DNA from: Thalassotalea hakodatensis
Lineage (GTDB): Bacteria; Pseudomonadota; Gammaproteobacteria; Enterobacterales; Alteromonadaceae
NCBI RefSeq assembly: GCF_030295995.1
Contig: NZ_AP027365.1
Location: 3,256,066 to 3,320,065, forward strand
Direction of reading: 5' to 3'
DNA length: 64,000 nt
Shown here: piece after piece, positions 1 to 64,000 of the stretch
Numbering within the stretch: the first letter of the stretch is position 1
Layout of the letters: each line of letters begins with the position of its first letter
Position numbers and translations under genes: made by a program
The notes under the pieces: generated by a model
Seen by the model: only the letters and a program-made list of their open reading frames with translations
The model's database searches: none
Told to the model about the DNA's origin: nothing

Positions 1-93
1 TTTTCTTATTTGGCTTGCTCAATAGTAATTTTCGAAAGCTAAATTTGTTCATTCTTGCTCAACTTAACACTAAACCTATATTGAGATTTTATC

Positions 94-546
94 ATGTACA
101 CCCTCAACGATCTTGAACGCATTAATCAAGTGCTTGTTCCGCTAAAAGAAACAGCAGACAGAGAGCGTCAAGCTATTTGGGGGTTAACAGGCTATATCGA
201 TACGCCACACATAGACGCCTACAATAAAGTTTGTGTTGAAAAAGCACGAATACTAAAAACATTAAAAGAACAAAACTTATTGCCTTATTCAAATGTTGAA
301 GTGATCAGTAAGGTGCTAATGGTTAAATTTAAAACAGCCAAAAGTGCTCAAGTGTGTGAATATAACGATGAACAATATCAGTGCCGTTTTGCCCCATTAA
401 AACTAAGTAAGTCAGGAAAAATAGTACGAAAGTGGGCAAAATACTGGTTGAAACTATTACCCAACGGCAGTATTGATGTGCCATGGCAAAATGAAGTCAA
501 AGAAATTTGGCCTGAATATTTTATTATTAGGACTATGGAAGGATAA
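94..546 (+). CDS. Hypothetical protein, 150 aa
   Basis: I do not recognise this protein. It is soluble-looking, with no signal peptide or membrane segment. The first 70 residues are charged and helical; the second half is rich in Lys and Trp (WAKYWLKLLP and WPEYF motifs near the end), which could suit nucleic-acid or protein binding, but no known motif is visible. The ATG at 94 is the first in frame. The gene points towards the end of the chemotaxis operon and is convergent with it; a hairpin with a T-tail at 592-613 lies just after it. Normal base composition for the window, so no sign of recent transfer. Confidence 0.6.
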   Translation: MYTLNDLERINQVLVPLKETADRERQAIWGLTGYIDTPHIDAYNKVCVEKARILKTLKEQNLLPYSNVEVISKVLMVKFKTAKSAQVCEYNDEQYQCRFAPLKLSKSGKIVRKWAKYWLKLLPNGSIDVPWQNEVKEIWPEYFIIRTMEG

Positions 547-591
547 ATACCAATCTTATCCATCAACCAGATACTGGATGGAATTAACGCT

Positions 592-613
592 ACGATAAAT
601 TTATCGTAATTTT
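592..613 (+). terminator. Palindromic terminator between convergent genes
   Basis: A perfect 16-bp palindrome (ACGATAAATTTATCGT, 592-607) is followed by AATTTT on the plus strand. A second weaker inverted repeat (ATCCA...TGGAT) lies just upstream around 559-580. It sits between the 94-546 gene and the stop codon of the convergent EAL gene, the expected place for a terminator. The T-tail favours termination of plus-strand transcripts; it is AT-rich, so strength is uncertain. Confidence 0.5.
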
Positions 614-1826
614 AAGACGATAATTCACGTTGAATGGCTTTACGATGTTCACCTAATTCATGTTTAATCCAATCAATCAAATCGCTAGGCGCCATAGGTT
701 TCGCAAAATAATAACCTTGCACTAAATCGACATCTAACTGATAAATAAACTTATAATCATCTAAGTATTCCACACCTTCAGCGACCGTTGTTAGTTGTAA
801 ATCTTTGCTTAATGCAACCGTACTCTTCAAAATAGCTTGTTGGTGTGGGTTAGTAGATACATTATCAACAAGAATTCTATCCAGCTTTAACTCTGTCGAA
901 GGAACTCTTGACAGTTGCTGAGCATTTGCGAACCCTGTACCATAGTCATCAATTGCCAAATTAAACCCTTTAAGCCTTAGTGTTGCAAGCGTTTGAATAG
1001 CTTTTGACACTTCACCTGATAGCGCATTTTCAGTCACTTCTAATACCACATCTTTAGGGGCAATATTATAGCGTTGAACTTGATTAAAAATTCTCTCTGC
1101 TAGATGTTGATCCGCTAGAGATAACGGAGATAAATTTAAAGATAAATGAAAATTCAATCCACGTTCTTGCCACTGCTTTTTTTCGTGTAATGCAATATCA
1201 AATAAATATTCAGTTAATTGAGAAATCACACCAAAACGTTCTGCTGCATCTATAAATTGAACCGGTGAAATCATGCCTCGCTCCGGATGAGGCCACCGAG
1301 ATAAAGCCTCAACACCTTTTAATAATAACCCTTTAACCGTTAGTTTTGGCTGGTAATAAAGTGTGATTTCACGATTAACCATAGCTCGAAGCAAGTCTTC
1401 TTTGGTTAATTCTTCATTGACTATTTTCTTACTTACTTTTACAAAGTCATTGGTCATTCGGTTCAAACTAATGGCTAGATCTTCTTCTTTCATCGGTTTT
1501 TGAAAAGTACCCACAACTGATAAGCCGTCGCTTTCAGCCATAGTACCAATGCTTAGTATTAACGAAGGATCTTTTGAGCTTAAAATAATCACCGCGCCGA
1601 CTAATTTACGTTCAGCTATTTGACTAACTAATTCAACCCCGTCCATCACTGGCATTTCTAAATCTATAAATACAAGATCAAATTGATTGGCTGTCAACAT
1701 ATCTAGTGCAACTTGACCATTCTCCGCACTTTCGATATTAATCACTCCTTGCTGACGACACAACTCAATAACATGGTTGCGTTGTACTTTACTATCGTCA
1801 ACGACAAGTACTTTTGTTTTATTCAT
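612..1826 (-). CDS. Response regulator with EAL c-di-GMP phosphodiesterase domain
   Basis: 404 aa, cytoplasmic. An N-terminal receiver domain has the acidic pair D10/D11 and phospho-acceptor D55 (IDLEMPVMDG). A C-terminal EAL domain (from about residue 150) keeps the catalytic signature: the EAL triad in GVEALSRW, the Asn of LSLNLSP, EVTEN, DDYGTG, the Lys of LKLDR, AEGVE and the final Gln of VQGYYFAKP. All residues needed to hydrolyse c-di-GMP to pGpG appear present, so an active enzyme is likely. It is the last gene of the chemotaxis operon, about 30 nt after cheB, suggesting that CheA phosphorylates it and so ties chemoreceptor signalling to c-di-GMP. That link is inferred from position. 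Confidence 0.9.
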   Translation of the reverse strand: MNKTKVLVVDDSKVQRNHVIELCRQQGVINIESAENGQVALDMLTANQFDLVFIDLEMPVMDGVELVSQIAERKLVGAVIILSSKDPSLILSIGTMAESDGLSVVGTFQKPMKEEDLAISLNRMTNDFVKVSKKIVNEELTKEDLLRAMVNREITLYYQPKLTVKGLLLKGVEALSRWPHPERGMISPVQFIDAAERFGVISQLTEYLFDIALHEKKQWQERGLNFHLSLNLSPLSLADQHLAERIFNQVQRYNIAPKDVVLEVTENALSGEVSKAIQTLATLRLKGFNLAIDDYGTGFANAQQLSRVPSTELKLDRILVDNVSTNPHQQAILKSTVALSKDLQLTTVAEGVEYLDDYKFIYQLDVDLVQGYYFAKPMAPSDLIDWIKHELGEHRKAIQRELSS

Positions 1827-1856
1827 CTACTTACCTTATAAGCCTTGTTTTTCAGA

Positions 1857-2933
1857 TTAATTTATAAATTTAACCATATCATCTAAATCAACTATCTCTT
1901 TTGCAGCATTTAATTTGATTGCTTCTTTAGGCATGCCAAACACCACAGAAGACTTTTCATTCTGGGCAACAGTTTTACTACCCGACACCTTCATGGCTAA
2001 TAATCCTTTAGCCCCATCATTCCCCATACCAGTAAGAATTATTCCTGTAGCATTTTGCTTGACGTGTGTGGCCAACGAATTAAATAAAACATCAACAGAC
2101 GGACAATGCCGATTAACTGCTGGTCCCTCTGAAACAATCGTAATATATTGCCCACCAGATCTTTTCACCTGAATATGCTTACCTCCTGGCGCTATTAATA
2201 CGTGGCCTGGAATAATCCTGTCACCAGAAGAAGCTTCTTTTATTTCCACTGCACAAATCGAATTTAACCGTTCAGCAAATGCAGCAGTAAACTTTTCAGG
2301 CATATGCTGTACTATAACAATACCAGGGCAAGTTCTAGGTAATTGTGTTAATACTTTTTCCAAAGCAATTGTCCCTCCTGTTGAGGAACCAATACCAACC
2401 ACTCGGTCAGTTGTTTTCGCCAGACTTGCTAAGTCTGTATCCAAAGGCATGTTCATAGGTTCGTGACTAAAATCATCTTGTTTTTGTGCTATATCTTCAG
2501 GTAGCGCCGATACTTGTCGCTTTACTCGACGAATTCTAGCGACTGAAGCTGCTCTTACTACCGTTATAATTTCTTTACCTGAGCTTTCTAAAAAGTTTTT
2601 CACCCCTATTGTTGGCTTAGTGATAATTTCAAAAGCACCTGCAGCCAATGCTGAAAGTGATAATTCAGCGCCATGTTCAGCTAATGATGAACAAATAATC
2701 ACGGGTGTTGGCTTTTCCGCCATTATTTTTTTTAAAAAAGTGATCCCGTCCATTCGCGGCATTTCAATATCAAGAATGACAACATCTGGCCATTGCTTTT
2801 TCATTTTGTCATACGCAAAAATTGGATCGTTAGCAACCGCATAAACATTGATATCACTCACTTGATTTAACACTGACGAAATAACTTGACGAACCACTGC
2901 CGAATCATCAACAATCATTACTTCTATACTCAT
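1857..2933 (-). CDS. cheB: CheB, receptor methylesterase / glutamine deamidase
   Basis: 358 aa from the ATG at 2933, where [14 protein letters not shown] is the normal CheB beginning; a G-rich Shine-Dalgarno lies 7 nt upstream. An in-frame TTG at 2948 is less likely. The N-terminal receiver domain carries D9/D10 and phospho-acceptor D55 ([10 protein letters not shown]). The C-terminal methylesterase domain has the catalytic triad Ser (GIGSSTGG), His (VQHMPEKF) and Asp (GMGNDGAKG). CheB removes methyl groups from receptor glutamates when phosphorylated by CheA and so resets sensitivity, opposing CheR. Lies between cheD and the EAL response regulator in one operon. Confidence 0.95.
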
Positions 2934-2955
2934 AGCACCACCCCCCAAAGATTGC

Positions 2956-3432
2956 TTACGCCCTACTTTCTTGTTGATAACGTCTTAAATATACTTCGCC
3001 AGTATCTAGATCTAAGGTAATGGTACGACAGATATTTTCCAAAACATCTTCTTCCTCTACAGTCAGCTTATTTTTCTTTATCCATTGTTTAGCAAGCGAT
3101 ACATTTTTATCGCCTATTGAAGGGGAAGCCTTACGCGTATACATATTTGCCCCACCATATAAAGCTAATTTATATTCATTCATATTTGCATGTGCACGCA
3201 TTTTTTGACTTAAAAACTCCAACGCATCTTCACCATACTTATAACTTGCAATATGCGGTTGATATTCCGTTAAACCTTCAGGATGAGCAATTAAATAATG
3301 ACACATACCACCAATTTTTAAACGTTGATGCCATACCGTAACAGCTACGCAAGAGCCTAATAATGTTTTAATCTTACAGGGACTGCTGCCAAAATAGGTT
3401 TCCCCCGCTTGAATATTTATTTCATTTTGCAC
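2956..3432 (-). CDS. cheD: CheD, chemoreceptor glutamine deamidase
   Basis: 158 aa, full length for CheD. The cysteine-hydrolase signature is visible: T23, the catalytic C28 in TLLGSCVAV and H45 in GGMCHYLI. CheD deamidates specific glutamines in chemoreceptors to glutamates, creating methylation sites for CheR. It sits between cheR and cheB, so the whole receptor adaptation set of this array is encoded together. Enteric bacteria lack CheD; its presence marks this as a different, accessory-type chemosensory class. No CheC partner is present in the operon. Confidence 0.93.
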
Positions 3433-3457
3433 TTATACCTACCTTCAACCTATAAAG

Positions 3458-4273
3458 TTATTTCCGTTGGTAAATAGCTGGTTGAACAATATTAAAATCA
3501 TGTGACAATCCATGTAATGTTTCTGAGTGACTAATAAAAAGCCACCCCTTAGGGTTTAATATTGTTTGGATGTTATCTATAATTTTTTGTCTTGTTTCAT
3601 CAGTAAAATAAATCATCACATTGCGAATAAAAATTAAATCTACCATGCCTATTGATGCCATATCATCAAGCAAGTTAAAGGTAAAATACTGAACCTTATT
3701 TCGAATACTTGGCTTTACACGCATAAACCCTTGAAATTCATCAATACCTTTCATACAAAACTCTTTTCGGTAATGTGCAGGTAAAAATCGCGCTCTTTCA
3801 TCGTTATAAATGCCTTTTCTTGCGTGCGTTAATACACTGTTATTTACATCTGAAGCCATTAACTGCCAAGAAGACCTACAATGATATTGCATTAACATTG
3901 CAATACTGTACGGTTCTTCACCTGTTGAGGCTGCTGCACTCCAAATTTTAAACGTTTTATTTACCGATATGTTTGGTAAAACTTTTTGTTGTAAAAACTC
4001 AAAATGTTTCTCTTCACGAAAAAAAAATGTTTCATTCGTTGTGATCAATTCTAATGCTGTCTCTAATTCTTTTGTATGCTCTAAATGATTAATGTAATTA
4101 AAATAGTCTCTAAAATTATTTAACTGTAAGGCATTTAGCCGTTTAAATAATCTATGGCCTAACATCACCCGTTTATGCGCGGGCAAATTAATACCAAGCC
4201 GGTTATGTACCAAAGTTTGAAAAAGAGAAAACTCCTCTTTTGTTGGTATATTTTCTCTTGTTGTTGTCCCCAT
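3458..4273 (-). CDS. cheR: CheR, chemoreceptor methyltransferase
   Basis: Uses S-adenosylmethionine to methylate receptor glutamates. The N-terminal helical CheR domain (about residues 10-65) is followed by the SAM-binding methyltransferase domain with TTNETFFFRE, the glycine-rich AASTGEEPYS motif and IFIRNVMIYF. The ATG at 4273 is chosen because GAGAG lies just upstream; a TTG at 4282 is also possible and adds three residues. The gene starts within about 15 nt of the stop of the preceding MCP, so translation is probably coupled. No C-terminal pentapeptide-binding extension or TPR is seen. Confidence 0.93.
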   Translation of the reverse strand: MGTTTRENIPTKEEFSLFQTLVHNRLGINLPAHKRVMLGHRLFKRLNALQLNNFRDYFNYINHLEHTKELETALELITTNETFFFREEKHFEFLQQKVLPNISVNKTFKIWSAAASTGEEPYSIAMLMQYHCRSSWQLMASDVNNSVLTHARKGIYNDERARFLPAHYRKEFCMKGIDEFQGFMRVKPSIRNKVQYFTFNLLDDMASIGMVDLIFIRNVMIYFTDETRQKIIDNIQTILNPKGWLFISHSETLHGLSHDFNIVQPAIYQRK

Positions 4274-4285
4274 CACTCTCAATGA

Positions 4286-5974
4286 CTACTCATAATCAAC
4301 AAATTTTGCGTCGTCACTATCTTTCGAAGCTGCTTTTTGAACATGTTTAGAGACATTGGCCGAAGCGTTAGCATTCGCTTTAGCAATTTTACGATCTTGC
4401 GAAGCTCGAGATGCGAAAGCCGCTGCTTGTTGTTGATCACTAACAGAAAGCTTAAAATAGTTTACCGAGTCTTGTAGACTAACCGCTTGAATATTCATTT
4501 CTTCTGACGTTGCACTTAGTTGCTCTGAAGCGGCTGCATTATGTTGCATGGTTTGATTAACTTGAGAAATTGCTTCATTAATTTGATGTACACCTGTTGC
4601 TTGTTCTGCAGAGGCCGCTGCTATTTCTTGAACTAAGTCAGCCGTTTTATTAATAGAAGGTACCATCTCTTGTAATGACTTACCCGCCTTATCTGCTCGT
4701 TGTACACTGTCTTTCGCCAGCTCACCAATCTCTTGTGCTGCTACTTGGCTTCGTTCTGCAAGTTTCCGCACTTCAGATGCAACCACCGCAAATCCTTTAC
4801 CGTGATCTCCTGCCCGACCTGCTTCTATAGCCGCATTTAATGCCAACAAGTTTGTTTGATAAGCAATATCATCTATCACGCTAATTCGCTCTGCAATTTT
4901 TTGCATGGCATTAACCGTTTCTAATACTGCTTCACCACCTGATGTAGCTTCCGTTGAAGCTTGCTGCGCCATACCATCTGTTATTCCGGCATTCTCATTG
5001 TTTTGAGAAATCGACGCAGACATTTGCTCCATTGATGCAGAGGTTTCTTCCACACTTGCCGCTTGTACCGAAGCTCCTTTCGCGATTGTTTGAGCTGTAG
5101 AGTTAACTTGTGATGATGCTGCACTTAATGCTTCAGATGAAGCTCTAACTTCAGTAATAACATTCGATAATTGTTTTTTCATATTGTTAATACTCATCAA
5201 TAACGAACCTTTATCATTGGCTTGTAATTGAATATCAACACTCAAATCACCTTGAGCAACTTTATTACAAATATCAGCGGCATATCTTGGTTCACCGCCA
5301 AGCGTTTTAAATAAGTCCCAGAAAATAAAGGCCATTACCGTTAAGACCACTACAGAGCCTATAAGTACAAAAAGCGTTAGTGATGTTTGTGCTTTTTTGT
5401 ATTTTTCTGTCATTCTATTTTCTGTTTCAAGCACTATACTGTTGAAGTTTTCTTCGGTTTTTTCAGCAAGTTCTGTCATACCTTGGCTTGCTGGGCGATC
5501 TACGCCACTAACGTTTTTATCTACTTTCTTACCCGTTAATTCATCGTTTGGATCGAAGTTGACTAACGCGGAAACATAAGCTTTTTTCAAATCACTGTGT
5601 TCATTTTTAACACCTTCAAGCTTCGTGGTATCTAGGTCCAATGTTTTAGCTGCATCAATCGCTTTAGCTAAGTAAACTTGCACTTGATCAGAGTTTTGTT
5701 GAAACCGTGCCGTGTATTTCTGGTATTGTTCTGCATCGTTTCCGCGAATTAGCACATTTTTCCATTCTTGTACCTGAATTTTAAACAGTACATGGGCATG
5801 TGTAATTTCATTATAAAGCTCAACATTTTGCTTAACTCTAGTAAAGTCTTGCTCAATGGACTGATGAAAATCAGACAGCTTATTTAGCGACACTAAACCA
5901 AGCAATAACAAAGCAAGTGTCACTAGTGCGCCTAAAAACAAGACCTTAACTTTCAGTGATAAATTTTTCAGCAT
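4286..5974 (-). CDS. Methyl-accepting chemotaxis protein, transmembrane
   Basis: 562 aa. One membrane helix at about 10-30 and another at about 198-220 enclose a helical periplasmic sensor domain of about 165 residues that probably forms a four-helix bundle. A GGEP motif and HAMP-like segment follow, then a long signalling coiled coil with the hairpin tip [15 protein letters not shown] and the [15 protein letters not shown] stretch. The tip reads EAGRAG where most receptors have EAARAG. No NWETF-type CheR-docking pentapeptide ends the protein; the tail is Ala/Lys/Ser-rich and ends DYE. Ligand unknown. Lies in the chemotaxis operon after cheW with a good AGAGGAAA ribosome binding site. Confidence 0.93.
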
Positions 5975-6012
5975 GTGAGTTTCCTCTTGTACCTAATTGA
6001 TACGTATATTAT

Positions 6013-6516
6013 TTATTGTAATTCTGCTTCAACTAAACTCGCTAATTCTATAGGAGATAGCGTTTTTTCAGCATCAAGCAAAATAATAAATTCATCATTA
6101 ACTTTTGCGATACCTTGAATAAATTCAGCCCGGATTTTGGCACCAAACGCTGGTGCCTCCTCTACATCCGTAACGGGTAGTTCTACTACTTCGTTCACAG
6201 CATCAGCTAATAAACCAAGTACGCAATATTGCTCATAACCATGTAATTCAATAACAATGACACATGTCCGCTTGTGAATTTTTATTGGCTCACGGCCTAA
6301 GCGCACTGATAGATCAATTACTGGCACAACTTCGCCGCGTAAATTAATCACACCAGACAAAAACTGAGGCATCAAGGGCACCTCTGTGATGCCCGCATAC
6401 TCAATAATTTCTCTTGTTTGATGCAGTTCCATACCAAAATGTTCTTTACCTATCGTAAAAGTAAGGTATTGGTTATGATGGGTTGAAGTACTCTGTTGCC
6501 TTTCAGTGTTTGCCAT
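6013..6516 (-). CDS. cheW: CheW, chemotaxis coupling protein
   Basis: 167 aa, one CheW domain spanning about residues 15-155, with typical features such as LTFTIGKEHFGMEL, the GVINLRGEVVPVIDL core strand and a C-terminal ILLDAEKTLS. It docks CheA onto the receptor tips. Eight nucleotides separate its start from the end of cheA, so the two are in one transcript. A purely structural adaptor: no receiver domain, so it is CheW and not CheV. Confidence 0.95.
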   Translation of the reverse strand: MANTERQQSTSTHHNQYLTFTIGKEHFGMELHQTREIIEYAGITEVPLMPQFLSGVINLRGEVVPVIDLSVRLGREPIKIHKRTCVIVIELHGYEQYCVLGLLADAVNEVVELPVTDVEEAPAFGAKIRAEFIQGIAKVNDEFIILLDAEKTLSPIELASLVEAELQ

Positions 6517-6524
6517 CGCTCCAC

Positions 6525-8711
6525 TTACTCCTTTGTTAATAACGTATTGTGAGATAAACCATCTCGACCAATCGCCAATTCAATTAATTGTGGAATATCG
6601 AGTATAAAAGCGATATCGCCATTACCTAATAGACTTGAACCACCTATTCCCTTAAGTGGTTTAAAAATAGGCCCTAAAGGCTTGATCACGGTTTGTACTT
6701 CACCATTTAATTTATCAACTGCAATACCAGCAAGATCTCCCCCAAATTGCACAATAACAAGTTCTTGAGATGATGATTTTATTTGTTCAGTAGCACTTAC
6801 ACTCAAATCTAATGATGAACTTTTTGCAGATTTGGTTAGGTTAAAAACATCTGCCATTTTGACAAAAGGGATCATTTCTCCACGTAATTTAATACAGTTA
6901 CGTTCTTGAATGTCTAAATGACTATGTAGATCTATGCATTCAATAATGGTAGCTTGCGGAATAATAAAGTGGGTACCACAACTTTCCACGTGAAAACCAT
7001 CAATTATGGCTAACGTTAATGGTAAACTTATACGAAATTCAGAACCTTGTCCTTGATCGCTAAATATTTCAATACTACCTTGTAATGACTCTACATTACG
7101 TTTTACTACATCCATCCCCACCCCTCGACCAGACAAGTTGGTGACTGCGGAGGCAGTAGAAAACCCTGGATGAAAGATTAAATGAAACAATTCATGTTCA
7201 GTTAACTCAATATGTTCAGCAATAATTCCCTTTTCAATCGCTTTTTCGCGCACGCGATTCTTGTCAATGCCTTTGCCATCATCGCTTATAGCAATAACGA
7301 TATGACCACCTTCATGGTATGCTTTGAGTGTTAATTGCCCCTTCGCACTCTTACCAGCAGCAATTCGTTCATCTACAGATTCAATGCCATGATCAATTGC
7401 ATTTCTCACGATATGAGTGAGTGGATCACCTATTTTTTCAACCATTAAGCGGTCTAATTCAGTTTCAGCACCTTCGATAGTCAAATTGATTTCTTTGCCA
7501 AGTTCTTGTGCTGTATCTCTTACGATCCTCTTAAAACGTTGAAACGTGCCGCCAATTGGCACCATACGTAAATTTAACGCAGCATCGCGTATTTGTTCAG
7601 TGAAGTCTTCAAAGTCATCAACGGCTTCAAGCAGTTCACTATTCCCTGTTCGGTTAGACAATATATCAATGCGTTGCTGATTAATGACAAGTTCACCAAT
7701 TAAATTGATTAAATAATCGAGGCGGTCAGAGTCAATGCGTATTTGCTTACCCGCGCTTGCAGGTTTAGTGCTGGATGTTGTTGCCTCTTCAACGGGAGAA
7801 GTAGTTTTTTCTTGAACAGCTAAAGTAGTGTGATTTTCTGTAATATTAGTTGTTGTTTTTTCCGAACGTGTTGCGCCAGTTTTAAGTGAACCACACCGAA
7901 AGAAAATATCAACGAGCTCGTTTTCTTCTTCAGGCAAACTATCAATTAATGTCCAAAGTGAAGACTCAGGTGCTGTAGGGGGCAAAACCGTTATTTGCGA
8001 GCCATCTTGCACAAACATAAAAGTATTTTCTATCGATTCTTGCTCAGCCTCAGAATCAATCGCTATTTCATAGGCAAAGTACAGTTCTTCGGGATCTATT
8101 ATTGATAAAGCTGGAAGTTTATGATGAATACATTCAATATGTTTTATCGTGCCCAGTGTCGCTAAAAAGCGAATAAATGAGACAGGATCCATACCGTTTT
8201 TTAAACAGTCATCTGAAAGTCGTAATGATATGTGCCAATGTCCTATCCCTAAATTACGCTCAATATCTGTATGTGATAGCACCGCTTCATCACTATCATC
8301 TATCGCATTATCTTTGGTTTGTTCATCAGACCACGGCATTAACTCTGCAAGTAAAATAGCGCCATTTGATTGTGTTAATTGATCAGCATTATATTCTTCA
8401 ACGGTTAATGAAACTATTTTTTCCATGTGATCGCGACATCTAAACAGTATATCAATTAATGGTTTTTCAATAACAATCAAACCGTCTCTTGCTCTATCTA
8501 GTACATTTTCAACTACGTGGGTAAACTCAACTATATGACTAAGACCAAAAATGCCCGCGGAGCCTTTTATCGTATGCGCAGATCTAAATATGTCATTTAA
8601 AATTTCATTATTTATCTCGCCGTCATCCATTTGAAGCAAGTTGTTGTCCATTAGTTCTAAATGCTCTTGTGCTTCTACGTAGAAAGTTTCTAGTGCTGAC
8701 TCGAAAGACAT
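6525..8711 (-). CDS. cheA: CheA, chemotaxis histidine kinase
   Basis: 728 aa. Domains in order: HPt with phospho-accepting H46 (RSAHTIKGSAG), a poorly conserved middle region (about 130-310) where a response-regulator-docking domain would be, the dimerisation helices (RLDYLINLIGELV), the ATPase domain with N box (IVRNAIDHGIE), G1 (DDGKGID) and G2 (GRGVGMDVV), and a C-terminal CheW-like regulatory domain. It autophosphorylates under receptor control and passes phosphate to CheY, CheB and probably the EAL regulator at the operon end. Its ATG overlaps the stop codon of the STAS gene (TAATG), a strong sign of translational coupling. Confidence 0.96.
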   Translation of the reverse strand: MSFESALETFYVEAQEHLELMDNNLLQMDDGEINNEILNDIFRSAHTIKGSAGIFGLSHIVEFTHVVENVLDRARDGLIVIEKPLIDILFRCRDHMEKIVSLTVEEYNADQLTQSNGAILLAELMPWSDEQTKDNAIDDSDEAVLSHTDIERNLGIGHWHISLRLSDDCLKNGMDPVSFIRFLATLGTIKHIECIHHKLPALSIIDPEELYFAYEIAIDSEAEQESIENTFMFVQDGSQITVLPPTAPESSLWTLIDSLPEEENELVDIFFRCGSLKTGATRSEKTTTNITENHTTLAVQEKTTSPVEEATTSSTKPASAGKQIRIDSDRLDYLINLIGELVINQQRIDILSNRTGNSELLEAVDDFEDFTEQIRDAALNLRMVPIGGTFQRFKRIVRDTAQELGKEINLTIEGAETELDRLMVEKIGDPLTHIVRNAIDHGIESVDERIAAGKSAKGQLTLKAYHEGGHIVIAISDDGKGIDKNRVREKAIEKGIIAEHIELTEHELFHLIFHPGFSTASAVTNLSGRGVGMDVVKRNVESLQGSIEIFSDQGQGSEFRISLPLTLAIIDGFHVESCGTHFIIPQATIIECIDLHSHLDIQERNCIKLRGEMIPFVKMADVFNLTKSAKSSSLDLSVSATEQIKSSSQELVIVQFGGDLAGIAVDKLNGEVQTVIKPLGPIFKPLKGIGGSSLLGNGDIAFILDIPQLIELAIGRDGLSHNTLLTKE

Positions 8712-9040
8712 TAAATAGCTCCTAGAGATGACTGCACATCAGTATTTAGTAGAATAGATAAATTAAACAACTGACAAAAGTCTTGGATTGCGCTACTAGT
8801 AGAGCTGATTTGAAAATTTTTTCCTTCTTCGATAGTGGTTTTGACAAGTGATAAAATCAATTGCATACCCGCGGTATCAATTTCTTCTATTTTTGCAAGT
8901 TTCAAAACAACAAGAGACTTGAACTTTAACGCTTTAAAATATTCTTGATAGATGTCCATCACAGAATAAATTGTCAACTCCCCCGAAATAATAATTTCAG
9001 TAGAATCATTACGTTTTTGTGTGATCTTTACAGTAGTCAT
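8711..9040 (-). CDS. STAS-domain protein of the chemotaxis operon
   Basis: 109 aa from the ATG at 9040 (a TTG codon precedes it). A single STAS / anti-sigma-factor-antagonist-like domain, with the typical DTAGMQLILSLVKT segment whose Thr/Ser region is where SpoIIAA-type proteins are phosphorylated. STAS proteins between cheY and cheA occur in accessory chemotaxis clusters; their role there is poorly defined. It may be regulated by, or scaffold, the array. It overlaps the cheA start by one base. Confidence 0.85.
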   Translation of the reverse strand: MTTVKITQKRNDSTEIIISGELTIYSVMDIYQEYFKALKFKSLVVLKLAKIEEIDTAGMQLILSLVKTTIEEGKNFQISSTSSAIQDFCQLFNLSILLNTDVQSSLGAI

Positions 9041-9081
9041 CAAAGGTACTCAGCAATAAATTTTGCATTCAGTAACCAGCA

Positions 9082-9450
9082 TTATGGCAATACAAGCATT
9101 GATACAGCTTGCAGCATTTGTGCAGGTTGAAAGGGTTTTACAATCCATGCTTTTGCACCAGCTGCTTGTCCTTGTTTCTTTTTCTCTTCCGCGCCTTCTG
9201 TTGTTAACATTATAATAGGGGTAAATTTATAACTCGCCATTTGTTTAATTTCTTTCACCATAGTAATGCCATCCATGTTTGGCATATTAACGTCTGAAAT
9301 AATCAAATGTACTTTTTTCCCATCCAACTTACTAAGTCCGTCTTTACCATCTACGGCTTCAATAACCTCATAACCTGCTCCTTTTAACGTCATTGCGACC
9401 ACTTGTCTGACACTGGCTGAATCATCAACGATTAATATTGTTTTGCTCAT
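9082..9450 (-). CDS. cheY: CheY-type response regulator
   Basis: 122 aa, receiver domain only. Acidic pocket D9/D10, phospho-acceptor D53 (ISDVNMPNMDG), switch T83 and K105 (WIVKPF) are all present. Single-domain architecture and position immediately upstream of the STAS and cheA genes make it the diffusible output of this array. Whether it binds a flagellar motor or a different target is not shown by sequence: no flagellar genes are in the window, and accessory-class CheYs often do not control motors. Confidence 0.93.
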   Translation of the reverse strand: MSKTILIVDDSASVRQVVAMTLKGAGYEVIEAVDGKDGLSKLDGKKVHLIISDVNMPNMDGITMVKEIKQMASYKFTPIIMLTTEGAEEKKKQGQAAGAKAWIVKPFQPAQMLQAVSMLVLP

Positions 9451-9489
9451 ACTACGTTTCCTTTACCACCTTATTCTTAATATGTTTAA

Positions 9490-10677
9490 TTAGAAAAATG
9501 TAATTTCTGATGTATCTGCCGTTTTATTTTCTGCATGCTCATTTTCATGAATTTTGACTTGCTCAACCGTAGTAAACGTATTTTTAAAATCGTTGATCCA
9601 CCGAGTATTATTAATATCTTCGAGCGTATTTCCCGATTCGATATCCGTTAAACATTGAGATAATTTCGGAGACAATGCATTCATGTTTAAATGAATTTGA
9701 TCGAGCATTTGGCTTACTCTATCTTGAAACTGCAAGAAAACGATAACCTCTTCCACGGAAGTTTTAACCGTACGGCTTTCCTCCTCAAGTTGTCCTGCCG
9801 ACGCTATTATTTGTTCGCCGGATTCTCGATACTCATTAATAACAGATTCAATAACATGTTCTGCTTTTTCAATGACTTTTGCATCTTGTTCAGTAAATTG
9901 TTGTGTTTTTTCAAGCGTATTAAACAAGGTACTGTTTACTTGACCGATACGTTCTGTGATTCTAGCTCCGGTCTCACCTGAACGCGTTGATAACGTTCTT
10001 ACTTCATCAGCAACAACAGCAAAACCTCTGCCAGCTTCACCGGCACGAGCCGCTTCAATTGCAGCATTTAATGCTAAAAGATTCGTTTGAGAAGCAATAC
10101 CAGCAACTTCATCTCCCATTTGTGATAATTCTTCAGCGATAGTGGTTAAGTTATTTATTTCAGAAAGGAGTTCATCTCGACCTTGCATAGCTTCATTAAG
10201 AGAAGAAAGAATTTGATTTAGCTCTTTATCTGCTTTTTCAATAATATGTGTTAAACCCGTTTCGCTGTGCATATCACCAGAGGTAGCTTGTGATGCATTA
10301 ATCGCGCCCTCAAGCTTTTCTCTGATTTGTGAAAACGTGTGCGAAAGTTCATTAACAGCGTCATTTCCCTGAAAGCGCGCAAGCTCCAACTGTTTAGCCC
10401 ACACAGGAACAATATCACTCACTAATGAAAGGTATTGCGTAGAGCCGTCATTATGCTCGTCTGTTACTTGTGATTGTTGAGTTAATAACGCTACTTCATC
10501 AGTTAACGTGTTAACTAATTTGGTATGAAAGGTATATAAAAGAAAAGCCGCAAGAGCAACAACCGCTACGATTATTATCGAAATAACTGTTGTTAAAGGA
10601 CTTGCTAACCAAAGCGTTAAAACACTTATCACGATGACCGTTAAACATGCCAAAATAAATTGTGTTTCTTTCTGCAT
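9490..10677 (-). CDS. Short methyl-accepting chemotaxis protein lacking a periplasmic sensor
   Basis: 395 aa. Two hydrophobic helices (about 6-26 and 30-49) are separated by only a few residues, so there is essentially no periplasmic domain and no HAMP domain is evident. The cytoplasmic signalling region carries the classic tip [29 protein letters not shown]. Beyond it, an amphipathic tail ([15 protein letters not shown]) replaces a second methylation helix. The receptor may sense inside the cell or membrane, or act as an array component. It is the first gene of the operon, so the operon promoter should lie in 10678-10811. Confidence 0.9.
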
Positions 10678-10811
10678 TTAATTTCGCTCAAAATCAATCT
10701 CTTGTGATTTAAGCATAGACAATAATTTCAAAAGTGAAATGTGATTTAATGAGATTTATTAATAATTTCTAAAGTGTCATAAAAATACATGGATACAGAT
10801 CAGCTGAAATA

Positions 10812-10841
10812 AAAAAACCACCAAAATTATGGTGGTTTTTT
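10812..10841. terminator. Bidirectional rho-independent terminator
   Basis: A-run, stem ACCACC/GGTGGT, eight-base loop, T-run: a symmetrical hairpin that works on either strand. It follows the ABC permease-peptidase gene (stop at 10857, minus strand) and insulates it from the chemotaxis operon that starts at 10677. Confidence 0.85.
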
Positions 10842-10856
10842 GCATTATGTTATCGC

Positions 10857-13800
10857 TTATAGTCGATAAATGTTATCGGCACTATCACGATCAATTAACC
10901 GTACAAAGGGGTCTACCCCTACATATTTAGGCTTTTCATCAACGATGATTTCAATCTTGTTTTCACCTGATTTAATTTCATGCTTTTCTAAATATTGCAC
11001 AAGATTTTCTGCAGAAAGATCTTCAGGATCAGCGCTAAAAAAACCGATATCAATCATGTCAGTAAAGTCTTTTTCTGTCTCTGCGCCTTGACCATCAGCG
11101 GTAAGCATTGCAGCATCAATTGTCACGATAACTGTAAATTTACCATCTTCTCGCTCAGTCACATCAACATTGGTTGTTTTAAGATCATATAGCGTTATAT
11201 GTTCAAACAAACTAGTAACAAACGTTTTTTCCTGTTCGTTAGCATCTTGTTTAATATACGCCATTAAATCTAACGTTGTTGGATAAGGTGTGCTTTGATA
11301 TTTAAACTCAGCTAGAAAATCAGCTAATGCTTTATTTAATTGCTGCTCGCCTAATCTATTTTTAAGTGCCATCATCACCACAGAGCCTTTACGGTAATGA
11401 ATATACTGTTGATTTTCACTACGGAACAATGGCATTTCTTCAATGATTTCAACACTACGACCTCTTAAGTAGCGATCAAGTTCGTACTTTAAAAACTTGC
11501 GAATTTTTTCAGGACCATACTTTTTCTCCATCACCATTAAAGCAGAGTATTGCGATAATGATTCAGAAATAATTGCACTACCTTGTACGTTAGCTGCCCC
11601 TACTTGATGTCCCCACCATTGATGAGCAACTTCATGAGCCGTAACGTAATAAACAGGGTCAATATCTTCAGGGTCGCGTAAATCAGTAATAAAACCTATT
11701 TGCTCTGAATAAGGTACTGTATTGGCAAAGCTCTGCGCAAAACTTCTATAACCAGGAAATTCAATAATACGCATTTGTTTATGCTGGTAAGGACCAAACT
11801 CTTGCGTAAAGTAATCAATAGAGTCACGTACTGATTCAATCATACGATCTACATTCATATGGTGATCTTTATGATAATAAATCTCAATATCAATGCCTTT
11901 ATATTGCTCTTTCTTCGCTTCTAGTTTAGCCGACATTATCGAATAAAAGTTCACCATTGGTGCATTCATTTTATAATGATACGTACGTCGGCCATTTTCA
12001 ACAGTTTCACTTTGCACATAACCAGGCGCAATGGCAAATTGATCTTCACTGGTTGAAATTGTTGCTTCAAAATCAATAAAGCCAACACCTTTACCAAAGA
12101 AGCTTTCATTGTAGTAACGATTGTCTTCTAATTTATTCGCGCGTTGAATTGGTTTTAGGTCACGTTTTCTACGTTCGTGTCGATCAACTATCTGCCAATC
12201 AGAACGGTAACCAAAGGCTGGGAACAAATCATAGTTGTTAATGAAAGTACCGTTTTCAATAAGGGAAAAATCATTACTACCATCAGTAAAACCTTGATGT
12301 GTTCGATGGGCAATTAATTGTCCTGTTGTTGTTTCTCCTGGCGCTAATGGTTGGTCAAAAACGAACCATGCTGAATTAAACTTGTCATCAAATTCAGTAA
12401 GCTTTCCGCCTGCTAAAACCACGTCCCACTTTTCGGTAAAACGCGGTTTGGACACTAAGAAACGTTCAATCGCTGTGTCGCTGGTATTTTTAACGGTAAT
12501 TTCCGCAACCGCGTCAATACGACGTTCAGACGGGTAAATATCAACTTTTGCATGCGTTTTAGTGATCGTTGGTATTTCATCATCTTTATGCGCAACGTAT
12601 TTTTTTTCATATTCCGCTTGTAGATCTTGTGCATCTTCTTGAATGACATATTCATTTAACACGCGCGTGTTGTAATGAATATAACTACCTGTTGCAATAA
12701 ATATTGCTAGACCAAGTGCAATAGCAGCTTTACCTTTATTTCCTAGGTAGTAACCCACTTTGTTAAACCTTGATTTTAATGGTTGAGCTGGGCCTCTATG
12801 CCATAACGCATAAGTAAGAGCGGCCAAAATTATTGACGCGCCTAGCCAATACAACATATACCAAGAATGTGCTGTTAAAAAGTGGCCATAGGTATTAATG
12901 TCAGAATAATAAACGATAGGGGCGCCAGAAAATTGGAACATATTATGGCTAAAGCCGAAGCTACTTATCACTAACGTTGAAATGATATATAGCACGAACA
13001 ATAGCATGCCAATATATTTATTCGGGCTAAGCACTTGTAAGAAGAATGCAAGTACAGCTGTCATGATTAACGGTACTAGGTTTACATAGCCTAAGCGAAT
13101 AAAATATTGTGAGAATTCAAAATTATCATACCCTCTGATAATTTGGTTTAGTACAGTGACTGACATACCAAATACGTATAACAGTGCAAGTACTAAGCTA
13201 ATAGCAATAATTTTTGATAACCAAAAAGTGATGTTATTGACAGGCATTGAATCAACTATATCACCCATACCAGAATTACGTTCACGCCACACAATTTCAG
13301 CACTGTAGTACGTTAATACAATCAGCATTAATAACCCAGTTGAGCCTGCAATTAATTGAATCATTGATTGCGTGATCGGCCAATTTGGAGTGCCAAACAT
13401 AGCTCTAGGGTCAATTAGGGGAGCAACTAAAGCAAAGATAGTAAAAGCACCAAGCACTAAAAATGGTGCACTAAATATCACTTGTTTTACTTCAAATTTA
13501 ATACGCAACCATAAATGCGCACTTGTAGTGATACCGTGACTTTTATAGTCAACACGATTGGCTAGCGCTGAATCAGAACTTTCTTCAACTTTTTGTTTTT
13601 CTTTTTTATTAGCTTTCGGCTGTGTTAATGATATTTTACGAGTAAAACCACCGAATAATGCCATAATAATAATACTAGCAATTAACCAGATCACCCGGTT
13701 TTCAAGTAATACACCGGTTAATTCAACAGCAGTGTTATTTTTGTCGTGCATGGTCCAGTAACGAGTTACTTCACCAAAGGTATTAACACCAAAAGGGTCT

Positions 13801-14432
13801 GCAAGTGCAACAATTGTACGATATTCAGGATCTGAGAAAAGCTGCCCAGCAACGGTATATGCAATAAAAAACCCGACTGCAATCAAGTAAACAGCCATCA
13901 TGCTACGAAAACGAATAGCAACCGCGTAAAACATACACGATAAGACCAGTAATGTTGGTAAGGCTAAATAAAAATACGCCGTGAAATAATAGCTAAGATT
14001 AGTTGCTCCTAACCGCTCTGCATCTACCCAGCCAGCTAAACCACCAAGAACCGTTCCTAAAAAGATCCCAAAAGGCACGAAAGCAAACACGGTTGCTACC
14101 ATCGCGAAAGCACCAAAGAAACGCCCAAGCTGATAACTTATTGGGTTAATTGGTTTGCTATAAAGGATCTCAGCCATTTTGGTTGTATCATTTCTTGTTG
14201 CAGTACTGGCAACATAGTTAACCACCAAAAACATGGAGAAAATCCCCATGATTACTAAGGTTTGAGCAATAGAGTAAGGACCATTGTATAAGACATTGCC
14301 CCCACCACCTATTTGTACGTTATCACTGACTGTTGCAAAGAAAGTCAAAAAGAAAAAAATCGCACTCGTGACAATGAAAGATGGCTGACGGGTATAATAC
14401 CGCCACTCAAATAAAAACATTTTTGCAAACAT
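10857..14432 (-). CDS. ABC-2 type permease fused to an M1-family metallopeptidase
   Basis: 1191 aa. Residues 1-275 and about 315-600 are two ABC-2-type permease halves with roughly six membrane helices each, separated by a polar Lys/Glu-rich linker. From about 640 a periplasmic M1-like peptidase follows, with the zinc motif HEVAH (933-937) and a downstream glutamate E957 in SESLSQYSAL, 19 residues after the second His. The usual exopeptidase GxMEN motif is not found; the corresponding region reads GYRSFAQSFANT. Fusions of this kind are known in gammaproteobacteria but substrates are unknown. Ten nucleotides downstream of the ATPase gene. Probably exports or processes a peptide; that is inference. 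Confidence 0.9.
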   Translation of the reverse strand: MFAKMFLFEWRYYTRQPSFIVTSAIFFFLTFFATVSDNVQIGGGGNVLYNGPYSIAQTLVIMGIFSMFLVVNYVASTATRNDTTKMAEILYSKPINPISYQLGRFFGAFAMVATVFAFVPFGIFLGTVLGGLAGWVDAERLGATNLSYYFTAYFYLALPTLLVLSCMFYAVAIRFRSMMAVYLIAVGFFIAYTVAGQLFSDPEYRTIVALADPFGVNTFGEVTRYWTMHDKNNTAVELTGVLLENRVIWLIASIIIMALFGGFTRKISLTQPKANKKEKQKVEESSDSALANRVDYKSHGITTSAHLWLRIKFEVKQVIFSAPFLVLGAFTIFALVAPLIDPRAMFGTPNWPITQSMIQLIAGSTGLLMLIVLTYYSAEIVWRERNSGMGDIVDSMPVNNITFWLSKIIAISLVLALLYVFGMSVTVLNQIIRGYDNFEFSQYFIRLGYVNLVPLIMTAVLAFFLQVLSPNKYIGMLLFVLYIISTLVISSFGFSHNMFQFSGAPIVYYSDINTYGHFLTAHSWYMLYWLGASIILAALTYALWHRGPAQPLKSRFNKVGYYLGNKGKAAIALGLAIFIATGSYIHYNTRVLNEYVIQEDAQDLQAEYEKKYVAHKDDEIPTITKTHAKVDIYPSERRIDAVAEITVKNTSDTAIERFLVSKPRFTEKWDVVLAGGKLTEFDDKFNSAWFVFDQPLAPGETTTGQLIAHRTHQGFTDGSNDFSLIENGTFINNYDLFPAFGYRSDWQIVDRHERRKRDLKPIQRANKLEDNRYYNESFFGKGVGFIDFEATISTSEDQFAIAPGYVQSETVENGRRTYHYKMNAPMVNFYSIMSAKLEAKKEQYKGIDIEIYYHKDHHMNVDRMIESVRDSIDYFTQEFGPYQHKQMRIIEFPGYRSFAQSFANTVPYSEQIGFITDLRDPEDIDPVYYVTAHEVAHQWWGHQVGAANVQGSAIISESLSQYSALMVMEKKYGPEKIRKFLKYELDRYLRGRSVEIIEEMPLFRSENQQYIHYRKGSVVMMALKNRLGEQQLNKALADFLAEFKYQSTPYPTTLDLMAYIKQDANEQEKTFVTSLFEHITLYDLKTTNVDVTEREDGKFTVIVTIDAAMLTADGQGAETEKDFTDMIDIGFFSADPEDLSAENLVQYLEKHEIKSGENKIEIIVDEKPKYVGVDPFVRLIDRDSADNIYRL

Positions 14433-14442
14433 AACTTACCCC

Positions 14443-15318
14443 TTAAGCCGCATTACGATGAGAATGTAATGTAGAAAAATAGACATCTTCTAAGTTTGCG
14501 GGGGCTGCTTCAAAGCCTTCAGGTGCTTGTTCAGCCATCACATGAATAATAGTTTTACCGGCAAATAATCGTTTTGAAATAACAGGCATGTTCTGCTCTA
14601 TTTCTACGGCTTCTTGTTGTGTCACTGTTTTACGCCAGATTTGGCCACCGAGTTTATCGGTCAATAAAATGGGGTTACCTTCAAGTAATATTTGGCCTGA
14701 AGCTAGCACTGCCATGTTAGGGCAAAGTTCAGATACATCTTCAACAATGTGTGTTGATAAAATAATAACTTTTTCTTCGCCTAAACTAACCAATAGATTA
14801 TGAAAGCGATTTCGTTCTTCTGGATCTAAACCAGCGGTTGGTTCATCCACCACTAATAAATCAGGATCTCCTAATAACGCTTGTGCAATACCAAAACGCT
14901 GACGCATACCGCCCGAAAAGCCACTAACGGCTTTTTTACGATGCTGAAATAAGTTCGTTTGTGCAAGCAAACCCTCAACGGCTTCTTTGCGTTCTGCTTT
15001 ATTACGAATACCTTTTAAAATGGCCATATGATCTAATAAGTCATAGGCACTAATTCTTGGATAAACACCAAAGTCTTGTGGCAAATATCCTAATCGTTGA
15101 CGTAACGCCTGCGGATCTGTAAATACATCAATACCATCAAAAGTGATTGACCCTTCATCTGCATCCTGCAACGTAGAAATTGTACGCATTAACGATGATT
15201 TACCAGCACCATTTGGTCCAAGTAGACCAAACATTCCTTTTGGAATGGTCAAATTGACATTATTAAGTGCATGAACACCATTGTCATAAGTCTTAGACAA
15301 ACCCTTGATTTCTAGCAT
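14443..15318 (-). CDS. ABC transporter ATPase, partner of the permease-peptidase
   Basis: 291 aa. Walker A GPNGAGKSS (34-42), Q-loop region, signature FSGGMRQR, Walker B LLVVDEPTAGLDP and the switch His in LSTHIVED are all present, so an active ATPase. The C-terminal 70 residues resemble the accessory extension of ABC-2 exporter ATPases. It powers the permease encoded 10 nt downstream, which contributes both membrane halves in one chain. Good AGGAAA ribosome binding site before the ATG at 15318. Confidence 0.93.
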   Translation of the reverse strand: MLEIKGLSKTYDNGVHALNNVNLTIPKGMFGLLGPNGAGKSSLMRTISTLQDADEGSITFDGIDVFTDPQALRQRLGYLPQDFGVYPRISAYDLLDHMAILKGIRNKAERKEAVEGLLAQTNLFQHRKKAVSGFSGGMRQRFGIAQALLGDPDLLVVDEPTAGLDPEERNRFHNLLVSLGEEKVIILSTHIVEDVSELCPNMAVLASGQILLEGNPILLTDKLGGQIWRKTVTQQEAVEIEQNMPVISKRLFAGKTIIHVMAEQAPEGFEAAPANLEDVYFSTLHSHRNAA

Positions 15319-15449
15319 CTTTTATTTCCTATATTTGTTTTTATCTTTTAACATTTATTTTATGTAACGAGTGCTTAGTCTGCTCGTTAACAATTTTATT
15401 ACACATGAATTAATAAAATAAAAATTTCTTTAATTATTAGGAGGGTCCA

Positions 15450-15696
15450 TTGATCTTTCGCGTGGTATTTTTCAGCAGTTTATTGGTATTTAGACAAGGC
15501 ATTGCGATTAATATGTGGTTATACCACAGGAAAAAGCAATAACGACGTATAAATGACAAAAAACGCTACCCTTTGGGTTCAACTAAACGCCTCCTGCTCT
15601 TTGTTACTTGAATTAACCATAGAATGACTATGCAATAATCCAAGTGCGCGATCAGAAGGCGTTTAATTTGAATAAAACTTAAACAGCAAAGATCAA
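15450..15696. repeat. MITE-like intergenic repeat with TTGATCTTT ends
   Basis: A 247-bp non-coding element bounded by inverted ends TTGATCTTT (15450-15458) and AAAGATCAA (15688-15696). Nested inside are a palindrome TGTGGT/ACCACA (15514-15528), a pair AAACGCCTCCT (15585-15595) and AGAAGGCGTTT (15654-15664), and CATAG/CTATG (15618-15632). It contains no ORF. The end sequence and the ATTGC...TGGTTAT...GCAAT core recur in the element at 48860-48984. I associate such repeats with Alteromonadales genomes, but copy number was not checked. It separates the ABC exporter from the SdpR/SdpI pair. Confidence 0.6.
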
Positions 15697-15741
15697 CACG
15701 CTCTAGTAACATTATAGAATTAGAAACTTCTATTTATTCAC

Positions 15742-15769
15742 CATTATTTCGCTATATAACGAAATAATG
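15742..15769. promoter_or_regulatory. Operator-like palindrome for the ArsR/SdpR-type repressor
   Basis: Perfect 10-bp arms CATTATTTCG and CGAAATAATG separated by 8 bp that contain TATATAA, a -10-like sequence. It lies about 58 bp upstream of the repressor ATG. ArsR-family repressors usually bind such AT-rich inverted repeats over their own promoter, so this is the likely autoregulatory site. Confidence 0.6.
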
Positions 15770-15827
15770 ATTGCACCTAATTCGCTATTTCGCTAAATTA
15801 CAAAATAGATACCGATACGGAGCACCT

Positions 15828-16109
15828 ATGTCAGACGCTTTTCAAGCATTATCAAGCCCAGTTAGAAGAAAAATACTATCTTTGTTAAAAGAGAAAAACC
15901 TAACAGCTGGTGAAATTGCACAAGAAATAGACGTTGCTAAGTCAACTCTTTCTGGACACTTTAATGTTTTAAAGGCCGCTGATTTAGTAACAACACATCG
16001 ACATGGAACAACCATTTATTACTCGCTCAATACTAGTGTTGTTGAAGATCTTATGGCGGGAATGTTTGCCATATTTGGGAAAGATACTTTTAAAGAGCAG
16101 GAGAAGTAA
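15828..16109 (+). CDS. ArsR-family (SdpR-like) autorepressor
   Basis: 93 aa from the ATG at 15828, which has GGAG six bases upstream; an upstream in-frame TTG at 15771 would run through the operator region and is rejected. A winged helix-turn-helix covers nearly the whole protein: FQALSSPVRRKILSLLKE, then AGEIAQEIDVAKSTLSGHFNVLKAADLV as the recognition region. No metal-binding ELCVCDL motif, so it is not a metal sensor of the ArsR/SmtB type. It is followed after 2 nt by an SdpI-like gene, the arrangement of Bacillus sdpR-sdpI, where the membrane protein sequesters the repressor. Confidence 0.88.
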   Translation: MSDAFQALSSPVRRKILSLLKEKNLTAGEIAQEIDVAKSTLSGHFNVLKAADLVTTHRHGTTIYYSLNTSVVEDLMAGMFAIFGKDTFKEQEK

Positions 16110-16111
16110 GC

Positions 16112-16765
16112 ATGAACATTTTTAAAATTAACCTCTTAATTACCACTATCACTATGCTAGTAGCATTATTTATGATTACACAGGTCCCTACAGATATGAT
16201 GTTACCCATTCACTGGAATAGTGCAGGTGAAATAGATAGATATGCAGACGCTGCCACAGCACTTTTGTTTCCGCCTGGAGTAATGGTAGGTTTAATACTG
16301 TTATTAAGCATCTTACGCTATTTAGAACCGAGAAAAGAAAATTTAGTACAATCAAAAAAAGCAACTCATGCAATTGCATTCGCCATAATATTATTACTGG
16401 CTGTATTGGAAGGTGGTTATGTTGCTTTAATTTATGGTTTCACACTCAAAATGCATTTACTCGTGGTCTTTATGGTTGGTATTTGTTTAATGATTGTGGG
16501 CAATTATTTAAGTAAAACACGAAGTAATTACTTTATTGGTATTCGTACTCCATGGACACTTCAAAATGACGAAAATTGGCGCAAAACACATCGATTAGCG
16601 GGTCGCCTGTTTATGGTTTCAGGGTTAGCCGTCAGTGTGACTTGTTGGCTAATTCACGATGACTATTTAACTTACTTAATCATTGGCCTCGTTTTACCAT
16701 CGGCAATTACACCACAAATTTATTCGTGGTGGCTATGGAAACGAGAAGAGAACAATGCTCAATAA
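16112..16765 (+). CDS. SdpI-like membrane protein with DUF1648 domain
   Basis: 217 aa, about six membrane helices. The N-terminal DUF1648 domain shows the P.HW...G..DRY pattern (LPIHWNSAGEIDRYAD), and the C-terminal SdpI domain shows NYFIGIRTPWTL followed by ENWRKTHRLAGR. In Bacillus, SdpI gives immunity to the SDP peptide toxin and signals to SdpR. No toxin gene is visible here, so immunity to an external peptide or a purely sensory role are both possible. Translationally linked to the repressor (2-nt gap). Confidence 0.88.
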   Translation: MNIFKINLLITTITMLVALFMITQVPTDMMLPIHWNSAGEIDRYADAATALLFPPGVMVGLILLLSILRYLEPRKENLVQSKKATHAIAFAIILLLAVLEGGYVALIYGFTLKMHLLVVFMVGICLMIVGNYLSKTRSNYFIGIRTPWTLQNDENWRKTHRLAGRLFMVSGLAVSVTCWLIHDDYLTYLIIGLVLPSAITPQIYSWWLWKREENNAQ

Positions 16766-16776
16766 TTAAGAACAAA

Positions 16777-16841
16777 TGAATTAAATTCACCCGTCATGAT
16801 AATTTATTTCAATTGTCATAGCATGCTCATCTCGATATGCT
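16777..16841 (+). promoter_or_regulatory. LysR-type box plus promoter before a predicted small RNA
   Basis: The 13-mer TGAATTAAATTCA (16777-16789) is a palindrome with T-N11-A form, the classic LysR-type core. A -35 TTGTCA (16813-16818), 17-bp spacer and -10 TATGCT (16836-16841) follow. The box centre is about 65 bp before the predicted start near 16848, the usual position for LysR-type activator binding. The same arrangement with identical spacing occurs at 18027-18091 on the other side of the lysR gene. Confidence 0.55.
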
Positions 16842-16847
16842 GCACTT

Positions 16848-16927
16848 GCTTTTGAAGTCTCCCCAGATTTCTTGCATTTGACGCTTTATGTTTAAGTCCT
16901 AGCGCTGCATTTGCAGCGCTTTTTTTT
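16848..16927 (+). ncRNA. Predicted LysR-controlled small RNA, about 80 nt
   Basis: No ORF lies here, yet the segment has a promoter (-35 TTGTCA, -10 TATGCT, 17-bp spacing) and a strong intrinsic terminator (16901-16927), giving a discrete transcript of about 80 nt. The 5 prime part is unstructured and carries a C-rich stretch CTCCCC (16859-16864), complementary to Shine-Dalgarno sequences, as in many Hfq-dependent sRNAs. It lies directly upstream of a GcvA-like lysR gene, recalling the gcvA/gcvB pairing, although I see no sequence likeness to GcvB. It could instead be the 3 prime end of the sdpI transcript. Not matched to any known family. Confidence 0.45.
16901..16927 (+). terminator. Strong rho-independent terminator
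   Basis: Stem AGCGCTGCA/TGCAGCGCT with a 2-base loop (16901-16920) followed by seven or more T residues. It is 135 nt beyond the sdpI stop, which is unusually far for that gene, and fits the end of the predicted small RNA. Confidence 0.9.
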
Positions 16928-17105
16928 ACGAAAAACGCATCATCAAGAATATCTTTACTACAGCTATGCACCACCTTAGTGCAACCCATGTCACAATGCG
17001 AAGCAGGAATTTAATAGAAATTTAATTTATCCTTATAAATCAGTCAACTAATTTATGGTTTAACACTTGCACTGCATCGTTTAGATTAATAAAGACAAGG
17101 TATAT

Positions 17106-17990
17106 ATGGCTATTCAAACCCCTATTCGCGGCTTAAGATCATTTTGTATCGCCGCTAAATGTTTAAGCTTCAAACATGCTGCTTCACAACTATTTTTAAC
17201 GCCATCAGCAGTGAGCCATCAAATAAAACAGCTTGAAGAACAATTAGGTTTTGAGCTATTTCAACGACAAACGCGTGCTATCGCGTTAACAAGTGCGGGA
17301 AAACAATTTTATAGTGCAGTACAACCGCTTATTTCTGAGCTTGAAAACACTATTTCAAGTTTCACTCATAATCAACAAAATCAAACTATTACTATCTCAA
17401 TGCCCGAGTTTTTTGCCAGTGAATTGTTTGTTCCTAAATTAAGTGACTGGACGGAGAAATACCCAAATATCAATTTACAACTCGAAACCGTTAAAGCAAG
17501 CTCTCCTTCATCTAATAATGCTGATTTATCCATTGTATTAGCTAACGGCGTACCAAACGCCAGCATCGTACAAGAGTTATTCCCAATACGTTATGCACCA
17601 GCTTGTAATAAAAAACTTTATAAACAGTGGGTAAATCATGGAATTGATGCCCTTAAACATGTACCGCTGATTTTACATCAGTCAAGACCATGGTCATGGC
17701 ATCAATGGGCTGAAAAAATGAATATTGATGACTTTGATCCAAAACAAATTATCCAATTTGATAGCATGTTTGGCGTTGCAAGAGCAGCTCAGCAAGGCAT
17801 GGGAATTGCGTTAGTACCTTTGCCAATGAGCAAAACATGGTTTAGTGAAAAACTACTGATTAAACTGTTCGATCAAGAATTAGTCACAAAAGATAAATAT
17901 TACTTGATTCAGCATGAAAACATTGAAGTTGGCAGCGCAATGGATACCTTCGCTAAGTGGGTAGAAAGAAACTTCAATGCTGATCATTAA
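17106..17990 (+). CDS. LysR-family transcriptional regulator (GcvA-like)
   Basis: 294 aa, full length. The N-terminal winged helix-turn-helix (about residues 8-65) reads FCIAAKCLSFKHAASQLFLTPSAVSHQIKQLEE and continues with LGFELFQRQTRAIALTSAG, closest in style to GcvA/AmpR-type regulators. A two-lobed effector-binding domain follows. Effector unknown. Its gene is flanked by two near-identical regulatory regions (16777-16841 and 18027-18091), each with a LysR-type palindrome at about -65 of a predicted promoter, so the likely targets are the small RNA upstream and the two-gene unit downstream. Confidence 0.92.
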   Translation: MAIQTPIRGLRSFCIAAKCLSFKHAASQLFLTPSAVSHQIKQLEEQLGFELFQRQTRAIALTSAGKQFYSAVQPLISELENTISSFTHNQQNQTITISMPEFFASELFVPKLSDWTEKYPNINLQLETVKASSPSSNNADLSIVLANGVPNASIVQELFPIRYAPACNKKLYKQWVNHGIDALKHVPLILHQSRPWSWHQWAEKMNIDDFDPKQIIQFDSMFGVARAAQQGMGIALVPLPMSKTWFSEKLLIKLFDQELVTKDKYYLIQHENIEVGSAMDTFAKWVERNFNADH

Positions 17991-18026
17991 TTATCAGCCT
18001 TCCTAATTTACCACATCACTGACAGA

Positions 18027-18091
18027 TGAATAAAATTCACCTAACGACTGTATTTTTATCGTTTGTCAGTAAAGTCGGTTCCTCTTATTGT
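18027..18091 (+). promoter_or_regulatory. Second LysR-type box plus promoter
   Basis: TGAATAAAATTCA (18027-18039) has the same arms as the box at 16777; ACC follows in both. In both copies 22 bp separate this from TGTCA. Here -35 is TTGTCA (18063-18068), spacer 17 bp, -10 TATTGT (18086-18091). It precedes the gene at 18153 by about 60 nt. Confidence 0.55.
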
Positions 18092-18152
18092 TTACCCATC
18101 AATTGCATTTAACTTGTAATTGACAAAACACATGAATCAAACAAGAGGATAA

Positions 18153-18671
18153 ATGATGAAATTAACACACCCAACACTACTATCGCTTTCAATGGCAAGT
18201 ATGCTTGCAACTGCCAGCCCAAGCGAAACAACCTTAGAAAAATTTAAAATTGCTGTCATTAAAGACACCACTGGCTCATCTGAGTTAATGCAAGGTGATT
18301 ACACATCAGGCATGCATAAACTAACTTCGGCTAAAGAGTCATCTACCGGTTTCGATATCGATATGGGGTTATGTGCTGCAAACTTAAAACACCTTAAATT
18401 TGAGCAAGCAGAAGAAGCTTGTTCTGACGCAATAGAAGGAATTGACGCTCATGCAGCAAGAAGCCGTGAAGGTAAATTTATTAAAGCATTAGCGTTAAGT
18501 AACCGCGGTATTGTTCGCTATTTACAAGACGATAGCTATGGTGCTCTTGAAGACTTTAGCAGTGCACTTTTACTTTCTGATAGCAAAGTGATTAAAGATA
18601 ACTTAGCGTATCTAAAAGTAAGCATGAGCAAAAGAACCTTAGGTACAGACACTGTTGAATTAACAGAATAA
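18153..18671 (+). CDS. Small secreted TPR-like protein, putative LysR target
   Basis: 172 aa. A short hydrophobic start (LTHPTLLSLSMASMLATASPS) looks like a signal peptide with cleavage near the ATA-SP segment. The rest contains helix pairs resembling degenerate tetratricopeptide repeats (GDYTSGMHKLTSA, FEQAEEACSDAIEG, DSYGALEDFSSALLL), suggesting a periplasmic protein-binding scaffold. Start ATG at 18153 with AGAGGAT just upstream; the next codon is also ATG. Function unknown. Followed 13 nt later by a 50-aa gene in the same unit, and preceded by a LysR-type box and promoter. Confidence 0.8.
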   Translation: MMKLTHPTLLSLSMASMLATASPSETTLEKFKIAVIKDTTGSSELMQGDYTSGMHKLTSAKESSTGFDIDMGLCAANLKHLKFEQAEEACSDAIEGIDAHAARSREGKFIKALALSNRGIVRYLQDDSYGALEDFSSALLLSDSKVIKDNLAYLKVSMSKRTLGTDTVELTE

Positions 18672-18684
18672 TAAGGAGCATGTA

Positions 18685-18837
18685 ATGAAACGCAATTTGC
18701 TAACAGACTACTTATTAAAACAATCGCTATTGTTGCATCAATTAACGCATTTAAACCTCGCACAATGGGACATTAATGTATTACAGCAAGCACAAATAAT
18801 TAATCAACGACAGAGTGATATAAACGAATGCAACTAA
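18685..18837 (+). CDS. Small protein, 50 aa, in operon with the TPR-like gene
   Basis: A short reading frame with an excellent ribosome binding site (AAGGAG, 6 nt before the ATG). The product is rich in Leu, Gln and Asn (LLLHQLTHLNLAQWDINVLQQ) and would form amphipathic helices; no signal peptide or membrane helix is evident. It begins 13 nt after the TPR-like gene and ends 11 nt before an intrinsic terminator, so it is the last gene of a two-gene transcript. Not recognised; coding status rests on RBS and context. Confidence 0.6.
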   Translation: MKRNLLTDYLLKQSLLLHQLTHLNLAQWDINVLQQAQIINQRQSDINECN

Positions 18838-18848
18838 TAACCTAATTC

Positions 18849-18882
18849 GGCGAGAATGAAGCTAAGTTCTCGCCTCTTCTTA
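18849..18882 (+). terminator. Rho-independent terminator after the small-protein operon
   Basis: Stem GGCGAGAA/TTCTCGCC (18849-18856 and 18867-18874) followed by TCTTCTT. It closes the two-gene unit begun at 18153. The remaining 270 bases to 19154 hold nothing I can name besides the promoter region of the next gene. Confidence 0.8.
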
Positions 18883-19154
18883 ATGAATTACACACTACCG
18901 TATAGATAGGAGCCGTCGGTTAACAAGCGGAAATTATCAGTTTTTATTTGAATGCCTACCACAGAACGTTGATGCCTCTTTATACTAATTTATGTAACCT
19001 ATAACGAATTATTCATAGTAAACCTAATAATTATTTTACTTAATTTATGATTTTAACAAGTATTGCTTACCTCCAGTTCAGTTTAGCTACTAGAAAGCAT
19101 TAGCATAGCTTGCTAGAATCTACGCATTTTAAAATCTTAAGAGAACGATACAAG

Positions 19155-19886
19155 ATGGGTAGAGCGTTTCAAAACCGTAAAGAATCTATGGCGAAAACCG
19201 CCGGACAAAAAACCAAAGTGTATTCTAAATATGGTAAAGCCATTTACGCTACAGCTAAAAGTGGTGGCAGCGACCCAGACGGAAATTTAGCCTTACGCAG
19301 CTTGATAGAAAAGGCCAAAAAAGATCAAGTGCCTACACATGTTATTGAGAAAGCAATTGATAAAGCAAGTGGCGCGGGTGGTGAAGATTATTCAGAAGCA
19401 CGATACGAAGGTTTCGGCCCAGGTAACTGTATGGTGATCATTGATTGTTTAACTGATAATGGCAACCGCACTATTAAAGATGTGCGTCAATGCTTTACAA
19501 AAACACATTCAAAAATTGGCTCTACCGGAACTGTGTCTCACATGTTTGATCACCAAGCCGTTTTTGCTTTTAAAGGTGAAGATGACGAAGTGGTGTTAGA
19601 AAACTTAATGATGGCTGACATTGACGTTACAGACGTTGAGCTAGAAGACGGTGTGATCACTGTTTATGCTCCACACACTGAGTTTTATAAAATTAAAACC
19701 GCGTTTGCTGACACAATGCCAGAATTTACGTTAGAAGTAGAAGAAATTTCGTGGGTACCACAAACCTACGTTGATATTACTGAAGAAGAAGATATCGCCA
19801 ATTTTCAGAAATTTATGGCAATGTTAGAAGATTGTGATGATGTTCAGCAGGTATATCACAATGCAGACTTACCTAACGATGCATAA
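19155..19886 (+). CDS. YebC/PmpR/TACO1-family protein, YeeN-like
   Basis: 243 aa from the ATG at 19155 ([12 protein letters not shown]), the normal family start; an earlier in-frame start at 19110 is rejected. Conserved family stretches include [32 protein letters not shown] and RYEGFGP. The [12 protein letters not shown] beginning and the C-terminal DDVQQVYHN resemble the E. coli paralogue YeeN more than YebC. Family members are annotated as transcription regulators, while the mitochondrial TACO1 acts in translation, so the role is not settled. Single gene, followed by an intrinsic terminator. Confidence 0.9.
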
Positions 19887-19907
19887 AAAGTAGCATTCAA
19901 GCAAAGA

Positions 19908-19936
19908 AGCGCCATATTTGGCGCTTTTTCTTTTTT
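19908..19936 (+). terminator. Rho-independent terminator after the YebC-family gene
   Basis: Stem AGCGCCA/TGGCGCT (19908-19925) followed by a T-rich tract with one C. Located between the convergent YebC-family and alcohol dehydrogenase genes. Confidence 0.85.
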
Positions 19937-19964
19937 ATAGTCCTAAATAAGTGTGCTCACTTAT

Positions 19965-21173
19965 TTATACGGGGTGGCTATTACAAAGCTTATGCAATAT
20001 AGCTTGGCATTCCATTACGCTCATTAATTTTGGCACAGGGTAATCGCAATAAGCTTCTTTTATTGCTCGGTTTGCTAATAAGGGAATGTCTTTTGTCCGT
20101 AGCTGTTCAAAGTAAATAGGAATATTTAAATGCCTAATAAGTGAATTTACTCGCGTTAAAAAGGCTTGTGCTTGAAGCTTTTTATTTTCGTTTTTATCAC
20201 AAAACCCTAAACTAACCGCAAGTTCAGCATATTTTTCAACAGACTTGTGCTTTGAAAATTCAAGTACATGCGACAACAAGACTGCATTCGCTCTGCCATG
20301 GGGAATGTGGTACACCGCTCCTAGCTGATGTGCAATAGCATGTACATAACCAATAGAAGCCCGCGTAAAAGCGGCCCCCGCATAATAACTGGCTAGCAGC
20401 ATTTCATGTCGTGCCTTTTCATTACTCCCATCATCATAAGCAAGTGGTAAAGAAGTAAAAATACCTTTCATTGCCTGTAAACTATATTGTTTAGTTAACC
20501 TCGTAGCATGCTTACTTAGATATGATTCAATGGCATGCGTAAGTGCATCGATACCTGTTTCCGCGGTAATTTGTTTGGGTAAGCCAATCGTCAGAACAGG
20601 ATCCAATAGCGCAACGGCAGGCACCAAGCATGGATCAATTACAGTAAATTTTTGCTGTTTAGTAACATCCGTTATCACCGCAACCAGTGTTGTTTCTGAG
20701 CCCGTTCCTGCCGTAGTTGGAATAGCAATAAAATAAGGTAACTTTTTACGAACTCTAAATAAACCAGCAAGGGCTGCAATTGATTTATTCTTAACAACAC
20801 TTGCTGCAACTCCCTTTGCACAGTCGATGACCGAGCCTCCACCAAAGGCAATAATGGCATCACATTTATTATCAATAAAATGCGCTTTACCTTGTTCCAC
20901 AATTTCAATCGTTGGATCTGGCGTGATTTGGTCAAAAACATAATAATTGATACCTTTCGCCTCTAACAAAGTCAATAATGGCTTGATTAACCCTAGCTGC
21001 ATCAAGCCATTATCGGTAGCAATAAAGACACATGATTTATCATGCCTTTGTAATAATTCAGATACATCATCTAGGTGATTTGCCCCTGTTACTAAAGCAG
21101 GCAATGGAATGCGTATCAGTTTATTAGCATATTTTCGAACATAAATAACGAAGTTATGTAACCAAGGGTTCAT
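19965..21173 (-). CDS. Iron-containing (group III) alcohol dehydrogenase
   Basis: 402 aa. The NAD(P)-binding N-terminal domain carries GGGSVIDCAKG; the metal-binding half carries PTTAGTGSE, TGIDALTHAIE and the histidine-rich GYVHAIAHQLGAVYHIPHG, where the conserved Asp and His residues bind Fe or Zn. Oxidises or reduces short alcohols and aldehydes; the exact substrate cannot be read. Its ATG overlaps the stop of the enoyl-CoA hydratase gene (ATGA), so the two are co-translated and may serve one catabolic step. Confidence 0.88.
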   Translation of the reverse strand: MNPWLHNFVIYVRKYANKLIRIPLPALVTGANHLDDVSELLQRHDKSCVFIATDNGLMQLGLIKPLLTLLEAKGINYYVFDQITPDPTIEIVEQGKAHFIDNKCDAIIAFGGGSVIDCAKGVAASVVKNKSIAALAGLFRVRKKLPYFIAIPTTAGTGSETTLVAVITDVTKQQKFTVIDPCLVPAVALLDPVLTIGLPKQITAETGIDALTHAIESYLSKHATRLTKQYSLQAMKGIFTSLPLAYDDGSNEKARHEMLLASYYAGAAFTRASIGYVHAIAHQLGAVYHIPHGRANAVLLSHVLEFSKHKSVEKYAELAVSLGFCDKNENKKLQAQAFLTRVNSLIRHLNIPIYFEQLRTKDIPLLANRAIKEAYCDYPVPKLMSVMECQAILHKLCNSHPV

Positions 21174-21973
21174 GATGATTTTGCCAATTTATCCATCAAC
21201 GTTTTAACCGCGTTAATATGTTCAGGATTGTTATGGCAAATTCCTTGAAAGGTCGCACAAATATCTAGAAAGTCATTCAGTTCAGTTCGTTGCGCCATTT
21301 GCATTAAACGCTTACTCATACGCAGTGCATGAGTTGGCTTATCAGCCATTTCTTTTGCCAACGAAAATGCTGTAGCTTGTAATTGCTGTTCAGGCACTAC
21401 CGATAATACAACGCCAAGTTCTTTAGCTTCTTCGGCATTAATCACTTTACCCGTAAAGGTTAAATGTGCTGCTTGTTGGTAGCCTATAAGTCGCTGCATA
21501 AACCAAGCTCCACCATCCCCAGGGATAATACCTAAATTAATAAACGTTTCGCCAAATTTAGCTTTTTCACTGGCGATCCGAATATCACACATATTAGCGA
21601 TATCAAATCCTGCGCCTATAGCAGGACCATTAACGGCGGCTATCACTGGCACTTCACAACGATAAAGCGCCTTAGGAATACGTTGAATTCCTTGACGATA
21701 TCGTTGTTCAAGTGTTTCAACATCGCCGGCAAAATCACCCGCGCGATCAGCCATATCTTTAATATTGCCTCCCGCAGAAAAGGCAGAACCTTCTCCTGTG
21801 AGAATCAATACCGCAATACTTGATTGACAGTTAACCCAATTGACCACTGCAACAATATCATCAGCTATAGCAGTACCTGTGAGCGCATTACGCACATCAT
21901 GTCGGGTAAACATTAAGGTCGCAATGTTATCTGCTACCATTAATTGACAATCGACAAGTTCTGGTTGTTGCAT
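21170..21973 (-). CDS. Enoyl-CoA hydratase/isomerase family protein
   Basis: 267 aa, crotonase fold. The oxyanion-hole segments are visible: GEGSAFSAGGNIKDM and NGPAIGAGFDIANMCDIRIAS. A glutamate in FGETFINLGIIPGDGG fits one of the hydratase catalytic positions, and DGG follows. Enoyl-CoA hydratase activity is plausible, but crotonases are diverse. It starts 2 nt after mazG ends and overlaps the downstream dehydrogenase gene, hence part of a relA-mazG-crotonase-ADH transcript. Confidence 0.85.
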   Translation of the reverse strand: MQQPELVDCQLMVADNIATLMFTRHDVRNALTGTAIADDIVAVVNWVNCQSSIAVLILTGEGSAFSAGGNIKDMADRAGDFAGDVETLEQRYRQGIQRIPKALYRCEVPVIAAVNGPAIGAGFDIANMCDIRIASEKAKFGETFINLGIIPGDGGAWFMQRLIGYQQAAHLTFTGKVINAEEAKELGVVLSVVPEQQLQATAFSLAKEMADKPTHALRMSKRLMQMAQRTELNDFLDICATFQGICHNNPEHINAVKTLMDKLAKSS

Positions 21974-21975
21974 GG

Positions 21976-22788
21976 CTATTCCTTATTTTGTACTTTCTCT
22001 TGAGCTTTTGCGTGTTGCCAATATTGCTCAAGCATCGCTAGATCATGCTCCGAAAATGATTTATTAGCATCACTCACTTGCTTTTCTACATGCTGAAATC
22101 GTCGAGTGAACTTAGCGTTTGCTTGTCGAAGTAACGCTTCGGGATCTTGCTTAGCATGTCGGCACACATTCACCGCAGCAAACAGTAAGTCGCCAAGCTC
22201 CTCAGCAAGGCCTGCTTTGTTACCCGCAAGTTCATCTTTGACTTCTTGAATTTCTTCTTCAACTTTTTCAATTACTTGGTTTATATCTGACCAATCAAAA
22301 CCCACATGCGAACAACGCTTCTGAATTTTAGCTGCTTGAGACAAAGCAGGTAATGCGTTTGGAATATCAGCAAGAATGCTCAAATTATTTGACTTGTTTT
22401 TTTCAGCTCGTTCTTTGGCTTTTTCTTGTTCCCAGTTTCGTTTAATTTCATCATCTGATGTTAGGTCAGAATCTGAAAAGACATGAGGATGGCGCCTTAT
22501 CAATTTCTCACATACTGCTGCGAGCACTGAATCAAAATCAAATCGTTTTTCTTCTTCACCAAGTTGTGCGTAAAAAACCACTTGAAACAATAAATCGCCA
22601 AGCTCTTTTTCAAGCTCCGTATAATCATGTTGTGCTATGGCATCTGCTACTTCATAAGCTTCTTCAATGGTATGAGGTACGACAGAAGCGTAAGTTTGTT
22701 TGATATCCCACGGGCAGCCTGTATCTGGGTCACGCAACTCTGCCATGATCCAACGTAACTTTTCAATCGACGGTTTTTCATTAAGCAT
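21976..22788 (-). CDS. mazG: MazG, nucleoside triphosphate pyrophosphohydrolase
   Basis: 270 aa, two MazG repeats. Each has the EExxE...ExxD metal-binding pattern: EEAYEVADAI with ELEKELGDLLFQVVFYA in the first, and VEEEIQEVKDEL with LAEELGDLLFAAVNVCR in the second. Hydrolyses NTPs to NMP and pyrophosphate; in E. coli it lowers ppGpp effects and is next to relA. Here it begins 2 nt after relA. The E. coli mazEF toxin pair that lies between them is absent. Confidence 0.95.
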   Translation of the reverse strand: MLNEKPSIEKLRWIMAELRDPDTGCPWDIKQTYASVVPHTIEEAYEVADAIAQHDYTELEKELGDLLFQVVFYAQLGEEEKRFDFDSVLAAVCEKLIRRHPHVFSDSDLTSDDEIKRNWEQEKAKERAEKNKSNNLSILADIPNALPALSQAAKIQKRCSHVGFDWSDINQVIEKVEEEIQEVKDELAGNKAGLAEELGDLLFAAVNVCRHAKQDPEALLRQANAKFTRRFQHVEKQVSDANKSFSEHDLAMLEQYWQHAKAQEKVQNKE

Positions 22789-22790
22789 GA

Positions 22791-24986
22791 TTATTTTCTT
22801 TTAACCTCTATTACATCATCTAGTTGCGAGAATTTTGCGATAAGCTTTTGTAACCGTTCTTGATGAGAAACTTCTAATTGTATTGTCATCGTAGTGGTAT
22901 GTTCGTTTCTATCAGATTTTGATTCAAAACCAATAATTAATAATCGTTCATTTGCCACAATGGTTGAAATATCTCTGAGTAAACCTTGTCTATCATAAGC
23001 CGTAACTAATAAAGAAACCTGATAAGATGTTGAGCCCTGCTCTCCCCATTGAACTTCTACTTCACGTTCAGGGTGCTGTGTTAATAAATGACTAAATTGC
23101 TCGCAATCGCTTCTATGTATAGAAATACCTCGACCTTGAGTGATAAACCCTACGATGTCATCACCAGGAACTGGTTGGCAACATTTTGCCATATGAGTCA
23201 ATAAGTTACCAACGCCTGATACCGTAATACCATTCTTATCAGTGTTAAGTTGTTGTTGAGTAGGGCTATGCTTTACCAGCGATTGTGGATCAATTTCAGA
23301 TACAGGCTTATGTTTTTCTTCTTGAGCGACGATAAAATTAACCACTTGCTGTAGTCTAGCATTTCCTGAGCCTATTGAAGCGTAAAGATCTTCATTATTA
23401 TTTACATTAAACCGTTGACAAACTGCTGATAAATCAGCTTTTTCACAATTAAATTTTATTAATTCAACTTCAAGTTGCTCTTTACCTAAGCTGATATGTT
23501 TATCTCTATCTTGCAGCTTAAAAAAATGTTGCACTTTTGCACGAGCTCTAGGCGTATGTAGATAATTAAGCGAAGGGTTTAACCAGTCTCTGCTCGGATT
23601 TGGGGTTTTACTGGTGAGTATTTCTACTTGGTCGCCAGTATGTAACTGATGGGTAAAGGGCACAATCCTGCCAAATACCTTAGCACCAATACAACAATGC
23701 CCAACGTTTGAATGAATATAGTAAGCAAAATCTAACGGGGTAGCGCCTGTAGGTAAATCAATAACATCGCCATTAGGTGTAAACACATAAATTCTATCTT
23801 CAAACACTTGGCTACGTAATTCGTCAAGAAGTTCGCCGCTTTCGGTAACATCTTCTTGCCATTGTAAAATTTTTCTTAACCAACTAACCTTTTCGTCAAA
23901 GCCTGTCGATTTACCTGACGCCGTACCTTCTTTATAACGCCAATGCGCAGCAACGCCAAGTTCGGCATCATCATGCATTTGTTTGGTACGTATCTGAATT
24001 TCGACCGTTTTGCCTTCTGGGCCATAAACAACAGTGTGAATAGATTGGTAACCATTGGTTTTTGGTGTGGCGACATAGTCATCAAATTCGTTAGGTAAAT
24101 GTTTCCAGTTTGTATGTACGATACCAAGAGCGCCATAACAATCTTGCAGCTTGTCCACAACAACCCTTACAGCTCTTACATCGAAAAGTTGATCAAAGTC
24201 TAACGACTTTTTCTGCATTTTCTTCCAAATACTATAAATGTGTTTAGGTCTCCCATAGACTTCGCCCACAATGCCAGTTTCCGCTATTTTATGAGTTAAG
24301 CTTGCAACAAAATCCATCATGTATTGCTCGCGATCTAAACGTTTTTCATCAAGTAATTTAGCAATTTTCATGTAGGTATTAGGATGCAAATAACGGAAAG
24401 AAATATCTTCCAGCTCCCACTTTAATTGTCCAATACCTAAGCGATTTGCTAACGGTGCATAAATATTGGCAGTTTCTTTGGCAGCAAGTACTCGGTTTTC
24501 TTCATCAGCATTTTTAACCAAACGTAAATGCACTAAACGTTCGGCAAGTTTAATAACAACTGCTCGTACATCTTCAACCATGGCAAGTAGCATGCGGCGA
24601 ATATTATCCACTTGATTAACAGAGACATTACTCGATTGCGTTTGCTGCAACGTTTTAATAGCATCCATTTGAGACACCCCTTTGCAAAGTAGGTAAATGT
24701 CTTTGCTATACGTTTCTTGCACTGTTGATAGTGTAATCAATTGATATTCGATTAACGGGATAATAATAGCGGCACAAAGTGAGTCTTTATCTAAATTAAG
24801 ACTTGCTAAAATTTCAACCATTTCAAGCGCTTTAGTTTCACATTCATTATGCTGTGAAAATAACGTAAAGTGCTGTTGCCACAATAACGCTAGCGCATTT
24901 TTTTTCTCAAATGATAACGACAATGTATCTAACCATTGCGTAAAGCTCGTGAGCGTCATTTGATGTGATTTACGTACCGAAACCAT
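22791..24986 (-). CDS. relA: RelA, ribosome-associated (p)ppGpp synthetase
   Basis: 731 aa. Domains: an N-terminal HD-type region that lacks the HDxxED hydrolase residues (as in RelA, not SpoT), the synthetase domain (YGRPKHIYSIWKK, DLFDVRAVRVVV-like segment, EFDDYVATPKTNGYQSIHT; the acidic EFDD is typical of RelA), TGS (VFTPNGDVIDLPTGATPLDFAYYIH), the zinc-finger-like region with MAKCCQPVPGDDIVGF, and a C-terminal ACT domain. It senses uncharged tRNA on the ribosome and makes (p)ppGpp. First gene of the relA-mazG-crotonase-ADH unit, divergent from barA. Confidence 0.96.
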   Translation of the reverse strand: MVSVRKSHQMTLTSFTQWLDTLSLSFEKKNALALLWQQHFTLFSQHNECETKALEMVEILASLNLDKDSLCAAIIIPLIEYQLITLSTVQETYSKDIYLLCKGVSQMDAIKTLQQTQSSNVSVNQVDNIRRMLLAMVEDVRAVVIKLAERLVHLRLVKNADEENRVLAAKETANIYAPLANRLGIGQLKWELEDISFRYLHPNTYMKIAKLLDEKRLDREQYMMDFVASLTHKIAETGIVGEVYGRPKHIYSIWKKMQKKSLDFDQLFDVRAVRVVVDKLQDCYGALGIVHTNWKHLPNEFDDYVATPKTNGYQSIHTVVYGPEGKTVEIQIRTKQMHDDAELGVAAHWRYKEGTASGKSTGFDEKVSWLRKILQWQEDVTESGELLDELRSQVFEDRIYVFTPNGDVIDLPTGATPLDFAYYIHSNVGHCCIGAKVFGRIVPFTHQLHTGDQVEILTSKTPNPSRDWLNPSLNYLHTPRARAKVQHFFKLQDRDKHISLGKEQLEVELIKFNCEKADLSAVCQRFNVNNNEDLYASIGSGNARLQQVVNFIVAQEEKHKPVSEIDPQSLVKHSPTQQQLNTDKNGITVSGVGNLLTHMAKCCQPVPGDDIVGFITQGRGISIHRSDCEQFSHLLTQHPEREVEVQWGEQGSTSYQVSLLVTAYDRQGLLRDISTIVANERLLIIGFESKSDRNEHTTTMTIQLEVSHQERLQKLIAKFSQLDDVIEVKRK

Positions 24987-25087
24987 GTTACTTCCATACC
25001 TTTAGGTGTTTTATCATGTACATAAGAGCTAAGGACAATTGATTTAGCTAATGAAATTGTTTGTTGACTATGCCATGATACAAAAAA

Positions 25088-25104
25088 TCACACGGAATGT
25101 GTGA
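25088..25104. promoter_or_regulatory. Palindrome between relA and barA
   Basis: TCACAC-GGAAT-GTGTGA, 6-bp arms, in the 236-bp region between the divergent relA and barA genes. It could be a regulator binding site or a small hairpin. I do not recognise the regulator; the orientation is opposite to a CRP site. No convincing -10/-35 pair was assigned to either gene. Confidence 0.3.
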
Positions 25105-25222
25105 AAGATTACAGACAAATTATTAGGGTGTGTTGATCAGAATCTTTTGAATGTGAATAAATATCATACAACAAAATATAACACCCCCTACCTTAGCTAA
25201 TCGATTAAACCGTGAATAACTT

Positions 25223-28090
25223 ATGCAGAAATTAAGTCTAAAAGACTGGGTTATCTTACTCACCATCGTGCCAACAACCTTAATAGGGCTGTTTATTGCA
25301 AGTTATTTTTCGTATTCTAGTTACACAAACCTCAATGAATATTTAGAAAATCGTTCACGCAGCATTATTGAGCCTATTGCAATATCGGCAACTAAAAGCT
25401 TACAGGAGAAAGAACGCAGTAGTCTAAGAGAATTAGTAAACTTTGCCCATCGTAGCCAGTCATCATTGGTAAAAAGCATTACAATTTTCACTAAAGATAA
25501 CCAAGTCTTTGTGACTAGTGCTTATCATGGTGATACTGAACTAATGCGCATTTCAGTTGGTGAACAAATTCCCTTAAATACACAATTTATTCATTACGAT
25601 GATCATCTCATTTTACGTACCCCGATTATCGATGAGAAAAGTAATACACAAGTAATTGCTAACAATAACTTACAACAAGTTACTGTGGGTTACGTTGCCA
25701 TGCAAATAGATAAGAACAGTGTTCAATTTGCACAACAAAATCAATTTTTAATTGCTTTTTCTATTGCTTTGGTTGGGGCATTTCTTAGTGCTCTTTTATC
25801 CATCACGTTAATTAAAAATGTAACACGCCCTATTACTTCTATGGTGCAAGCAGTTGATAGAATAAGAGAAGGTAAATTAGAAAGCCGAGTTACCGGTCAG
25901 TTAATTGGCGAATTAAATTTTCTTAAAAATGGTGTTAATGCCATGGCGCAGTCACTTGGTGATTATCAAGATGAAATGCAACGAAGCATTGACCAAGCCA
26001 CGCTTGATTTGCGAGAAAGTTTAGAGCAATTTGAAATTCAAAACGTTGAATTAGACATAGCTAAACGAAAAGCACAAGAAGCCAATAAAGTTAAATCAGA
26101 ATTTTTGGCAAATATGAGCCATGAATTAAGAACACCATTAAATGGTGTTATCGGTTTCACCCGCCAAGTATTAAAAACACCACTGTCAGATACACAACGT
26201 GATTATTTACAAACGATAGAACGTTCAGCAGCCAATTTATTAGCCATTATTAATGACATTTTAGATTTTTCTAAGTTAGATGCCGGTAAAATGGTCATTG
26301 AAAAAATTCCTTTTTCAATGCGTGAAACTGTTGAAGAATCTACGATATTATTAGCGCCTAGCGCGCACAGTAAAAATATTGAGCTGTCGTTACGTGTTGT
26401 GCCTAACGTACCTGACTCGTTAATTGGCGATGCTATGCGCATTAAACAAGTACTGATAAACCTAGCTAATAATGCAATAAAATTCACGGACAAAGGCTCT
26501 GTGAATATTGATATTGACTGTGAACGCCAAAGCGAGAATATTGCACAACTTAAAATCACTGTACACGATACAGGCATTGGTATTAATACCGCGCAACAAG
26601 CTTCAATTTTTGAGGCTTTTGGCCAAGGCGATCAAAGCGTTACGAGACTATATGGCGGCACCGGGTTAGGTCTCGTGATTTCACAACGTTTAGTGAAAGA
26701 AATGAACGGTGATATTGGTTTTATCAGTAATGAGAAAAATGGGTCAACCTTTTGGTTTACCTTTCAATGTGAAATCAACCCGATTCCAGACGATGCACTA
26801 TTAAGTCCACCAGCATTAAGCAACAAACGTATTTTATACCTAGAGTCACACACGCACAGTAGAATTGCGAACAGTGAAATTCTAGAAAGTTGGCAGATGC
26901 ATGTCACACCAGTTGAAAATTTAGAGCAAGTTACGGCAGCATTAACCAGTAAGAAACAATTCGATTATGCGCTTATTGGTCATGAAGTGACACCAACAGC
27001 AATTAATGAACTAAAGCAACTCATCGTTTCTTTAAAAGTGCATATCCCTTCAATTCATCTTGCAATCAATAGTAACTCGCCTAACTTACAAGAGGCATTA
27101 CTCGTATTAGGTGCAAAAAGTTGCTTAAGTAAACCATTAACTCCCGAAAAGCTATGTAAGTCTCTTGTGCCACAACACTTTGATTTTGCCAACTCCTTAA
27201 CAGAAGTGCTCGAAAATAAAGTACCTATAAAAGTATTAGCCGTAGACGATAACGACGCCAACTTAAAGTTAATCAATGCGTTATTGATGGAGCAAGTCAG
27301 CGAAGTACTAACTGCTGTTAATGGTCAAGAAGCGGTAGATATTTGTAAAAATGAAAAATTCGCATTGATATTTATGGATATTCAAATGCCGATAATGGAT
27401 GGTATCAGTGCGCTTAACCATATAAAAACAAACTCACTAAATGAACAAACACCAATTATCGCGGTTACAGCCCATGCATTAAGTAGCGAAAAAGACAAAT
27501 TACTAAAAGAGGGGTTTGACTCATACATGACCAAACCTATTGATGAAACTATGTTACGGCACACTATCTATGAGTATTGTGATTTAGATTTACTCGGTAC
27601 CCAAGCATCACGAACGAAAATACTCAATGCTGATTTTTCTGCCACCGAACAAGAAGAATGTCAAACTGATAACCTTTTAGAAAATACAGGCGACAACGGT
27701 ACATTATCTATTGCTACATCATCAGTAATCAATTGGCCACTAGCGTTAAAACGTGCAGGACGAAAACAAAAGCTTGCACAAGATATGTTAACAGGGTTAA
27801 TTGAAAGCCTACCTGAGATAAAGCAAGACGTTACCGAGTCACTCGCTTCACAGGATCTAGAACGATTAAAAATATTAATCCATAAGCTAAATGGAGCTTG
27901 TTGTTATTCGGGGGTACCTGATCTTGGAAAAATGGTTCACCAGATTGAAACAGAGCTAAAAAGAGGGGCTGGAATAGACGAATTAGAACCAGAATTTTAT
28001 GAATTTTTTGAACACGTAGATAGAATAATAGCTTACTCTACACAAGCTTTAGCAGAAATAGAAACTATCTCCAACCAACAAGAGGACTGA
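25223..28090 (+). CDS. barA: BarA-type hybrid sensor histidine kinase
   Basis: 955 aa. Membrane helix about 10-33, periplasmic sensor to about 175, second helix about 176-198, HAMP, then the kinase core with phospho-accepting H300 (NMSHELRTPLNG), N box, G1 (DTGIGI) and G2 (GGTGLGL). A degenerate receiver-like stretch (about 530-650) precedes the true receiver with D719 (FMDIQMPIMDG); a C-terminal HPt carries H887 (IHKLNGACCYSG). This phosphorelay layout is that of BarA/GacS, which activates UvrY/GacA and CsrB-type sRNAs. The partner regulator is not in the window. Position beside relA matches enteric gene order. Confidence 0.93.
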   Translation: MQKLSLKDWVILLTIVPTTLIGLFIASYFSYSSYTNLNEYLENRSRSIIEPIAISATKSLQEKERSSLRELVNFAHRSQSSLVKSITIFTKDNQVFVTSAYHGDTELMRISVGEQIPLNTQFIHYDDHLILRTPIIDEKSNTQVIANNNLQQVTVGYVAMQIDKNSVQFAQQNQFLIAFSIALVGAFLSALLSITLIKNVTRPITSMVQAVDRIREGKLESRVTGQLIGELNFLKNGVNAMAQSLGDYQDEMQRSIDQATLDLRESLEQFEIQNVELDIAKRKAQEANKVKSEFLANMSHELRTPLNGVIGFTRQVLKTPLSDTQRDYLQTIERSAANLLAIINDILDFSKLDAGKMVIEKIPFSMRETVEESTILLAPSAHSKNIELSLRVVPNVPDSLIGDAMRIKQVLINLANNAIKFTDKGSVNIDIDCERQSENIAQLKITVHDTGIGINTAQQASIFEAFGQGDQSVTRLYGGTGLGLVISQRLVKEMNGDIGFISNEKNGSTFWFTFQCEINPIPDDALLSPPALSNKRILYLESHTHSRIANSEILESWQMHVTPVENLEQVTAALTSKKQFDYALIGHEVTPTAINELKQLIVSLKVHIPSIHLAINSNSPNLQEALLVLGAKSCLSKPLTPEKLCKSLVPQHFDFANSLTEVLENKVPIKVLAVDDNDANLKLINALLMEQVSEVLTAVNGQEAVDICKNEKFALIFMDIQMPIMDGISALNHIKTNSLNEQTPIIAVTAHALSSEKDKLLKEGFDSYMTKPIDETMLRHTIYEYCDLDLLGTQASRTKILNADFSATEQEECQTDNLLENTGDNGTLSIATSSVINWPLALKRAGRKQKLAQDMLTGLIESLPEIKQDVTESLASQDLERLKILIHKLNGACCYSGVPDLGKMVHQIETELKRGAGIDELEPEFYEFFEHVDRIIAYSTQALAEIETISNQQED

Positions 28091-28102
28091 TAGCTAGATT
28101 AT

Positions 28103-28351
28103 TTAGTCACGTAATTGAATATCTGGAGACGTATTGATATCACCTTCTTCGTTAACGACTGCCAACCCACCATTGCAGGTTAAGACGGCAAGACTATGAC
28201 CATTTTCATTACGAATAAAAGCAAGCTCATAACCGAACTTTCCAAGGCTGCTAGCAGAAAATTTTTGCGCTAATGATAACTTAGTCCACCACACTGACTT
28301 TTCAGGGGGTTCTCGTCGCCTGTCTACCATGGGTTGTTTTAGTGACTGCAT
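28103..28351 (-). CDS. Small conserved-looking hypothetical protein, 82 aa
   Basis: Starts at the ATG at 28351, which has TAGGTG about 7 nt upstream; 6 extra upstream residues are possible. The sequence (VWWTKLSLAQKFSASSLGKFGYELAFIRNENG...AVLTCNGGLAVVNEEGDI) looks folded and is beta-strand-rich in the second half, without signal peptide or membrane helix. I cannot assign a function. It is convergent with barA (12-nt gap) and lies upstream-in-position of acpS on the same strand, separated by about 115 nt. Confidence 0.7.
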   Translation of the reverse strand: MQSLKQPMVDRRREPPEKSVWWTKLSLAQKFSASSLGKFGYELAFIRNENGHSLAVLTCNGGLAVVNEEGDINTSPDIQLRD

Positions 28352-28466
28352 AACACACCTACTGAGCAAATTTTAAACACAACTATTAACAAGTATAGAC
28401 TAAAAAAGAGCTGCTTGGCCACTTTATCTACGTGATCATTTAATCATAAACATTAACATGTTCATA

Positions 28467-28847
28467 TCAACGCGATAAAACAACAAATGCTGTTGCATAA
28501 TGGGTTTCATCAGATAAAGAAATATGCCAAGACTTAGCAGTTAATTCTTTTGCTTTCATTAATGCTATGTCTGTTAATTTTAAGCTAGGCTGTCCACTTG
28601 CTAACGTGATAATTTCCATCTGTTGAAAGGATACTCCTGCGGCAATCCCTGTACCTAATGCTTTGGCAGCAGCTTCTTTCCCTGCCCACCGTTTAGCTAA
28701 AAAAGGCAATGGAAACTTAAGTGAATTATATTTATTCAACTCAGTTGGTGTTAATACTCTATGTGCAAGCTTTTCTAACACTTTGTCTGACATTGCAATA
28801 AGTCGATCAATCTCTACAATGTCAGTACCAATACCAATCACTGACAT
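28467..28847 (-). CDS. acpS: AcpS, holo-acyl-carrier-protein synthase
   Basis: 126 aa, normal length. Mg-binding motif GIGTDIVEIDRL at the N-terminus and the second conserved motif FLAKRWAGKEAAAKALGTG in the middle are complete. It transfers 4 prime-phosphopantetheine from CoA to the serine of apo-ACP, essential for fatty acid synthesis. Located 4 nt after pdxJ, as in many gammaproteobacteria (pdxJ-acpS coupling). Confidence 0.96.
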   Translation of the reverse strand: MSVIGIGTDIVEIDRLIAMSDKVLEKLAHRVLTPTELNKYNSLKFPLPFLAKRWAGKEAAAKALGTGIAAGVSFQQMEIITLASGQPSLKLTDIALMKAKELTAKSWHISLSDETHYATAFVVLSR

Positions 28848-28851
28848 ATAA

Positions 28852-29583
28852 TTAAACTCTTGCTTCTAACATTAACCTTTTCATATCTCGTACTGCCTTA
28901 TCTAGGCCATCTATCGCTGCTCGAGCAATGATCGCATGACCAATATTTAACTCAATAATTTCAGGAATTGCAGCAATGGGTTTTACGTTAAAATAAGTTA
29001 AACCGTGACCTGCATTCACTTTTAATCCACCTTGATGAGCGTATTGAATACCGTCAATTAACCGTTCAAGTTCAATCGCTTGCTCTGCTTCATTGCTAGC
29101 ATCAGCATACTGACCAGTATGAATCTCAATATATGGCGCTTTACTGGCAATAGCAGCATCAATTTGCGCTTTATCTGCATCAATAAATAGACTGGTTTGG
29201 ATCCCTTGATCAGCTAGTCGAGCAACAGCCCCTGTCATTTTATCTAATTGACCAGCAACATCTAAGCCGCCCTCAGTGGTTAGCTCTTCACGCTTTTCAG
29301 GCACTAAACAAACAAACGTAGGTTTAACTTCGCAAGCAATCGTTAACATTTCTTCTGTTACGGCCATTTCTAAATTCATTCGCGTATGAAGTGTTTGCTT
29401 AATTAGTCTTACATCGCGATCGAGGATATGACGGCGGTCTTCGCGCAAGTGAATGGTAATACCGTCCGCTCCCGCATGTTCAGCAACAGAGGCTGCATGC
29501 ACAGGATCAGGATAATTTGTGCCACGTGCTTGTCGTAACGTCGCAATATGGTCCACATTCACGCCAAGTAAAATATCTTTCAT
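28852..29583 (-). CDS. pdxJ: PdxJ, pyridoxine 5 prime-phosphate synthase
   Basis: 243 aa from the ATG at 29583 ([21 protein letters not shown]); a TTG two codons earlier is possible but unneeded. It condenses 1-deoxyxylulose 5-phosphate with 3-amino-2-oxopropyl phosphate in vitamin B6 synthesis. Family signatures [45 protein letters not shown] and [11 protein letters not shown] are intact. Starts 2 nt after the recO stop codon. Confidence 0.96.
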
Positions 29584-29585
29584 TT

Positions 29586-30272
29586 TCAATCTCTTTTAAT
29601 AAATAGTTTTCTACTGTTCAGTGGTTTACCATCAAGTAAATGATGGAATACTTCTCGCATTAATCTTTTATAAGTCTGCATCACTTGTTTGTCAGCTAAT
29701 TCATTTTGTGCGATCGCTTGTAAATGCTCAACAGGATATCGTGGCAATTGTGTATTTAATTGTTCAACAACTAACCCTTGCTCTGGCACATAATGACAAT
29801 TAGGTGTTGAACACGCAAATGCTAATGAAAAGTCTATACTATAACCGAGTTCATCTAATAGATGTCGTTCAAAATTGCGTAATACTGGCTCTATAGATTG
29901 CTGTTCAGCCAACTGCGTTAATGATTGCTGATATTGCTGAAAAATGTTGGGCATTGGCAATAACTCATCAAGCAATTTATTTTGCAATTCATTTAGATAA
30001 AACCCACTAAATAAGTAATTTCCGGTCAAATTCCAAGATTTAGCTGTGGCTTCTAACAACGTGATAGTTTTAAGATTTCGTTGGCCTTTAAAAGCCACTT
30101 TTAATGGGATGAAAGGCTGTAACAATGCTTTTTTACTCGATTTTACAGAATTTCCCGAATAGGTAATTGCTGATACTTTCCCGTGTTGCTCTGTAATAAA
30201 TTCAGCGATTATTTGATGCTCTTTGTAAGGCCTAGCATGCAACAAAAAAGCATTTTGCTCTAACTCTTGCAT
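29586..30272 (-). CDS. recO: RecO, DNA repair / recombination mediator
   Basis: 228 aa. N-terminal OB-fold ([20 protein letters not shown], then [24 protein letters not shown]) and a helical C-terminal part. Only part of the zinc-finger cysteines is present ([10 protein letters not shown]), as usual in gammaproteobacterial RecO. It loads RecA on SSB-coated DNA with RecR. Sits in the rnc-era-recO-pdxJ-acpS string with 12 nt to era. Confidence 0.94.
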
Positions 30273-30284
30273 GCGGTTGTACCC

Positions 30285-31190
30285 TTAACCCGAGTAATCA
30301 TCACCATAACCTAAACTACGTAGAGCACGCTCATCATCAGCCCATCCTGACTTTACTTTTACCCATGACTCAAGAAATATTTGACGTTCAAATAACGCTT
30401 CCATGTCAATGCGCGCCTCTCTACCAATGGTTTTAAGGCGTTCACCCTTATTACCAATAACCATTCTCTTTTGACTGTTACGCTCTACTAAGATCAATGC
30501 ATTAATATGTAGTACGCCTTTATCGTCCATTTTAAACTGCTCAATTTCAACCGTGGTTGAATATGGCAGTTCATCACCAGTAAAACGCATTAATTTTTCA
30601 CGAATAATTTCTGACGCCATAAAACGACTTGAACGATCAGTGATATAATCTTCAGGAAACCAAAATTCGCCAGCCGGTAACGAAGATAAACACAATTGTT
30701 TAATTTTCTCTACGTTATCTCCTTTAGTTGCAGATATTGGCATGATCTCTTGAAACGTATGCAGCTGCCCTAACTTTTGCAAATGCGGTAATAACAATTC
30801 TTTGTCTTGAACGTTATCCACTTTATTTATCACTAAAACACAAGGTACTTTGGCATTTTTTACTTTGTTTAATACCAGTTCATCGTCAGAGGTCCAATGC
30901 GTGCCTTCAACAAGAAAAAGTACTAATTCTACCTCCGCAATAGAACTGCTTGCTGCACGATTCATAAAGCGGTTTATTGCACGTTTTTCATCCGCATGTA
31001 AACCAGGCGTGTCCACTAAAACTGCTTGTTTATCTTCTTCAGTAAGAATACCTAAAATACGATGCCTTGTCGTTTGAGGCTTACGAGACGTAATACTTAC
31101 CTTTTGCCCTAGTAATGCATTAAGTAAGGTAGATTTCCCTACATTTGGTCTACCAACAATAGCAACTAAGCCACAATGCTGTTCAGTCAT
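30285..31190 (-). CDS. era: Era, ribosome-assembly GTPase
   Basis: 301 aa. GTPase motifs: G1 GRPNVGKST (13-21), switch region TTRHRILG, G3 DTPGLH, G4 NKVD. The C-terminal KH domain contains [17 protein letters not shown]. Binds the 3 prime end of 16S rRNA during 30S maturation. It begins 1 nt after rnc ends; coupling of RNase III and Era is conserved. Confidence 0.97.
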
Positions 31191-31191
31191 C

Positions 31192-31908
31192 TTATTTCCT
31201 CGATTGCTTAGAATTTTCTTTGGCAGATAAGATCAAGCCAAGCACTTTTTCAGCGGCTGCTTGCTCCGCTTTGCGTCTACTTGTGCCCTTGGTGATCACA
31301 GGTTCAGAAATTTCTCGTGTTGAACAGCGTACTGTAAATTCTTGGTTATGAGATTGACCTGTTGTATTAATAACCTCATATTGTGGCAAGGCAATTTTTC
31401 GACCTTGTAAGTACTCTTGTAAGCGCGTTTTAGGATCTTTTTGTGAATGGCCCGGCTGTATATCATTGAGTCTTTGTTCAAACCAAGAAAGCACTAATTG
31501 CTTACAAATATCAATATTTGAATCTAAAAAGACCGCTCCTATGATGGCCTCAACTGCATCTTCTAAAATAGATTCACGTCGATGGCCGCCACTTTTCAAT
31601 TCTCCAGGGCCTAAAATGAGATGTTGGCCAAGTTCAAAGTTTCGGCCAATTTCCGCTAAGGTTACACCACGTACTAAACTTGAACGCATGCGTGTTAAGT
31701 CACCTTCATTTTCTTTCGGAAACTTTTCATATAACGCTTGCGCGATAGTAAAACCCAAGATTGAATCACCTAAAAACTCTAAGCGTTCATTATGCTGCCC
31801 TTTAGCACTACGATGTGTTAGCGCACGTAATAACAAGGCTGGATCATTAAAATGATAGCCTAAGCGTTTTTCTAACCGCGCCATTGCTTGTGGCGTATTT
31901 TTTACCAT
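31192..31908 (-). CDS. rnc: Rnc, ribonuclease III
   Basis: 238 aa. Catalytic domain signature [12 protein letters not shown] with the metal-binding acidic residues near 41-48 and the second acidic site [15 protein letters not shown]-terminal double-stranded RNA-binding domain ([14 protein letters not shown] to the end). Processes rRNA precursors and double-stranded mRNA structures. Its ATG overlaps the lepB stop (TAATG). Confidence 0.97.
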
Positions 31909-32828
31909 TAATTAATGCTACCTAAACGAGAAAAGCGAATACCTGTAGGTATCCAAGTGGGTAAAATATCATCTACCGTGCGCTCGAAGTCAAAGCTCAT
32001 CCATATAAAGACCGCTTCACCCACTAAGTTTTCTTCTGGCACAAACCCCCAAAAACGACCGTCAAGGCTATTATCTCTGTTATCACCCATCACAAAATAA
32101 TGACCTTCGGGTACCACAAACTCATCGCGCTGCGTACCGTTTTGTTTATGGTAATGCTCTGTTCTAGGTGCAATTAAATTATTGACTAAAATATCGTGTT
32201 TTTTCGTGGGTAATTCAGCGGTATATCGCGTCAATTCAATGTCGCCATCACTATAGTCACCATTACTAACAAATGTGTGTGGGATCTGGGTAAACTCTTC
32301 ACATGCAGAGTTTTCATCGGTACATGCTGTTTTAATATATAACGACTTATTTCGATAAATAATGCGATCACCCGGTAAGCCAATAACTCGCTTAATGTAA
32401 TCTATACGTGTATCAACAGGATATTTAAACACAACAACATCACCACGTGATGGTTCGCTGATTTCAATAAATTTATTGCGTAATACCGGATCACGTAACC
32501 CGTATGTATGCTTGTTAACTAAAATAAAATCGCCGTCGAGTAAGGTTGGCATCATAGAGCCTGACGGAATTTGAAAGGGCTCATATAAAAAAGAGCGCAA
32601 CACTAAGACAAAAGCAATGACCGGAAATATTTGTACTGGCGTATCAATAAAAAATGGTGCTTCTAGAATTTTTTCTGCTATGTCTGAATCTAGTTCACCA
32701 TCACATTGCTTTTGAGCTATGGCTAACTGTACACGTCGTTGTGGTGCCCAGTAAAATTTATCGGCTAGCCATACAACACCTGTAATTACTGTCAATATGA
32801 CCAATAAAATCGAAAAATATACCGCCAT
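31908..32828 (-). CDS. lepB: LepB, signal peptidase I
   Basis: 306 aa. Membrane helix at 2-21 and a second at about 66-80, then the periplasmic catalytic domain with S91 in PSGSMMPTL and K146 in [14 protein letters not shown] forming the Ser-Lys dyad; [14 protein letters not shown] box near the C-terminus. Cleaves signal peptides of exported proteins. Between lepA (9 nt upstream) and rnc, the standard order. Confidence 0.97.
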
Positions 32829-32837
32829 AATTTACCT

Positions 32838-34628
32838 TTAGTTTTCCAGTTTTAGGACTGCTAAGAACGCTTCTTGAGGTACTTCTACATTACCTACTTG
32901 TTTCATGCGTTTCTTACCTTCTTTTTGCTTCTGTAATAATTTTTTCTTACGAGAAATATCGCCACCGTAACATTTTGCCGTTACGTTTTTACGCAATTGC
33001 TTTACGGTAGTACGCGCAATAATGTTATTGCCGATTGCCGCTTGAATAGCAATATCAAACATTTGACGATGAATGAGTTCACGCAATTTATCAACAAGCA
33101 TTCGACCTCGAGCTACTGAATTTGAACGGTGAGTAATCATCGCTAATGCGTCAACACGATCACCATTGATCATTACGTCAGCTCTTACCATATCAGACGC
33201 TTGAAAATGGATAAAATGATAATCTAGTGATGCATAGCCTCGACTTGTTGATTTTAACTTATCAAAAAAGTCCATGACCACTTCTGCCATCGGTAACTCA
33301 TAAGTAACCGCAACTTGCTTACCGTGATAAATAATATCTTTTTGTACACCACGTTTTTCAATACATAACGTAATCACATTACCCAAGTGCTCTTGTGGTA
33401 CTAAAATATTGGCTACAACAATAGGCTCACGAATTTCAGCAATATCGTTTACCGGAGGTAAATCACTCGGGTTATCGATAGACAACACTTCGCCTTTAGT
33501 CGTTTCAACTTCATAATTTACTGTAGGTGCGGTCGTTATTAAGTCTAAATCATATTCACGTGCTAAGCGTTCTTGAATAATTTCCATGTGCAGCATACCA
33601 AGAAAGCCGACACGAAAACCAAAACCTAATGCAGAAGAATTCTCTGGTTCGAAAAACAATGATGCATCATTTAAGCTCAGTTTATTTAATGCATCTCTGA
33701 AGCTTTCATAGTCATCAGAGCTTATTGGAAAAATACCCGCGTATACTTGCGGTTGAGCTTTTTTAAAGCCGGCAAGCGGTGCTTCAGCTTCTTTCTTAGC
33801 AATAGTAATAGTATCGCCAACCGGTGCACCGTGAATTTCTTTAATACCGGCAATGATAAAACCTACTTCACCGGTTCTTAATATGCCTGTCTCTGTTTGT
33901 TTCGGCGTAAAAATACCCACTTTATCGATAATGTGTGTTTGTCCGGTAGACATCACTAACATTTTATCGCCTTTTTTCACTTCTCCATTCATTACACGAA
34001 CAAGTGATACAACACCTTGGTAATTATCAAACCATGAATCAATAATAAGTGCTTGCAAATTCGCGTCTGGTTCACCTTTAGGTGCTGGAATATTTGCGAC
34101 AATACATTCAAGTACATCTTCAATACCAATACCGGTTTTAGCCGAACAAGCTACTGCTCCTGTCGCATCAATACCAATAATGTCTTCTATTTCTTCACTA
34201 ACCCGATCTGGATCCGCTTGAGGTAAATCAATTTTATTAAGAATTGGCAATACTTCAAGATCCATTTCTATCGCGGTATAACAATTTGCAACAGTTTGTG
34301 CTTCAACACCTTGGCCAGCATCTACAACAAGTAATGCGCCTTCACAAGACGCTAACGAGCGTGAAACTTCATAAGAAAAGTCAACATGTCCTGGCGTATC
34401 AATAAAGTTTAGCTGATACGTTTCACCATCTTTCGCTTTATAATCTAATGTCACACTCTGTGCTTTGATTGTGATACCACGCTCACGCTCAAGATCCATT
34501 GAATCTAGCACTTGTGATTCCATCTCGCGCGCAGTCAAACCTCCACAATGTTGGATTAAACGATCAGACAACGTAGATTTACCGTGGTCAATATGAGCAA
34601 TAATGGAAAAATTTCGGATATGTTTCAT
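32838..34628 (-). CDS. lepA: LepA (EF4), translational GTPase
   Basis: 596 aa, full length. GTPase domain with [14 protein letters not shown], the DTPGHVDF motif and NKIDLP; EF-G-like domains II, III and V; the unique LepA C-terminal domain ends with [18 protein letters not shown]-type basic stretch. Acts on the ribosome (initiation/elongation quality). First gene of lepA-lepB-rnc-era-recO-pdxJ-acpS, 118 nt downstream of rseC, which suggests a promoter in 34629-34746, though none was assigned confidently. Confidence 0.97.
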
Positions 34629-34746
34629 AGAAGAAAATTAATATACAGCTTTCACAAAATAATAGTGGCGAGATTTTATCTAATTTAGCGCGTGGGGGCT
34701 ATCTTTTGTTGGGATATTGAAGAAAAAATCGTATTTTAATGAATTA

Positions 34747-35229
34747 TTAACTGAGATTAATACGTTGAGAAGAACTTTCGTTGCGTTGAATTACTCTTAA
34801 TAATTTTGCATGCCAGCGCTCATCTGATGCAGTACGTTGTTGCTTAATTTGCGCACATTTAAAACCAATGTATCCGCCTAAAAAACCGGCAAATAGCGCA
34901 AATAGCTCATGCGTTAGATTCATTAAAGCAAAAAAATATTGCCCTATTATACTGCCGATAAACAAGCCAATTAATGGCCACAAATACACCTGCCAAGCGG
35001 CCGACAATAATACTTGTTCTGATAGGCCGATGAGTACATTATCACCAATACTTACTGGGGTGGTTGCATTTATTTGATAGCTTACTTGCTTTTGACCAAA
35101 AGCCTTCGCTACTTGGCCACTGCCACATGATTCAAGTTGTTGGCAGCCGCTACACGTAGACTTAACCGTTGTTTGCACAATAGCTTTTTCACCATTTACT
35201 TCAATAACTTGTGCATGTTCTTCTATCAA
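34747..35229 (-). CDS. rseC: RseC, sigma-E modulator / SoxR reducing-family protein
   Basis: 160 aa. The N-terminal cytoplasmic part has a four-cysteine-type motif (CSGCQQLESCGSG) that could hold an iron-sulfur or redox centre; two membrane helices (about 72-92 and 97-118) follow, then a basic tail. A minor positive modulator of sigma-E and, by homology, of SoxR reduction. Start overlaps rseB stop (ATGA). Confidence 0.92.
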   Translation of the reverse strand: MIEEHAQVIEVNGEKAIVQTTVKSTCSGCQQLESCGSGQVAKAFGQKQVSYQINATTPVSIGDNVLIGLSEQVLLSAAWQVYLWPLIGLFIGSIIGQYFFALMNLTHELFALFAGFLGGYIGFKCAQIKQQRTASDERWHAKLLRVIQRNESSSQRINLS

Positions 35230-36197
35230 GGAGCTACTCCAGATATGAGTCTGACAGAATCAGCAATACGTTTCGCGGTTTGCGTTGGCACTTTACCGAC
35301 AACGCTCACTTCAAGGCCTTTCACTACTTGACTTAATACAACTGTTGCTCCGTCCATTACGTAATCAGTAGCACGTTGCTGCTCTTTGCTCGGGGTTACA
35401 TAGATCGACACTTCAGCCAAACCATCACTAAACAATTGAAATTCAACAGGTTCTTTTGTTGAAACAATGCGATGTCTATTAGCATTGATACGCTCAAAAC
35501 CTTGCGGTAACCAGTCAACTTTCCAAGCAAGTTTTTGTTGCTGGTAGCCTTCTGGAATATCAACCACATCAGGTAGTTCAGTACTATTTAATTGTATTAA
35601 GCTCTCTGCAGGCTGTTCAGTAATATCTAGGTGGGTAAACTGCACCTGTTCAAGCTGTTGGCCTTTTCGAGTGATCACAGCCAACTTTAATAATAAACTT
35701 GTATGTTGATCTAGCCATAACCAATAAGCGTATTTACTGTTGTCTTTCGGTACAATACGAATAACCTGAGCACCACGCCCAAGCACCCTACTTTTACCTA
35801 CAGAAACAAAATTATAATGTGCTTGAAGCGCGGCTAAATCATTACTTAACACATTAGGAATTGGCCCAGTAATTTGTCTGGTTTTAACTGAATACGGTGG
35901 TAGTTCTGGTTCAATATAACTGACAATATCGCCTTTTCTCAAAACGTCGCGTCTAGGGCCATTAAGTAAAGATAAAATCTCTAGTTCAATACCTTGTTCA
36001 CTTATGCCATGAAACCAATGGTACGGTTCTGCGTGATTATTTTTTACCACAACAAAAGAGGTACCAAAATTTAATGTTTTTAGTGAATGTGATAATTGTT
36101 TAAGCCATGATTCGGCGGAGGTAGGTTCTTGCGTCTCTTGCGCTTTCACTGGTGATATCATCAACACCAGTGAAATAAGGAAAGTCGTTAATTTCAT
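35226..36197 (-). CDS. rseB: RseB, periplasmic regulator of the anti-sigma-E factor
   Basis: 323 aa with a clear signal peptide (hydrophobic 4-16, likely cleavage after VKA near residue 19). The mature protein has the MucB/RseB two-domain layout: N-terminal LolA-like lipid/LPS-sensing domain and C-terminal RseA-binding domain. It shields RseA from DegS cleavage until misassembled envelope components appear. Overlaps rseA and rseC by 4 nt each. Confidence 0.93.
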   Translation of the reverse strand: MKLTTFLISLVLMISPVKAQETQEPTSAESWLKQLSHSLKTLNFGTSFVVVKNNHAEPYHWFHGISEQGIELEILSLLNGPRRDVLRKGDIVSYIEPELPPYSVKTRQITGPIPNVLSNDLAALQAHYNFVSVGKSRVLGRGAQVIRIVPKDNSKYAYWLWLDQHTSLLLKLAVITRKGQQLEQVQFTHLDITEQPAESLIQLNSTELPDVVDIPEGYQQQKLAWKVDWLPQGFERINANRHRIVSTKEPVEFQLFSDGLAEVSIYVTPSKEQQRATDYVMDGATVVLSQVVKGLEVSVVGKVPTQTAKRIADSVRLISGVAP

Positions 36198-36793
36198 TTA
36201 ACCGATTTATCAGCCTCTTGCGGTTGCTGCTTATCTTTAGAAGAAGGAATAACTGCGCTAAATTTCATTTGTTGTTTATGGTCTTGTAAAAGCGCATGAA
36301 AACGTCGTTGTTGTTCAACAATCGCTTGTTGTTGATCAGCACGAGTATTTTGTTGAAAGTTTAAACTTACTGGCTGTGCCACACCACCAACCGCTAAACC
36401 AGTTTGAACTACTTGGTAAGGCGTGGCGGTATCCTTGTCAGCCACATTAGTTTGCACTCCAAACACCATCAAACCTGCGGCTGACGCTGCAATTGCAACT
36501 TGTCCGAATGGTTTCACCATGCTCACAACTTTTGCTTTAACGACACTTGGTAAGCTAGGTTTTTTCAACGGAGCTAACACTGTTGGCTCTTCTGCAATGG
36601 CATTTGATATAGCATCAGAAAGATCGATATCTATAGATTGTGCTACATCGTCACGCAACACATCACCAATTAAATGATAACGCTGCCAAGTTTCAGACAT
36701 ATCATTGTCTTTTAGCACATCGTCTAAAACCGCATCTTCATGATGAAAATTATCGACTAGCGAAGATACTGTTTCAAATTTGCTTTCACTCAT
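36194..36793 (-). CDS. rseA: RseA, membrane anti-sigma-E factor
   Basis: 199 aa. N-terminal cytoplasmic sigma-E-binding domain (SKFETVSSLVDNFHHED, then MSETWQRYHLIGDVLRDD), one membrane helix at about 97-113, periplasmic C-terminal part that would interact with RseB and be cut by DegS. The stretch before the membrane is unusually rich in Pro/Lys. 25 nt after rpoE. Confidence 0.93.
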   Translation of the reverse strand: MSESKFETVSSLVDNFHHEDAVLDDVLKDNDMSETWQRYHLIGDVLRDDVAQSIDIDLSDAISNAIAEEPTVLAPLKKPSLPSVVKAKVVSMVKPFGQVAIAASAAGLMVFGVQTNVADKDTATPYQVVQTGLAVGGVAQPVSLNFQQNTRADQQQAIVEQQRRFHALLQDHKQQMKFSAVIPSSKDKQQPQEADKSVK

Positions 36794-36818
36794 AGAAAAA
36801 CCTTAAACCTTTTCGTTA

Positions 36819-37397
36819 TTAGCGCTGAAGTAATGGACGAATTTTTTTATCTACAGCCTCTCGAGCTCTAAATATTCTAGAACGTACTGTACCAACAGGA
36901 CACTCCATAATTGTCGCAATTTCTTCGTAACTTAACCCTTCTAATTCACGTAAATTAATTGCTGTACGCAAATCATCTGGTAATTGTTCAATGGTACTAA
37001 ACACCATCTTTTTAATTTCGTTGGTTAGCAGTAATTTTTCGGGTGATGCATTTTCACGTAAAGCATCACCTGAATCATATATCTCTGCATCTTCAATTTC
37101 AACATCTGTGCCTGGAGGCTTACGACCACTCGACACCATATGGTTTTTTGCACAATTTACAGCAATTCGATATAGCCAAGTATAAAATGCACTGTCACCC
37201 CTAAAATTAGGCAATGCACGATACGCTTTAATAAACGCTTCTTGAACAATATCGGGGACGTCACTATGATTTCTTACATAGCGTGACACCAAGTTTGCTA
37301 CTTTGTTCTGATACTTCGTTACTAGCAGGTTGTAGGCATTTTTGTCGCCACGTTGTACCCGCTCAACCAATTCTTGGTCGACGTTCAGTTCGCTCAT
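36819..37397 (-). CDS. rpoE: RpoE, envelope-stress sigma factor sigma-E
   Basis: 192 aa from the ATG at 37397 (MSELNVDQELVERVQRGD), the canonical start; an earlier in-frame start at 37421 is rejected. Region 2 (DVPDIVQEAFIKAYRALPNFRGDSAFYTWLYRIAVN) and region 4 (LEGLSYEEIATIMECPVGTVRSRIFRAREAVDKKI) are typical of ECF sigma-E. Directs transcription of outer-membrane folding and lipid genes. Leads the rpoE-rseA-rseB-rseC operon, with its own sigma-E promoter at 37463-37489. Confidence 0.97.
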   Translation of the reverse strand: MSELNVDQELVERVQRGDKNAYNLLVTKYQNKVANLVSRYVRNHSDVPDIVQEAFIKAYRALPNFRGDSAFYTWLYRIAVNCAKNHMVSSGRKPPGTDVEIEDAEIYDSGDALRENASPEKLLLTNEIKKMVFSTIEQLPDDLRTAINLRELEGLSYEEIATIMECPVGTVRSRIFRAREAVDKKIRPLLQR

Positions 37398-37462
37398 TCG
37401 AGCCAATTCTCCTACAAACAACTTAATTAAAAAAACATTTGGCTCATAACAAACGCATAAAG

Positions 37463-37489
37463 TGAGACTAAGGAAACATTAAAAAGTTC
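37463..37489 (-). promoter_or_regulatory. Sigma-E autoregulatory promoter of rpoE
   Basis: On the minus strand: -35 GAACTT (37489-37484), 16-bp spacer, -10 TCTCA (37467-37463). This matches the sigma-E consensus GAACTT-N16-TCTGA with one change, about 65 nt before the rpoE ATG. The promoter implies positive feedback, as in E. coli. A second AACTT-like half lies just upstream. Confidence 0.75.
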
Positions 37490-37605
37490 TAAAAAGTTTT
37501 AATTTATTTAAAAAAAGATAAAGATCTCTATTTAATATGCTGTTATCAACGCCTATTACAAGATAAAATCCCTGCCATTATACAACACCTTAGTTCACCA
37601 CGTAC

Positions 37606-39213
37606 ATGAATCATCAACATAACTGTGACGTTTTAATTATTGGTAGTGGCGCTGCCGGACTTACCCTTGCCTTACATTTAGCTCAAAATGCTGACGTGGT
37701 TATTTTAAGTAAAGGTAAAATGTATGAAGGTTCAACCTTTTATGCCCAAGGCGGCATTGCAGCCGTATTCGATGAAAATGACAGCATTGAGTCACATGTC
37801 GCAGACACATTAATTGCAGGTGCAGGGTTATGTGATGGACGCACCGTACAGTATACCGCTGAAAATGCTAGAGCATGTTTAGAGTGGTTAATTGAACAAG
37901 GCGTCGCGTTTGATCAAGAAGACAATGCAAACGGTGATGTGAAATATCACTTAACGCGAGAAGGCGGACACAGCCATCGCCGTATACTTCATGCAGCTGA
38001 TGCAACGGGTCAAGCGGTACAAACTACGTTAATTGAACGTGTAAAGCGACATAATCGTATTCGTATTTTTGAACGCTATAACGCAATTGATTTAGTACGA
38101 GATCACAAACAATCAAATAAGCCATGCATAGGCGCCTATGTTTGGAATCGTAATGCCGAAAAAGTAGAAGGTATTTATGCAAAAAAAGTCATTTTAGCGA
38201 CCGGTGGTGCATCAAAAGTATACCAATATACTTCTAACCCTGATATTGCCAGTGGCGATGGTATCGCTATGGCATGGCGAGCAGGATGCCGAGTGGCTAA
38301 TATGGAATTTAATCAATTTCATCCTACCTGTTTATTCCACCCTGAAGCAGGTAATTTTTTGATCACTGAAGCGTTACGCGGTGAAGGGGCAATATTAAGA
38401 CGCCCTGATGGTAGCAGATTTATGCCTAGTTTTGACGAACGTGCAGAATTAGCGCCGCGTGACATTGTGGCGCGTGCTATCGATTTTGAAATGAAACGCT
38501 TAGGTGCTGATTGTATGTATCTAGATATCAGCCATAAATCACCTGAATTTATTAAGCAGCATTTTCCAACCATATACGAAAAAACCATGTCATTGGGTAT
38601 CGACATGACAAATAGCCCAATCCCAATAGTACCTGCGGCACATTACACCTGTGGTGGTGTGATGATAAATCAACAAGGGCAAACTGATGTTAACAACCTT
38701 TATGCGATTGGCGAAGTAGCCTATACCGGTTTACATGGTGCTAATAGAATGGCGAGTAACTCGTTACTTGAATGTTTAGTGTTTGCGCGAGCGGCTGCAA
38801 AAGATATAGAGCAAACATTAGATCACAAACAGGGTTATCATGCTTTACCCCCTTGGGATGAAAGTCGCGTTATCGACTCAGATGAAGAAGTCGTTATACA
38901 GCATAACTGGCATGAATTAAGGTTATTTATGTGGGATTACGTAGGTATAGTGCGCACCACAAAACGCCTCGAACGCGCATTACATCGTGTTGAGTTATTA
39001 CAAAAAGAAATTGACGAATATTATCGTCACTTTCGCGTGAGTAATAATTTACTTGAATTACGAAATTTAGTTCAAGTTGCGGAACTCATCATTAAATGTG
39101 CAATGACGAGAAAAGAAAGTAGAGGGTTACATTACACCCTTGATTATCCAGAAATGTTACCAAAAGCACAGGTTACCGAGTTACGTCCTGTAAATTATTC
39201 TTTTGAAACCTAA
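37606..39213 (+). CDS. nadB: NadB, L-aspartate oxidase
   Basis: 535 aa. FAD-binding [14 protein letters not shown] at 13-26; [20 protein letters not shown]; catalytic-region HPTCLF and [10 protein letters not shown]-terminal helical domain with [10 protein letters not shown]. Oxidises L-aspartate to iminoaspartate, the first step of NAD synthesis with NadA. Divergent from rpoE, as in E. coli. The 3 prime end overlaps the convergent ygfX gene by about 40 nt. Confidence 0.97.
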
Positions 39214-39658
39214 GGATGTGTCGGCAAAGGCGCGCATAATCTTGCTTGCTGACACTGTCTTTGAAAATAAATAATTTCGTTGGTTGTTTTCGAACATCAT
39301 CTACGGGTGCTAAATACAACCAACAGCCTAACCAGCCAATTCGACTTCCTTGTACGATTGGCTGTGCCCTTTGCTGGTTAACAGCAGCAAGCCCTAAACT
39401 ATCCAAGTTAACGACATAATTTGTCGAGATGTTTTTACGTACACTCAAACTGCCGAAATACAATAAACCACTCATTAGTAAAGCATATTGACAGCTTATT
39501 GAATAAGGTATCAATATTACAATGACCAACAATAGAAAAAATAAGCTAATAGCTACATTGCTCAGACGGCTGAGTATTAAAGAGTGTTTAATTCGTATTC
39601 TATACTTTGACTCTATTAAGTATAAATTGCACCATTTCGTTGAATTGTGGGTCTTCAC
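39173..39658 (-). CDS. ygfX: YgfX-like membrane protein (CptA family)
   Basis: About 160 aa with two membrane helices near the N-terminus ([19 protein letters not shown] and a second after ISCQYALL), then a cytoplasmic domain with [13 protein letters not shown] and a C-terminal [19 protein letters not shown]. YgfX always follows sdhE; it was described as a toxin acting on cell-division proteins and linked to SdhE. The start is uncertain: no ATG is available near the end of sdhE, and a GTG at 39658 inside sdhE, preceded by GAGGA, is my best choice. Its stop lies inside the end of convergent nadB. Confidence 0.75.
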
Positions 39659-39851
39659 ATTCCTCGTGTCCCATAAACCACGCAAACAACTCTGGATCTT
39701 GGCAAGTTAATAAGCGTTCAAAAATCCGTTTTTTATCTTCTGTAAGTGCATCATAGGCTTCATCTACAAAAGGCATAAACAATACATCTAACTCTAGCAT
39801 ACCTCTACGACATGCCCATTTAAGTCTAGCTTTATTTACAGGTTCTGACAT
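39600..39851 (-). CDS. sdhE: SdhE, succinate dehydrogenase flavinylation factor
   Basis: 83 aa, full length. Signature RLKWACRRGMLELDVLFMPF (the RGxxE motif is needed for FAD attachment) and [21 protein letters not shown]. Promotes covalent flavin loading on SdhA and FrdA; also named CptB. Overlaps the start of ygfX. Confidence 0.95.
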   Translation of the reverse strand: MSEPVNKARLKWACRRGMLELDVLFMPFVDEAYDALTEDKKRIFERLLTCQDPELFAWFMGHEECEDPQFNEMVQFILNRVKV

Positions 39852-40098
39852 TTTTTTTACCTTAATACGACATTAGCCACATTATAGCAAATTCACTTTA
39901 CCAACTTCTACTTATGTTAAGCGAATTATATCGTTAGTTTTCTTTCATTTGATGAGTTGGGCTTACTCTTAAACAACACCTAATGTTCAGATAAAATACC
40001 TAACGTAAAAAAGATAGATTTACCGTGAATTTATTGGCTTGTCTCTTATACAAATGCCCTTATTTATGTCATCATTAGACTATCAAATTCATTACATC

Positions 40099-41067
40099 AT
40101 GACAGATCACATAACGCATATGAAACCAAGTTTATCTGCTTTACCTGACGTTTTTACTTTACCGTTACGTAGCGTTGCCGCTATCAGCATATCAGGCGAA
40201 GAACAAATTAAATATTTACAAGGCCAAGTTACCTGCGATGTAGAATCATTAGTGGAAAATAAGTTGTTACATGGCGCTCACTGTACCGCGAAAGGTAAAG
40301 TACTCTCATGTTTTCGCTTATTTTCACACCAACAAGCGTTATTATTGCTACAACCAATCAGTACGTTAACGCAATCGTTAACCGAGCTACAAAAATTTAG
40401 TGTATTCGCTAAAGTCGATATTGAACAAGCGCATGTCAGTTTTGCGGCAGTTTGTGGCACACAAGCAGCTAATCACTTAAATAAATCATTCTCTCAGGTG
40501 CCTGACATTAATTGTCCTGCAATAACGGAGCACAATATTACCCTGCTTTATATTGATGGGGATATTCCACGTTACGTGCTTGTTGGTGAAAAAGAAACCG
40601 TTAACAACAGCATTGACTCTCTTTCGATACCAACGCTTTCACAAGATGTATGGTCTTTATTAGAAATCAGCCAAGGCGTACCTAACTTGGTTGAATCTGA
40701 ACAAGAATATGTGCCACAAATGCTGAACATGCAAGCCATTCATGGTATTAGTTTTACCAAAGGTTGTTATTTAGGCCAAGAAACTGTTGCTCGAATGCAA
40801 TATCTAGGTAGGAATAAAAAAGCAATGTTCGCGTTAACCGGTAATTGTGATGAACTTTCAACGCCATTAGTTGTTGAAAAGCAATTAGGCGAAAACTGGC
40901 GTAAAGCTGGAGACGTTATCAGTTATTATCTTGCTGATAACGGTGAACTATACGTCCAAGCAGTTCTAGCAAGTGATACTGAAGACTCTACTAATCACAG
41001 ACTTAAATCTCCTCAATCGTGCCAACTCTCAATAATGGCTCTGCCATACACGCTTGAAAATCAATAA
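40099..41067 (+). CDS. ygfZ: YgfZ, GcvT-like folate-binding protein for Fe-S cluster maintenance
   Basis: About 322 aa. The family-defining motif KGCYLGQE is present in FTKGCYLGQETVARMQYLG; the N-terminal LQGQVTCDV is typical too. Folate-dependent factor needed for some Fe-S enzymes such as MiaB. The start is uncertain: ATGs at 40066, 40099 and 40120 region all lack a clear ribosome binding site; 40099 (MTDHITHM) fits family length best. Divergent from sdhE, in the same relative neighbourhood as in E. coli, and followed 20 nt later by slyD. Confidence 0.92.
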   Translation: MTDHITHMKPSLSALPDVFTLPLRSVAAISISGEEQIKYLQGQVTCDVESLVENKLLHGAHCTAKGKVLSCFRLFSHQQALLLLQPISTLTQSLTELQKFSVFAKVDIEQAHVSFAAVCGTQAANHLNKSFSQVPDINCPAITEHNITLLYIDGDIPRYVLVGEKETVNNSIDSLSIPTLSQDVWSLLEISQGVPNLVESEQEYVPQMLNMQAIHGISFTKGCYLGQETVARMQYLGRNKKAMFALTGNCDELSTPLVVEKQLGENWRKAGDVISYYLADNGELYVQAVLASDTEDSTNHRLKSPQSCQLSIMALPYTLENQ

Positions 41068-41087
41068 CCTCAAATCTAGGAATTATT

Positions 41088-41576
41088 ATGAAAATAGCCC
41101 CTAACAAAGTCGTCATGTTACATTACGCCGTTTCTGACAGCGAAGATACGCTTATTGACAGCTCTTACGATCACCAACCTTTAGCGGTTATCCACGGCAC
41201 AGGTTATTTGATCCCAGGCCTGGAAGAAGCACTGACAGATCATCAAGCCGGTGATAAATTTGAAGTAGAGGTTACAGCAGAAAATGCCTACGGCGAACGT
41301 CACGATGGCTTTGTACAAACGGTGCCTAAATCGCTTTTCCAAGGAATTGAAGATTTAGATGTTGGTAGCCAATTGCGTGCCACTACAGACGAAGGCGAAC
41401 AAACAGTTATTGTTGTTGATGTACAAGATGAAGAAATTACTGTGGATGGTAATCACCCACTTGCAGGTATTGATTTAAAATTTGATGTTGAAATTATCGA
41501 AGTACGAGATGCTACAGCTGAAGAACTTGAACATGGTCATGTTCATGCAGAAGGCAGTTGTGATCATGAGCATTAA
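41088..41576 (+). CDS. slyD: SlyD, FKBP-type peptidyl-prolyl isomerase and metallochaperone
   Basis: 162 aa. FKBP domain (MKIAPNKVVMLHYAV, then PLAVIHGTGYLIPGLEEAL) split by the IF chaperone domain (about 70-125), and a short His/Glu-rich tail (EHGHVHAEGSCDHEH) that would bind nickel. The tail is much shorter than in E. coli SlyD, so nickel storage is likely weaker. AGGAATT lies just before the ATG. Confidence 0.94.
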   Translation: MKIAPNKVVMLHYAVSDSEDTLIDSSYDHQPLAVIHGTGYLIPGLEEALTDHQAGDKFEVEVTAENAYGERHDGFVQTVPKSLFQGIEDLDVGSQLRATTDEGEQTVIVVDVQDEEITVDGNHPLAGIDLKFDVEIIEVRDATAEELEHGHVHAEGSCDHEH

Positions 41577-41627
41577 GCCATGCACTATCGCATAATTAAC
41601 ATTTAAATTATGCGTGATTAAAATAAC

Positions 41628-41650
41628 AAGCCCAATTAATTATTGGGCTT
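41628..41650. terminator. Hairpin between convergent slyD and DUF4177 gene
   Basis: AAGCCCAAT/ATTGGGCTT stem (41628-41650) about 50 nt after slyD, preceded by a second inverted repeat CGCATAATT/AAATTATGCG at about 41589-41613. There is no long T-run on either strand, so termination is likely but not certain. Confidence 0.55.
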
Positions 41651-41667
41651 AGTCAATTACTTATCAC

Positions 41668-41868
41668 TTATGTAGTTAATCGTTTAAAAACAGCAACTGC
41701 GGCGATATCAGTGCCAAATACTGATGAATTCGTATCAAGGCTAACCAGTTCCCAACCCATTTCACCGTAAGCATTTAACTTATCGTCAAGCAATGACAAA
41801 TCTAATCTGCCAGAAATAAATTGTTTCTTATCGAATCTCAACGTTTTATATTGCCATGTTGCTGCCAT
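41668..41868 (-). CDS. DUF4177 small protein, 66 aa
   Basis: A short single-domain protein with the DUF4177 look: WQYKTLRFDK at the start, LDDKLNAYGEMGWELVSL in the middle and AAVAVFKR at the end. Function of the family unknown. AGGAG lies 6-8 nt before the ATG. Ten nucleotides after the RidA-family gene, so probably co-transcribed. Confidence 0.82.
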   Translation of the reverse strand: MAATWQYKTLRFDKKQFISGRLDLSLLDDKLNAYGEMGWELVSLDTNSSVFGTDIAAVAVFKRLTT

Positions 41869-41878
41869 TTATCACTCC

Positions 41879-42229
41879 TTAATTACATTCCGCTGCAATC
41901 ACCGATATTTCAACTAATAAAACATCTCGTGCCATTGGTGCTTGCACACATGCTCTAGCGGGCGCATGACCTGCTGGTACCCAAGCATCCCAAACCTCAT
42001 TCATTGCAGCAAAATCGTCCATCGTTTTTAAATATATTGTTGCCGAAAGCATATGCTCTTTTGAGCTGCCAGCTTGTGCTAATAACGCTTCTACTTTTTC
42101 CAGCATCGTCGTTGTTTGACCGGCAATATTATCACTTGCATCTTTACATACTTGGCCGCACAGATAAATAGTACCGTTATGCTTAACTATCCGGCTCATA
42201 CGGGCGCCCGTTTCCATTCTTTCAATCAT
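41879..42229 (-). CDS. RidA/YjgF-family protein, YoaB-like
   Basis: 116 aa from the ATG at 42229 ([15 protein letters not shown]); an upstream start would add 10 residues. Family core [33 protein letters not shown] and [26 protein letters not shown]; the Arg of HAPARACV matches the RidA substrate-binding arginine. RidA proteins hydrolyse reactive enamine/imine intermediates; the WDAWV..GHAP pattern groups it with YoaB rather than RidA proper. Confidence 0.88.
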
Positions 42230-42259
42230 ATTTATGTAGTTTGTTAACGAAAAGTGCAT

Positions 42260-42517
42260 GCATCATAATCGTTGTTAGGTTTTGAGCAAATAAAAAAATG
42301 CGATGACATATAATTGATCTTCCCTTAGTAATGGGATGGACGTTGTTTACATTTTCGATAAAATGACTCAATGGTAGCGGAAGATGACACGAGGATTACT
42401 AATCATGCCAAGTACCAAAGTTTAAAGCCACTCACATCAAAGTAATGCTGGTGTAAAACTTAGCGAGCGCCTGAACATTTACTCGATTGAACGTAAAATC
42501 ACTTCCAATTGAAAAGG
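42260..42517. other. Intergenic region with a possible degraded reading frame
   Basis: 258 bases with no convincing gene. A short frame begins ATGCCAAGTACC at 42404 with CGAGGA upstream but stops after six codons; after a one-base shift a 28-codon stretch (QSNAGVKLSERL...) continues to a stop. This may be a remnant of a lost gene or chance. No terminator hairpin recognised. Confidence 0.25.
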
Positions 42518-42691
42518 TTATTCTTGTTGAGAATCAACGGATGGCTTATTTTTAGCGATAGTCACAGCCCCTAAAATAGCAAACATTATGGCAACACCAT
42601 AGAAAGACAACTGATCGCCTAATAACCCTGCAAATAAAAATAAAACGCCACTTAAGATAAATAAATAACCACTTTTACTTTTTTTAGACAT
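42518..42691 (-). CDS. Small membrane protein, 57 aa
   Basis: Short frame starting at the ATG at 42691 with AGAGGGATAGGG just upstream. The product has a basic start (MSKKSKSG), two hydrophobic stretches (YLFILSGVLFLFAGLLG and VAIMFAILGAVTIA) and a polar C-terminus, so it is a likely two-helix inner-membrane protein with both ends in the cytoplasm. Not recognised. Stand-alone gene. Confidence 0.6.
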   Translation of the reverse strand: MSKKSKSGYLFILSGVLFLFAGLLGDQLSFYGVAIMFAILGAVTIAKNKPSVDSQQE

Positions 42692-42821
42692 ACCCTATCC
42701 CTCTGTAGTTTTGATGTGCTTTTGTTATTATTTATTTCTATAACTACAACATAGCACTATAACCAGCCAACACTCAATAAAATGTAGATTATTTGCACAC
42801 AAATGTAGTCTTATAAGCAGC

Positions 42822-43325
42822 TTAACGTTCTTTGCCACTTTTTAATAATGACCATAACTCTTCATCAAAGAACTGACCCTTTTTGTAAGAAACATGTTTA
42901 CGCATTCCTTCACAAGTAAAGTTATTCTTAGCTAACACTCGACTAGATGCTTTGTTCAATGACACCACAGAAACCTGTAGTCGTTGAATATCGGTTGTCG
43001 TAAATAGCCATTGGTTAAAATCTTGAACGGTAGTTGTTGCAATGCCCTTTCCCCAGAATTTTTGAGCAACCCAGTAACCTAACTCTGCACTGCGGTAATA
43101 TTCAAAGTCTCCCCGTTGTGCTGAAATACAACCGACAAACTCACCTTGATATTCAATAGCTTTAATAAGATTTGACTGTTGACTGTGGGAAATCCACCAC
43201 TGTGCATCTTGCTCAGTATAGGGTTGTGGAATTGCACTGGTAATATATTGTGTAACATGTGAATTATTTAAATAGTTAACCAATAAGTCACTATCATTTT
43301 GTCTAAAAGATCGTAAGGTGATCAT
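42822..43325 (-). CDS. GNAT acetyltransferase, RimJ/RimL-like
   Basis: 167 aa. The RimJ/L-type fold is visible in AELGYWVAQKFWGKGIATTTV (acetyl-CoA-binding loop) and LQVSVVSLNKASSRVLAKNNF followed by CEGMRKHVSYKKGQFFDEELWSL. Acetylates N-termini or small molecules; substrate unknown. 14 nt downstream of the SIMPL gene. Confidence 0.88.
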   Translation of the reverse strand: MITLRSFRQNDSDLLVNYLNNSHVTQYITSAIPQPYTEQDAQWWISHSQQSNLIKAIEYQGEFVGCISAQRGDFEYYRSAELGYWVAQKFWGKGIATTTVQDFNQWLFTTTDIQRLQVSVVSLNKASSRVLAKNNFTCEGMRKHVSYKKGQFFDEELWSLLKSGKER

Positions 43326-43339
43326 TAATTATTAAACCA

Positions 43340-44086
43340 TTAGTCCGATAAGTAATATTCAAGAGTAGATACAACGCGTATTCTTTTAATATGAGGGTTG
43401 TTTGTATCTCTACTGCTAATACTAAACTGCCCTTGTGAAGCGCGTTTAATTTTTCCTAATTGACTGTTAGAGTCTAACGCGAACTTTTCTGCCACTTCCC
43501 GTGCATTTCTAGTTGCTTCTTCAATCATGTCTGGCTTTATGTCATTTAAACGCGTAAATAAGTATTCTGTACGAGATTGGTAATTCCCCCCCGTGAACAC
43601 AATTCCTTGTTTACCGAGCTCTGACAAGGCGCTTTGTAATTGCCGTACTGATTCTATATTAGTTGAGTAAACCGTCACCGTTTGTATCGCAGTATAGCGA
43701 AAAGTCGCCACAGAATTATTTCCATATTGTTGTGCTGATTTATCTGTAATAGCAGGTGCTGATAAACTCATTTCATTGGCATTGATACCACGTTTAGTTA
43801 TGAACGTTTTTATTTTTTCGGCATTTTGCTCTATGTCACGATATAAATGTTCAAGGTTATTATTAGCAACGGCAAATTGAATTGGCCAAATAACAACATC
43901 TGCACTCAACTCACGTTCTGCTAAACCTTTTACCTTTACGCTGCGTTCATATTGTTTATACGTAATTGCAGCAGATGAAAGAAAGTAACCTAAAGTAATT
44001 AATCCTATACAAATAAAAACGCCAAGTATAAATGCACCGTTACTATTTTTTTGCAAAATAAATTCCTTATTAACTATCTTAATCAC
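43340..44086 (-). CDS. SIMPL-domain (DUF541) protein
   Basis: 248 aa, one N-terminal membrane helix (about 18-40, FILGVFICIGLITLGYFLSS), rest periplasmic SIMPL domain with VKGLAERELSADVVIW and the C-terminal ATRNAREVAEKFALDSNSQLGKIKRASQG. SIMPL proteins are envelope proteins of unclear function. Its start overlaps the end of the preceding hypothetical gene by 8 nt. Confidence 0.88.
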   Translation of the reverse strand: MIKIVNKEFILQKNSNGAFILGVFICIGLITLGYFLSSAAITYKQYERSVKVKGLAERELSADVVIWPIQFAVANNNLEHLYRDIEQNAEKIKTFITKRGINANEMSLSAPAITDKSAQQYGNNSVATFRYTAIQTVTVYSTNIESVRQLQSALSELGKQGIVFTGGNYQSRTEYLFTRLNDIKPDMIEEATRNAREVAEKFALDSNSQLGKIKRASQGQFSISSRDTNNPHIKRIRVVSTLEYYLSD

Positions 44087-44369
44087 TGAGCTTTACATCA
44101 CCAGCAATAAACTGCAAACCTTGAATATCAGGTGCTTTACATCGTTGGGCATTCGGTAACTTAGCTATTTTTTGAAAACTGGCCGTTAAATAAAGCATGG
44201 TATGACAGTGTAGGTCTGTCGATTCATATCGATAAAATGCGGCCATTGGTATGATACTATTAGCTAATTGATATGTTTTTTCTAATTGATTTTTAAAACG
44301 TTCAAGTAGCAAGTCTGCAATATTTGCATCACCTAAATCAACAACATACCAGCTATCAATACTTGTCAT
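44079..44369 (-). CDS. Hypothetical protein, 96 aa
   Basis: Starts best at the ATG at 44369 (MTSIDSWYVVDLGDA). Soluble, no signal peptide. Not recognised: IADLLLERFKNQLEKTYQLAN, HCHTMLYLTASFQKIA and a C-terminal QGLQFIAGDV are the only salient stretches; His/Cys pairs (DLHCHT, QRCKAP) could bind metal. Embedded between osmC-like and SIMPL genes with overlap, so likely co-translated. Confidence 0.65.
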   Translation of the reverse strand: MTSIDSWYVVDLGDANIADLLLERFKNQLEKTYQLANSIIPMAAFYRYESTDLHCHTMLYLTASFQKIAKLPNAQRCKAPDIQGLQFIAGDVKLSD

Positions 44370-44382
44370 TATATTTCCGATA

Positions 44383-44847
44383 TTAACGAGGAATTTCAAC
44401 AACTATTTCAGTTTTCACGGAGTTTGCGATAAAACACTGTTCATGAGCCAGGTGATGTAACTTTTCGATAACCTCAGATGAAGGCATGCGTGCACCAGTA
44501 AAAACAACATCAGGTACTAACGTAACTCGAGTCATCATCATTTTACCGGCACTTTCTGCCATTTCACCATATGCATTATCTTGATAACTAGCAACCACAT
44601 AGCGTTTTTTCGCTGCCATCGCGAGAAAAAATAGCATATGGCAGCTCGATAATGACGCAACGAAAGCTTCCTCTGGATCAACATTCTCAGCGACAGAATA
44701 CGGAAGCGGCACAATATGTGGCGAGGAAGAAGCAGGTACACTCACCCCTCCTTCAAATGACCAAGTATGGCCACGACTATATTTATTATCGATATAAGCT
44801 TCATCTGCCTGTTTTTGCCAACTCACCACAGCGCGATATTTCGCCAT
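44383..44847 (-). CDS. OsmC/Ohr-family peroxiredoxin-like protein
   Basis: 154 aa. The two active-site cysteines of the family are present in ASLSSCHMLFFLAMA and HEQCFIANSVK. Belongs to the OsmC-like (YhfA-relative) branch, which reduces organic hydroperoxides or binds thiols. First gene of osmC-like / hypothetical / SIMPL / GNAT, likely one transcript. Confidence 0.9.
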   Translation of the reverse strand: MAKYRAVVSWQKQADEAYIDNKYSRGHTWSFEGGVSVPASSSPHIVPLPYSVAENVDPEEAFVASLSSCHMLFFLAMAAKKRYVVASYQDNAYGEMAESAGKMMMTRVTLVPDVVFTGARMPSSEVIEKLHHLAHEQCFIANSVKTEIVVEIPR

Positions 44848-44904
44848 TTACTTCTCCTAAACATCACGGCTCTTCGCTATTTATAGCGAACTAGCACATA
44901 ACTA

Positions 44905-45771
44905 CTATAGCTCTGCTAAAGCGATAAACGCTTCGTCATCTTTTAAACTTTCAAAGTACATTTCCCCCATTAATTCTTCTCTTAAAGGTGGAGATAAATC
45001 AATGGCTTGTTTAATGTCTTCTATTGCTTCATTTTTTTGTTCTAGTTTCGCTTTTGCACAGGCTCGCTGCCAATAGGCAAAGGCATATTCACTGTCAATC
45101 TCTAACGCTTGATTCACCAACGATATAGCCCAAGAATCATCGTTCATATCAAGTAATATGTCAGCTTTGTAGGTTAATGCTTCTACGTCGTGGGGGCTTA
45201 GCTCAAGTATTTGATCATAAATATTCATCTTCTCTTGATCACTTTTCTCTAAACCCGCTCGCATCCAAAGTGAATGCACTAAGTTACTATCTGATAACTC
45301 TTTTTGTGCAGTAACAATTTGATTAGAACGTTCTTTAATCGTATCTTCCAAAGCGTTGAGACGTTTCTCATATTCTAAAGTCAACTTTTCTATTCTTTTC
45401 GTTGTACTTGATTCCATGTGTACTTTGATATCGTTAATCGACTTCCACCCTAATAACACTAAGATAGATGCGGCCGCAGTAATGATATAAAAAATGTTGT
45501 TTGTAGTATCAGCGGTATAACGCAGTGCTCGATCAGATGACTCTAGCTTTGCATTGGCAACTTTATCGATCATTTCAGCTTTTAATGCTTGTTGTTCTTG
45601 GCGCAATGATTTGAGTTCATCAAGCATGTACCGCTCAATAAACGGGCTATAAAGGGGTTGTTCTAGCTCATTGACTTTTTTATCAATGGTCTCAGCTTGT
45701 TGAGCGAACACTGTGCTAGTCAGTAGAAAGCTCAAGATGAATAACTGAACTAAAATAGGGTGTAAGCGCAT
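44905..45771 (-). CDS. Membrane-anchored TPR protein
   Basis: 288 aa. Signal-like helix (about 7-23, cleavage after VFA possible), a periplasmic coiled coil, a membrane helix (about 93-110, IFYIITAAASILVLLGW), a second coiled coil (LEYEKRLNALEDTIKERSNQI) and C-terminal TPR repeats (ALTYKADILLDMNDDSWAISLVNQALEID, then FAYWQRACAKAKLEQKNEAIEDIKQAID). A TPR scaffold at the inner membrane; partner unknown. Confidence 0.82.
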   Translation of the reverse strand: MRLHPILVQLFILSFLLTSTVFAQQAETIDKKVNELEQPLYSPFIERYMLDELKSLRQEQQALKAEMIDKVANAKLESSDRALRYTADTTNNIFYIITAAASILVLLGWKSINDIKVHMESSTTKRIEKLTLEYEKRLNALEDTIKERSNQIVTAQKELSDSNLVHSLWMRAGLEKSDQEKMNIYDQILELSPHDVEALTYKADILLDMNDDSWAISLVNQALEIDSEYAFAYWQRACAKAKLEQKNEAIEDIKQAIDLSPPLREELMGEMYFESLKDDEAFIALAEL

Positions 45772-45922
45772 TGGTATTTATTAGCTCCGTTCAGGTAAAT
45801 ATCAAGATAACAAGGTTTAAACAGTCATATCTTTCAGTTTAACAACGCTTATTCGCGACTAAACATGGTTTGATAGCCAACATATCAAGGTAATAAATAC
45901 GTTATTTAACCGTTGGCTTTTA

Positions 45923-46516
45923 TTACATCGCAATATAATTAGGTAAAGACTGAATTCGTTTAAGCCACTGTATGATAGCGGGATATCTGTAGAGATCAAA
46001 TCCTCCTTCATCAGCAACGTGCGTATAGCCATATAGTGCGATGTCAGCAGTGGTGATTTTATCCCCCGTTATAAATGAGCTTTGCAATAATTGTTGTTCC
46101 ATTACGGCAAGCGCTTTATGTCCACCTTCTTGTTTAGCAAGATACTCTGCTTTACGGTCTGCTGGTAAACCTAGGTATTTTGCAATAAACCTTGCCACTG
46201 CAATATAAGGCTCATGACTGTATTGTTCAAAGAACTGCCATTGTTGGATTTTCGCATATTGATAAGGATCTGATGAAAGTAGTTCACTTCCCGCCGCTAG
46301 AAAATTGATGATTGCATTTGATTCAGCAATAAAGCGCCCATCGTCGAGCGCTAATAGTGGTATTTTACCCGTAGGGTTTTTATTGAGAAAAGCGGTGGTG
46401 TGAGATTCGCCGCTAAGAATATCAACATGAACCCATTGATGCTCAATCGCAAGCAGTGATAACAGCAACTTCACTTTATAGCAATTACCTGATTGACTGT
46501 CTCCGTATACTTTCAC
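45923..46516 (-). CDS. Glutathione S-transferase family protein
   Basis: 197 aa. N-terminal thioredoxin-like domain (MKVYGDSQSGNCYKVKLLLS with a possible catalytic Ser/Cys around 8-12, NPTGKIPLL, ESNAIINFL) and an all-helical C-terminal domain (ITTADIALYGYTHVADEGGFDL). Probably a small-molecule detoxification or isomerase GST; substrate unknown. About 30 nt after the serine hydrolase gene upstream. Confidence 0.92.
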   Translation of the reverse strand: MKVYGDSQSGNCYKVKLLLSLLAIEHQWVHVDILSGESHTTAFLNKNPTGKIPLLALDDGRFIAESNAIINFLAAGSELLSSDPYQYAKIQQWQFFEQYSHEPYIAVARFIAKYLGLPADRKAEYLAKQEGGHKALAVMEQQLLQSSFITGDKITTADIALYGYTHVADEGGFDLYRYPAIIQWLKRIQSLPNYIAM

Positions 46517-46545
46517 TGCTGGCTCCTTTGTGCTTTTAATATTTA

Positions 46546-48054
46546 TTACAAAACTGATATTTTTTCGATCATCTGTTTAGCATTGTCATTACTTGCATCA
46601 AATGACAGTGAGGTTTGATAAAATTCAATAGCTTTGTCGTGTTGTTCATTAAGGTAGTACGCCTCAGCAAGGCTGTCATAGGCGTTTGCAGATGTTGGGT
46701 GTATACGGGTATTAAAGGTAAATATGTTAATAGCGTCACCTAATCGTTTCGAGCTAATTAATAAGTAACCTAATGAATTCAGATGACGTTCACTGATGCT
46801 TTCACCCTGCTGCTTACGTAACTCTTGCTGCTGTTCTAGCGCCTTAATACCACCTTTTTTATATTGTTGAAAAAGTGCATACATTGGGTGTTGCTGTGCA
46901 GGTGCAACCGGTTTATTGTAGAGAATATTTAGGATACCTTCCGTCATTGCTGTCATCGGGGCGCCACCGGCATTATTTAATATGATCACTAAATATTTAT
47001 CTTCAATCACCCGCGTAATAAAAGCATTAAACCCATTAATACCACCGCCGTGTTTTACAATAGACTTTGCTTTGCCGAATTTTTCTGCTGGCAGGTGCTC
47101 AATCATCCAACCATAGCCATAATTCCGATCACTTGTATCTTCATACATCTTCTTTTGTAACGGTGTACTTACTACCGTCCCCTCATGAAGGGCATTATCC
47201 CACTTTAATAAATCACGCGTTGTTGAATACATTGAACCGGCAGCATAAGGGATCGACATATCAAGATAATCGGCATGCTGATAACCTTCTAATAGCTTTT
47301 CATAACCTTGCGCTTTATTGGTTAAAATTTCTTGTCCATTATCGTAGCCAGTATCATGCATTTTTAATGGCAGTAAAATGTGCTTATCTAACGACTCTGC
47401 AAAAGTCTCTCCTGTTACGACTTCTATGATGGCGCCTAAAATAAAGTAGCCTGAATTACTATATTGAAACTTACTGCCTGGTTCGAATGCTAAATCATCA
47501 CTGCAATGCTGCTGAATAAAACTTTCAACCTGATAAGAGTTTCTACTGACTTTATTTCTAAAGTTCTCTTTACTGGTATAGCTTGGAATACCAGAAGTAT
47601 GATTAAGTAATTGATGTATCGTAACTTTGTCAGCAATATCTTTTCGGTAATACGTTAAGTATTGGCTGATAGGCGCGTGTAAATCAACGGAACCTTTTTC
47701 AACTAACTGCATAATCAGTGTTGCAGTAAACTGCTTTGTTAAAGAGCCAATACGAAATTTTGTGTTGGGATCGTTTTTTATCCCCCATTCAAAATTTGCT
47801 TTACCAAAACCTTTTTCAAAAATAATCTTGCCATTTTTGGCGACTAGCACACTGCCATTTAGTTCACGCAATGCATGATAATCACTCATTAAAGCGTTTA
47901 TTCTCACCGCTTTTTTCTTTAAAGAATCAACGGCTGTTGGCTGAGAAGAGCTTTCATTTAACAACGCAGATGTTTTAACCGGTTGAGCGTTGATAATACT
48001 TAATGGTAGAAAAGAAAACAGTACGACTAAGCGCACAAACGTTAATTTTTTCAT
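46546..48054 (-). CDS. Secreted serine hydrolase (class C beta-lactamase fold) with TPR tail
   Basis: 502 aa with a signal peptide (cleavage near INAQP, residue 23-24). The penicillin-binding / beta-lactamase-related domain has S104-L-T-K107 (SxxK), YSNSGYF (YxN) and KHGGGINGF (third motif). Residues after about 385 contain two or more TPR units (ALEQQQELRKQQG..., DSLAEAYYLNEQHDKAIEFYQTS). Such proteins are usually esterases or peptidases, and sequence alone does not show beta-lactam hydrolysis. Confidence 0.9.
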   Translation of the reverse strand: MKKLTFVRLVVLFSFLPLSIINAQPVKTSALLNESSSQPTAVDSLKKKAVRINALMSDYHALRELNGSVLVAKNGKIIFEKGFGKANFEWGIKNDPNTKFRIGSLTKQFTATLIMQLVEKGSVDLHAPISQYLTYYRKDIADKVTIHQLLNHTSGIPSYTSKENFRNKVSRNSYQVESFIQQHCSDDLAFEPGSKFQYSNSGYFILGAIIEVVTGETFAESLDKHILLPLKMHDTGYDNGQEILTNKAQGYEKLLEGYQHADYLDMSIPYAAGSMYSTTRDLLKWDNALHEGTVVSTPLQKKMYEDTSDRNYGYGWMIEHLPAEKFGKAKSIVKHGGGINGFNAFITRVIEDKYLVIILNNAGGAPMTAMTEGILNILYNKPVAPAQQHPMYALFQQYKKGGIKALEQQQELRKQQGESISERHLNSLGYLLISSKRLGDAINIFTFNTRIHPTSANAYDSLAEAYYLNEQHDKAIEFYQTSLSFDASNDNAKQMIEKISVL

Positions 48055-48296
48055 CGTTCACATGATCCTTGTTCAATTATTGTTATCGTTATTTATCACA
48101 GTATATTCCGTGGCTATTAATCGTTACAGAAACGAGAAATACGAACAATATCGTAATATTAAACCATATCTTTTGAGCAAGTAACTGTCAAACATTAACC
48201 CATTTAACATTAAGCTTAAAAGCAATGTATACATCTCATGAACATTCGCAAAAAACTGTGCGACGAACTGAAAATGACTTTCGCCATCAACTCACC

Positions 48297-48731
48297 CTAG
48301 GCGGTACAAAATGCACTATCAACAACGTTTATCGTTGCAATATCTGCAACTCTCACTTTGACACATCTCGCATCGATAAGATGTTCTTTTTGAATAAGGG
48401 TAAAACTTCCGCGTTCGGCGTTAAATAGAGAGTACTCAAAGGCTTCATCACTTCCTTCAGTAATAGCGGTAAACAAACCACCAATTAATGCGCCAGCAAT
48501 TCCGGCAGCAATCATGTCTTCGCTATTACCATCTGATTCATCCAGTATCCCTACACCAGCACCAACTAATACACCTGTTCCAACATTAGAAGATAATGTT
48601 ACCGGTGTAACATCAACCACTGAGGCATAAAATTCTTGAATGAGTTTTTGTTGCTCCGCTCGATCAACACCTGGTGTTGCACAACCAGACATCATCACAA
48701 AAAGCATGCTTAAAAATATATATTTATACAT
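48297..48731 (-). CDS. Putative glycine-zipper lipoprotein
   Basis: 144 aa. The signal sequence ends in the lipobox MSGC (residues 14-17), so the mature Cys is lipidated. The middle is glycine-rich with zipper character (GTGVLVGAGVGIL, AAGIAGALIGGLF), recalling SlyB-like outer-membrane proteins; C-terminal part has two cysteines (DARCVK and DSAFC). No exact family recognised. Single gene. Confidence 0.8.
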   Translation of the reverse strand: MYKYIFLSMLFVMMSGCATPGVDRAEQQKLIQEFYASVVDVTPVTLSSNVGTGVLVGAGVGILDESDGNSEDMIAAGIAGALIGGLFTAITEGSDEAFEYSLFNAERGSFTLIQKEHLIDARCVKVRVADIATINVVDSAFCTA

Positions 48732-48859
48732 AAATAATCTTCATCATAGTTAAAAGAAATTCAATTATAAGCACGGCTTTATGATGAGTCTGTGTTAAGA
48801 AAGTACACGTTTAGTAAAAAAGTGTAAGTAACATTGCCTTTGTTGTAAAATAGCAAAGG

Positions 48860-48984
48860 ATTAGATCTGTTGATCTTTCGTGATTAAACATTTTGTACAA
48901 TACGTGAGCAATGTCGCATGGTTATTTTATGTAAATTGCGAACAACAATTATAAAACAAACGCTAAAGTTCAACAGATCCTAAT
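48860..48984. repeat. MITE-like inverted-repeat element beside the pilin gene
   Basis: 125 bp bounded by near-perfect inverted arms: ATTAGATCTGTTGATCTTT (48860-48878) and AAAGTTCAACAGATCCTAAT (48965-48984), differing by one mismatch and one single-base indel. A nested pair GCAAT.../...ATTGC encloses TGGTTATTTTATG. The arm TTGATCTTT and the GCAAT/TGGTTAT core are shared with the element at 15450-15696. No ORF. The right arm contains the stop codon of the pilin gene (48980-48982). Confidence 0.6.
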
Positions 48985-49486
48985 TATTAATCACAATATC
49001 ACCGGTATTTGAATTGTAATTTACGGTAAAATTGGGCATTTTAGTGTAAATATACGTACAGGAATTACCACCATTATACGTTGCTTCAAAATCACTAGAG
49101 TCGTTTCCTGCAACTAGTGCATCTTGAGAATCTAATACTGCTCTCCACACATCCAAACAATCATTTTCACTGTTTAATGTTAAACTTACGCCCCGCGTAT
49201 CAGCGGGGTAACCGGCACTGTTGACACTTAAGTCGCCACCAGCTAATGGATCAGAAATAGTGATAAAATCTTGCACTGCTTGGTTATTACCACGGATCAA
49301 CCAAGCTATATGTACTTGGTTCACACCACTTTTGAAAGAAGCAGCCATACTGGTAAAAACTGCTTCATCAGCATCTTTTGACAAATCAACAAATTTTGGT
49401 GCAGCAGTCGCTGCTAACACACCTAAAATAACGATTACCACCACTAACTCTATTAAAGTAAAGCCTTTATTATTTTTATTAATCAC
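48980..49486 (-). CDS. Type IV pilin-like protein (MSHA-like pseudopilin)
   Basis: 168 aa. Type III signal motif GFTLIELVVVIVILGVLAATAAP: short basic leader, cleavage at Gly8-Phe9 with Glu5 of the mature N-terminus, then the hydrophobic assembly helix. A C-terminal disulfide-like pair (NDCLDV and GGNSCTY) forms a typical D-loop. Resembles MshA/MshB-type pilins. It stands alone, without assembly genes nearby. Its stop codon lies inside the terminal repeat of the adjacent MITE-like element. Confidence 0.88.
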   Translation of the reverse strand: MINKNNKGFTLIELVVVIVILGVLAATAAPKFVDLSKDADEAVFTSMAASFKSGVNQVHIAWLIRGNNQAVQDFITISDPLAGGDLSVNSAGYPADTRGVSLTLNSENDCLDVWRAVLDSQDALVAGNDSSDFEATYNGGNSCTYIYTKMPNFTVNYNSNTGDIVINN

Positions 49487-49771
49487 TGCTATTCACTATT
49501 TATTATTATTGTTAACGCCATTACATTAAGTGATAACTAAAAAGTCCGCAATATTAAGCGCTCTTATTTCTCTATTTATTTGTAAAGACATCTATAAAGA
49601 ACTGTAAATAGGGGGTGATAACCATTAATTCTTATCTTCCTGTTAAATTCAAGATTATCAATTAATCGATGTATTTAATTTACTAATAGCATTACTGTAA
49701 TTCATAGCACTTCATGTTTATAAGAGAACCAATCTATTATGGTGCATCGAATGACATGCTTTCACATCTGT

Positions 49772-49809
49772 ATTATCCTGAAAAGTCATTTTGTATCTTT
49801 CAGGATAAT
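49772..49809. repeat. Perfect 12-bp inverted repeat upstream of the TonB receptor stop
   Basis: ATTATCCTGAAA (49772-49783) and TTTCAGGATAAT (49798-49809), 14-nt loop. It lies about 66 nt downstream of the TonB-dependent receptor gene on its strand but is not followed by a T-run, so it may be an mRNA 3 prime structure, weak terminator or regulatory hairpin. The rest of the 388-bp gap between the pilin and receptor genes holds no other recognised feature. Confidence 0.5.
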
Positions 49810-49874
49810 CCTATTAATTTTAATAATGAGCCTGTATAGATATAATTCAACTTACCAAACACTACCTCTTGTCG

Positions 49875-51926
49875 CTAGAACGTCATTTTCAGACCTATAG
49901 AAGGAAACATCCCCATACCTTCTTCACCTTCAATGTTGTAATCCGTTAGTGTTTCGTTGCCATCGGGCGCATAATAGTAACCAGAGAAGTTATCACTATT
50001 TGTCGCATTAAGCAGTGCAAATGTCCATTGTGCTTCGTGTCCCCAATAACGTGTTTTATAATTCGCTTGTAAATCTAAGCGATGATAAGTCGGTAGTGTT
50101 TCACTGTTTAAATCACCGTAAGTAGGTAAAAAATGTGTGGGATAGTCTGGGTTTTCTCTAAGCCCAATAATTGGCGTATATTTTTGGCCACTACGAACCG
50201 TTAACCTGACACCAAAATCCCAACGCTCATTGTATTGATAGTTGGCGACAACGTTAGCTAGCAAAGGGGTGTCTAAATAATATTCGGTTGTGCGATTGGT
50301 AAAGTCATCCGTTCTATCACTTTTAGACCAACTGATTGAAGCCCAACCATACCAATCATCGGCTAACTCTCTTTTTAGTACCCATTCAATCCCCTTAGCA
50401 CTACCCGACATGTCATTGCTATAGTGTAGCTCAACATTGGCATCATCTTCATCGAGAGATCTGGGTAAGTCTTTAAGATCCTTATAATAGAGTTCGATCG
50501 AGCTTTGCCAAAGATCATTCACTTGATATTCAACGCTGAGGGCATAATGTTGAGCTTTAGGTGAGTCTAAAGCAGGATTACCTATCTTTTTTAATACTGT
50601 TTCAATATCAGGAAAACGACTATACGAACCTTGCTTTAACCCAATCGTTATTGCATCGGACGCAAACCAGTTAAGCGCTAAGCGATGATGTAAAAATGAT
50701 TGCTCTGTGTAATCATTCCGTTCAGCTCTGAGCCCTACCTCCAATTGCCAAGCATGATTGATATACCACTTATCATTAACGTAAAACGCGGTAGTATTAT
50801 TAGTTAGTTTATCTTCATCTTGAATTCTCTCACCTTTTTTACTCTCACAGTCTTGATCATGATCAGTGCAGTAATAGGGGATCGCATCAAAACGATAATT
50901 AAACACCTTGTGTTGTAGATCACTGCCAAGTATTAACGTATGATTTTTAAACCATTCAAGTTGATACTGAAACCTTAAATCATACTGTTCTTTATCAATA
51001 TCAATAAACTGGCCTTCGCCATAAAATTCTTCAATTTTTTCCTGATTATGACCAAAAACTAATTGCATAATTTTACCGCCATCACCAAAGTACTGCCAAG
51101 AGATGCCTTGGCTATCAAAACGCGTTTTCAGCTTTAAATCACCAATAGAATCTGGATCAACCCGACCTTGTTCAGATGCAGCAGAAATATTAATACCACC
51201 AACGTCACTGGCACCATTGACAGTAAAAGTCACCTTGTGGTCACTGCCAACTAACCATTGATATTTACCTTGATAATCGTCACTGACTGGTGCTTTAAAG
51301 ATAGTATAGCCATCTTCTTCGTCACCCTCGGGTAAGAATAAATGCATTAAACTGCGGCGATAAGAAAAATAAAAGGCTTGATCTTCCGTTACGCCACCTT
51401 CAACCATGACCCCTGTTTTTAAAAAACTTAGATCAACAATCGTTTCAATATCTTGCTGTTTAGGATCACGTAATTGCACATCAAAAACACCACCCGTCGC
51501 ATTACCGTATTGGCTATTAAATGCTGCGGGGTGCAGTTTAAAGTCGCGAACGACATTTTCATTAAAAATGCTATCGCCAAATAAATGAAAAATATACCCC
51601 GCAGGTAAGTCATCAATATAAAATGCATTATCATCGGGCGAAGACCCTCTTACGGCAGGCTCACCACCGTCGTCACCGCCCGCATAGACAACCCCTGGTA
51701 AGCTATACACTGAATTAAGCGGGTCATGCGCTATTCCTGCTATCGCTAATAGTTTTTCAGTCTCCGCACTGAGTTGTGTATTAGGTTGATTTCTCCTGCC
51801 TTTAACTTCTATTTTTTCGATAGCGTCATTAGTGACTTGCTGACTTAGTTCCTCAGCAATGGATAACAAGGGTAATTGCAAGCAAATACCTACGGTGAAA
51901 AGGTTAATAGGTAATTTTTTGTCCAT
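49875..51926 (-). CDS. TonB-dependent outer-membrane receptor
   Basis: 683 aa. Signal peptide (cleavage near SIAEE, residue 24-25), plug domain (about 40-170: AEKLLAIAGIAHDP..., AVRGSSPDDNAFYIDDLPAGYIFHLFGDSIF, GNATGGVFDVQLRDP) and a beta-barrel to the C-terminal Phe (SIGLKMTF). The IEKIEVKG segment near the N-terminus may serve as TonB box. Ligand unknown. No Fur-like box was seen in 51927-52053. The 52903 gene encodes a TonB-type C-terminal domain but is not contiguous. Confidence 0.92.
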   Translation of the reverse strand: MDKKLPINLFTVGICLQLPLLSIAEELSQQVTNDAIEKIEVKGRRNQPNTQLSAETEKLLAIAGIAHDPLNSVYSLPGVVYAGGDDGGEPAVRGSSPDDNAFYIDDLPAGYIFHLFGDSIFNENVVRDFKLHPAAFNSQYGNATGGVFDVQLRDPKQQDIETIVDLSFLKTGVMVEGGVTEDQAFYFSYRRSLMHLFLPEGDEEDGYTIFKAPVSDDYQGKYQWLVGSDHKVTFTVNGASDVGGINISAASEQGRVDPDSIGDLKLKTRFDSQGISWQYFGDGGKIMQLVFGHNQEKIEEFYGEGQFIDIDKEQYDLRFQYQLEWFKNHTLILGSDLQHKVFNYRFDAIPYYCTDHDQDCESKKGERIQDEDKLTNNTTAFYVNDKWYINHAWQLEVGLRAERNDYTEQSFLHHRLALNWFASDAITIGLKQGSYSRFPDIETVLKKIGNPALDSPKAQHYALSVEYQVNDLWQSSIELYYKDLKDLPRSLDEDDANVELHYSNDMSGSAKGIEWVLKRELADDWYGWASISWSKSDRTDDFTNRTTEYYLDTPLLANVVANYQYNERWDFGVRLTVRSGQKYTPIIGLRENPDYPTHFLPTYGDLNSETLPTYHRLDLQANYKTRYWGHEAQWTFALLNATNSDNFSGYYYAPDGNETLTDYNIEGEEGMGMFPSIGLKMTF

Positions 51927-52053
51927 GGTAGTTTGGTCATAAAGTGAAATATGCCAAGAAGTTTACGCAGTGTGAGTGTTTTATTCTTGCGGTGAACTGT
52001 TGTTGCTTTGTCAATAAATGTGAGTTTTTGTTATGCCCTATTTTTAACCTGAC

Positions 52054-52560
52054 TTAATGCATCTCATCTTCATGATTTAGTAGTCGTTGCCAATAACCTA
52101 CGTCTATCCATTGATCAAACTTACGGCCAACCTGTTTAAAATGCGCTACTTTTTCCATCCCTAATTTTTCATGCAAAGCAACACTCGCTTTATTAGGTAA
52201 TGCAATACCGCAGATAACTGCATGCAAATTTTTACCCGCTAATTGCGACAATAAACTTTGATATAATTTTGTTCCCCATCCTTTACTAACAACAGAAGGA
52301 GATAGATAGACAGTTGCTTCCACTGAGTACTGGTATGCACAACGCCCCTTCCATTTGCTCGCGTACGCATACCCAATCACTTGCTCATTCTCAATAGCAA
52401 CGAACCAAGGAAGCTCCGCTTTAGCGCAATCTCGCATGCGGCAAATCATATCCTCAGCACTTACCGGCTCAGTTTCAAAGGTAACCATAGTATGTTTTAT
52501 ATAATGATTATAAATAGATGCTATTGCATCTGCATGCTTAGGAAGCGCTTGAATAATCAT
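52054..52560 (-). CDS. GNAT acetyltransferase, phosphinothricin-acetyltransferase-like
   Basis: 168 aa from the ATG at 52560 (MIIQALPKHADAIASIYNHYI), the usual start of this family; extra codons upstream come from MITE sequence. Signatures: IYNHYIKHTMVTFETEP, PWFVAIENEQVIGYAYASKWKGR, YLSPSVVSKGWGTKLYQSLLSQL and LPNKASVALHEKLGMEKVAHFKQVGRKF. Likely N-acetylates an amino acid or its analogue. The start codon is immediately adjacent to an inserted repeat element, so its native leader has been replaced. Confidence 0.9.
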   Translation of the reverse strand: MIIQALPKHADAIASIYNHYIKHTMVTFETEPVSAEDMICRMRDCAKAELPWFVAIENEQVIGYAYASKWKGRCAYQYSVEATVYLSPSVVSKGWGTKLYQSLLSQLAGKNLHAVICGIALPNKASVALHEKLGMEKVAHFKQVGRKFDQWIDVGYWQRLLNHEDEMH

Positions 52561-52884
52561 AAATAATACCAATTCGCATAAAGATTAAGTCAGTTCAGAG
52601 CGACGTCAGAGGTGGGAGAATAAGCGAAACGTGTGCAGGTATAGTTCTTCTACACCAAACACGTTTTGCGCAATTATCGCGCCTCTAACACGCTCCCAAA
52701 TGGCGAGTTTAAACGCTTCATAGCCTGTGTTGTTGATTTTAACAAGGACGCTACAAGGATGTAGCTTATTAGAGAACGCAGGAGCACGTTCTCCTGAATA
52801 ACCATTCTCTGCAATCAACGCCGTGCCTCTAAAGCGTTTAATTCTCGCTGAATGACCGAATATTTATGCGAATTGGTATAAATA
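52561..52884. mobile_element. MITE with perfect 17-bp terminal inverted repeats and 5-bp direct repeat
   Basis: Terminal repeats ATACCAATTCGCATAAA (52566-52582) and its exact reverse complement (52863-52879) enclose a 280-bp body. AAATA occurs directly outside both ends (52561-52565 and 52880-52884), as a target-site duplication would. No transposase is encoded; the largest internal frame (about 70 codons) is not protein-like. Non-autonomous elements with ATACCAATTC-type ends are common in marine gammaproteobacteria by my recollection. It separates the GNAT gene from the TonB-domain gene. Confidence 0.85.
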
Positions 52885-52902
52885 GCATACTCAGCTTAAC
52901 AT

Positions 52903-53289
52903 TTACTCGGATTTATGAACAACGCCATCACGAAATGAGAACTGATATTGTACATTTTCTTGTACTTGCGGTTCGCCATTTTTAACTAAAGGCTTATATT
53001 TGGTACGTGACATTGCTTTTTTAGCCTGTTCGGCAAAACCTTTTCCTTTAGGGAATTCATGAACAACTGATACATCCTTTACACTGCCATAAGTAGTAAC
53101 AGCAAATGTTAATAATACACAACCTTCAACACCTGATTTCAATGCCTTTTCTGGGTATTTGGGCATTTGAGGTATCCACATTGGTTCCACTTCTAACGTG
53201 AAATTTTCGCACCCCTCTGGATAATCAGAAAACGCAAAAACAGATAAGCTAAATAGTGTTAATGATAAGCAAAGTATTAGATTTTTCAT
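52903..53289 (-). CDS. Periplasmic TonB C-terminal-domain protein
   Basis: 128 aa. A signal peptide (FSLSVFAF, cleavage near residue 18-19) is followed directly by a TonB C-terminal-like domain: MPKYPEKALKSGVEGCVLLTFAVTTYGSVKDVSVVHEFP and FAEQAKKAMSRTKYKPLVKNGEP. There is no membrane anchor or proline-rich linker, so it cannot energise receptors as TonB does; it may be a soluble binding domain. Two cysteines (EGCENF and EGCVLL) could form a disulfide. Confidence 0.88.
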   Translation of the reverse strand: MKNLILCLSLTLFSLSVFAFSDYPEGCENFTLEVEPMWIPQMPKYPEKALKSGVEGCVLLTFAVTTYGSVKDVSVVHEFPKGKGFAEQAKKAMSRTKYKPLVKNGEPQVQENVQYQFSFRDGVVHKSE

Positions 53290-53346
53290 TATTTAATTTC
53301 CCTTTCACAAAATGACGCTAAACATACCGCTGAACACTATTTAAAC

Positions 53347-53376
53347 AAAAAACCAGTGAACTATCACTGGTTTTTT
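53347..53376. terminator. Bidirectional terminator after guaA
   Basis: AAAAAACCAGTGA/TCACTGGTTTTTT, stem of about 9-12 bp with a short loop, A-run and T-run on each side. It terminates the guaBA transcript and separates it from the TonB-domain gene. Confidence 0.9.
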
Positions 53377-53400
53377 CTACAACTTAAACGTTACTAAGTG

Positions 53401-54978
53401 TTATTCCCACTCAATCGTGGCTGGTGGTTTTCCTGAAATATCGTAAACGACACGTGATATACCATCAATTTCATTAATAATGCGGTTAGACACTAATCCT
53501 AAGAAGTCGTATGGTAAATGTGCCCAGTGTGCAGTCATAAAATCAATTGTTTCAACGGCGCGCAAACTTACCACCCAATCATATTTACGACCATCGCCCA
53601 TAACACCAACTGAACGAACCGGTAAGAATACCGTAAATGCTTGGCTTACCTTGTTGTATAAATCATGTTTATGTAATTCTTCGATGAAAATGGCATCCGC
53701 ACGACGAAGTAAATCAGCGTATTCTTTTTTCACTTCACCAAGTATACGTACACCTAAACCTGGGCCTGGGAACGGGTGACGATAAAGCATGTCGTAAGGT
53801 AGCCCTAATTCTAAACCAATTTTACGCACTTCATCTTTAAAAAGTTCTCGTAATGGCTCAACTAACCCTAATTCCATGTCTTCTGGTAAGCCCCCCACAT
53901 TGTGGTGAGACTTGATCACATGCGCTTTACCGGTTTTTGACGCTGCAGATTCAATGACATCAGGATAAATAGTGCCTTGTGCTAACCACTTAGCATTCGC
54001 AAGTTTACTTGCTTCTTCATCGAAAACATCAATAAATACATTGCCAATAATTTTACGTTTAGCTTCAGGGTCTGCTTCACCTTTTAATCGGTTTAAAAAT
54101 CGATCTTCAGCATTAATATGTAAAATGTTTAGCCCAAAGTGATCACCAAACATATCCATCACTTGTTGCCCTTCGTTCAGGCGAAGCAAGCCATTATCAA
54201 CAAAAACACACGTTAGTTTATCACCAATAGCGCGGTGAATTAGCATCGCAACCACTGATGAATCAACGCCACCAGAAAGGCCGAGAATTACCTCGTCATC
54301 ACCCACTTGTTCTTTAATTTTGTCTATTGCATCTTCAATAATTGAACTTGGCGTCCAAAGTTTTTCACAGCCACAAATATCAACAATGAAATGTTCTAAA
54401 ATACGCATACCTTGCTTGGTATGGGTAACTTCAGGGTGAAATTGTACACCATAGAATTGCTTTTCTTCATTGGCCATCGCTGCAAATTTACAACTTGGTG
54501 TTTGCGCAAGCGTTTTAAAACCTGGTGGAATCGCCGAAACTTTATCTCCGTGACTCATCCACACATCTAATAATGCTTTGCCGTTATCTGCAATACGATC
54601 TTCAATATTGGTAAACAAGCGAGACTCTGCAATAACTTCCACTGCTGCATAGCCAAATTCTTTATGCTCTGAACCATGAACGCCACCACCTAACTGTTCA
54701 GCCATGGTTTGCATGCCATAACAGATACCAAATAGTGGCACTCCTGCGTTAAATACATATTCAGGTGCTCTTGGTGAGTCTAGTTCAGTAACAGATTCAG
54801 GGCCACCAGCTAAAATGATACCACTTGGATTAAACTCTTTGATTTGTTCTTCAGTTACATCCCACGCCCATAACTCACAATACACACCGATTTCACGTAC
54901 ACGTCGTGCGATTAATTGAGTATATTGCGAGCCAAAATCTAGAATAAGTATTCGTGAATCATGGATATCTTTGGTCAT
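53401..54978 (-). CDS. guaA: GuaA, GMP synthase (glutamine-hydrolysing)
   Basis: 525 aa from the ATG at 54978 ([16 protein letters not shown]), which restores normal family length; an upstream frame start at 55050 lies in the intergenic hairpin. GATase domain with catalytic C86 (FGICYGMQ) and HPEVTHT; ATP-pyrophosphatase domain with [13 protein letters not shown]-terminal dimerisation domain. Converts XMP to GMP. Downstream of guaB. Confidence 0.97.
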
Positions 54979-55007
54979 ATCAAAACCTTTTATAAGTTTA
55001 AAAGTAA

Positions 55008-55032
55008 CAGGCTGATTTAAAAAATCAGCCTG
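55008..55032 (-). promoter_or_regulatory. Hairpin between guaB and guaA
   Basis: Stem CAGGCTGATTT/AAATCAGCCTG in the 123-bp guaB-guaA gap, about 30 nt before the guaA start. No T-run follows, so it is more likely an mRNA-stability or expression-ratio structure than a full terminator. Confidence 0.5.
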
Positions 55033-55101
55033 TAAAATAACTAACAACATTTAATGCATTAATGTTTTACTAAAACACTAAAGCGATTAAACGTATGCAC
55101 A

Positions 55102-56574
55102 TTAGCCCATTCTATAATTAGGCGCTTCTTTAGTGATGGCAACATCATGCACATGAGATTCACCCATGCCTGCAGCTGTTATTTTCATAAATTGAGGTTT
55201 AGTACGCATTTCTTCTATTGTAGCTGAACCTGTAAGCCCCATTGAAGAGCGTAAGCCCCCCATTTGCTGATGAATAATCGCTGAAACTGGGCCTTTATAA
55301 GCAACCCGACCTTCAATACCTTCTGGTACTAATTTATCAGCTTCTCCATCAGATTTTTGAAAATAACGGTCACTTGATCCTTCTTTTTGCGACATAGCGC
55401 CTAAAGATCCCATACCGCGATAAGATTTGTAATAACGCCCTTGGTAAAGTTCTACCTCGCCTGGTGACTCTTCAGTACCAGCAAACATACTACCAACCAT
55501 GACACAATGCGCACCTGCAACTAATGCTTTTGCAATATCACCCGAAAAGCGAATTCCGCCATCAGCAATCACAGGTACACCAGTTCCTTTAATAGCATCT
55601 ACAGCATTGGATATTGCTGTTAATTGCGGTACACCTACACCGGTAACAATGCGTGTTGTACAAATTGAACCTGGGCCAATCCCTACTTTGACGGCATCAA
55701 CTCCAGCATCAACTAACGCTTTTGCACCTTCGCCTGTTGCCACGTTACCAGCAACAATTTGTAAATCAGGGTATTTATCACGGGTTTCTTTTACGCGATC
55801 AAGTACGCCTTGAGAATGTCCATGTGAAGTATCAATCAATAACACATCAACACCCGCAGCAACTAATGCATCAATACGTTCATCAGTACCTGCACCAACG
55901 CCTACTGCAGCGCCAACACGCAAACGACCTAATGCGTCTTTACATGCATTCGGCTTACTTTCAGCTTTTTGATAATCTTTAACAGTAATAAGACCTGTTA
56001 ATTTAAATGCATCATCAACCATTAAGGTTTTTTCAATGCGATGCTCATGCATTAAGCCTAAAATCTCTTCTCGCTTAGCACCTTCTTTTACCGTTACTAG
56101 CCGTTCTTTTTCAGTCATTAACGCCGATACTGGCTTTGATAGGTCCGTTTCAAAACGTAAGTCACGACCGGTTACAATACCAACAAGGTTATTAGCGTCA
56201 TCCACAACAGGAAAACCAGAAAAGCCAAGTTCATCAGCTAACATCATCACAGATTCAATAGAAGCAGTTGGGCTAACTGTAACAGGATCAGTTACTATCC
56301 CGCTTTCAAACTTTTTCACAGTAGAAACGTTTTTAGCTTGCTCAGCGATGGTCATATTTTTATGAATAAAACCTAGCCCCCCTTCTTGCGCTAACGTAAT
56401 CGCTAGACGCGCTTCGGTCACTGTATCCATCGATGCAGAAACCATAGGTACATTTAATTCAATTTTTCGGGTTAATTTGGTTTTCAATTCGGCCGTATGA
56501 GGCAGTACCGTTGAGTGGGCAGGTACAAGTAGAACATCATCAAAAGTTAGTGCTTCTTGAGCAATTCGTAGCAT
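55102..56574 (-). CDS. guaB: GuaB, IMP dehydrogenase
   Basis: 490 aa, full length. Catalytic loop GPGSICTTR with the active Cys near 305, tandem CBS domains (about 95-205) in the usual insert, VGAAVGVG and [10 protein letters not shown]. Oxidises IMP to XMP with NAD, the committed step to guanine nucleotides. Divergent from xseA; a PurR-like site at 56625-56640 may control it. Confidence 0.97.
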
Positions 56575-56624
56575 CGCAACATCTCTCTAATTAAAGTGGC
56601 TAGGGAGGAAATATTGCGGCAGAA

Positions 56625-56640
56625 TTTTAACCGTTTTCGC
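56625..56640. promoter_or_regulatory. Possible PurR operator upstream of guaB
   Basis: TTTTAACCGTTTTCGC matches the right half (CGTTTTCG) of the PurR consensus ACGCAAACGTTTTCGT well and the left half poorly. guaBA is PurR-regulated in E. coli. The position, about 50-65 bp upstream of the guaB start, is suitable. No -10/-35 pair was assigned. Confidence 0.35.
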
Positions 56641-56726
56641 CTGTCAGGTAAACTTAATTTTTACTATTTTACAGAAAAACTTATAATGGCTGGCATAAAT
56701 GATCCTTATCCTAATTTTGTTTCCTT

Positions 56727-58061
56727 ATGAGCCAACAGTATATTTTAAAAATTAGCGAACTGACGAAGAAAGTAAAGTACCTTTTAGAAAGTGAAATGAG
56801 TACCGTATGGCTGACAGGCGAAATATCAAATTTTGTTGCTGCTGCCTCTGGCCACTGGTATTTATCGTTAAAAGATAGTAAAGCACAAGTAAGATGTGCC
56901 ATGTTTAAAGGTAACAATAATAAAGTACGTAATAAGCCGATAAATGGCCAACAAGTTCTTGTACGTGCTCGTGTTTCACTATATGAACCTCGCGGTGACT
57001 TTCAATTAATCATCGATCAAATGGATGATGCTGGTGACGGTTTACTCCAACAGCAATTTGAAAAATTAAAAGTGACATTAAATGCTCAAGGCTATTTTTC
57101 AACGCACAACAAACAAGCATTACCAGATCATATTAATACGATTGGTGTAGTAACATCACCAACAGGTGCAGCGATTAAAGATATTCTATCGGTATTACAA
57201 CGCAGAAGCCCGCAAACCCACGTTATTATTTACCCTGCATTGGTACAAGGTAAAGACGCAAAGCATGATATTGCAGCTGCCATTGAGCAAGCGAATCTTC
57301 GAAGAGAATGCGATGCACTCATTGTTGGTCGCGGTGGCGGCTCTCTGGAAGATTTATGGTCGTTTAACGAAGAAATCGTCGTAGAAGCCATTTACCAAAG
57401 CAAAATACCAATCATTAGTGCTGTAGGCCATGAAATTGACACTACATTAGCTGACTATGTCGCCGATGTTAGAGCGGCTACTCCTTCTGCAGCTGCAGAA
57501 ATAGCGTCAAAGAATACCGCTGATACGCTCGATAAAGCCCTACAATTGAAGCAACGATTAATTCGACAATTATCAATCACCACTGAAAAATGGCATCAGC
57601 AACTTACAAACATAACTCATCGTCTTGATCGTGTTCATCCTGAACAACACATTGTCACGCAACAACAACGAGCAGATGAACTCGCAAACAGATTAACTAC
57701 CGCACAACTTAACCAGTTAGCACGGCTTTCTTTACCGAGTAAATTGGTTAATCAGCGATTTGCACAGTTGCCTATTCAACAAAATATCATCAGACAACAG
57801 CAGCATTCAGAATCATTGCAAACACGTTTAATTAAGGCGATAAACTTTAGTCATCAACGTAAACAGCAAAAATTTGTTAAATGCATTGAACAATTACAAT
57901 TAGTAAGCCCATTAGCAACCATAGCAAGAGGCTACAGCGTGACACGAACGACAATGGGTATTGTTAAGTCTGTAAAGCAAGTTGATATTGGTAAGAGTGT
58001 TGAAGTACAACTGTCTGACGGTACCTTTGCTGCGACAGTCACTTCCGTTGAAGACAACTAA
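56727..58061 (+). CDS. xseA: XseA, exonuclease VII large subunit
   Basis: 444 aa. N-terminal OB fold (VWLTGEISNFVAAASGHWYLSLKD), catalytic domain (VVTSPTGAAIKDIL, GRGGGSLEDLWSFNEE, SAVGHEIDTTLADYVADVRAATPSAAAE), long coiled-coil helices and a C-terminal segment. With XseB degrades single-stranded DNA. Divergent from guaB, as in E. coli. Ends convergent with, and overlapping by 4 nt, the PilZ gene. Confidence 0.96.
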   Translation: MSQQYILKISELTKKVKYLLESEMSTVWLTGEISNFVAAASGHWYLSLKDSKAQVRCAMFKGNNNKVRNKPINGQQVLVRARVSLYEPRGDFQLIIDQMDDAGDGLLQQQFEKLKVTLNAQGYFSTHNKQALPDHINTIGVVTSPTGAAIKDILSVLQRRSPQTHVIIYPALVQGKDAKHDIAAAIEQANLRRECDALIVGRGGGSLEDLWSFNEEIVVEAIYQSKIPIISAVGHEIDTTLADYVADVRAATPSAAAEIASKNTADTLDKALQLKQRLIRQLSITTEKWHQQLTNITHRLDRVHPEQHIVTQQQRADELANRLTTAQLNQLARLSLPSKLVNQRFAQLPIQQNIIRQQQHSESLQTRLIKAINFSHQRKQQKFVKCIEQLQLVSPLATIARGYSVTRTTMGIVKSVKQVDIGKSVEVQLSDGTFAATVTSVEDN

Positions 58062-58741
58062 ACTTCTAGCGTGATGACATGATGAAGTAACTTTATCACT
58101 AACTCACGCGCATTTTCATTAAATTTTACGCCAATGGAAACGCCATTAAGTACAGGTTTAATGGCGCACATAGTACCTGGTAGTTTTAAATTATTAAGAT
58201 CTTGAAAGTTTTCTATGATCACACTGATAGATTTATCTTTGGTCATATTAAGCTTTTCGCCATTTTTAATCAGTATTTGGCAACCTGATAGCGAAAGATC
58301 AGTGATCAACCCTTGCCAATATTGACCTTCGACGAACACTTTAGAAACAATATCGGTGTCAATTCGAATAGATTTACGTAAACTTTGAACACTTAATGAA
58401 CGCGGAAAATCTAACACCATAATTTTAGAGGGTATTTGTAACGTTTGTTTCACCGTACTCACAAATGCAGCAACTGAGCCTTCGTGCCCTTCAATCAACC
58501 CTCGCACAGTAACTGCAACACCTTGCGTTAAAAACTGACTAAAACTGCCGAGTTTATTTTTATCAGGAAATTGAACGAGCACGTATTTTTTAGGTAAATA
58601 GCCGATGAACGTTGTTCTAAATTTACCTTTTTGACCGGCCGGCGTGGCAATATCAATCGTAACTAAAGAGCCGGCAAGTAGTAAGCCTAAATTGCGATTA
58701 AGCCGATCTACCGTTTCTATTTTGGTTGGCGACGAAGGCAT
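58058..58741 (-). CDS. PilZ-domain c-di-GMP-binding protein, YcgR-like
   Basis: 227 aa from the ATG at 58741 (MPSSPTKIETVDRL); a further upstream start is unlikely. An N-terminal YcgR/PilZN-like domain (about 15-110) precedes a PilZ domain with the two c-di-GMP motifs: RKSIR (RxxxR) and DLSLSGCQI (D/NxSxxG). Expected to change conformation on c-di-GMP binding and act on motility or surface attachment. Independent of the chemotaxis operon at the window start, which carries a phosphodiesterase for the same messenger. Confidence 0.9.
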   Translation of the reverse strand: MPSSPTKIETVDRLNRNLGLLLAGSLVTIDIATPAGQKGKFRTTFIGYLPKKYVLVQFPDKNKLGSFSQFLTQGVAVTVRGLIEGHEGSVAAFVSTVKQTLQIPSKIMVLDFPRSLSVQSLRKSIRIDTDIVSKVFVEGQYWQGLITDLSLSGCQILIKNGEKLNMTKDKSISVIIENFQDLNNLKLPGTMCAIKPVLNGVSIGVKFNENARELVIKLLHHVITLEV

Positions 58742-58845
58742 GTTTTTATAGTCGTGATAAATAATAGTTATAAAATTAGCTAAAAATACGTTGTAATGCA
58801 ACGTATTAGCACACAGAAATAATATTAATTTATCACGCTATATTG

Positions 58846-60288
58846 TTACTCTGAAGTTTTGTAGCCTTGTGTTTTACGCGCTAACTTCTTTTGTTCACTG
58901 TAAGAAAGCTTTTTCTTACCAGCAAACGGGTTCGATGTTTCTCTAAACTCAATTTTTATCGGCGTTCCCATAATTTTTAATGATTTACGATAATAATTCA
59001 TTAAATAACGTTTATAAGATTGCGGTAAAAATTTCGCCTGATTACCATGTATCACGATGATGGGTGGATTGTAACCACCGGCATGCGCATATTTTAATCG
59101 GATACGGCGACCATTATGCATAGGTGGTTGATGATCAAACACTGCCATATCTAATACTTTTGTCACCATTGACGTCGAAATACGTTTCGTTGCAGACACA
59201 AATGCTTCTTCAACTGATTCATATAAATGCCCAACACCGGTTCCATGCAGCGCAGAAATAAAATGAATACGTGCAAAATCAATGAAGCCTAAGCGACGAT
59301 CTAATTCTTTATGGATACGATCTTTAACGCTCTCATCGAGTCCATCCCATTTGTTTACCGCCACCACTAATGAACGCCCAGCCTCAAGAATAAAACCAAG
59401 CAAACTTAAATCTTGATCAGAAATACCTTCTTGGGCATCAATCACGAGCAAACATACGTTAGCATCTTCAATGGCTCGAAGTGTTTTGATCACGGAGTAT
59501 TTTTCAACAACATCTGTCACATTTTTACGACGACGAATACCCGCTGTATCAATTAGGGTGTACTCTCTGCCGTTGCGTTCCATTGGAATATAAACGCTAT
59601 CTCGGGTTGTGCCGGGCATATCATAAACCACCACCCGTTCTTCGCCTAAAATACGGTTCGTTAATGTTGATTTACCAACATTCGGTTTGCCAATAATCGC
59701 TAACTTTATCGTGTCGTTTTCATCGGGTGCTTGATCAATTAATGCTTCCTCAGATAACGGTTCATTGTCATCGTCATTTTGAGTTTCACCTAGCGCTTCA
59801 ATATGAGGTGTTAATGCCAGCGTTAATAACTGTGTCACTCCACGACCATGAGCAGCGGCAATCTGATGCACCTCTCCTAGTGCTAATTGATAAAATTCAG
59901 CAACCGCTGAATCAGCGTCAATACCATCTATTTTATTGGCAACAAGAAAGACTTTTTTATTCTGTTTTCGCAGGTAATCAGCAATACCTTGATCAGCTGA
60001 TGTTAAACCAGCACGGGCATCTACCATAAATAACACCGCATCTGCTTCTTCAATAGCCATTAAAGATTGCTCAGCCATTAAAGCATCAATGCCTTCTTCA
60101 TTGCCGTGAATACCACCCGTATCAATAACAATGAAAGGGTGCTCTTCAACCTCTGCTTGACCGTACTGTCTATCTCGCGTTAAGCCTGGATAGTCAGCAA
60201 CTAATGCATCACGACTACGCGTTAAGCGGTTAAACAAAGTTGATTTTCCAACATTAGGACGCCCTACAAGCGCAACAACAGGAAGCAT
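58846..60288 (-). CDS. der: Der (EngA), double GTPase for 50S assembly
   Basis: 480 aa. Two complete GTPase domains: GRPNVGKST (8-16), DTGG and NKID in the first, and GKPNVGKST (about 203), [12 protein letters not shown] and NKWD in the second; C-terminal KH-like domain ([21 protein letters not shown]). An acidic linker joins the two. Downstream of bamB (87 nt). Confidence 0.97.
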
Positions 60289-60321
60289 GATTACCTCAAA
60301 ATTTTCTATTTAATAAACAAC

Positions 60322-60350
60322 AGCGGCCCTGCAAACATTGCAGAGCCGCT
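60322..60350 (-). terminator. Hairpin between bamB and der
   Basis: AGCGGC.CTGCA / TGCAG.GCCGCT stem with one bulge, 60322-60350, no convincing T-run on either strand. Probably an mRNA structure or partial terminator between bamB and der. Confidence 0.45.
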
Positions 60351-60374
60351 TTAATCTTAGCACTTTAAATGGGA

Positions 60375-61577
60375 CTAAGGCTTTTTAATCGCCTGTAGAT
60401 CACCATCTTTTGACAGGACAAAAAGTAAATTTCCATCTGTCGTCGGTGTTGCATATACACCACTGCCATCAACATGATGACGAGCAACAATATCGCCTGA
60501 CTCTTTATCTAACCAATGTAAATAGCCTTCAAAGTCACCCACAACAATGTAGTTATCGAATTCTTTTGGCCCTGTAACATTACGGTTAGTGAGCGCAAGT
60601 TGACTCCATTTCTCTGTGCCGTTTACGCGATCAATCGCATAAACATGGCCTTTAACATCAGTTAAGTAAATCGTATTACCACTAATTTCAAGGTCACGGT
60701 AAGAAGAATATTGACGCTTCCATAGCACTCTTCCACTTCGTAAATCTACTGACGCTAAGTTACCGCGAGCAGAAATACTATAGGCTTTATCACCATAAAT
60801 TATAGGGCTTGAATCAATATCAACAACACGGTCTAACTCTGTTGAACCCGTTGCTTCGCCTATTTCTGATGTCCATCCTTGTTGACCATTTTCTAATAAG
60901 TATACGGTTAAACTACCATTTGGCGCACCAACAACTGCACCACCAGCAGCTAATGCTGGTGAGCTGGTACCCCTAAGTGTTAATGGTGGCACATCTTGCT
61001 CTATTTGCCATAGTGTTTCACCATCAGTGGCGTTAAACGCCTTAACAACGCCTGATGCCGTATTTACAACAAGTACGCCAGCATCGAAACCTGGTGCGGC
61101 TAACACTTCACCTTTCACTTTACTGTGCCAGCTTAACTCACCTGTTTCTGCATCTAATGCATAGATATCGCCATTTTCACTACCAATGAAGACTTTATTC
61201 ATTGCTGCAGTTGGACCACCATTAAGATACGCTGTTGGCTTACTAGAGAAAAATCCGCCTTCACCTTCTTTCCGCAAATCTGTACGCCATAGCTCTTTAC
61301 CGGTAGCTGGATCCATTGCATAAACTTCACCTTCTCGGCTTGCGCTATAAAGCTTGTCATAGGCGACAAGAGGAGTAATACGTGAAAAATACTTACCTAC
61401 ACCACCAATGCTCTCTTCCCAAACCACATCAACTTCAAATCGTTCGGTAATTTCTGTTAGCTCCACTGGTTCATTTGGATCTATTTCATCATCAGTGGAA
61501 GAACATGCCATTAAGCCTGTTAATAAACAGCCAATAAGCAATGTTTTATGTCGTAATACGTTTGTTATTTTTAGCAC
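60375..61577 (-). CDS. bamB: BamB, outer-membrane assembly lipoprotein
   Basis: 400 aa. Lipobox LMAC with Cys25; the mature protein has the eight-bladed beta-propeller built from PQQ-like repeats (YAMDPATGKELWRTDL, YALDAETGELSWHSKV, KAFNATDGETLWQIEQ, YAIDRVNGTEKWSQL). Part of the Bam complex that inserts outer-membrane beta-barrels. 40 nt after yfgM. Confidence 0.96.
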   Translation of the reverse strand: MLKITNVLRHKTLLIGCLLTGLMACSSTDDEIDPNEPVELTEITERFEVDVVWEESIGGVGKYFSRITPLVAYDKLYSASREGEVYAMDPATGKELWRTDLRKEGEGGFFSSKPTAYLNGGPTAAMNKVFIGSENGDIYALDAETGELSWHSKVKGEVLAAPGFDAGVLVVNTASGVVKAFNATDGETLWQIEQDVPPLTLRGTSSPALAAGGAVVGAPNGSLTVYLLENGQQGWTSEIGEATGSTELDRVVDIDSSPIIYGDKAYSISARGNLASVDLRSGRVLWKRQYSSYRDLEISGNTIYLTDVKGHVYAIDRVNGTEKWSQLALTNRNVTGPKEFDNYIVVGDFEGYLHWLDKESGDIVARHHVDGSGVYATPTTDGNLLFVLSKDGDLQAIKKP

Positions 61578-61618
61578 TAATGGCTCCGTTTAATCACGCG
61601 TTATGTAAAAAAGCAAGG

Positions 61619-62257
61619 TTATTTAGGTAGAACAATTTGCTCTGCTAGGTTATCAAACTTCATTTGTAATACAGGGTTAGTACCTGCTGAGCTTGCGTCT
61701 AATGCTGCCTGATAAGCCGTGCGAGCTTTTGCCTTATCACCATTTAAAACATAGGCATCACCTTTAATTTCTTCACGCTCGGCGTTAAACGCTTCAGGAA
61801 ATTCACCATTTAACGTTTTCAACGCTAATTCAATTTGTTTAGTTTCAAGTTGAACACGCGCTAAGCGTAATTTAGCTAATGCTTGCATTGCTTTGTTGGT
61901 AGTATTTTCAATCGCTTGATTTAAATACGTTTCAACTTGTGCCCAGTCTTTGTGTTCAGCAGAATCTTTTGCTAAAGCAAGTGCGGTTAAGCTAGCGTAA
62001 CTTGTTCCACTGTTATTTTTGATAAAGTCCTGACCACGTGTTTGAAACGCCTCATCATCTTGTTCTAATAAAGTGATCACTTGCTGGTAATTTTCAGAAA
62101 CTTCTATCTCTTGGCTTAACTTATTATCTTTGTAATAGCCATAACCTATGAAGCCAGAAAAACCCAACACTAAGCCAGCAATGATGGCATTACCATATTC
62201 ATTCCAAATTCTTTTAAGTTGTTCAACTTGTTGTTCTTCTGTTTGATGTATATCCAC
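61619..62257 (-). CDS. yfgM: YfgM, SecYEG-associated periplasmic TPR protein
   Basis: 212 aa. One membrane helix near the N-terminus (about 21-40, AIIAGLVLGFSGFIGYGYYKD) followed by a periplasmic TPR-like domain (LTALALAKDSAEHKDWAQVETYLNQAIENT; LAKLRLARVQLETKQIELALKTLNGE). In E. coli it binds PpiD at the Sec translocon. Between hisS (10 nt) and bamB. Confidence 0.93.
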   Translation of the reverse strand: MDIHQTEEQQVEQLKRIWNEYGNAIIAGLVLGFSGFIGYGYYKDNKLSQEIEVSENYQQVITLLEQDDEAFQTRGQDFIKNNSGTSYASLTALALAKDSAEHKDWAQVETYLNQAIENTTNKAMQALAKLRLARVQLETKQIELALKTLNGEFPEAFNAEREEIKGDAYVLNGDKAKARTAYQAALDASSAGTNPVLQMKFDNLAEQIVLPK

Positions 62258-62267
62258 AACGATTCCT

Positions 62268-63542
62268 TTAAAGTAAACTTTTTAATAACGCTGGCACTTG
62301 ATCAAATGCCATTTGTTGTTGTTCTTGTTGACCACGTAAATATTTTACCGTGACTTGCTGATTAACCAGCTCATCTTCACCTAAAATAAGCGCAACCTGA
62401 GCGCCTGACTTATCAGCACGCTTAATTTGTTTTTTCATATTACCGCCACCACAATGTGTTTGTATACGCGTTTGTGGGACTTCATCTCGCCATTGTTCGG
62501 CAAGTGCTGTAGCTTTAATGTCTATACCTTCGCCTAAGCTGATCACATAGGCATCAACTTGTGGCCTTACATTTTGCACTTTATCTAAACTCGTTAACAT
62601 TAACACTAATCGTTCAATACCTAACGCGAATCCAAAACCAGGTGTTGCCTTGCCGCCTAATTGTTCAACTAAGCCATCGTAACGACCACCGGCACAGATT
62701 GTTCCTTGTGCGCCCAAGCTATCTGTTGTCCATTCAAATACAGTACGATTGTAATAATCTAAACCACGTACCAGTTTATCATTAAGTACATAGTTAATGC
62801 CTGCGGCGTCTAAACGTTGGCATACACCCTCAAAGTGTTTAGTTGACTCTTCACCGAAATAGTCAGCTAATTTAGGTGCTCCTTCTAACGCTTTTTGTAC
62901 GTCAGGATTTTTACTGTCTAATACTCGCAACGGGTTAGTATGCATACGCCTTTTTGAGTCATCATCCAATAAATCTTCTTTTTCAGATAAAAAGGTCACT
63001 AATGCATCGCGATACGCAGCGCGCTCTTCGTTAGATCCTAACGAATTCAATTCTAGTGTGACAAACTCATCGATGCCAAGTTCCTTCCAAAGTCGATAAG
63101 TTAATGAAATAACTTCAGCATCAATATCAGGTGTTGCTATACCAAAGGCTTCTAAGCCAAATTGATGGAATTGACGATAGCGACCTTTTTGCGGACGCTC
63201 ATGACGAAACATCGGCCCCATATACCATAAGCGTTGCTCTTGATTATAAAGCAGACCATGTTGATTACCCGCTCGTACACAACAAGCAGTCCCCTCAGGA
63301 CGCAGCGTTAAACTGTCACCATTACGATCATCAAAAGTGTACATTTCTTTTTCAACGATATCGGTGACTTCGCCGATTGAGCGTTTGAAAAGTGCGGTAG
63401 ATTCGACAATTGGCATACGAATTTCGGCGAAACCATAGTTACTGGCAACACGGCGTAAGACTGATTCAACCATCTGCCAAATATTCGTTTCTGAAGGAAG
63501 GCAGTCGTTCATACCACGAACAGCCTGAATTGTTTTACTCAC
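62268..63542 (-). CDS. hisS: HisS, histidyl-tRNA synthetase
   Basis: 424 aa. Class II catalytic core: motif 2 area [14 protein letters not shown], histidine-binding [14 protein letters not shown] and [15 protein letters not shown]-terminal anticodon-binding domain (AYVISLGE...[28 protein letters not shown]). Canonical start [16 protein letters not shown]. Its promoter lies in the gap after ispG. Confidence 0.97.
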
Positions 63543-63588
63543 CTAGAAGGCTCTCTTTTTGCTATTGGAAATGTAAAATGCAGCGCGC

Positions 63589-63617
63589 ATTATAGGCAGT
63601 TTAGCGATAAACGTAAA
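63589..63617 (-). promoter_or_regulatory. Sigma-70 promoter of the hisS-yfgM-bamB-der unit
   Basis: On the minus strand: -35 TTTACG (63617-63612), 17-bp spacer, -10 TATAAT (63594-63589, a perfect hexamer). The predicted start is about 40 nt upstream of the hisS ATG at 63542, and the promoter is between the ispG stop and hisS. Confidence 0.75.
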
Positions 63618-63626
63618 CTACCGAAC

Positions 63627-64000
63627 TTAATTGTCGATCTCTTTGACCGCAATTTTATTGGCTTGATCCATTAACTTTGCTTTTGCGCGTATGCGTTGTT
63701 CAAGTTGATCAACCAATTGGTTGTTATCAAAGCGCTCTTTTTGCCTGATACCATCTAAATAAAAGCCACTCTTTTTACTGCTACCGGTTAAGCCTAAATC
63801 TGAAACCGTTGCTTCGCCAGGGCCATTAACGATACAACCAATAATCGAAACATCCATCGGTGTCATAATATCTTCAACACGTTGCTCTAACTCATTAACA
63901 GTACTGATCACATCAAATTCTTGACGAGAGCAACTTGGACAAGCAATAAAATTGATACCACGGCTACGTAGTTTTAATGATTTTAAAATATCAAAACCTA
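63627..64000 (-). CDS. ispG: IspG (GcpE), C-terminal part, cut by the window edge
   Basis: Only the last 124 residues are present; the frame continues past 64000. It shows three of the 4Fe-4S-ligand cysteines (CPSC in [14 protein letters not shown], and [11 protein letters not shown]) and a C-terminal domain ending [12 protein letters not shown]. Reduces methylerythritol cyclodiphosphate in isoprenoid synthesis. The truncation is an artefact of the window, not a gene break. Upstream of hisS as in E. coli. Confidence 0.95.

Follow-up and report, generated by a model that had tools for sequence, protein, structure and literature searches.

What does a LysR-type regulator govern when the same palindromic box and the same promoter spacing stand on both sides of its gene, once before a pair of small protein genes and once before a stretch that seems to hold no gene at all? 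This arrangement occurs in a 64 000-nucleotide stretch of the Thalassotalea hakodatensis genome (the window), where all its parts lie on the + strand between an sdpI-like gene and yebC. An initial annotation had read it as a compact regulon of one regulator, one small RNA (sRNA) and one operon, for which no described counterpart was known. Directly 5′ of the first box lies a gene pair (15828-16765): one gene for an SdpR-type repressor (NF033789, above cut-off) and, after it, one of the SdpI/YfhL family.

Two matching modules around a lysR gene

The regulator gene (17106-17990) encodes a protein of 294 aa carrying both LysR-type domains (Pfam HTH_1, 5.9e-21; LysR_substrate, 6.7e-21). The nearest curated family is GcvA, with a score of 205.5 bits for the NCBIfam GcvA subfamily, below its cut-off of 288. 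Named loci with LysR proteins 100 and 99% identical to this one belong to Thalassotalea. The gene is flanked by two TGAA-N5-TTCA palindromes, both of which had been picked out by the initial annotation: box 1, TGAATTAAATTCA (16777-16789), and box 2, TGAATAAAATTCA (18027-18039). Between box and TTGTCA hexamer the gap is 23 nt in both modules; it had been described as ACC plus 22 bp, which is off by one, as the true reading is CC plus 21. A 17-nt spacer and the expected −10 hexamer follow in each case, giving a predicted sRNA promoter at 16813-16841 (TTGTCA from 16813, TATGCT at 16836-16841) and a predicted promoter for the downstream operon at 18063-18091 (TTGTCA from 18063, TATTGT at 18086-18091). 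The box centres lie approximately 65 nt 5′ of the predicted starts in both modules. Each box is a candidate operator half, box 1 of the sRNA promoter (centre near −65) and box 2 of the second promoter.

The coincidence of spacing had been taken as meaningful, and it does exceed chance: the strict composite occurs twice in the window and in 0/100 dinucleotide-shuffled windows. This significance rests on the whole module and not on the palindrome, since the bare palindrome, present twice in the window against 0.21 expected, also reached two copies in 2/100 shuffles. Pairs of −35 and −10 elements are by themselves unremarkable (nine promoter-like sites in 16700-19000 versus 8.3 expected), and a consensus scan of the region yielded two terminator-like sites versus 1.6 expected. 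Across the T. hakodatensis genome, TGAAN5TTCA-N23-TTGNC has three matches, namely the two modules and one TTGGC site inside an ORF, leaving the modules as the only composites of the TTGTC type. The palindrome TGAATN3ATTCA is found at 18 sites in this genome, both boxes included. Fourteen of the other 16 were inspected and nine of these fall within ORFs of at least 90 aa, so the palindrome alone defines no regulon.

Box 2 precedes two ORFs, in keeping with the earlier reading of a TPR-like gene followed by a small protein. The first (18153-18671) encodes a TPR-like protein of 172 aa with an N terminus that, by eye, resembles a signal peptide; the second (18685-18837) encodes a microprotein of 50 aa of the SQWD type (here LAQWD), with a terminator-like stem 3′ of it in the consensus scan (18849-18874). 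The larger protein is predicted to adopt a TPR helical fold (mean pLDDT 85.2). Comparison of the model with the PDB returned mainly TPR domains, the best at E 1.3e-3 and none passing E 0.001, while Pfam TPR_1 matched the protein at E 8e-5, below the gathering score. Homologues of the TPR gene are present in 60 of 85 loci. Small ORFs with the motif [AS][QE]WD number 29 in the same 85 loci, and 28 of these are directly 3′ of a TPR gene (27 independent pairs, as L145 and L423 are one record); the 29th, in L084, a locus lacking the TPR gene, comes after the operator. The microprotein is therefore common, being found after the TPR gene in 28/60 TPR-bearing loci, but not universal, as the motif was not found in the others.

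A composite operator in relatives

The initial annotation had staked itself beforehand on the two-box arrangement being kept in relatives that retain the lysR gene, and by sequence it is kept. Among 59 genomes, including that of T. hakodatensis (G000), 13 have a lysR match of at least 55% identity. In 13/13 of these orthologous loci TTGTC is found 3′ of lysR exactly 23 nt past the box position, and box 2 is a perfect TGAAN5TTCA in 10/13, being degenerate in G004, G006 and G008. At the aligned position of box 1, G003 has TGAATTTTCTTCA, G001 has TTAATTAAATTCA and G002 has TGAAAAATACTCA, the last two each degenerate by one arm base; the spacing of the sRNA promoter recurs in all three genomes. 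The extended set comprised 80 named loci from Thalassotalea, Colwellia, Pseudoalteromonas, Rheinheimera, Arsukibacterium, Psychrosphaera and others. A downstream box at the 23-nt spacing retains seven or eight of the eight arm bases in 45/80 loci and six in seven more, giving 52/80 with at least 6/8. No good downstream composite was found within 400 nt in 28/80 loci, several of which also have no TPR gene in the locus.

A 43-nt matrix was trained only on downstream (TPR-gene) operators, 51 of them unique. Operators were picked by score (57 TPR operators and 31 of 37 sRNA matches passed), and the matrix consequently favours conserved sites. Scanning the 80 loci at 12 bits or more gave 119 matches: 60 downstream of lysR, 32 before sRNAs and 27 others. 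None of the 32 sRNA-side operators was in the training set, and the matrix thus found them independently. The highest score in five dinucleotide-shuffled versions of all these loci, together 8.1 million positions, was 6.4 bits. An operator precedes 60/62 TPR genes, a figure that is partly circular because most of these operators trained the matrix. The conserved operator extends over approximately 43 nt, TGAA-N5-TTCA ... TCGTTTGTC, and includes a second conserved element, ~TnTCGTTTGTC, which the −35 of the sRNA promoter overlaps. On these sequence comparisons, the relatives probably represent one regulatory family, a conclusion that we regard as well supported.

Which protein reads the boxes can be argued from the same data. 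If another regulator such as MetR bound them, the lysR gene would be a mere neighbour. The MetR consensus is TGAANNNNNTTCA and it fits both boxes; moreover, the T. hakodatensis genome has a TGAATN3ATTCA site close to a pair of DUF1852/methionine-synthase-like genes (named by eye) and also encodes a MetR-like protein (37% identity). However, approximately 43 nt are conserved here, not 13, the operator travels with this lysR, and one genome, G015, keeps box 2 with no MetR match at 1e-30. Given the G015 result and the length of the conserved operator, we consider control by MetR very improbable. An ArgR box was also considered and rejected, as its 5-4-5 spacing differs.

We infer instead that the adjacent LysR-type protein binds the two-part operator, contacting TGAA-N5-TTCA near −65 and ~TnTCGTTTGTC over the −35, and that once bound it would activate both promoters, that of the sRNA and that of the TPR gene. 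LysR activators classically use sites at approximately −65 and −35. RNA polymerase could equally be blocked by a LysR protein sitting on the −35, which would suit a regulator that binds both operators but represses them, or that switches sign with an inducer; we hold this to be unlikely, as the −65/−35 geometry fits activation and the −35 is a weak TTGTCA. Under activation, the second promoter would yield the TPR protein, whose start resembles a signal peptide, joined in this genome and in many relatives by the SQWD microprotein.

A predicted two-hairpin RNA and its copies

The segment behind the first promoter (16848-16927, + strand) had been called ORF-less and predicted to produce an RNA of approximately 80 nt ending in a strong terminator. 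There is indeed no + strand ORF of at least 45 aa over it, but a 57-aa ORF on the − strand overlaps. The predicted terminator is an 8-bp stem, AGCGCTGC-ATTT-GCAGCGCT, followed by a T tract (16901-16927). Towards the 5′ end, a predicted stem-loop, GAAGUCUCCCCAGAUUUC (16854-16871), carries a C-rich loop that is the presumed seed. The segment folds better than 200/200 shuffles (z −3.8), and two covariance models (R1 and R2) match it, at 3272910-3272993 of the genome.

DNA similarity places the segment upstream of lysR in G001, G003 and G002 and elsewhere in G015, in total 5/59 genomes including that of T. hakodatensis, and the first covariance model was built from these five. With this model the sRNA was found upstream of lysR in 27/31 Colwelliaceae-type loci at E ≤ 1 (24 at ≤ 0.05), and two of the four loci without a match have almost no upstream sequence. 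The 39 model matches in the loci were reduced by two (L100, minus strand; L083, at 40), and one retained match (L087, at 5013) falls inside lysR. The G015 copy (L060), away from lysR, lies beside a peroxiredoxin-like gene (name by eye).

Copies can also occur in tandem, five in Colwellia sp. C2M11 and four in C. polaris, with an operator-like sequence before each (at least 12 bits in 4/5 and 4/4, respectively). The proposal of one regulator, one sRNA and one operon sharing an operator is thus supported by sequence for the window, but in some relatives the sRNA is present in two to five copies. An alignment of 32 copies (A5; 30 distinct) allowed covariation to be assessed: 12/15 pairs changed on both sides, with 0/500 shuffles as high, divided between helix 1, the 5′ hairpin (5/7 pairs; 83.7% of cells paired), and helix 2, the terminator (7/8 pairs; 99.6% of cells paired), although these pair counts lean towards the model because the alignment was fitted to it. 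The C-rich loop hairpin is present in 28/30 copies, and the loop is nearly invariant, among the most conserved columns. These features support a predicted RNA of approximately 80 nt with two covarying hairpins, the second a Rho-independent terminator. At the level of sequence, the shared operator, the RNA structure, the conservation of both and the tandem duplication are all supported. The first promoter would accordingly give rise to a trans-acting sRNA whose 5′ stem-loop presents the C-rich loop (UCCCC).

A refined model matched 65/395 family genomes when tallied by score. A lysR ortholog is present in 61 of these 65 versus 149/395 overall, a co-occurrence with a Fisher value of 2e-25 that ignores relatedness. 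In a tally that used 66 of the 149 lysR rows, 58/65 genomes have an sRNA copy in the same orientation as lysR and less than 3 kb 5′ of it, nine of them more than one such copy, and the usual distance is 146-200 nt. The four sRNA-positive genomes in which no lysR ortholog was found at 1e-80 (G031, G034, G099 and G192) were checked against the full table; three are 80-87% complete and G192 is rated 100%. The G192 copy (L421) has a weak operator of 19 bits. Two genomes, G110 and G072, carry operator-equipped sRNA arrays (four and five copies) on a contig other than that of lysR, where the arrays precede an operator-bearing TPR gene.

The position of the segment, preceding lysR in the same orientation and usually at that short distance, would also suit an attenuated 5′ leader of lysR in place of a free sRNA. 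Against this, a strong terminator precedes lysR, tandem copies each have a terminator of their own, the arrays of G110 and G072 are away from lysR, and single copies are found elsewhere in G015 and other genomes. A leader is therefore highly unlikely in our judgement, and we treat the segment as a probable free sRNA.

Distant matches need more care. We inspected 17 matches of the refined model (R2) in 11 loci. L413 and L415 were rejected as family members as the C-rich loop is absent, and L414, L416 and L417 were rejected as they belong to a different C-loop family without a LysR operator; at least 5/27 distant matches are thus non-members. This second C-loop RNA-like family, AGATTCTCCCCTCGG ... 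CGCTCCTCATTTGAGGGGCG, is repeated within each of L414, L416 and L417, which are from the Colwellia group, and in L414 and L417 it lies near AhpC-like and OxyR-like genes (names by eye). Other UCUCCCC RNAs exist in Colwellia, a point against the targets proposed below. Neither the window nor eight loci contained a match to any of 4227 Rfam families at the gathering score.

Candidate targets and related circuits

The initial annotation had proposed CTCCCC as the seed of the RNA. Candidate targets were screened with the sole pattern GGGGAGA-N1-8-ATG, keeping ORFs of at least 60 aa. The pattern has 14 sites in the T. hakodatensis genome versus eight for the reversed pattern, and 9/14 start such ORFs. 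All sites were inspected in five sRNA carriers (14 in G000, 15 in G001, 19 in G003, 16 in G002 and 29 in G105; 93 in total, 42 dropped), with four further carriers (G065, G029, G032 and G010) outside the ORF reading; one of ten G010 sites was fetched but does not enter the counts. The controls inspected were G024 (12 distinct of 13), G005 (16/16), G022 (18/18) and G025 (14 distinct of 17), in total 60 sites with 37 dropped; G007, G012, G014 and G017 were pattern-searched but lay outside the ORF reading. Pfam scans covered 8/9 ORFs of G000, 10/12 of G105, 7/7 of G002 and 23/23 control ORFs, while for G001 and G003 the classes come from BLASTP comparison with G000.

The eight scanned G000 targets comprise three TonB-dependent receptors, a sodium:solute symporter, a periplasmic binding protein, a DUF1302 protein, a lipase and MrpF. 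Sites at the DUF1302 and lipase genes recur in 5/5 carriers inspected, those at two receptor types (L227 and L237) in 4/5, those at the symporter, binding protein and MrpF in 3/5 and that at receptor L226 in two. TonB receptors make up 3/9 seed-bearing ORFs in G000, 3/11 in G001, 2/12 in G003, 4/12 in G105 and 0/7 in G002, and none of the 23 seed-bearing ORFs of the four control genomes (0/23). G002 and G105 weigh most in these comparisons, because G000, G001 and G003 are closely related; at DUF1302 and lipase their identity is 74-77%. One seed-bearing control ORF, in G025, is an ammonium transporter. At the DUF1302 site, ten exact bases are complementary to the sRNA. When duplex energies were compared with those of the shuffled 5′ part of the sRNA, a test biased in favour because the targets were chosen for the seed, none of 200 shuffles was as strong for DUF1302 (0/200) and 1-6/200 were for five targets. 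For receptors L227 and L237 the energies are weak, with 20/200 shuffles as strong for L227 and 82/200, no better than shuffles, for L237.

Envelope uptake genes recur in the carriers, but control G024, with no detected lysR or sRNA, also has the DUF1302 and lipase sites. That overlap, together with a target case built on one 7-nt seed, suits an RNA that binds a protein or acts as an RNA sponge, the GGGGAGA genes being coincidental. Such a role is unlikely, we believe, as few alignment columns are better conserved than those of the C-rich loop and TonB receptors appear among the seed ORFs of 4/5 carriers versus 0/23 in controls, with the reservation that three of those carriers are close relatives. 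The data give moderate support to an anti-Shine-Dalgarno role of the sRNA on envelope uptake genes. We infer that the loop pairs with Shine-Dalgarno sequences containing GGGGA, and that pairing would lower translation of TonB-dependent receptors, the DUF1302 protein, the lipoprotein lipase and the sodium:solute symporter. For the locus as a whole, it is probable from its sequence that the LysR protein activates both an anti-Shine-Dalgarno sRNA that represses uptake proteins and the TPR operon.

A literature search, which covered few subscription papers, found nothing on the locus and one sRNA study in a near group, reportedly concerning the Csr sRNAs of Pseudoalteromonas fuliginea. Among better-known circuits, GcvA-GcvB of the Enterobacteria also places a LysR regulator beside an sRNA gene limiting uptake proteins, and GcvA is the nearest curated subfamily of the regulator described here. 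GcvB, however, comes from one gene, divergently oriented, uses another seed and has an Rfam model, whereas the LysR protein here scores below the GcvA cut-off and its RNA has no Rfam match. The MetR regulon shares the box, as discussed above, but the operator here is longer. Sibling sRNAs exist in Neisseria. LhrC is reported as a multicopy sRNA that depends on LisRK, and the paper discusses a UCCC motif (PMC4132741); several similar sRNAs and the UCCC motif are shared features, but control is by LisRK there and putatively by LysR here, and the Rfam search gave no sign of a sequence relation.

The claim that no system of this composition had been described overlooked VtlR of the Rhizobiales. 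There, the gene of a LysR regulator adjoins tandem AbcR sRNA genes; the regulator reportedly activates AbcR1 directly, as it does a small hypothetical protein, and AbcR1 mainly affects transport genes (PMC7486931). AbcR sRNAs are reported to reach transporter mRNAs by short motifs (PMC5461406). The likeness of VtlR/LsrB-AbcR lies in a lysR gene adjoining the sRNA gene or genes, here one copy in the window and up to five in tandem in relatives. The proposed VtlR box is GCAT-N3-TG-N3-T (PMC7486931), in contrast to TGAA-N5-TTCA here, and in Agrobacterium VtlR reportedly controls AbcR1 and not AbcR2, whereas here an operator stands at nearly every copy examined. The regulators are related at the level of the LysR family. 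Because of the different box and the lack of an Rfam match for the RNA, we view VtlR-AbcR as a parallel and not the same system. By this comparison it is the circuit that the locus most resembles, and the locus appears to be a new variant of the same kind of circuit.

By sequence, the operator also occurs in other lineages, before other segments. In Psychrosphaera (L128 and L132), three and five operators are found upstream of lysR, each leading to a terminator-ended segment unlike the Colwelliaceae RNA, with a CUCCUC element in 7/8. In Pseudoalteromonas, an ORF-less hairpin unit of approximately 135 nt follows the operator in 8/20 loci, in two to three tandem copies in L109, L112-L115, L130 and L146, the eighth locus being cut off. 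L143 (Alishewanella) and L147 (Rheinheimera) have an operator followed by an ORF-less, terminator-ended segment of approximately 105 nt, also unlike the Colwelliaceae RNA. Operator-bearing TPR paralogs are present in further Pseudoalteromonas loci; in Pseudoalteromonas shioyasakiensis (L120, 7107-10257) there are three, each with its own LysR operator, some distance from lysR. A tentative reading, which we hold with less than even confidence, is that across Alteromonadales one LysR protein and its conserved two-part operator form a constant socket into which different noncoding outputs can be plugged. The TPR protein, often accompanied by the SQWD microprotein, would be the recurrent protein partner, perhaps working in the same pathway of envelope uptake.

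If the proposed circuit is correct, it would constitute an unreported sRNA regulon in marine bacteria, namely Colwellia, Thalassotalea and their kin. It would also represent a circuit of LysR protein, sRNA and small protein in Gammaproteobacteria parallel to VtlR-AbcR. As no sequence link between the two was found, this design may have arisen more than once for the control of nutrient uptake. Lineages with one to five copies would offer a natural series in which to ask why bacteria multiply sibling sRNAs.
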